Virus record (IMG/VR): IMGVR_UViG_3300037808_000678
Span: 1-21,852 of that record
Strand: one strand, 5' to 3'
Length of the DNA stretch: 21,852 bases
From: a virus
Below, one piece after another: positions 1-21,852 of the stretch. How positions within the stretch are numbered: position 1 is the first letter of the stretch; each line of letters begins with the position of its first letter. The notes under the pieces were generated by a model that saw nothing but the letters and a program-made list of their open reading frames with translations, did no database searches and was not told where the DNA came from. The position numbers and the translations under genes were made by a program.

Positions 1-279
1 ATATTTACTTCTACACAAGAACTGGATGCAAATGGATGGAAAAGCATTATTAATGGAAAAATGAGAATTCACATGAAAGAATTTACTCCTCCATTTAAAG
101 ATGAACATAAAGATAAGCCCGCAAAGGAAATAAAAGAAGATGTGGTTGTTAAAGCCGAGGCTGAAAAGGATGGCTCTTCACAAAAATCATACGGTGGAGG
201 GGTAGGTAATGGAACGGTTTGGAAACAAAATCAAGAAACCAAGAACTCGGATGGTACCACCATTGGCCAAACTAAATAG
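1..279 (+). CDS. C-terminal end of an unidentified phage protein (5' partial)
   Basis: The reading frame is open from the first base and ends at TAG 277-279, so this is the last 92 residues of a gene that starts outside the window. A Met at 61 is available but has no convincing ribosome binding site, so I read it as internal. The visible tail is polar and lysine/glutamate-rich in its middle, then becomes Gly/Asn/Thr-rich with no hydrophobic segment, as in a disordered tail of a soluble or structural protein. The next gene starts 10 bases downstream, so the two are probably co-transcribed. I do not recognise the family. The gene beyond it resembles T4-like neck/structural proteins, so a virion role is possible, but that is inference from position only. 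Confidence 0.6.
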   Translation: MFTSTQELDANGWKSIINGKMRIHMKEFTPPFKDEHKDKPAKEIKEDVVVKAEAEKDGSSQKSYGGGVGNGTVWKQNQETKNSDGTTIGQTK

Positions 280-289
280 GAATTACTAA

Positions 290-874
290 ATGAAAACGGT
301 TGAGGAAATAAAAGGACAACTGGATAGGAAATTGACTGGTTTTATTACTGGGGTCAATGAATTTACTTATGACAACGGAAGTTGGGTTAGATCGGAATTG
401 CCGTATTCTATATATTATACCAAAGATAAGAAAGAACACTATATATTGAATACAATCATTCCAGAAAAAATATTGAGAAAAAGGGGTCACACAACATTCG
501 CGGAATATAGTAAGTCCCGCAATGGAGATATAGCTTCAACGAAATTTGTAAAATCCCGTGTGCCGAAAGTAAAAAAATTGGATATCAAACGCGGATTTAT
601 GATCAGATACTTCGTGCAACCAATAAATCAACCAACTTTGAAGTTGACCGAAATCAGCAAAACCAGCTTTGAAAATGAATTATCATATTATAAAAAACAC
701 GGAGTTCAATGAAAAATAGTTGGTAATAAGGGTGATGTTATAAAATGAAACAAGGAGGCTGTAAAATTTCTCAACGAGCAATATCCGAATACATTTATAT
801 TGATGAACTTTACCGAATTTTGGCAAGATGATTTAACAGAAAAAGAGAAAACAGAAAAAAAACTAAGGTTTTAA
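290..874 (+). CDS. T4-like neck/structural-type protein with two in-frame TGA codons
   Basis: ATG at 290 opens a frame that meets TGA at 710-712 (codon 141) and TGA at 746-748 (codon 153), then continues to TAA at 872-874. Read through, it gives 194 residues. The part after the first TGA is clearly protein-like: a short stretch reading xKIVGNKGDVIKx, then NKEAVKFLNEQYP and a FTEFWQDD segment with a TGG tryptophan. From memory, T4-like marine phage neck/structural proteins end in a similar module in which a tryptophan precedes K-I-x-G and a helix leads to a 'linker-FY/FW' end; that supports Trp at codon 141. No start with a good ribosome site exists just after either TGA, so two separate genes are unlikely. 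The N-terminal half (residues 1-140) is soluble, lysine-rich and without recognisable catalytic motifs. The specific virion role is uncertain. Confidence 0.65.
710..748 (+). other. Two in-frame TGA codons read as sense (probably Trp)
   Basis: TGA 710-712 and TGA 746-748 lie in the same frame as the gene starting at 290. The frame stays open with gene-like composition for 54 residues after the first TGA, until TAA at 872-874. The next bases are AAA and AAC respectively. Tryptophan is preferred because recalled homologues have Trp before the K-I-x-G motif; glycine (as in code 25) is the alternative. Confidence 0.65.
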
Positions 875-910
875 ACATATACGCTGATACTTATAATAAA
901 GGTTGTATAA

Positions 911-2200
911 ATGGTTATTGAAACAATATCACAATTGGATGATTTTATGGCACTATGGGGTTCCCATGAGTGGATTGTAGTGCCCATTCTGTCCGACACC
1001 AAAGTACACCCATTACAGAACAAATTATGTGCTCTATATATCAAGCCCATAGAAAGTGATACCGACGCTATTTTGGCATTTGATCATACCGAATCATTGA
1101 ATCTTCCATATGACGCTCTGGTTAAATTAGAGACTGGTCAGAAAAAGTATGTGTATGATAAAAAGGAAATGAATCATATATACAAATTTGACAATGTAAT
1201 CGATGTTAATATGCTCCACTATCAGATGAACAACAAGCCGCTGTTGATCGATAATATCACGACTCCAGCACACCAGTTTTTTCACGTTAGGCATTATAGA
1301 AAATCGAATTTGAACTCGGTCATCCCTATAATGAAGCACTTGGAATATTGCAGAAATTTGGCTGGCGAGTTGGGAATATGGACATTCATACCACCAAATG
1401 ATTTATATAATAATCAGTATATGGACAATATGGAATACATAGAATCGGCGGGATTGCGGACATTAGACGGCATGGCATATACGAATTACAATATGTACAC
1501 TAGTACGGGGAGACCTTCAAATGCGTATGGTGGTACTAATTACGCGGCATTGAATAAATCGGATGAGACTAGAAAAAAATATATCAGTAGATTTGGCAAG
1601 GATGGATACTTGATTGAATATGATTTCAGCGGTAATCACTTGTATATCATTGCTGATTTAATAGGATTCAAATTTACAGAATCTCCCCACGATTACCTTG
1701 GAAAAATTTATTTTGATACTGACAAGCTAACCCCAGAGCAATATAAAGAGGGCAAAGGGATCACGTTTCAATTATTATATGGGGGAATTGATAGGGAATT
1801 TGAAAAAATCGACTTTTTTGCACAAGTTAATATGTATATACAGAAGTTGTGGAATAAGTATAAAATGCATAGCGTAGTGTCTCCCATAAGTGGGAAAACC
1901 ATATACAAATCAAATTTAAAAAATATGAATCCACAAAAATTGTTTAATTATATGTTACAATTACTGGAGTTCGAAGATGTACATGAATACTTGAATCAAA
2001 TTAAAATTATATTGGATAGATCAGAAACTAAGCTTATACTTTACACTTATGATTCGTTACTATTCGATTTTAACGGAACTGACGGTAAGGAATTACTGAT
2101 TGGAATTAAGAGAATTATGGAAAGCCAAGGCAAATTGGTAACTGTAGATATGGGCGTAAATTATTATGATATGAAAAGTATCGATAATTATTTTGTGTAA
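911..2200 (+). CDS. Small family A (PolA-like) DNA polymerase, no exonuclease domain
   Basis: This 429-residue protein carries the polymerase signatures of the DNA polymerase I family in order. A TSTGRPSN segment (about residue 198) matches the 'TGRLSS' template-binding motif. Motif A is EYDFSGNHLYIIADL (about residues 235-249) with the metal-binding Asp. Motif B is KEGKGITFQLLYGG with the conserved Lys, Phe, Tyr and Gly. Motif C is TYDSLLFDF, where the usual His-Asp-Glu has become Tyr-Asp-Ser but the catalytic Asp is kept. Full-length Pol I is about 900 residues and the Klenow part about 600, so the 5' and 3' exonuclease domains are missing or unrecognisable. The start follows AAAGG at 898-902. 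It sits between a structural-type gene and a nuclease-like gene, away from the main replication module, where a family B polymerase begins. It may be a repair or gap-filling enzyme; the loss of the motif C Glu leaves activity uncertain. Confidence 0.75.
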   Translation: MVIETISQLDDFMALWGSHEWIVVPILSDTKVHPLQNKLCALYIKPIESDTDAILAFDHTESLNLPYDALVKLETGQKKYVYDKKEMNHIYKFDNVIDVNMLHYQMNNKPLLIDNITTPAHQFFHVRHYRKSNLNSVIPIMKHLEYCRNLAGELGIWTFIPPNDLYNNQYMDNMEYIESAGLRTLDGMAYTNYNMYTSTGRPSNAYGGTNYAALNKSDETRKKYISRFGKDGYLIEYDFSGNHLYIIADLIGFKFTESPHDYLGKIYFDTDKLTPEQYKEGKGITFQLLYGGIDREFEKIDFFAQVNMYIQKLWNKYKMHSVVSPISGKTIYKSNLKNMNPQKLFNYMLQLLEFEDVHEYLNQIKIILDRSETKLILYTYDSLLFDFNGTDGKELLIGIKRIMESQGKLVTVDMGVNYYDMKSIDNYFV

Positions 2201-2228
2201 TATTTATATATAAAGAATGGAGAAAAAA

Positions 2229-4124
2229 ATGAGTTTTGACTTTAACACCGATGAATATTTGGACGCACTATTAATAGAGTGGGGCTACAGAGTCCACGAT
2301 GGAATGCCAAATCCCAATGATTTTGGTCATCAAATGGCACTTAGGGATATATTAACCGAATGGGATTGGGATATACCCACGATCAATGAATTTATTACAA
2401 ATTTGAAAAATGTAAAAACATTGAATGAAAAAATAGGGAAGGTGTATGTTCAGAATGATAAGGATGCACCGGCCGGAGCGGAAATCGAAACTGGACCAAA
2501 GGGTGGCCATTATTACAAGGGTGATCCTAAAACTGGAGAACCGGCAAAATCTGATGGTGAATCTGGAGGAAAAGATGAGCCAAAATCTGATAGTCGGGAC
2601 AATGGGGATCAAGGCACTGATAAAAAGCATGAAGAATTGACTAGTACTGATCATCAAAAAACCGACTCCGCTCTAATGATGACAAAAGAAGGTGCTAAAG
2701 CTCAGGCGAAACAAACGGGAATAAAGGGTGTCGGTGCCGGAACAGCGGAATCGAGAGCAGGAGAAGCCGCGGTTCACAAAACATTGAGATTGCTTAAGAG
2801 TGGAAAATCCATGGATGAAATCGAATCTGAATTAATGGATATTGCTAATAAAAAGGAATCCGTTTTAACTAAAGAATGGGTAACGGCAGCTATCGCGTCT
2901 GGCAAATCTATTGAAAGCATGTTTGGAATGGATAATATAGATGAAATTATGTGGGATACTCCAGAAGGAAATTCCGCTATAAATACTACTGGTCATGGGA
3001 CTTCTTCGGATATGTTTGTTAAATTAAAAGATGGAACTAGAGTTGGGATAAGCCTTAAAAAGAGCGGACAGGTATTTCTGAGCAATGGTGGATATGGAAA
3101 AGTATTTGACACAATATCGGTAGAATTAACCAAAGGTGGGGTGAGCAAATCCGATCTTGAAGAATTTAAGAAAAAGGCTGGTAAAAAGTCATATGTTGCC
3201 GATTTGAAAAAACAGGTTAATGAAGGTGCCAGTGCATTTGCGGAAAGTGCAAATTCAAATGAAATTTTGAAAAAATTATTAAAAGACGACAAATATGCCC
3301 GAGACACATTGGGCCCAAATTTTGAAAAATATAGAAAACGGATCGACTCGGAATTTGTAAATAGAATTTCTGGGAAATCTGGGAAAATGAATGGACTTGA
3401 TGTTAGGACGTTTGCTAAGATTGCACAATCTTCATCTTTTAGAGAAACCAATCCGGAAGTATATAATAATATGAGAAATGCTGATGCTAGACTTCTATCT
3501 AGATTTTTGGAATCCGTTAAGGACAATCCACAGATTGAAGATGGATTTAAAAAACATATTTTGCATGGAATTCATATTGATGAAACATTGGGCATTACTC
3601 CCAATAAGAGTTTGGATAAGTTTATTACTGTTTATGGTATTCCACCAGATGGGTCGAAATTGAGTGAAAAGACATTGATGACGATATTTGGTAACAAATC
3701 CAAAAATATACTCGAAAAATTCAGAGATGCTCCAGATAATGAAAAAGATAAATATAAAAAAATGTTAATGGATGAAATTGAATCGAAATTGGTAATTGAT
3801 TATAAAGACGGTTCAAGGGATGGGTCTATAAAAATAAAACACGAAGATGGAACTGAATATCCATTATTCAAAATGTCGGCCAGATCAAGGGGTATAGGAG
3901 CTTCACCTACAATGGAAATAGTGCAAACCACATTTATGGCTAACGCTCTACAATATGGTATGGATATTGATCAGTGGCCACCACTTCAAGAAAAGAATTT
4001 TCTAAAAAAATCCATTGCTGAATATAAAGAAGAATTAAAAGACGCGGCACCAGCTAATGCTCCATATATTAAAGAAAAGATATCGGAACTTAAACAGAAA
4101 TTGGTGGAAATCGGAAATAAATAA
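2229..4124 (+). CDS. Large phage protein with PD-(D/E)XK-like nuclease core
   Basis: Start chosen at 2229 because GGAG at 2219-2222 sits 6 bases upstream; an in-frame ATG at 2217 has no such site. The 631-residue product has three visible parts. Residues about 9-60 form a compact Trp-rich module (DEYLDALLIEWGYRV, then a helical LRDILTEWDWD segment) that I recall from marine T4-like phage proteins. Residues 79-96 hold a GPKGGHYY motif, also recurrent in phage proteins, followed by a disordered Asp/Lys/Ser-rich linker to about 150. From about 170 there is a conserved core with Glu179 in a helix, Asp261 in HGTSSDMFVKLKDG and S275-L-K277 in VGISLKKSG, the spacing expected of a PD-(D/E)XK nuclease fold with Ser in place of the usual Glu. 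The remaining 350 residues are helical and unrecognised. It could be a virion-associated nuclease or a partner of the upstream polymerase; both are inference. Confidence 0.6.
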   Translation: MSFDFNTDEYLDALLIEWGYRVHDGMPNPNDFGHQMALRDILTEWDWDIPTINEFITNLKNVKTLNEKIGKVYVQNDKDAPAGAEIETGPKGGHYYKGDPKTGEPAKSDGESGGKDEPKSDSRDNGDQGTDKKHEELTSTDHQKTDSALMMTKEGAKAQAKQTGIKGVGAGTAESRAGEAAVHKTLRLLKSGKSMDEIESELMDIANKKESVLTKEWVTAAIASGKSIESMFGMDNIDEIMWDTPEGNSAINTTGHGTSSDMFVKLKDGTRVGISLKKSGQVFLSNGGYGKVFDTISVELTKGGVSKSDLEEFKKKAGKKSYVADLKKQVNEGASAFAESANSNEILKKLLKDDKYARDTLGPNFEKYRKRIDSEFVNRISGKSGKMNGLDVRTFAKIAQSSSFRETNPEVYNNMRNADARLLSRFLESVKDNPQIEDGFKKHILHGIHIDETLGITPNKSLDKFITVYGIPPDGSKLSEKTLMTIFGNKSKNILEKFRDAPDNEKDKYKKMLMDEIESKLVIDYKDGSRDGSIKIKHEDGTEYPLFKMSARSRGIGASPTMEIVQTTFMANALQYGMDIDQWPPLQEKNFLKKSIAEYKEELKDAAPANAPYIKEKISELKQKLVEIGNK

Positions 4125-4150
4125 TCCCCCGCTACGAAAGGAAATGCAAT

Positions 4151-4567
4151 ATGCACACGCAATTACTTTGCTCATTCACAAAACGGAATCAGTTGCACGA
4201 TACGATAGATTTAATCATTGATTACCATGAAATACTATTCAATAAAATATACGTGTTTCAAAATGAAGACAATTTCCACCAGTTGATATGCACATACAAT
4301 ATAGAACAGGATACTGAAAATTACCTTACAAATAAGGATACCATTTCCTTGCATAGAAAAAAACAATCCAATACACTATATACCATTAACGCTCTTAATG
4401 AAGTGATTAGGCGTAAGAACAATGGGGTACTGGATAAGACATTTCCAATAGATTGAGACGAATTCAGAAATAATTTATTGCTTACGAACTCCTCTGGGTT
4501 TGTTAAAATACCCACCCGGATATATACAATCATTAATGTAACCGAATGAGAATCTAAAGAAAACTAA
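4151..4567 (+). CDS. Conserved marine T4-like phage protein with two in-frame TGA codons
   Basis: ATG at 4151 follows AAAGGA at 4137-4142. The frame meets TGA at 4454-4456 (codon 102) and TGA at 4547-4549 (codon 133), and ends at TAA 4565-4567, giving 138 residues. The segment before the first TGA (SLHRKKQSNTLYTINALNEV, then NGVLDKTFPID) and the segment after it (DEFRNNLLLTNSSGF, then an RIYTIINV end) belong together. From memory, this small uncharacterised family in T4-like marine phages ends with a Trp-D/E-x-Y/F-R-N pattern exactly here, supporting Trp at codon 102. The second TGA, five codons before TAA, could be sense or a real stop. The gene is directly followed by a strong terminator at 4573, so it closes a transcription unit. 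No catalytic motif or membrane segment is visible and the function is unknown. Confidence 0.7.
4454..4549 (+). other. Two in-frame TGA codons read as sense (first one well supported)
   Basis: TGA 4454-4456 separates two halves of one conserved protein; the 30 codons after it continue the family sequence. TGA 4547-4549 comes near the natural C-terminus, after an INVTE ending, and TAA follows at 4565. So the first is almost certainly decoded, while the second could act as a stop. Both are followed by G (GAC and GAA). Confidence 0.65.
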
Positions 4568-4572
4568 AACTG

Positions 4573-4594
4573 CCCCCGATTGGGGGTTTTTTTT
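4573..4594 (+). terminator. Intrinsic terminator
   Basis: CCCCC (4573-4577), loop GATT, GGGGG (4582-4586) and a run of eight T (4587-4594) form a textbook Rho-independent terminator. It sits 5 bases after the stop of the gene at 4151 and 20 bases before an early-type promoter. Confidence 0.9.
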
Positions 4595-4614
4595 GCGGCA
4601 TTGCAAAATAAAGC

Positions 4615-4643
4615 TTGACTTTGTGCGGATAATCTTGTATCTT
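4615..4643 (+). promoter_or_regulatory. Early sigma70-like promoter, cassette copy 1
   Basis: TTGACT (4615-4620), a 17-base spacer and TATCTT (4638-4643) form a sigma70-type promoter. Three more copies with the same hexamers and spacing occur at 6176, 9514 and 10025; all share CTTGTATCTTCA around the -10 box. This copy is the most diverged in the spacer. With the terminator just upstream it forms a terminator-promoter cassette. The leader ends in AGAGGA before the ATG at 4666. Confidence 0.85.
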
Positions 4644-4665
4644 CATCTAAGGAAAAGAGGACAAA

Positions 4666-5025
4666 ATGACTGACGAACACACACTATTTGAACTACCAGA
4701 AGATATGGATGGGACAATATCGGATGTAATAAATTCAGATAATTTAACAGATGTTGCAGAGGTGGCCAGACAGGCTGATAATGGAACATATCATTCTGGA
4801 TTGGGATCGGTGGAAATCCGAAGATCACGAAAGGCTGTGAATATTTCGGTATCATTTCGTGGAAATATGGGTACTCGCAAAGATAGTGTAAAACAGGCGA
4901 TGGATACAATCTTCGGGATTGAAGATACATTGCACAAATTAAAATATCATCCAAAGGTCATAAAATATCAACCAAGTGGCCATTGGGATTATTTATATGA
5001 GATAGAAATAAGGGTAAAAAAATGA
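4666..5025 (+). CDS. Hypothetical early protein
   Basis: This is the first gene after the promoter at 4615, with AGAGG at 4656-4660 upstream of ATG 4666. It encodes 119 residues: an acidic N-terminal 40 residues, then a beta-rich part (SVEIRRSRKAVNISVSFRG) and a helix (VKQAMDTIFGIEDTLHKLKY), ending in a YLYEIEIRVKK strand. No family is recognised. The end is ambiguous: TGA at 5023-5025 overlaps the next ATG by the usual ATGA. If TGA is sense, the protein gains two residues and ends at TAA 5029-5031. It is very likely a real gene because of its promoter, ribosome site and overlap with the next frame. Confidence 0.75.
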   Translation: MTDEHTLFELPEDMDGTISDVINSDNLTDVAEVARQADNGTYHSGLGSVEIRRSRKAVNISVSFRGNMGTRKDSVKQAMDTIFGIEDTLHKLKYHPKVIKYQPSGHWDYLYEIEIRVKK

Positions 5026-5231
5026 AATTAAAAGATTTACAACCATACGATTCATTGACATTCAGAAATAACAGGGTGTATCTAACTTATGCTGGAAGCA
5101 TTTGGGGCACACATAATGAAGACTTCACGTCTAAGAAAAACATAAAATTTGATATTGTCCGTGTGGAACGTGATGGTAAAATCATATTTGAGGACGAGGA
5201 TTATAAGAGGTTACATAATGTTACTAACTAG
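5022..5231 (+). CDS. Small hypothetical protein
   Basis: ATG 5022 overlaps the end of the preceding gene and the frame ends at TAG 5229-5231, overlapping the start of the HNH-RNA ligase gene at 5218, so translation is probably coupled through all three. The 69-residue product is soluble and predicted mostly beta: it opens with a MKLKDLQPYDSLTFRNNRVY strand pattern and ends with acidic residues (FEDEDYKRL). It resembles a small barrel-like domain, but I do not recognise a family. Its place directly before an RNA ligase may mean a linked role; there is no direct evidence for one. Confidence 0.7.
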   Translation: MKLKDLQPYDSLTFRNNRVYLTYAGSIWGTHNEDFTSKKNIKFDIVRVERDGKIIFEDEDYKRLHNVTN

Positions 5232-6162
5232 AAAAGAATTTGGGATGCAGGTATTTGAACGTGATATTTCACTATGCGTAATATGTGGTGAAGAGGCGGT
5301 CGATGCACATCATATAATGGACAGGAAACTGTTTAAAGATGGTGGGTACTACTTGGACAATGGGGCCTCATTGTGCTCCAAACATCACTTGGAAGCGGAA
5401 AATGGTGATATTACTCCAGCCGATCTGAGGGAAATTATTGGCATTGAAGAAGTGATTCTCCCCGATGGGACATACGATCCAAGATTGGATTATGACAAGT
5501 GGGGTAAAACACAAAAATATTTCAAGTACCCACGAACGTATCATTTTCCTTGGTCGGAAGGACTTCAGAATGATGACAAGATGATGGAAAATCCTGATCA
5601 ATTTATTGGCAAAGAAGTTGTTGTAACTGTGAAAATGGATGGTGAGAATACGACAATGTACAACGACCATTTCCATGCTCGATCATTGGATAGTAGACAT
5701 CACAATAGTCGCAATTATGTAAAGGGAATCCATGGTTCTATCAGGCACCGTCTCCCTGCAGGGTGGCGCGTGTGTGGTGAAAATTTATATGCAGAACACG
5801 CTATCAAATATAAATATCTGGACAGTTATTTCCAAGCATTTTCAATATGGCAAGCTGACAATATTTGTTTATCATGGAAATCTACACTTCATTATATTGA
5901 AGATTTGGGATTAACACCGGTCGCTACAATATATGAAGGAATATATGACGAATCGATAATTCGTGAAATTGGAGACGATTTGATGATAAATGGGTTGGAT
6001 GGTGATGAGGTTGAAGGTTATGTAGTTCGTCTGGCTGACAGATTTCACTATGACGACTTCGCTGATTCGGTTGGAAAATGTGTCCGTGCTGGTCATGTCG
6101 GGGCAACTGATGATCATTGGATGTCCAAATGGAATGAAAAAATGGTAAATAAATTAAAATAA
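5218..6162 (+). CDS. HNH-type zinc module fused to ATP-dependent RNA ligase
   Basis: ATG 5218 overlaps the end of the previous gene; an earlier in-frame start at 5149 would lie inside that gene and is not used here. The 314-residue protein has two parts. Residues 15-62 form an HNH-like zinc module: CVIC (20-23), DAHHIMDR with His31/His32, then NGASLCSKHH (Cys53, His56, His57). Residues about 100-310 are a nucleotidyltransferase of the Rnl2-like 'RNA ligase family': YPRTYHFPWSEG, motif I KMDGEN with the adenylated Lys139, HARSLDSRHH, motif III CGENLYA (186-192), motif IV EGYVVR (266-271) and motif V KCVR (287-290). It should seal 5'-phosphate/3'-OH ends in RNA using ATP, and pairs with the end-healing enzyme at 8156. 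The HNH part may bind or nick nucleic acid. Ligase identity is strong; HNH activity is not established. Confidence 0.88.
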   Translation: MLLTRKEFGMQVFERDISLCVICGEEAVDAHHIMDRKLFKDGGYYLDNGASLCSKHHLEAENGDITPADLREIIGIEEVILPDGTYDPRLDYDKWGKTQKYFKYPRTYHFPWSEGLQNDDKMMENPDQFIGKEVVVTVKMDGENTTMYNDHFHARSLDSRHHNSRNYVKGIHGSIRHRLPAGWRVCGENLYAEHAIKYKYLDSYFQAFSIWQADNICLSWKSTLHYIEDLGLTPVATIYEGIYDESIIREIGDDLMINGLDGDEVEGYVVRLADRFHYDDFADSVGKCVRAGHVGATDDHWMSKWNEKMVNKLK

Positions 6163-6218
6163 TAGCAGAAAACGCTTGACTTTGTCATTTTTATCTTGTA
6201 TCTTCAGGTATGATAAGA
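6147..6218 (+). repeat. 72-bp direct repeat, copy 1 (gene tail plus promoter)
   Basis: Bases 6147-6218 are identical to 9485-9556 over all 72 positions, in direct orientation. The copy starts inside the last codons and TAA of the RNA ligase gene and runs through the -35 and -10 boxes to the leader. It is shown here as source or target of a duplicated regulatory cassette. Confidence 0.95.
6176..6204 (+). promoter_or_regulatory. Early sigma70-like promoter, cassette copy 2
   Basis: TTGACT (6176-6181), 17-base spacer, TATCTT (6199-6204). The leader CAGGTATGATAAGAGAGGA, shared with the copy at 10025, carries the ribosome binding site AGAGAGGA for the gene at 6231. Confidence 0.88.
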
Positions 6219-6230
6219 GAGGAAATACCA

Positions 6231-6485
6231 ATGTTTACAAATATTACGAAAAATGAATTACGACTATTAACTGATATTTTTAGGAGTGATTTTTTGCGTC
6301 TCGCCGAAATGGGTGATTTTGTTGAATATCCCGTGGGTGCAACTATATTTTTAAGTGGTATGAATCACAACCCAATGACATCGGAATTAAAGCCTAAGGT
6401 TTTAATACCCGAAGTAAAATTTAGTGATTGGGATAAATTGGTATTAAAACGGGCATTCCCCACATTTAAAGGAATTAGTATATAA
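6231..6485 (+). CDS. Small hypothetical early protein
   Basis: First gene after the promoter at 6176. Start at 6231 is chosen because AGAGAGGA ends 7-8 bases upstream; the in-frame ATG at 6210 lies within the promoter leader, next to the likely transcription start, and has no ribosome site. The 84-residue protein starts with a helical segment (ITKNELRLLTDIFRSDFLRL), and has a Val/Pro/Gly-rich middle and a C-terminal FSDWDKLVLKRAFPTF segment. No known domain or membrane segment is visible. The next gene begins one base after the TAA, so they are co-translated. Confidence 0.72.
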   Translation: MFTNITKNELRLLTDIFRSDFLRLAEMGDFVEYPVGATIFLSGMNHNPMTSELKPKVLIPEVKFSDWDKLVLKRAFPTFKGISI

Positions 6486-6486
6486 A

Positions 6487-7206
6487 ATGGCTATAGTAAC
6501 CAAACAAGAATTTGATAAATTAGAAGCATTTTTGAACCTAAATTTGGTTCAATTGTTTAAGAAAAGTCCGTATATTTCGATTGAAATTGAACGGGTAAGA
6601 GACCAATATATCAGAATTTGGGGTAAAAACACTTCTGGTAAAATTGAAAACGAAAACGAATTCAGAATTTCGATTACCCATACTGAAATTTATTCAAATG
6701 TGTCTCCAGGTAGATTTGTATATGAACCGGGATACGCTTCTTTTCTGTACCACAGAGATCGTCGTGAAAAGAAATTGGGTAAATTTAAGAAAATATTCAC
6801 ATTGGCCAACGACGCGATGAAACAATATGAGCAACATATTCGGCAATTAATCGATGAGAAAAACAAAGTTGAAGATTTCAAATACAACGCAATTTCAGAA
6901 TTCGATGATGGAAATTTTAATGTCACAACTCGTGGGACTAGAACTATTGATATAGCTAGTAAAACCCGTGAAATGGAAAAACGTTCCTATTATGGGCAAG
7001 AGACAACAACGGTTCCATTACCTTTATTGACATTATCAGCTCAGCCCGATGGTCAGTATTCAATCGATTCAGGCTCTGGAATGATTAGAGAATGGGACAA
7101 ATTTGAATTTAAGGCCCATCACATCAAGGAACTGGCAGAATTTTTAGAAAAAGTTATGTTTGAAAACGAACACATGACCGACTATTTGGAGGAAGATGAT
7201 GATTGA
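6487..7206 (+). CDS. Hypothetical protein of about 239 residues
   Basis: ATG 6487 starts just after the previous TAA. The product has an N-terminal helix (VTKQEFDKLEAFLNLN), a beta-rich section with IWGKNTSG and FRISITHTEIYSN, a charged helical region (about 95-135) that could form a coiled coil, and an acidic end (DYLEEDDD). I recognise no family. The end is ambiguous: TGA 7204-7206 falls 5 bases into the next gene; if TGA is sense, the frame runs on for 9 codons to TAG 7231-7233. Position within the RNA-repair and HD-hydrolase cluster suggests an early host-interaction gene, but nothing in the sequence proves it. Confidence 0.75.
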   Translation: MAIVTKQEFDKLEAFLNLNLVQLFKKSPYISIEIERVRDQYIRIWGKNTSGKIENENEFRISITHTEIYSNVSPGRFVYEPGYASFLYHRDRREKKLGKFKKIFTLANDAMKQYEQHIRQLIDEKNKVEDFKYNAISEFDDGNFNVTTRGTRTIDIASKTREMEKRSYYGQETTTVPLPLLTLSAQPDGQYSIDSGSGMIREWDKFEFKAHHIKELAEFLEKVMFENEHMTDYLEEDDD

Positions 7207-7717
7207 GAAAGCAAAATCGTACGCAGTACATAGACACAGCATAGCAAATCAAACCTATGATGGAAAACCATATGAAACCCACTTGAGCGAAGTGGTAAAC
7301 GTGGTTGAAGAATTTAAGCATCTAATTCGGGGATTCTCCGAAAACTACGAACAACTGATTTCAGCGGCATGGAACCATGACGTATTGGAAGATACAGATA
7401 CCAGCTATGGAGATTTGGAAAAGGTGGTTGGAACGGTAGTTGCTGATTTGGTATATAGAGTTACCAACGAATTGGGAAAAAACAGAATTGAACGGGGAAT
7501 GAAAACTTACCCCAAAACAAGAGAAAGCCACGGAGCCACGTTTCTAAAATTATCGGACAGGATTGCAAACACCCGCCGGTCAAAGAGGAACGGGCATCGC
7601 ATGTTTAAAGCATACACTAAGGAATACCCAACATTCAGATACGCTCTAAAGCGTGGGGTACTCTTTGCAGATATGTGGGCACATCTCGATGAACTATATG
7701 GATATGAGGAAGATTAA
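7199..7717 (+). CDS. HD-domain hydrolase, MESH1/SpoT-like (small alarmone hydrolase candidate)
   Basis: GGAGG at 7188-7192 sits 6 bases before ATG 7199, so this start is preferred over ATG 7196. The 172-residue protein is a single HD domain in the style of RelA/SpoT and MESH1 hydrolases: YETHLSEVV (His28), AAWNHDVLEDTDTSYGDLE (His60-Asp61, the HD pair followed by the family's ED-T pattern), GTVVADLVYRVTN, and KLSDRIANTR (Asp120), which matches the SpoT/MESH1 'KLADRLHN' motif. Length fits a stand-alone hydrolase without synthetase or regulatory domains. Members of this family remove pyrophosphate from (p)ppGpp or act on related nucleotides such as NADPH. A phage enzyme of this type could blunt the host stringent response. 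The substrate is inference; the HD family call is firm. Confidence 0.8.
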   Translation: MIEKAKSYAVHRHSIANQTYDGKPYETHLSEVVNVVEEFKHLIRGFSENYEQLISAAWNHDVLEDTDTSYGDLEKVVGTVVADLVYRVTNELGKNRIERGMKTYPKTRESHGATFLKLSDRIANTRRSKRNGHRMFKAYTKEYPTFRYALKRGVLFADMWAHLDELYGYEED

Positions 7718-7719
7718 AA

Positions 7720-7920
7720 ATGACCAAGACAATTGAAACTGAATATTATGGAACCATTACGGTAAGGGATGCTATGGCGTCTCCCGACGGGACAAGTTTA
7801 CAACCATTGATTGAAATCCGTGGGGAAAATGTGGACATTGACATATACGAGATGCATTCCGATGAAGTCACCGAGGATAACATCGATGAAATCATTGAAG
7901 ACAACGAATCGGGATATTAA
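7720..7920 (+). CDS. Small acidic hypothetical protein
   Basis: ATG 7720 follows the HD gene by 2 bases, with GAGGA at 7706-7710 as ribosome site. The 66-residue product is strongly acidic, especially in its second half (SDEVTEDNIDEIIEDNES). The first half alternates beta-type residues (TEYYGTITVRDAM). No domain is recognised. The acidic character would suit a protein that mimics nucleic acid or binds a basic partner, but that is speculation. Tight spacing on both sides supports its being real. Confidence 0.7.
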   Translation: MTKTIETEYYGTITVRDAMASPDGTSLQPLIEIRGENVDIDIYEMHSDEVTEDNIDEIIEDNESGY

Positions 7921-7922
7921 AA

Positions 7923-8156
7923 ATGACTAATCAAACATACGAATATGACGAATCGGTATGTTGTGAATTATGCGGTCAGGAATTACGGCGTATTAAACAA
8001 CTGATTAAATTGGATGACATGGGTCACTTCCCTAGTGATTGGGAAGCGACAAAAGAACAACACGGAGATTTGGCCAATTGTATCAAATATTTACGAAAAG
8101 AATTGGACAGCGTTCGAAGCGCGCAATATCCAACGGAAACTAGAGGATTTAGATAA
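7923..8156 (+). CDS. Small hypothetical protein with a CxxC pair
   Basis: The 77-residue product begins 2 bases after the preceding stop and its TAA (8154-8156) overlaps the ATG of the polynucleotide kinase gene, so translation is probably coupled. It has a SVCCELCGQELRR segment near residue 12 that looks like half of a zinc knuckle, though no second Cys/His pair is evident except His34 and His47. The C-terminal half is a helix (ANCIKYLRKELDSVRSA). It has no recognised family. It could bind one zinc ion or dimerise through it. Confidence 0.7.
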   Translation: MTNQTYEYDESVCCELCGQELRRIKQLIKLDDMGHFPSDWEATKEQHGDLANCIKYLRKELDSVRSAQYPTETRGFR

Positions 8157-9115
8157 TGAATAAATTAATTATAATGGTGGCAGTACCAGGGGCTGGCAAG
8201 TCCACTATCGCCAAAGAAATAGTGCGTAAAGACCCATCAAATTGGGTTAGGATTAACCGCGACGATCTCAGAATGATGATGAACGGCGGAGCATATTCGG
8301 ATGAACTAGAAATGGTTGTAGCTAAGACTGCATTCGATATGGCCAAAAAGGCATTGAAAAAGGGTCTGAATGTTATTTCAGATGATACCAACTTAAAGGG
8401 GAAAGTGCGTAAACAATGGCACAAAATTGCCGAAAAAGTCGGTGATGTTGAAGTAATTGAAAAATATATCGATGTAGATTTAAAGACCGCTTTGAAGAGA
8501 AATGCTGGCCGTCCTGTAATTGATCAAGTTCCAGAGGGTGTGGTTAAAAAATTCTTCACGAAATTCATCAACAAGAATTTAAACATAGTTCCTAAGAGCT
8601 ATTATCCACCAAGCACAAATGGGTCGTTCTATATCAAACAGGATGAGTCATTACAAAAATGTATCTTGGTTGACATTGATGGTACTATTGCAAAGATGAC
8701 CAACAGGGGACCATTCGATTGGTCTGCTGTATATAAGGATGATGTAAATGAACCAGTACATGAGTTGTTGAAATTCATCCAACATTGCAATTGGACTGAT
8801 ATGGAACATTGTATTCCTGAAGAGGATATGGTTAAAATCATATTCTTATCAGGCCGTGATGGACACGCTCGCGATGAAACAATCCGATGGTTCGCTGATA
8901 AGACTTGGTTCCCAGTAACATACGGGGACAACCTATTCATGAGAGCACCAGATGATATACGCCGAGATTCAATCATTAAAGATGAATTATATGAGGCTGA
9001 AATCAAGGGCAAATACAACGTGTTATTCGTATTGGATGACCGTGATCAAATGGTTGAACACTGGAGAGAAGTGGTCGGAATACCATGTTTTCAAGTGGCC
9101 GAGGGTGATTTTTAA
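8156..9115 (+). CDS. pseT: Polynucleotide 5'-kinase/3'-phosphatase (T4 PseT-like)
   Basis: The 319-residue protein matches the T4 Pnkp layout (T4 enzyme about 301 residues). The N-terminal kinase has the P-loop VPGAGKST (10-17), followed by RINRDDLR and a SDDTN segment that fit the kinase substrate site. The C-terminal phosphatase of the HAD/DxDGT class has DIDGT (173-177), PFDWSAV, SGRDG (232-236), MRAPDDIRRDSIIK (262-275) and LDDR (293-296). It removes 2',3'-cyclic or 3'-phosphates and phosphorylates 5'-OH ends, so broken RNA such as cleaved tRNA can be sealed by a ligase. The partner ligase is encoded at 5218 in the same cluster. All catalytic motifs are present and the protein looks intact. 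Confidence 0.93.
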   Translation: MNKLIIMVAVPGAGKSTIAKEIVRKDPSNWVRINRDDLRMMMNGGAYSDELEMVVAKTAFDMAKKALKKGLNVISDDTNLKGKVRKQWHKIAEKVGDVEVIEKYIDVDLKTALKRNAGRPVIDQVPEGVVKKFFTKFINKNLNIVPKSYYPPSTNGSFYIKQDESLQKCILVDIDGTIAKMTNRGPFDWSAVYKDDVNEPVHELLKFIQHCNWTDMEHCIPEEDMVKIIFLSGRDGHARDETIRWFADKTWFPVTYGDNLFMRAPDDIRRDSIIKDELYEAEIKGKYNVLFVLDDRDQMVEHWREVVGIPCFQVAEGDF

Positions 9116-9130
9116 ATAAAGGAGAAAGTT

Positions 9131-9484
9131 ATGAAGCTTTACAGAATCGAGCACAAAGCAACAACTGATGGAATGTGGACAGTTAAATTTGATGGTGAGT
9201 TAGTACTTGAAAAACTAACCGATAGGAGACTGGCCGAAATGCCCATGCCCCATGATGATATTCATAGGACAGACGGTAAGATTTGGAAAACTGCAGTTGG
9301 TAGCATGGCTGATATGTCTTATTGGTTTTCTAAACGGGACGTTCAAGAAATGGTTGACAATGGATTTATAATGATTGAATTTGATTGTGAAGAAACCATC
9401 GAAATGGAACATCAGATTATATTTAATGACGCTCTACGGGAAAATGTGGTTGATGTAACAGCCAAATTTTTGGAAAGTGTTTAA
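9131..9484 (+). CDS. Hypothetical protein
   Basis: GGAG at 9120-9123 precedes ATG 9131 at a normal distance. The 117-residue protein begins MKLYRIEHKATTDGMWTVKFDG, a strand-rich start seen in small phage proteins, includes MPHDDIHRTDGKIWKTAVGS and SYWFSKRDVQEM, and ends in an acidic helix. The pattern suggests a small alpha/beta domain that could bind a nucleotide or act as a metabolic accessory, but no family is named with confidence. It follows the PNK gene by 15 bases and is the last gene before the duplicated promoter cassette. Confidence 0.75.
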   Translation: MKLYRIEHKATTDGMWTVKFDGELVLEKLTDRRLAEMPMPHDDIHRTDGKIWKTAVGSMADMSYWFSKRDVQEMVDNGFIMIEFDCEETIEMEHQIIFNDALRENVVDVTAKFLESV

Positions 9485-9556
9485 AAATAAATTAAAATAA
9501 TAGCAGAAAACGCTTGACTTTGTCATTTTTATCTTGTATCTTCAGGTATGATAAGA
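9485..9556 (+). repeat. 72-bp direct repeat, copy 2
   Basis: Identical to 6147-6218. Here the fragment of the RNA ligase gene end (AAATTAAAATAA) lies in non-coding DNA, directly after the TAA of the gene at 9131. That marks this copy as the inserted or converted one. Confidence 0.95.
9514..9542 (+). promoter_or_regulatory. Early sigma70-like promoter, cassette copy 3
   Basis: TTGACT (9514-9519), 17-base spacer, TATCTT (9537-9542). It is part of the 72-bp duplication and drives the gene at 9588 through a longer leader that differs from copy 2 after 9556. Confidence 0.88.
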
Positions 9557-9587
9557 AAGTCAAAACAAAACACAATTGGAGAAAAAA

Positions 9588-9956
9588 ATGGATAGAAGAC
9601 GCGCACGTGTATTAGGAACAGAATTAGAAACCGTATTGGCAGAATTTGCTGCAAAGAACGGTTTGGAAGTAGAGAATAAGGGTGGGAAGTTTGATTCACT
9701 TTCATTCGCTCCCAAATTTGAGTTCCGCGAGGTCGGTGTGGAATCCCGTGAGGCGTTGGATTTTAAATCTGAGGCACATTACTACGGTTTGGAACCAACC
9801 GATTTGGGTCGTGAATTCATGTCAAACGGCAAGACATTCCGTATCACTGGTTTGAAAACTCGGAATCGTAAGATGCCCATCATCGCTGAAAATGTGGTTA
9901 ATGGGCGGAGTTACAAATTCCGCTCAGAGAATGTCAAAATGGCATTGAGTCGTTAA
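9588..9956 (+). CDS. Small basic phage protein with KTFRITGLK..RKMPIIAE domain
   Basis: ATG 9588 has GGAG at 9578-9581 six bases upstream; the TTG at 9576 is not needed. The 122-residue protein starts with MDRRRARVLGTELETVL, a helix, and ends with a compact domain: SNGKTFRITGLKTRNRKMPI followed by AEN, VVNG and YKFRSENV. I recall similar small domains (K-x-Y/F-R-I-x-G-L-x-x-R..K-x-P-I/V) as recurrent uncharacterised phage and plasmid proteins, possibly a small beta barrel binding nucleic acid. Arg codons CGT and CGC are more frequent here than in neighbours, which may mean strong expression or separate origin. It is a single-gene unit with its own promoter and terminator. Confidence 0.8.
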   Translation: MDRRRARVLGTELETVLAEFAAKNGLEVENKGGKFDSLSFAPKFEFREVGVESREALDFKSEAHYYGLEPTDLGREFMSNGKTFRITGLKTRNRKMPIIAENVVNGRSYKFRSENVKMALSR

Positions 9957-9977
9957 GATACACTTGTACACCGAAGA

Positions 9978-10004
9978 AAGCATCAGAAATGGTGCTTTTT
10001 TTTT
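9978..10004 (+). terminator. Intrinsic terminator
   Basis: AAGCATC (9978-9984), loop AGAAAT, GGTGCTT (9991-9997; one G-T pair) then a run of T to 10004. It ends the single-gene unit at 9588 and lies directly before the promoter at 10025, repeating the terminator-promoter arrangement seen at 4573-4643. Confidence 0.85.
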
Positions 10005-10024
10005 GCGAAAAAGCAAAATAACGC

Positions 10025-10053
10025 TTGACATTGTCATTTTTTTCTTGTATCTT
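10025..10053 (+). promoter_or_regulatory. Early sigma70-like promoter, cassette copy 4
   Basis: TTGACA (10025-10030), 17-base spacer, TATCTT (10048-10053). This copy has the consensus -35 hexamer. Downstream, CAGGTATGATAAGAGAGGA is the same leader as in copy 2 and supplies the ribosome site for the gene at 10080. Confidence 0.9.
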
Positions 10054-10079
10054 CAGGTATGATAAGAGAGGACAATCAA

Positions 10080-10355
10080 ATGAGAAAAATAACTGGAATA
10101 TTTTGGTATGAAACTGAGTACGAACTAATGAAAGACGAAGAGGGTTTTTTCGTTAAAGTTGGTGAGGAAATCACTCGGTTAAAGGGTGTACGAATGAGCA
10201 AGAGTATTGCTTTTCAGTACATTGATTTTCTAAACAAAGCAGTGGTCGCTTTAGGTGGTAACACCTTTGGTTACTTCTCTGGATTTAACAAATATGATTT
10301 CCCTGCTGAAAAGGCGTGGGACGGTTCATTAATAGCTAAGAATTATAAAGGATAA
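10080..10355 (+). CDS. Small hypothetical early protein
   Basis: Start 10080 is chosen because AGAGAGGA lies just upstream; the in-frame ATG at 10059 is in the promoter leader. The 91-residue protein begins MRKITGIFWYETEYELMKDE and contains a short helix (KSIAFQYIDFLNKAVVALG) and an aromatic Gly-rich end (FGYFSGFNKYDFPAEKAW). No transmembrane segment or catalytic motif is evident and I do not recognise the family. It leads a run of five small genes up to 11041, most likely one early operon. Confidence 0.75.
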   Translation: MRKITGIFWYETEYELMKDEEGFFVKVGEEITRLKGVRMSKSIAFQYIDFLNKAVVALGGNTFGYFSGFNKYDFPAEKAWDGSLIAKNYKG

Positions 10356-10359
10356 TATA

Positions 10360-10575
10360 ATGACAAAAAGTGATCAGATTGAATTGCTAGAAAACGCTCA
10401 AATGAAAATTAATGAGGCTATCGAATTAATCGAAGAAGCCGTATCGGGTACTGATAATCAAATGTCAGTCGATGCGTATTTAGTGGCACACTTGGATAAC
10501 TGGGCAAATGGTGGAAATCCATACGACCAAACTATTCCAGTATTAATAGAAGAAATGGAACAAGAGGAAAATTAA
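10360..10575 (+). CDS. Small acidic helical hypothetical protein
   Basis: The 71-residue product starts 4 bases after the preceding stop, with AAGGATAA upstream. Its first 30 residues form an amphipathic helix (DQIELLENAQMKINEAIELI) suitable for coiled-coil pairing; the rest has a DAYLVAHLDNWANGGNPYDQ segment and an acidic end. Function unknown. Position in the five-gene run and good spacing support it. Confidence 0.7.
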   Translation: MTKSDQIELLENAQMKINEAIELIEEAVSGTDNQMSVDAYLVAHLDNWANGGNPYDQTIPVLIEEMEQEEN

Positions 10576-10576
10576 A

Positions 10577-10747
10577 ATGACATTACAAGAATTTATTGAC
10601 GACAACAGAGCCGAATTGGATTTAATGATTCGAACGGCTATCGACCAACCAAATTTCGATTTGGATGATGACGAACGTAGATTGTGGATTATGAACGATG
10701 AAGGTCTCTATAACTGGGCACTTGAATCGGGAGTAGAGGAAATTTAA
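10577..10747 (+). CDS. Very small acidic hypothetical protein
   Basis: A 56-residue frame starting at ATG 10577, one base after the previous stop, with GAGGAAAA upstream, ending at TAA 10745-10747. It begins MTLQEFIDDNRAELDLMIR and contains FDLDDDERRLWIMNDEGLYN. This opening (short helix then paired acidic turn) resembles small phage accessory proteins that start 'T-L-x-E-F-I', but no function is known. The tight spacing on both sides makes it likely to be translated. Confidence 0.65.
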   Translation: MTLQEFIDDNRAELDLMIRTAIDQPNFDLDDDERRLWIMNDEGLYNWALESGVEEI

Positions 10748-10748
10748 G

Positions 10749-10859
10749 ATGGTATTACTATCGGGCGCTTTGGCGTCAATAACAGTAGCATTGGGATTTA
10801 TGAAATTGATTGAAACATTGCCATCATATCCCAACGATAATACAAGGGAAAATGGATAA
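10749..10859 (+). CDS. Putative 36-residue single-span membrane peptide
   Basis: ATG 10749 follows the previous stop by one base, with GAGGAAAT upstream; TAA 10857-10859 overlaps the next ATG. The N-terminal 22 residues (VLLSGALASITVALGFMKLI) are hydrophobic enough for one membrane span, followed by a short polar tail. Small phage membrane peptides of this kind can affect the host envelope or superinfection, but this one cannot be assigned. Its overlap with both neighbours is the main evidence that it is real. Confidence 0.5.
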   Translation: MVLLSGALASITVALGFMKLIETLPSYPNDNTRENG

Positions 10860-11041
10860 TGGAAGTCGTATTAACTCCAAAAAATGTAAATGATTATCAT
10901 TTGATATATCAAAATGCTCCACTCCATACTCAAGTAATGGAACGCATTGAATCCGGAGAATCGGTCAAGCTTGAAGTGGAAATTCAAACCAATGCACAAT
11001 TTTTAGTGGTAGATATTGAGGGGAATTTGAATCTGAGATAA
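10859..11041 (+). CDS. Small hypothetical protein
   Basis: The 60-residue product starts at the ATG overlapping the preceding TAA (TAATG) and ends at TAA 11039-11041. It begins MEVVLTPKNVNDYHLIYQNA and has a beta-rich second half (SVKLEVEIQTNAQFLVVDIE). No motif is recognised. It is the last gene of the run driven by the promoter at 10025. The 162 bases that follow are AT-rich, non-coding, and form the leader of gene 32. Confidence 0.65.
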   Translation: MEVVLTPKNVNDYHLIYQNAPLHTQVMERIESGESVKLEVEIQTNAQFLVVDIEGNLNLR

Positions 11042-11131
11042 TAAAAACTTCATAAGATTATTTTAAAAAATAGCGAAATAAAGCGGCGTTTTTCTCCGCA
11101 TGCTTACTATATATTAATGTGAAAAGGGTTT

Positions 11132-11152
11132 TATTTAATGAATAATTAAATA
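11132..11152 (+). promoter_or_regulatory. AU-rich hairpin in the gene 32 leader
   Basis: TATTTAAT (11132-11139), loop GAATA and ATTAAATA (11145-11152) form an 8-bp all-A/T hairpin about 50 bases before the gene 32 start, inside a long AT-rich, otherwise unstructured leader. T4 gp32 represses its own translation by coating an unstructured AU-rich leader nucleated at a folded element; this layout is suggestive of the same. No pseudoknot partner for the loop is visible, so the role is inference. Confidence 0.35.
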
Positions 11153-11203
11153 GTAACAAGTAAAACATTAACAAATAAGCATTGAAAAATTAGGAGAAAA
11201 ATA

Positions 11204-11965
11204 ATGACCGATATTAATGCATTGAAGAAGCGACTAGAACAACTTGAATCATCAAACCACCGTGTAAACAACCTGTGGAAACCTTCCCCAGGTAGAAACC
11301 TAATCAGATTAGTACCTTATAAAATGGATATGGATAATCCATTTATTGAGCTGTACTTTCACTATGATCTAGGTGGAAAAAACTACCTATCCCCAACATC
11401 ATTTCAAAGACCAGACCCAATTGAAGATTTCGCTAAGAAGCTCCGTGCTTCAGGCGACTCCGAAGGTTGGAAATTGTCCAAGAAACTGAGTGCAAAAATG
11501 AGAACTTATGTTCCTATTATAGTACGTGGTGAAGAAGATCAGGGCGTTAAGTTCTGGGGTTTTGGTAAAACCGTTTACCAAGAACTTTTAGGATTCATGT
11601 CTGATCCAGATTACGGTGATATTGTCGACCCAACAAGTGGTCGTGATGTCCTCGTGGAATACAAATCAGCAGAAGAGCTGAATGCAAACTTCCCAAAAAC
11701 GACCATTCGCGTAAAGCCGAATGTCACTCCATTAACAGATAACAAAGCACAGTTAGATAAATTCTTGAATGAACAGAAGGATATTCGTGAAATTTATCAG
11801 GAGCTCACTTATGATGAACTAGCTGAAGCTCTAAACGCATACCTTAGCCCAGACGACGAAGAAGCGTCCGATGATGGTGAGGGTGTTACGAAATCTCAAA
11901 TGCAAGAATCCATCGAAGCTTCATCAATTGATAATTTTGATGAAATTTTCGCGGAAAAGAAATAA
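11204..11965 (+). CDS. 32: gp32-like single-stranded DNA-binding protein
   Basis: GGAG at 11193-11196 precedes ATG 11204. The 253-residue protein matches marine T4-like gp32: a basic N-terminal cooperativity region (NALKKRLEQLESSN), the SPGRNLIRLVPYK strand, YLSPTSFQRPDPIEDFAKKL, MRTYVPIIVRGEEDQGVKFW, GFGKTVYQELLGFMSDPDYG, and IRVKPNVTPL. The C-terminal 45 residues form an acidic tail (SPDDEEASDDGEG), which in T4 contacts other replication proteins. The zinc-binding Cys/His cluster of T4 gp32 is absent. It coats single-stranded DNA and works with the recombinase, helicase and polymerase encoded next to it. The protein is intact, and a UUCG-loop hairpin follows it. Confidence 0.9.
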   Translation: MTDINALKKRLEQLESSNHRVNNLWKPSPGRNLIRLVPYKMDMDNPFIELYFHYDLGGKNYLSPTSFQRPDPIEDFAKKLRASGDSEGWKLSKKLSAKMRTYVPIIVRGEEDQGVKFWGFGKTVYQELLGFMSDPDYGDIVDPTSGRDVLVEYKSAEELNANFPKTTIRVKPNVTPLTDNKAQLDKFLNEQKDIREIYQELTYDELAEALNAYLSPDDEEASDDGEGVTKSQMQESIEASSIDNFDEIFAEKK

Positions 11966-11979
11966 GATAAATAATAATA

Positions 11980-11999
11980 GGGGGACTTCGGTCCCCCTT
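11980..11999 (+). terminator. UUCG-loop hairpin, probable terminator or processing site
   Basis: GGGGGAC (11980-11986), TTCG tetraloop, GTCCCCC (11991-11997) form a very stable hairpin between gene 32 and the recombinase gene. The T tract after it is weak (TTAATTTA), so it may attenuate or stabilise the gene 32 message rather than fully terminate. Confidence 0.75.
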
Positions 12000-12015
12000 A
12001 ATTTAGGAGACGCAT

Positions 12016-13140
12016 ATGAGAGATCGAGACGAATTAGCCTCAGTAATTGCCGATTCATTGAATAGTGCCGCTGATGATACAGTTGCATATTTTCTGGATG
12101 GAGAATCAACACCTACGGACGTATCCGATTGAATTTCAACGGGATCGTCTGAATTAGATTTAGCAATATCTAATATTCCACATGGAGGAATACCAGTAGG
12201 TAGAATCACAGAATTTAATGGACTTGAAGGAACCGGTAAAAGTCTTATCGGTGCCCATATCCTAGCCAATACTCAAAAAAAGGGTGGGGTGGCCATTTAC
12301 ATTGATACGGAAACATCTGTTAGTCCACAGTTTTTAACAGCGATTGGCGTTGATGTTAGAAATATGATTTATGATCATGTTGAAACCGTTGAAGAAATTT
12401 TCGAACACATCGAAAGTATTATACTCAAAACTAGAGAAACGGAAAAAGGTCGATTGGTTACTATATTAGTTGACAGTATTGCCGCTGCTAGTACAAAAGT
12501 TGAGATGGAAGCCGATTATGATAAGGATGGTTGGGCAACGACCAAAGCTATTGTGATTTCAAAAGCCATGAGAAAAATTACCCAGACGATTGGCAAACAA
12601 CGTGTGGCGTTAGTATTTACAAATCAATTAAGGCAAAAATTGGGAGTGGGATTTGGTGATCCATGGACTACTTCTGGTGGTAAGGCTCTGCCATTCCACG
12701 CTTCAGTTAGAATACGATTGAAGAATATGGGCAGAATAAAAGTTGGTACTGGTACAAAGGAACGGATAATTGGGATGAAAATTGGAGCCCAAGTAATCAA
12801 AAATAGAATGGGACCACCATTGAGAAAAGCCGAATTTCAGCTCGATTTTGCCTCTGGCATTGACGACTTGGGAAGTTGGATCAGGATATTGGCCGCATAT
12901 AAGATTATAAAACAAGCTGGAGCTTGGTACACAATTGAGTATGAAGATAAATCGATAAAATTCCAAGCTAAGAAATTTGAGGAAGTTCTTGAAAAGAATC
13001 CCAAATTGAAAGAATATCTATATCAACAAATATGCGAAAATGTTATATTGAAGTATAGAAATGTCGCAAATGACGATGAAGAAATCGTAGTAGAAACGGT
13101 TCCAGAAGAACCGGATGACGAGGTTTTAGAAGAAGAATAG
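12016..13140 (+). CDS. uvsX: UvsX/RecA-like recombinase with an in-frame TGA codon
   Basis: ATG 12016 has TTAGGAG at 12003-12009. The frame meets TGA at 12130-12132 (codon 39) and continues to TAG 13138-13140, giving 374 residues. After the TGA come ISTGSSELDLAIS (40-52), the RecA-family strand before the ATP site, Walker A GLEGTGKS (69-76), IYIDTETSVSPQFL, the VDSIAAAS Walker B strand, FTNQLRQKLGVGFGDPW with TTSGGKALPFHASVR for the L2/C-terminal core, and an acidic tail. There is no in-frame ATG between the TGA and Walker A (the first is at 12364), so ending at TGA would leave a 38-residue peptide and no recombinase. The residue before I-S-T-G is recalled as Trp in related phage recombinases. 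The protein forms filaments on DNA coated by gp32 for strand exchange. The family is sure; the symbol is by role. Confidence 0.85.
12130..12132 (+). other. In-frame TGA codon in the recombinase gene (probably Trp)
   Basis: TGA at codon 39 lies between the N-terminal cap (STPTDVSD) and the conserved ISTGSSELDL strand of the RecA fold, in one frame. The next base is A (ATT). Since recombination is essential to T4-type replication, this codon must be decoded or the gene is broken. Confidence 0.8.
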
Positions 13141-13244
13141 AATCTTCTATCAAATTAGGGGTGTTTTTGTTTTGGGTTATGAACTCCAATAATACATACA
13201 TAAATATATAAAACTTGAAAATGCCCCTTTTTACGAAAGGAATT

Positions 13245-14315
13245 ATGAATAAACAGACGTTGCAAAGAATATTTGATCAGATTCAAAAGGAACATGATGA
13301 AATAGAAGATTTAGAATTTAATAGCAGGGTATTAATAGTAGATGGATTGAACACATTCATCCGAGCATTCAGTGCCGTACCAATGACTAACACCAATGGT
13401 GCTCATGTCGGGGGTATAGTTGGATTCTTGAGGTCTCTAGCATTCACAGTAAAAACATTAAATCCTACCCGACTGATAGTTACATTTGACGGTAAGGGTG
13501 GATCAGTGCGCAGGAGAAAATTATTTCCTGAATACAAAGGCAAACGGAAAATCTCCAAATTAAATAGGGGTGACGTGTATAGTACCGCTGAAGATGAACA
13601 CGAATCAATGATGATGCAATTACGCAAGACGATAGATTATCTGGGAACACTCCCATTGTCATTGGTAGTTATAGAGAATATTGAAGCGGACGATACAATG
13701 GCGTACATCGCGAAGCAGGTTTTGACCGATAGTAAAATCACATTTATGAGCACCGACAAAGATTTCTTGCAGTTGGTTAGTGACAGGATTTCAGTTTGGT
13801 CTCCTACCAAAAAAATATTATATACACCAGAGAGAATAAAGGAAGAATACCAAATTCCACCTAATAATTTCTTAGCATATAGAATCATGGAAGGTGACGT
13901 ATCGGATAATATTCCTGGGGTAGGTGGAGCAAAAATCAAAACAATTATAAAAAGATTTCCGGATATTCTGGATGAAAATGTAAATATGAAAATCGAAGAT
14001 TTAATACAGCATGCCAAGTCACAAGAGAACAAATTGAAAGTATATGAAAATGTGATAGACAATGAAAATATATTACATTTGAATTGGAAGCTGATGCAAT
14101 TGAATGAAGTGGACATTAGTAATGCTTCCAAATTCAAAATTCTATCCGCCATTGACGGTGAACATCAGCAACTGAATAAGCTAAAATTTGAGAAAAGATT
14201 TATCCAAGATCAATTGCAACAATCAATTCCAAATGTGGACACTTGGTTGAACCAATCATTTTTAACATTGGATAAATTTGCAAGAGAGCATAATGGGAAG
14301 AAACAAGAAGTATAA
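13245..14315 (+). CDS. rnh: 5'-3' exonuclease/RNase H of the FEN (T4 Rnh-like) family
   Basis: Start 13245 is chosen for AAAGGAAT just upstream; TTG 13215 and ATG 13221 in the same frame lack a ribosome site. The 356-residue protein shows the PIN/FEN nuclease motifs: IVDGLNTFIRAF (Asp33), VTFDGKGGSVRRRKLFPEYK (Asp82 and the basic gateway), IEADDTMAYIA (Glu147, Asp149, Asp150), MSTDKDFLQL (Asp171, Asp173) and the helix-hairpin-helix GDVSDNIPGVGG (Asp218, Asp221). It should remove RNA primers and flaps from lagging-strand fragments. All acidic ligands are present. It lies between the recombinase and the helicase, as part of the replication module, and its end overlaps the next small gene by 23 bases. 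Confidence 0.88.
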   Translation: MNKQTLQRIFDQIQKEHDEIEDLEFNSRVLIVDGLNTFIRAFSAVPMTNTNGAHVGGIVGFLRSLAFTVKTLNPTRLIVTFDGKGGSVRRRKLFPEYKGKRKISKLNRGDVYSTAEDEHESMMMQLRKTIDYLGTLPLSLVVIENIEADDTMAYIAKQVLTDSKITFMSTDKDFLQLVSDRISVWSPTKKILYTPERIKEEYQIPPNNFLAYRIMEGDVSDNIPGVGGAKIKTIIKRFPDILDENVNMKIEDLIQHAKSQENKLKVYENVIDNENILHLNWKLMQLNEVDISNASKFKILSAIDGEHQQLNKLKFEKRFIQDQLQQSIPNVDTWLNQSFLTLDKFAREHNGKKQEV

Positions 14316-14472
14316 TACCGTAGAAGAACGCAAAGAGGCCCAAAAGAAATGGCAGGCCGATCATTATGAACGCAATAAAAAAGAAATATTGAAAAAGGCT
14401 AGAGAGCGTTATCGCGCTAAAAAAATAGAAAAGGCCAAACGTGACCGAATGAAAAAATTATACGATGAGTAA
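14293..14472 (+). CDS. Small, very basic hypothetical protein
   Basis: ATG 14293 lies within the 3' end of the exonuclease gene; AAGAGAG upstream may serve as ribosome site. The 59-residue product is rich in Lys/Arg/Glu and helical throughout (TVEERKEAQKKWQADHYERN then KKARERYRAKK). Similar 'K-K-W-x-x-x-H-x-E' charged helices occur in phage DNA-binding and homing-nuclease-associated proteins; I cannot name the family. It may be a short nucleic-acid-binding helix. The 107-base gap that follows (14473-14579) has no clear gene. Confidence 0.6.
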   Translation: MGRNKKYNTVEERKEAQKKWQADHYERNKKEILKKARERYRAKKIEKAKRDRMKKLYDE

Positions 14473-14579
14473 AAAATAAATGAATATAATTGAAAATATA
14501 TCAGCGTTTTTTGCCATATATACGATATCTATATACACGGAAAAGAACATAGGTCACGGGATTAAAGGAACAAATTTTT

Positions 14580-15971
14580 ATGTCAGATGAGCAATCAAAA
14601 TTCACAGGTTATGGGTCTTCATTTCAGACAAAAGTAATATCTTCATTACTAGCTGATACGAAGTATTCTCAAACAATTGGAGATATATTAGAACCAGTCA
14701 TGTTTGATAGTGAGGCCAATCAATGGCTAGTGGACATAATAAAAGAATATTATGTTGAGTACAAAACAAATCCAACTCTGGATGTATTAAAAATCAAAAT
14801 AAACGATATACAGAACGATATACTACAGGCATCGGTCATTGTTAAATTAAAAGAAGCGTGGCAACAAATGGAATCCACGGACTTGGAATTTATCAAAGAG
14901 GAGTCCTTAGAATTTTGCAAAAACCAAATCCTAAAAAATGCGATTATAAAATCGGTTGACCTATTACAGAATAAAGAATACGATTCGATTAAGGGGTTAA
15001 TTGATGGTGCCCTTAAAGCTGGATCAGAACGAGATATAGGCCATGATTATATTGTGGGCTTGGAGGAACGATTGACAAAAAGCGTTAGAGATACGGTAGA
15101 AACCCCTTGGGATTCTATCACAGAATTAATGGACGGGGGAGCTGGAGCTGGAGAATTGATAGTTGTGGTTGCACCGGCTGGAATTGGAAAAACTTGGGTG
15201 CTACAAACCGTAGCCGCTCATGGTGTAAAAAAGGGTTTAACAGTAGTACATTATACACTGGAATTAAACCAAAATTATGTTGGGTTGAGATATGATACTA
15301 TCATTAGTGGAATACCAACCGCAAACATTAAATATCATCAAGATGAAGTGAAAGCTGTAATTGATGCATTACCGGGAAAAATGATAATCAAATACTGGCC
15401 GACAAGATCGGCATCGGTACAAACGATTGCGGCACACTTGAAACAAATGGAAATTCAGAATATTATACCAGATTTGGTTGTAGTTGATTATGCTGATATT
15501 TTAAGAGACGCGTCGGGTGCTACAGAAAAAAGATTTCAACTTGGTAATATCTATGAAGATTTGAGGGGCATGGCTGGGGAATTCAATATTCCAGTATGGA
15601 CTGCATCTCAAGCTAATCGTAGTGCACTGGAAGAAGAAATAATTGATGCGTCTAAAGTCGCTGAAGATTATTCAAAAGTAATGACAGCAGATTTTGTAAT
15701 GTCTATTAGCAGGCAGGTGTCTGATAAGATTGCAAATACGGCTAGGTGTCATGTGATTAAAAATAGATTTGGTCAGGATGGAATAACCCTGCCAATGAAT
15801 ATGAACACGAATGTAGGAAAAATAGAAATCTTTGAAGGTCAGAGTTTTGGCGGTAAAGAGCAACAGAAAAAAATGAATAACGGGGATGAATATGTCCGTA
15901 AGGAATTGAAAAATAGATACAAAGATTTAATGAATGATGATGGAGAGAAAAAATTGGATGGGTACGAGTAG
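14580..15971 (+). CDS. 41: gp41-like replicative DNA helicase (DnaB family)
   Basis: The 463-residue product matches T4 gp41 in size and layout. An N-terminal helical collar domain (1-160) starts with a FQTKVISSLLADTKY segment. The RecA-type motor follows: PWDSITELMDGGAGAGELIV, Walker A APAGIGKT (198-205), HYTLELNQNYVGLRYD, Walker B LVVVDYADIL (299-308), and VWTASQANRSALEE, the sensor strand. It ends in an acidic, lysine-mixed tail. In the cell it unwinds DNA 5' to 3' at the fork as a hexamer and recruits the primase. No primase gene is visible in the window. The ribosome site is weak (AAAGGAAC at 14564-14571, about 8 bases upstream). It uses only TGG for Trp and ends in TAG. Confidence 0.9.
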   Translation: MSDEQSKFTGYGSSFQTKVISSLLADTKYSQTIGDILEPVMFDSEANQWLVDIIKEYYVEYKTNPTLDVLKIKINDIQNDILQASVIVKLKEAWQQMESTDLEFIKEESLEFCKNQILKNAIIKSVDLLQNKEYDSIKGLIDGALKAGSERDIGHDYIVGLEERLTKSVRDTVETPWDSITELMDGGAGAGELIVVVAPAGIGKTWVLQTVAAHGVKKGLTVVHYTLELNQNYVGLRYDTIISGIPTANIKYHQDEVKAVIDALPGKMIIKYWPTRSASVQTIAAHLKQMEIQNIIPDLVVVDYADILRDASGATEKRFQLGNIYEDLRGMAGEFNIPVWTASQANRSALEEEIIDASKVAEDYSKVMTADFVMSISRQVSDKIANTARCHVIKNRFGQDGITLPMNMNTNVGKIEIFEGQSFGGKEQQKKMNNGDEYVRKELKNRYKDLMNDDGEKKLDGYE

Positions 15972-15981
15972 GAGAAAATAA

Positions 15982-18900
15982 ATGATAAATTTTAAATTAT
16001 CGGATAAATTTATAGATGGGTTTAAGAGAAAACGGGCACCCTTTGGGTTTAACGGTCTCGGGGCATTGGTGTATATGAGGACATATTCACGCATTAAAGA
16101 GGATGGTTCAAACGAACAATGGTGGGAAACTGTCCAGCGTGTAGTTGAAGGTACATATAGTATGCAGAAGAAATCCATAGAAAATGACGGTCTGGGATGG
16201 AATGCATGGCAAGCACAGCGATCGGCACAAGAAATGTACGAGCGTATATTTGAAATGAAATTTTTACCACCCGGACGTGGATTGTGGGCAATGGGTACTC
16301 CCATCACCGAAGAAAAGGGATTGTATGCCGCACTTAATAATTGTGCGTTTGTATCTACTGAAAATCTTAAGGATGATTTGGCCAAGCCATTTACATTTCT
16401 TATGGATGCGTCGATGCTGGGCGTTGGCGTTGGATTTGATACAAAGGGAGCTGGGGCACTTATTGTCAAAGGTCCCAATATGACTAGACCAGTTGAAATA
16501 TACCAAGTTCCAGATTCTCGTGAAGGTTGGGTAGAGGCAATGAAACTTGTAATCGAAAGCTACTTTCAAGGAACATCTGTGATGGAATTTGATTATTCAT
16601 TAATCAGGGGTGAGGGAGAACCAATCAAAGGATTTGGTGGAACGTCTAGTGGGTATAAACCATTGGAAGATGCCATTGAACGTGTGAGGGATACATTGCA
16701 AGATAATATCGGTGCCCCAATTACAATCACAACTATTGTGGACATTATGAACCATATTGGCAAATGTGTGGTTGCTGGAAACGTAAGGCGTACAGCTGAA
16801 ATCGTATTCGGTGATCCCAATGATACCGAGTATCTTGACCTTAAAAATTATGAGGTAAACCCACAACGTGAAGAATTTGGATGGACTTCTAATAATTCAA
16901 TCTTTGCCGAACTGGGCATGGATTATACGGAAGCGTGCGAACGTGTGGTTAAAAATGGAGAACCTGGATTTGCATGGTTAGAAAATATGCAGGGGTATTC
17001 CAGAATGAAAAATGGCAAAGATAATATTGATCATAAGGTAAAGGGTGGCAATCCTTGTGTTGTCGGAGATACTTTAATTGCGGTGGCGGATGGTAGAAAC
17101 GCCATCCCTATTAAAGATTTGGTAAATACGATATATCCAGTTTATTCAGTTAATGATGATGGGAAAGTAATAATAAGTCAGTCAATTAAAACTTGGAAAA
17201 CACAAGAAAATGCTGAAATATGGAAATTAATTTTAGACGATGGTTCTACTTTATTGGCAACTCCCAATCATAAAATTATGTTAAGGTCTGGCGTGTATAA
17301 AGAACTTAAAGATTTGCAAGAAGGGGATTCGATATTTCCATTTAATAGTTTTAATAGAGGTTATAGAAATATAAGTGGAACGGGTAAAAAGGCGAGTGGA
17401 ATAAGGCAATACAGACTTATCACGGAAAATAAAATTGGATATATGCCTGACGCTAAAAAGTATGCTATTCATCATGTGGATTTTGATAAAACAAACGATG
17501 AATGGGATAATTTGGATATTATTACACAATCTGAGCATAGTAGTTTGCATAGATTAATTGACAATCCAATGCACAATCCGGAATGTGTAGAAAAGATGAA
17601 AAATACAAGGGAAGAAAGAGGATATAATTTATCGGAAAATAATCCAATGTATGGCAAATATCATAAAAAATCCACATTAAAATCCATAGGTGAGAAATCG
17701 AAGGAAAATTGGGAAAATCAAAAAGATTTCATGACAGAATCTATTAAAAATGGAATGACCGCCGAAGTTAGAAATCATATATCCGATAAAATGAAAGAAA
17801 AAACAATTTGGGTTGATTGGAAATGCCCAGTTTGTAATAAACAAAAAACATTAACCGAACATCAAGCTTCTACTAGAAAAACCTGTAGTTACTCCTGTTC
17901 CAATGTTAAGCGGGGAATGGAAAATAGGGGCATTTGGAATCATAAAGTATTGTCCATTGAATTTTATGGACATGAAGATGTTTATGATATGACAGTTGAA
18001 AATACCCATAATTTTGGAATAATAACGTCAAATGTTGACGATAAATATATGGAATCGTCTGGAATATTTATTCATAATTGCTTAGAACAATCGCTCGAAT
18101 CATATGAATTGTGTTGTCTTGTAGAAACATTCCCCAATAATCATACGTCAAAAGAAGATTATCTACGGACATTGAAATATGCATATCTCTATGCAAAAAC
18201 GGTCACACTTGGGAAAACTCATTGGCCTGATACAAATAGAGTCATGCTCAGGAATCGTAGAATTGGAACATCTGTATCTGGTATTGCACAGTTTATCACA
18301 AATAGGGGCTTGGGGGTACTTAGGGAATGGTTAGAAGATGGGTATGTTGAAATTAAAAAGTGGGACACAATGTATTCAGATTGGTTATGCATCAATAAGA
18401 GTATAAAAATTACAAGTGTCAAACCGAGTGGCACGGTGTCATTATTAGCTGGATCAACTCCCGGATTACATTATCCAGAGAGCCGATTTTACATCAGGCG
18501 TGTTAGATTATCTAAGAATAGTAAACTGATAAAACCACTTGAAGCCGCTGGTTATAAGATCGAACCCGCATATGGTAGTGAAGAAAGCACAGTAGTATTG
18601 GAAATTCCAATCGATGAGGGAGACGGAATTAGGACAAAGCAGGACTTAACTATGTGGGAGCAGTTGGCTCTAGCGGCGTTTATGCAACGGCATTGGGCGG
18701 ACAATGCTGTTAGTTGTACGATCACGTTTGATCCTGAAACTGAAGGTCCTCAATTAAAACACGCGTTAAACTATTACCAATATCAATTGAAAGGTATATC
18801 ATTCTTGCCTAAGGTTGAAAAAGGTGCATATAGACAAATGCCATACGAAGAAATTACTGAAGAGAAATATGATGAAATCCTATCTGGATTGAAATATTTG

Positions 18901-19014
18901 AGTTTTTTACATGTTGACGGTGAAATGGCAAATCCAGACAAATACTGTGGAACTGACGTATGCGAGATCGATGCCGAGTGGGCACAAATTGAAGAAGAAC
19001 AAAAGGAAAAATAA
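15982..19014 (+). CDS. nrdJ: Adenosylcobalamin-dependent ribonucleotide reductase (class II, RTPR-type) with intein
   Basis: The frame encodes 1010 residues; removing the 341-residue intein leaves 669, near the size of monomeric RTPR (about 740 in Lactobacillus). Motifs in order: KEDGSNEQWWETVQRVVEGT, FLPPGRGLWAMGT, ALNNCAFVST (redox Cys121), MDASMLGVGVGFDTKGAG, CVVAGNVRRTAEIVFGD, then GGNP before the intein. After it come CLEQSLESYELCCLVE, LYAKTVTLGKTHWP, SVKPSGTVSLLAGSTPG, WADNAVSCT and the C-terminal CGTDVC shuttle pair. The first C-extein residue (Cys700) equals the thiyl-radical cysteine (Lactobacillus Cys408), Glu702 equals Glu410, and Cys711 pairs with Cys121. It makes dNTP building blocks in an oxygen-independent, B12-dependent way. 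GGAG at 15971-15974 precedes the start. Confidence 0.92.
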   Translation: MINFKLSDKFIDGFKRKRAPFGFNGLGALVYMRTYSRIKEDGSNEQWWETVQRVVEGTYSMQKKSIENDGLGWNAWQAQRSAQEMYERIFEMKFLPPGRGLWAMGTPITEEKGLYAALNNCAFVSTENLKDDLAKPFTFLMDASMLGVGVGFDTKGAGALIVKGPNMTRPVEIYQVPDSREGWVEAMKLVIESYFQGTSVMEFDYSLIRGEGEPIKGFGGTSSGYKPLEDAIERVRDTLQDNIGAPITITTIVDIMNHIGKCVVAGNVRRTAEIVFGDPNDTEYLDLKNYEVNPQREEFGWTSNNSIFAELGMDYTEACERVVKNGEPGFAWLENMQGYSRMKNGKDNIDHKVKGGNPCVVGDTLIAVADGRNAIPIKDLVNTIYPVYSVNDDGKVIISQSIKTWKTQENAEIWKLILDDGSTLLATPNHKIMLRSGVYKELKDLQEGDSIFPFNSFNRGYRNISGTGKKASGIRQYRLITENKIGYMPDAKKYAIHHVDFDKTNDEWDNLDIITQSEHSSLHRLIDNPMHNPECVEKMKNTREERGYNLSENNPMYGKYHKKSTLKSIGEKSKENWENQKDFMTESIKNGMTAEVRNHISDKMKEKTIWVDWKCPVCNKQKTLTEHQASTRKTCSYSCSNVKRGMENRGIWNHKVLSIEFYGHEDVYDMTVENTHNFGIITSNVDDKYMESSGIFIHNCLEQSLESYELCCLVETFPNNHTSKEDYLRTLKYAYLYAKTVTLGKTHWPDTNRVMLRNRRIGTSVSGIAQFITNRGLGVLREWLEDGYVEIKKWDTMYSDWLCINKSIKITSVKPSGTVSLLAGSTPGLHYPESRFYIRRVRLSKNSKLIKPLEAAGYKIEPAYGSEESTVVLEIPIDEGDGIRTKQDLTMWEQLALAAFMQRHWADNAVSCTITFDPETEGPQLKHALNYYQYQLKGISFLPKVEKGAYRQMPYEEITEEKYDEILSGLKYLSFLHVDGEMANPDKYCGTDVCEIDAEWAQIEEEQKEK
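17056..18078 (+). other. Intein with HNH/NUMOD3 homing endonuclease in the RNR gene
   Basis: The 341-residue insertion starts at Cys359 (CVVGDTLIAVADG, block A) and ends with GIFIHN before Cys700 (block G). Block B is seen as LLATPNHKIMLRSGVYKEL (T-P-N-H), and block F as DVYDMTVENTHNFGI. Between them lies an HNH nuclease (KKYAIHHVDFDKTNDEWDNL then ITQSEHSSLHR), NUMOD3-like repeats (NPMYGKYHKKSTLKSIGEK) and a zinc pair (CPVC with CSYSC). All splice residues (Cys1, TxxH, Asn, Cys+1) are present, so it should be active as a class 1 intein and homing element. Confidence 0.93.
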
Positions 19015-19015
19015 T

Positions 19016-19195
19016 ATGAAAAGAATTACAATGAAAATCGAAGAACTAATCCATAATGGTAAAAGTCCATTGCCACTTGAAACCATCCCCAACAATATGG
19101 GAATAAATCTGTGCTCGGTTGATTCGATTAGTTGGGAACGCCAAAATGATGGTCAATTGAAAAATTTAACCATTAATTTTAAGCCGGAAAATTAA
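19016..19195 (+). CDS. Small hypothetical protein
   Basis: ATG 19016 follows the RNR stop by one base, with AAGGAAAAATA upstream. The 59-residue product begins MKRITMKIEELIHNG and contains IPNNMGINLCSVDSISWERQ and a beta strand end (LKNLTINFKPEN). It might sit between RNR and dUTPase as a small metabolic or anti-host protein; nothing in the sequence decides. An in-frame start further upstream at 18911 would lie inside the RNR gene and is not used. Confidence 0.65.
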   Translation: MKRITMKIEELIHNGKSPLPLETIPNNMGINLCSVDSISWERQNDGQLKNLTINFKPEN

Positions 19196-19196
19196 T

Positions 19197-19652
19197 ATGT
19201 ACACATTAAGAATAAAACCACTACGAGATGATGTAGCAGAACTATATAAAAATCATACCCATTATCACCAAGGAGATTCTGGGTTGGATTTATTCTGCCC
19301 CGATGATGTAATGATCCCAGCTGGAACTTTGGGTAGGCAAATAAAAATGGGAATTGCCTGTGAAATGTTTTATGGTATGAATGAAGCGGTATCATTTAAC
19401 ATTTATCCACGATCGAGCATTTCAAAAACACCACTCCGATTATCAAATTCAATCGGATTAGTAGATGCTGGGTATCGTGGTGAAATTATGGCACTATTTG
19501 ATAACCACAGTGATCGTGATTATCTAATTTCTGCGGGAGACAGGTTATTACAGATTGTGGCTCCAACGCTCCAATCATTTTATATGTCGATAGTAAACGA
19601 GTTATCAGATTCAGATCGTGGAACTGGTGGGATCGGCAGTACAGGCAAATAA
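19197..19652 (+). CDS. dut: dUTPase (trimeric Dut family)
   Basis: The 151-residue protein has all five dUTPase motifs: DSGLDLF (27-33), PRSSIS (71-76), SNSIGLVDAGYRGEI (83-97, with the catalytic Asp90), GDRLLQIVAP (114-123) and RGTGGIGSTG (141-150, the phosphate-binding arm). It hydrolyses dUTP to dUMP and pyrophosphate, keeping uracil out of phage DNA and feeding dTMP synthesis. It starts 1 base after the previous stop, so it belongs to the same nucleotide-supply operon as the RNR. The protein is intact and of normal length. The gap after it (19653-19888) holds two tRNA-like genes. Confidence 0.95.
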   Translation: MYTLRIKPLRDDVAELYKNHTHYHQGDSGLDLFCPDDVMIPAGTLGRQIKMGIACEMFYGMNEAVSFNIYPRSSISKTPLRLSNSIGLVDAGYRGEIMALFDNHSDRDYLISAGDRLLQIVAPTLQSFYMSIVNELSDSDRGTGGIGSTGK

Positions 19653-19708
19653 ATGATGATTTTGAAAAATAAATCGGGTCTTTGGGAGATTTAATACTAT
19701 TTATATAT

Positions 19709-19780
19709 GCGGCTGAGGTGTAACAGGATTGCATGTCAGCTTTCCAGCTGAAGGAGTTGGTTCAAGACCTTCCAGCCGCT
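19709..19780 (+). tRNA. Degenerate tRNA-Gly(UCC)-like gene
   Basis: Acceptor stem GCGGCTG/CAGCCGC is perfect over 7 bp with U73. The D arm GTGT/GCAT has two G-U pairs and a D loop with GG. The anticodon stem TCAGC/GCTGA is perfect but the loop is TTTCCA, only six bases; TCC preceded by T and followed by A fits Gly. The T arm (GTTGG, TTCAAGA, CCTTC) has two T-T mismatches. It resembles phage tRNA-Gly(UCC) with one lost loop base, so it may be a pseudogene or a tRNA with altered decoding. No CCA is encoded. Confidence 0.6.
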
Positions 19781-19791
19781 CTAAATAAAAT

Positions 19792-19863
19792 GCGATTGAA
19801 GTGTAACAGGTAGCACGCTGGTATTCCATATCAGAGGAGTGGGTTCGAGACCTACCAATCGCT
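19792..19863 (+). tRNA. tRNA-Gly(UCC)
   Basis: A 72-base cloverleaf: acceptor GCGATTG/CAATCGC, D stem GTGT/GCAC with loop AACAGGTA, anticodon stem CTGGT/ATCAG with loop ATTCCAT (U33, anticodon UCC, A37), four-base variable loop, and T arm GTGGG-TTCGAGA-CCTAC. Discriminator U73 is the glycine identity base. It reads GGA, a common codon in this AT-rich window. CCA is not encoded. Confidence 0.8.
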
Positions 19864-19888
19864 CTTTTAATGCAAAGGAAAATAGGTT

Positions 19889-21046
19889 ATGACATTTTCA
19901 AACAAGTTTTTTGATATCAAGCCATTTGATATTGAAGAAGAGAAACAAAATTTAATAAACAACTTGGATTTTTTACATTCTATGACAGTAGAAGAACAAA
20001 CGCTATACAAAAAATGGCAGGAGTTCAATAAGAATGAGTATAAAATCAGAGAAAAAGCACATCTGTTTGATGTGTTTGAAAAAAGGTTATGGGCACCAAC
20101 GGACATTAATGACGTTGAATTGACTGTAAAGGAAATTGAAGCTCTCGAACCGATAGTAGAATATGCTGGAAGTGATGAAGCTTCAGATTGGTCATTGTAC
20201 AGGATGTTAATTCACACAATGGATTGGTCAGCTAATCCGGGTAGAAATATGAAATTCTATGTAAAGGATGCTGTCACTCGGAAAGTGTTAGGACTAATAT
20301 CAATGGGCTCTGATGTCACCAGTATTAAGGTCAGGGATGATTATATTGGTTGGACAAAAGATAATAAATTCGTAGAACACAAGTTGAATAACACAGCTAT
20401 AGCCAGTACAATTGTATCGGTTCAACCGCTGGGGTATAATATGCTTGGTGGGAAATTGATAGCCACATTGGCAACGGTATCAACTATCAGGGATAAGTGG
20501 TTTGAAGTATACGGTGATGTATTGGCCGGAGTTACTACCACATCATTGTACGGAATTCATTCACAATATAATGGCATTCCCCATTGGAAAACGATGGGTG
20601 AATCAGCTGGTAAGATCAGAATCAAGCCAGACGATTCGGAATATATGAAATGGAACAAATGGCTCAAAGAGAATCATCCAGAGCAATATGAAAAGGCTAT
20701 CACTGGAACGGGTCCCAAGCAGAATGTGTTAAACAAAGTATTCAGTCATTTGAAGATCAGGGGTTATGAGCATGGATTTCATAGGGGTGTATATTTTGCA
20801 TCAATATATGATAATACAATACCATTCTTGAAGAATGAAATCGAAGAATCAGAGTTGAAAATGAAGCTTAAATACGAACAGGATTATGAATATATCAATC
20901 GTTGGTGGAAAAAGAAAGCCATAAGACGATATAGAAATGTGGTTGAACAGGGTAGAGTCAAACCCGAAAAATTATTTTATGGTGATATCGTAGGGGTAAC
21001 TTGGGATGAATGTAAAGAAATGTATTTAAAAGAAGTGGGAAGATAA
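19889..21046 (+). CDS. DUF4338/DruA-like protein
   Basis: The 385-residue protein has an N-terminal helical part (1-115), then a domain that fits DUF4338, the family of Druantia protein DruA. Visible pieces are KVLGLISMGSDV (132-143), VRDDYIGWT (148-156), a LNN segment (166-168), QPLGYNMLGGKLIATLA (179-195), a W-x-x-x-Y-G-D stretch (204-210), GVTTTSLYGIHSQYNGIPHW (214-233) and GESAGK (237-242). In the recalled family pattern, D-x-W/Y-I-G-W is followed by N-x, L-L-G-G-K-L, Y-G, a T-T-S segment, Y-N and a Gly-rich end. A C-terminal extension is basic and helical. The function of phage copies is unknown; they could modify DNA or a host component. It sits after the tRNAs and before the DNA polymerase, separate from the nucleotide genes. 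Confidence 0.72.
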   Translation: MTFSNKFFDIKPFDIEEEKQNLINNLDFLHSMTVEEQTLYKKWQEFNKNEYKIREKAHLFDVFEKRLWAPTDINDVELTVKEIEALEPIVEYAGSDEASDWSLYRMLIHTMDWSANPGRNMKFYVKDAVTRKVLGLISMGSDVTSIKVRDDYIGWTKDNKFVEHKLNNTAIASTIVSVQPLGYNMLGGKLIATLATVSTIRDKWFEVYGDVLAGVTTTSLYGIHSQYNGIPHWKTMGESAGKIRIKPDDSEYMKWNKWLKENHPEQYEKAITGTGPKQNVLNKVFSHLKIRGYEHGFHRGVYFASIYDNTIPFLKNEIEESELKMKLKYEQDYEYINRWWKKKAIRRYRNVVEQGRVKPEKLFYGDIVGVTWDECKEMYLKEVGR

Positions 21047-21048
21047 GA

Positions 21049-21387
21049 ATGGATAAATTAGAACAAGCCGCAAAGGAAATATACGAATCGGCACATTGGA
21101 TAACCAATGACATTGATTTGCCAGAACAAATTAGGTTGTGGGAACAGTTGCGTGATGCACTTGGATTAACACCCCCACCAAAAACGGTTGAAATTTTAAC
21201 CGAAGATGTTGATCTTGATACACATATAGTTGGCAGGGGTCGGGTCATCATGGTAGATATCAATAAATATCCAGTAAAATCTGGTCAGGTTATCATGTAT
21301 GATACCAATTTTTTCAAAATAAATGCGATTGAATGTCGTGTTGGTGATCCAAATGTAGGTCTTATAATTACAGGGATATCTAAGTAG
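21049..21387 (+). CDS. Hypothetical protein
   Basis: ATG 21049 follows the DUF4338 stop by two bases and the TAG (21385-21387) abuts the polymerase ATG. The 112-residue product has an N-terminal helical half (LEQAAKEIYESAHWITNDID, then a LWEQLRDAL segment) and a beta-rich C-terminal half (GRGRVIMVDINKYP, then KSGQVIMYDTNFF). The first half looks like a small helix-turn-helix-type or scaffold module, but no family is recognised. Coupled translation with the polymerase gene suggests a replication-linked role; that is inference. Confidence 0.68.
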   Translation: MDKLEQAAKEIYESAHWITNDIDLPEQIRLWEQLRDALGLTPPPKTVEILTEDVDLDTHIVGRGRVIMVDINKYPVKSGQVIMYDTNFFKINAIECRVGDPNVGLIITGISK

Positions 21388-21852
21388 ATGTATCAAGGGA
21401 TATTTTTCGAAGCTGAAAAGCGAAAACTACACATCTGGGATGATCAACGTGGATATTTCACCGCACCATACAGACGTTATGGATATATAAAAGATAGAAA
21501 TGGTGCGTACACATCATTATATGGTGATAGACTTAAGAAAATTCACAAGTGGGACAAAACTACTACTGGATTATTTGAAAGTGATGTGCACCCAGAAACT
21601 AGAACATTAATTGATTTATACACCAATGATGATGAACCTTCAAAGGGTCACAGAACCATTATTATTGATATTGAGGTCGAAGTTACTGATGGATTTCCAA
21701 CAGCGACATTGGCTGAAAATAAGGTTACGGCTATATCGATATACGATTTTGTTGCCGATAAATATCATGCTTTGGTATTGGAAAATGGCAAGGGTATTGT
21801 AAAACCATCGGTTACTAAGGAAATAAATACAGAAGTATTTGATACTGAAGTC
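21388..21852 (+). CDS. 43: Family B DNA polymerase, N-terminal part (gp43-like; 3' partial)
   Basis: ATG 21388 starts right after the previous TAG. The visible 155 residues match the T4 gp43 N-terminal domain: an opening with a YGDRLKKIHKWD stretch and a DVHPETRTLIDLY segment, then the Exo I motif TIIIDIEVEVTDGFPTA (Asp and Glu of the 3'-5' exonuclease), followed by KVTAISIYDFVADKYHALVL, which aligns with the T4 segment around D-A-I-T-H-Y-D-S. The rest, with the polymerase palm, lies beyond the window. It is the main replicative polymerase of the phage, working with gp32 and gp41. The gene runs to the last base with no stop or TGA so far. Confidence 0.88.
   Translation, partial: MYQGIFFEAEKRKLHIWDDQRGYFTAPYRRYGYIKDRNGAYTSLYGDRLKKIHKWDKTTTGLFESDVHPETRTLIDLYTNDDEPSKGHRTIIIDIEVEVTDGFPTATLAENKVTAISIYDFVADKYHALVLENGKGIVKPSVTKEINTEVFDTEV

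Follow-up and report, generated by a model that had tools for sequence, protein, structure and literature searches.

An in-frame TGA in a phage recombinase gene and the probable reading of UGA as tryptophan across a T4-like lineage

Why would a phage recombinase gene carry a TGA in frame at its 39th codon? Is the gene broken, is the codon a regulatory stop, or does UGA encode an amino acid in this virus and, if so, which one? The window studied here is the entire virus record, 21,852 bases long. Translation bears out the sequence-only reading that the TGA at codon 39, immediately 5′ of the I-S-T-G strand, is the sole internal stop of frame 12016-13140 and that the frame terminates at TAG. The gene has the following features.

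12005-12009, plus strand: AGGAG, the likely ribosome-binding site of the recombinase, six bases 5′ of the ATG and identical in both lineages described below (DNA alignment)
12016-13140, plus strand: RecA/UvsX-family recombinase gene, 374 amino acids with UGA as Trp (Pfam, PHROG, purifying selection)
12130-12132, plus strand: in-frame TGA, codon 39, with the Trp reading; common to two lineages (comparison of 80 loci)
12220-12243, plus strand: codons 69-76 (GLEGTGKS), 3′ of the TGA, Walker A (translation)

The frame matches Pfam RecA (9.9e-55), PHROG UvsX-like proteins (1.1e-72), and the structures of RecA (1n03, 7e-51) and phage UvsX (9gbg, 9e-19). Its RecA core includes Walker A and the ISTG strand, its N-terminal segment is homologous as well, and a gp32-like single-stranded DNA-binding gene adjoins the frame on the 5′ side. 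The window recombinase thus resembles T4-type UvsX and bacterial RecA in family and in its gp32-like neighbor but differs in having UGA as codon 39, a position at which Thr is aligned in RecA chain 3cmu. By eye, a terminator-like hairpin separates the gp32-like gene from the recombinase (11980-11997); a hairpin is also present there in lineage B (L008), with a stem sequence that differs between the lineages.

To see what relatives encode at codon 39, we took the best 80 of 206 related stretches from viral contigs. Among these, codon 39 is TGA in 10, TTT in 31, TTC in 11, and TGG in 28. Six of the ten TGA loci are near-identical to the window gene (lineage A), and the other four, lineage B, share 81% protein identity with it; sister phages have recombinases that are 62 to 68% identical. 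The sequence-only reading expected Trp here in related phage recombinases. This holds for 28 of the 70 non-TGA loci and fails for the other 42, which have Phe and include the nearest relatives; therefore, codon 39 alone cannot settle Phe versus Trp.

The two lineages are separated by a dS of about 2 in the recombinase, and their dN/dS is 0.109 over the 38 codons 5′ of the TGA and 0.055 over the 332 codons 3′ of it. These ratios indicate that purifying selection acts both 5′ and 3′ of the TGA, which is not what a pseudogene shows, and the 38 N-terminal residues seem to be translated. Re-initiation past the UGA was considered and is unlikely. As the sequence-only reading had it, the window has no in-frame ATG between the TGA and Walker A (the next in-frame starts are a GTG 53 codons and an ATG 78 codons past the TGA); lineage B does have an ATG 15 codons past the TGA, before Walker A, but this ATG is absent from the window and so is not common to both lineages. 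A hairpin or SECIS-like element 3′ of the UGA was rejected as well: the window folds at 12118-12200 (z, −2.4) and contains a strong stem in a 38-nucleotide stretch (hairpin 12118-12149; z, −3.3), but lineage B showed no such stem (z, −0.5).

For the genome-wide comparison, we used G001, a lineage B record of which 140,000 bases were analyzed, and G002, a lineage A record of 71,794 bases that is 99.1% identical to window positions 306 to 21852. With 16 sister records (first 20,000 bases only of G021, G024, G025, and G026), this made 18 records, compared on the plus strand with two-sided homology at each TGA. G001 has 22 in-frame TGA sites, opposite Trp at 13, Phe at 2, Tyr, Asn, and Pro at 1 each, and stops only at 4; G002 also has 22, opposite Trp at 12, Phe at 3, Tyr at 2, Asn and Thr at 1 each, and stops only at 3. 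Trp therefore stands opposite TGA at 13/18 (G001) and 12/19 (G002) of the sites with a residue opposite. The same test on the 16 sisters gave 11 TGA sites in total, none of them opposite Trp. When TAG was used as a control, three sites were found in each clade record, every one opposite stops; TAA gave 19 sites in G001 and 17 in G002, 11 of each opposite stops only and the rest without a dominant residue. A looser count that admits minus-strand segments found 26 and 27 TGA sites, with Trp at 14 and 15, in G001 and G002, respectively, and one such Trp match in sister G017. A direct comparison of lineages A and B paired TGA with TGG at 21 sites, with TGA at 12, and with codons for other residues at 10 (5 Tyr, 3 Leu, and one each of Ile and Pro).

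Frames broken only by TGA, with homology continuing beyond it, include a T4-type terminase, an intein-bearing portal frame, GDP-mannose dehydratase, and many unnamed genes. The T4-type portal frame (L082 8088-11264 in G001) has its intein in the first half and contains five in-frame TGAs. A glycosyltransferase gene (L086 14553-16148, equal to G001 94553-96148, and its counterpart in G002) has a TGA at codon 9 in both lineages. An apparent bias of TGAs toward gene starts (KS P = 0.007) was set aside because the gene models there hold likely false 5′ extensions with TGA. T4-like markers (Pfam Gp23, Portal_T4, and Terminase_6N in G001; gp32 and RecA in the window) are present, and the comparison places the probable reassignment within the window's clade alone among the records compared.

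Seven TGAs (710, 746, 4454, 4547, 5023, 7204, and 12130) are in frame when the window is translated with code 4. Besides the recombinase, they fall in four genes.

290-874, plus strand: gene with in-frame TGAs at 710-712 and 746-748 and a TAA at 872-874; the read-through product resembles a lineage B gene (by eye)
4151-4567, plus strand: gene with in-frame TGAs at 4454-4456 and 4547-4549 and a TAA at 4565-4567 (compared via G002)
4666-5031, plus strand: gene with a TGA at 5023-5025 and then a TAA at 5029-5031; ambiguous, either a stop or Trp plus one residue
6487-7233, plus strand: gene with a TGA at 7204-7206 and then a TAG at 7231-7233; ambiguous

At 710 and 746, G002 has TGG and TCA (Ser). 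Compared on G002, the TGA at 4454 is opposite Trp in 14 sister records, and that at 4547 is opposite Trp in lineage B and Thr in two sisters. A TAA lies two codons past 5023 and a TAG nine codons past 7204, so both of these TGAs could be stops; 5023 leans to a stop because lineage B has TAA at the homologous position, and the TGA at 7204 is present in both lineages and overlaps the start of the next gene.

The window has several other features. A promoter-like repeat (GCTTGAC...TCTTGTATCTTCA) occurs four times, before small open reading frames, at 4587-4645, 6147-6231, 9485-9569, and 9996-10080, and the copies are perhaps early promoters. A class II-type ribonucleotide reductase gene (15982-19014) carries an intein with an HNH domain, and all 22 of its Trp codons are TGG. 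Within the phage replication region, 19889-21046 has a protein match to the Druantia DruA family (6.5e-23).

Which amino acid does UGA specify? With the sister records as the sole reference, the log-likelihoods over 25 TGA sites are as follows: Trp, −40.6; Phe, −79.8; Tyr, −82.6; and Gly, −161.6. Trp is ahead of Phe by 39, of Gly by 121, and of Cys by 128 log units. The terminase, compared across 54 loci, gives a similar picture. At least one in-frame TGA is present in eleven clade loci, G001 among them, and the aligned part of the remaining 43 loci is free of in-frame TGAs. All 8 clade loci that span codons 82 and 119 have TGA at both, and codon 286 is TGA in lineage B (four loci) and TGG in lineage A; outside the clade, the covered loci have TGG at codon 82 in 42/42, at codon 119 in 43/43, and at codon 286 in 40/40. 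Not every site follows this pattern: several TGAs common to both lineages stand opposite Phe, Leu, or a mixture of Asn, Tyr, His, and Ser in the sisters. The proposal that UGA is read as Trp thus gains its support chiefly from the genome-wide evidence and less from codon 39, on which it had first been made.

If UGA is a sense codon, genes should end otherwise. Among homologous gene ends in the clade, 44/45 are TAA or TAG and one is TGA (G002 17439), with a TAA six codons further. Nine sister records of the Phe type at codon 39 have TGA at 17/113 homologous ends (versus 1/45 in the clade, Fisher P = 0.025); for all 16 sisters, the figure is 22/243, and the difference from 1/45 is nonsignificant (P = 0.14). 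Homologous ends across sisters are nonindependent. In addition, a pair of open reading frames of 55 to 57 codons (G001 102534-102705 and G002 59170-59335) both end at TGA and have no conserved continuation; here TGA may truly act as a stop, or the open reading frame may be spurious. By this comparison, the clade appears to use UGA as a terminator rarely at most, with a few ambiguous ends (window 5023 and 7204 and the pair just mentioned).

Taken together, these observations make it very probable that the window lineage consists of T4-like phages that have reassigned UGA, ordinarily a stop, to Trp genome-wide (NCBI table 4). UAA and UAG would be the remaining stops in the clade. If UGA is Trp genome-wide, the recombinase gene would be intact, not broken, and would encode a 374-residue UvsX/RecA protein with Trp39 specified by UGA. 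A sequencing error or nonsense mutation that leaves a pseudogene might be suspected from the single TGA against 98 TGG codons in the window under code 11, but that impression arises because the gene ends were taken from code 11. The recombinase TGA occurs in eleven records of two lineages, the window included; its presence in the window, in six near-identical records, and in four lineage B records therefore argues against a base-calling error in a single assembly. With purifying selection on both sides and many further in-frame TGAs, we regard error or decay as having a negligible chance of being correct. Glycine had also been named as a meaning of UGA (code 25); hosts with this code are known, and PMC10746230 describes phages that use it. 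The log-likelihoods place both Gly and Cys far below Trp, so that glycine is strongly disfavored; the tRNA-Gly genes found by ARAGORN carry UCC or ACC anticodons, and the post-UGA hairpin that might suit selenocysteine was not found in lineage B. Either meaning would be very surprising here.

UGA is nonetheless a minor Trp codon. Its share of Trp codons in homology-supported regions is 8.6% in G001 and 12.9% in G002 (6 to 8% in the pairwise set), whereas A-ending codons make up 42 to 83% in the other five A/G two-fold families; this rarity is not what free use of code 4 predicts. When the genomes were divided into structural and replication blocks, labels assigned in this analysis itself, UGA accounted for 21/59 Trp codons in the structural block of G002 versus 11/155 in its replication block (P = 1e-6) and for 14/124 versus 9/148 in G001 (P = 0.13). 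Among 11,893 codon pairs aligned between lineages A and B, 9 are TGA-TGA, 11 are mixed, and 182 are TGG-TGG, an odds ratio of 58, compared with 2.1 to 4.0 for sharing of synonymous states in ten other two-fold families; stratification by block leaves an odds ratio of 31 (P = 9e-8). Thus, UGA seems to be avoided overall yet retained at particular sites, the recombinase included, although the numbers are small. Slow exchange under selection and real use of the sites would both fit this retention, leaving room for a regulatory use of the retained UGAs.

How might UGA be decoded? Two tRNA-related genes were found in the window.

19709-19780, plus strand: second tRNA-like gene (Rfam RF00005, 36 bits), with a lineage B homologue (L086 1817-1889)
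19792-19864, plus strand: tRNA-Gly(UCC), not a UGA decoder (ARAGORN over the window, Rfam over 19600-19950)

By eye, the tRNA-like gene has a Gly-like acceptor stem, a 6-nucleotide anticodon loop (UUUCCA), and two U-U mismatches in the T stem, and a change in its anticodon stem compensates between lineages; default ARAGORN misses it. At default thresholds, no UGA-reading tRNA or tRNA-Trp(UCA) was detected in the 140 kb of G001, the 72 kb of G002, or the shorter clade contigs. Default ARAGORN runs on G001 and G002 returned only tRNA-Gly genes with UCC or ACC anticodons, to which Rfam adds the one odd tRNA-like gene. Relaxed runs gave scattered and weak matches, among them, in G001, a 99-base "tRNA-SeC" (UCA) at 95486-95584 and a "tRNA-Trp(cca)" at 135170-135257, which we took as noise. 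A lineage A contig that runs about 9 kb past the left end of G001 has no detected tRNAs in that part; because G001 and G002 are incomplete, a suppressor tRNA may lie in the parts that are missing. The RF-1 family was not found in 19 records, nor was PF00579 (TrpRS family) in 8 records.

Because the phage sequence examined yielded no tRNA-Trp(UCA), RF1, or TrpRS, we lean toward the simpler reading that the host supplies the decoding: its tRNA-Trp would read UGA, and its RF2 would be missing or weak. A host was sought with the recombinase in genome contigs, where 0/47 pattern matches were relatives, and with the phage GDP-mannose dehydratase, whose best 80 of 591 relatives reach 63% identity and are spread over many phyla; no host was inferred. 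According to sections of PMC8629427, bacteria that read UGA as Trp include Mycoplasmatales, Entomoplasmatales, and several insect symbionts, and parts of PMC13092985 add a patescibacterial family and a putative dinoflagellate endosymbiont. One clade member comes from metagenome IMG 3300035698, which passages of PMC8542988 place among the metagenomes of Ace Lake, Antarctica. More specifically, and more doubtfully, the lineage might infect a bacterium with an unrecognized UGA = Trp code, perhaps with RF2 lost and a slow ordinary tRNA-Trp(CCA), and the phage might keep a small set of UGAs, that of the recombinase included, as slow or gated codons through which the supply of recombinase depends on how translation is running; we hold this elaboration to be unlikely.

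Host-supplied decoding, though not the Trp meaning itself, competes with a late code switch, in which a suppressor tRNA or an anti-RF2 factor carried by the phage acts in a standard-code host; genes with UGA would then be made late and the recombinase delayed. Such a model is already published (described in sections of PMC10746230 and cited in those of PMC11210395), and both the excess of TGA in the structural block of G002 and the sharing of UGA sites between lineages within blocks agree with it. The weak block contrast in G001 does not, nor does the failure to find tRNA-Trp(UCA) at default thresholds, RF1, or TrpRS, in genomes that are incomplete; moreover, the replication block has no clear UGA stop, though the ends at 5023 and 7204 are ambiguous. 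We consider the late switch a serious but less likely alternative to decoding by the host. The recombinase UGA could instead be a conserved gate, programmed at this single site, that yields a 38-residue peptide by default and the full-length protein by read-through. The TGA is retained in both lineages in a block where 112/117 paired Trp sites are TGG in both; it comes early, so that stopping there is cheap; and the glycosyltransferase gene likewise keeps its early TGA in both lineages. Yet in-frame UGAs occur in many unrelated genes, often several in each, which makes a site-specific signal unnecessary, and the hairpin at 12118-12149 was not found in lineage B. A gate of this kind is improbable.

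Phages that use code 4 are already known: portions of PMC11210395 (2024) list 27 INPHARED genomes, 22 of which are Mycoplasma or Spiroplasma phages, and 46 gut viral operational taxonomic units (vOTUs), with Sup-UCA tRNA detected in 11/73 code 4 phages. As described there, those phages are like the window lineage in reading UGA as Trp genome-wide and, for the most part, in having no detected Sup-UCA tRNA; the window lineage differs in being T4-like, in coming from IMG/VR metagenome contigs, and in using UGA as a minor Trp codon. In the late-switch recoded phages attributed to Borges et al. 2022 by later papers, the recoded codon is commoner in structural genes, which is significant here only in G002; in our lineage, no suppressor tRNA, RF1, or TrpRS has been found so far, and UGA lies in a recombination gene. 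A megablast search of the window against a phage collection gave no match, and the top-ranked recombinase in that collection, from Microcystis phage Mel-JY01 (PP395634), is 52.7% identical to that of the window. The literature that we searched contained no report of this lineage or of any T4-like aquatic clade with code 4.

Annotation with the standard code would label the recombinase, the terminase, and further genes of this clade as broken. The retention of a disfavored codon at particular sites is measurable and calls for explanation, and the lineage points to a yet-to-be-found host or decoding device in an aquatic setting. Since the sisters lack the in-frame TGA pattern and have TGA gene ends, the path of UGA reassignment may be traceable in a large phage, with the clade and its sisters as a before-and-after pair.
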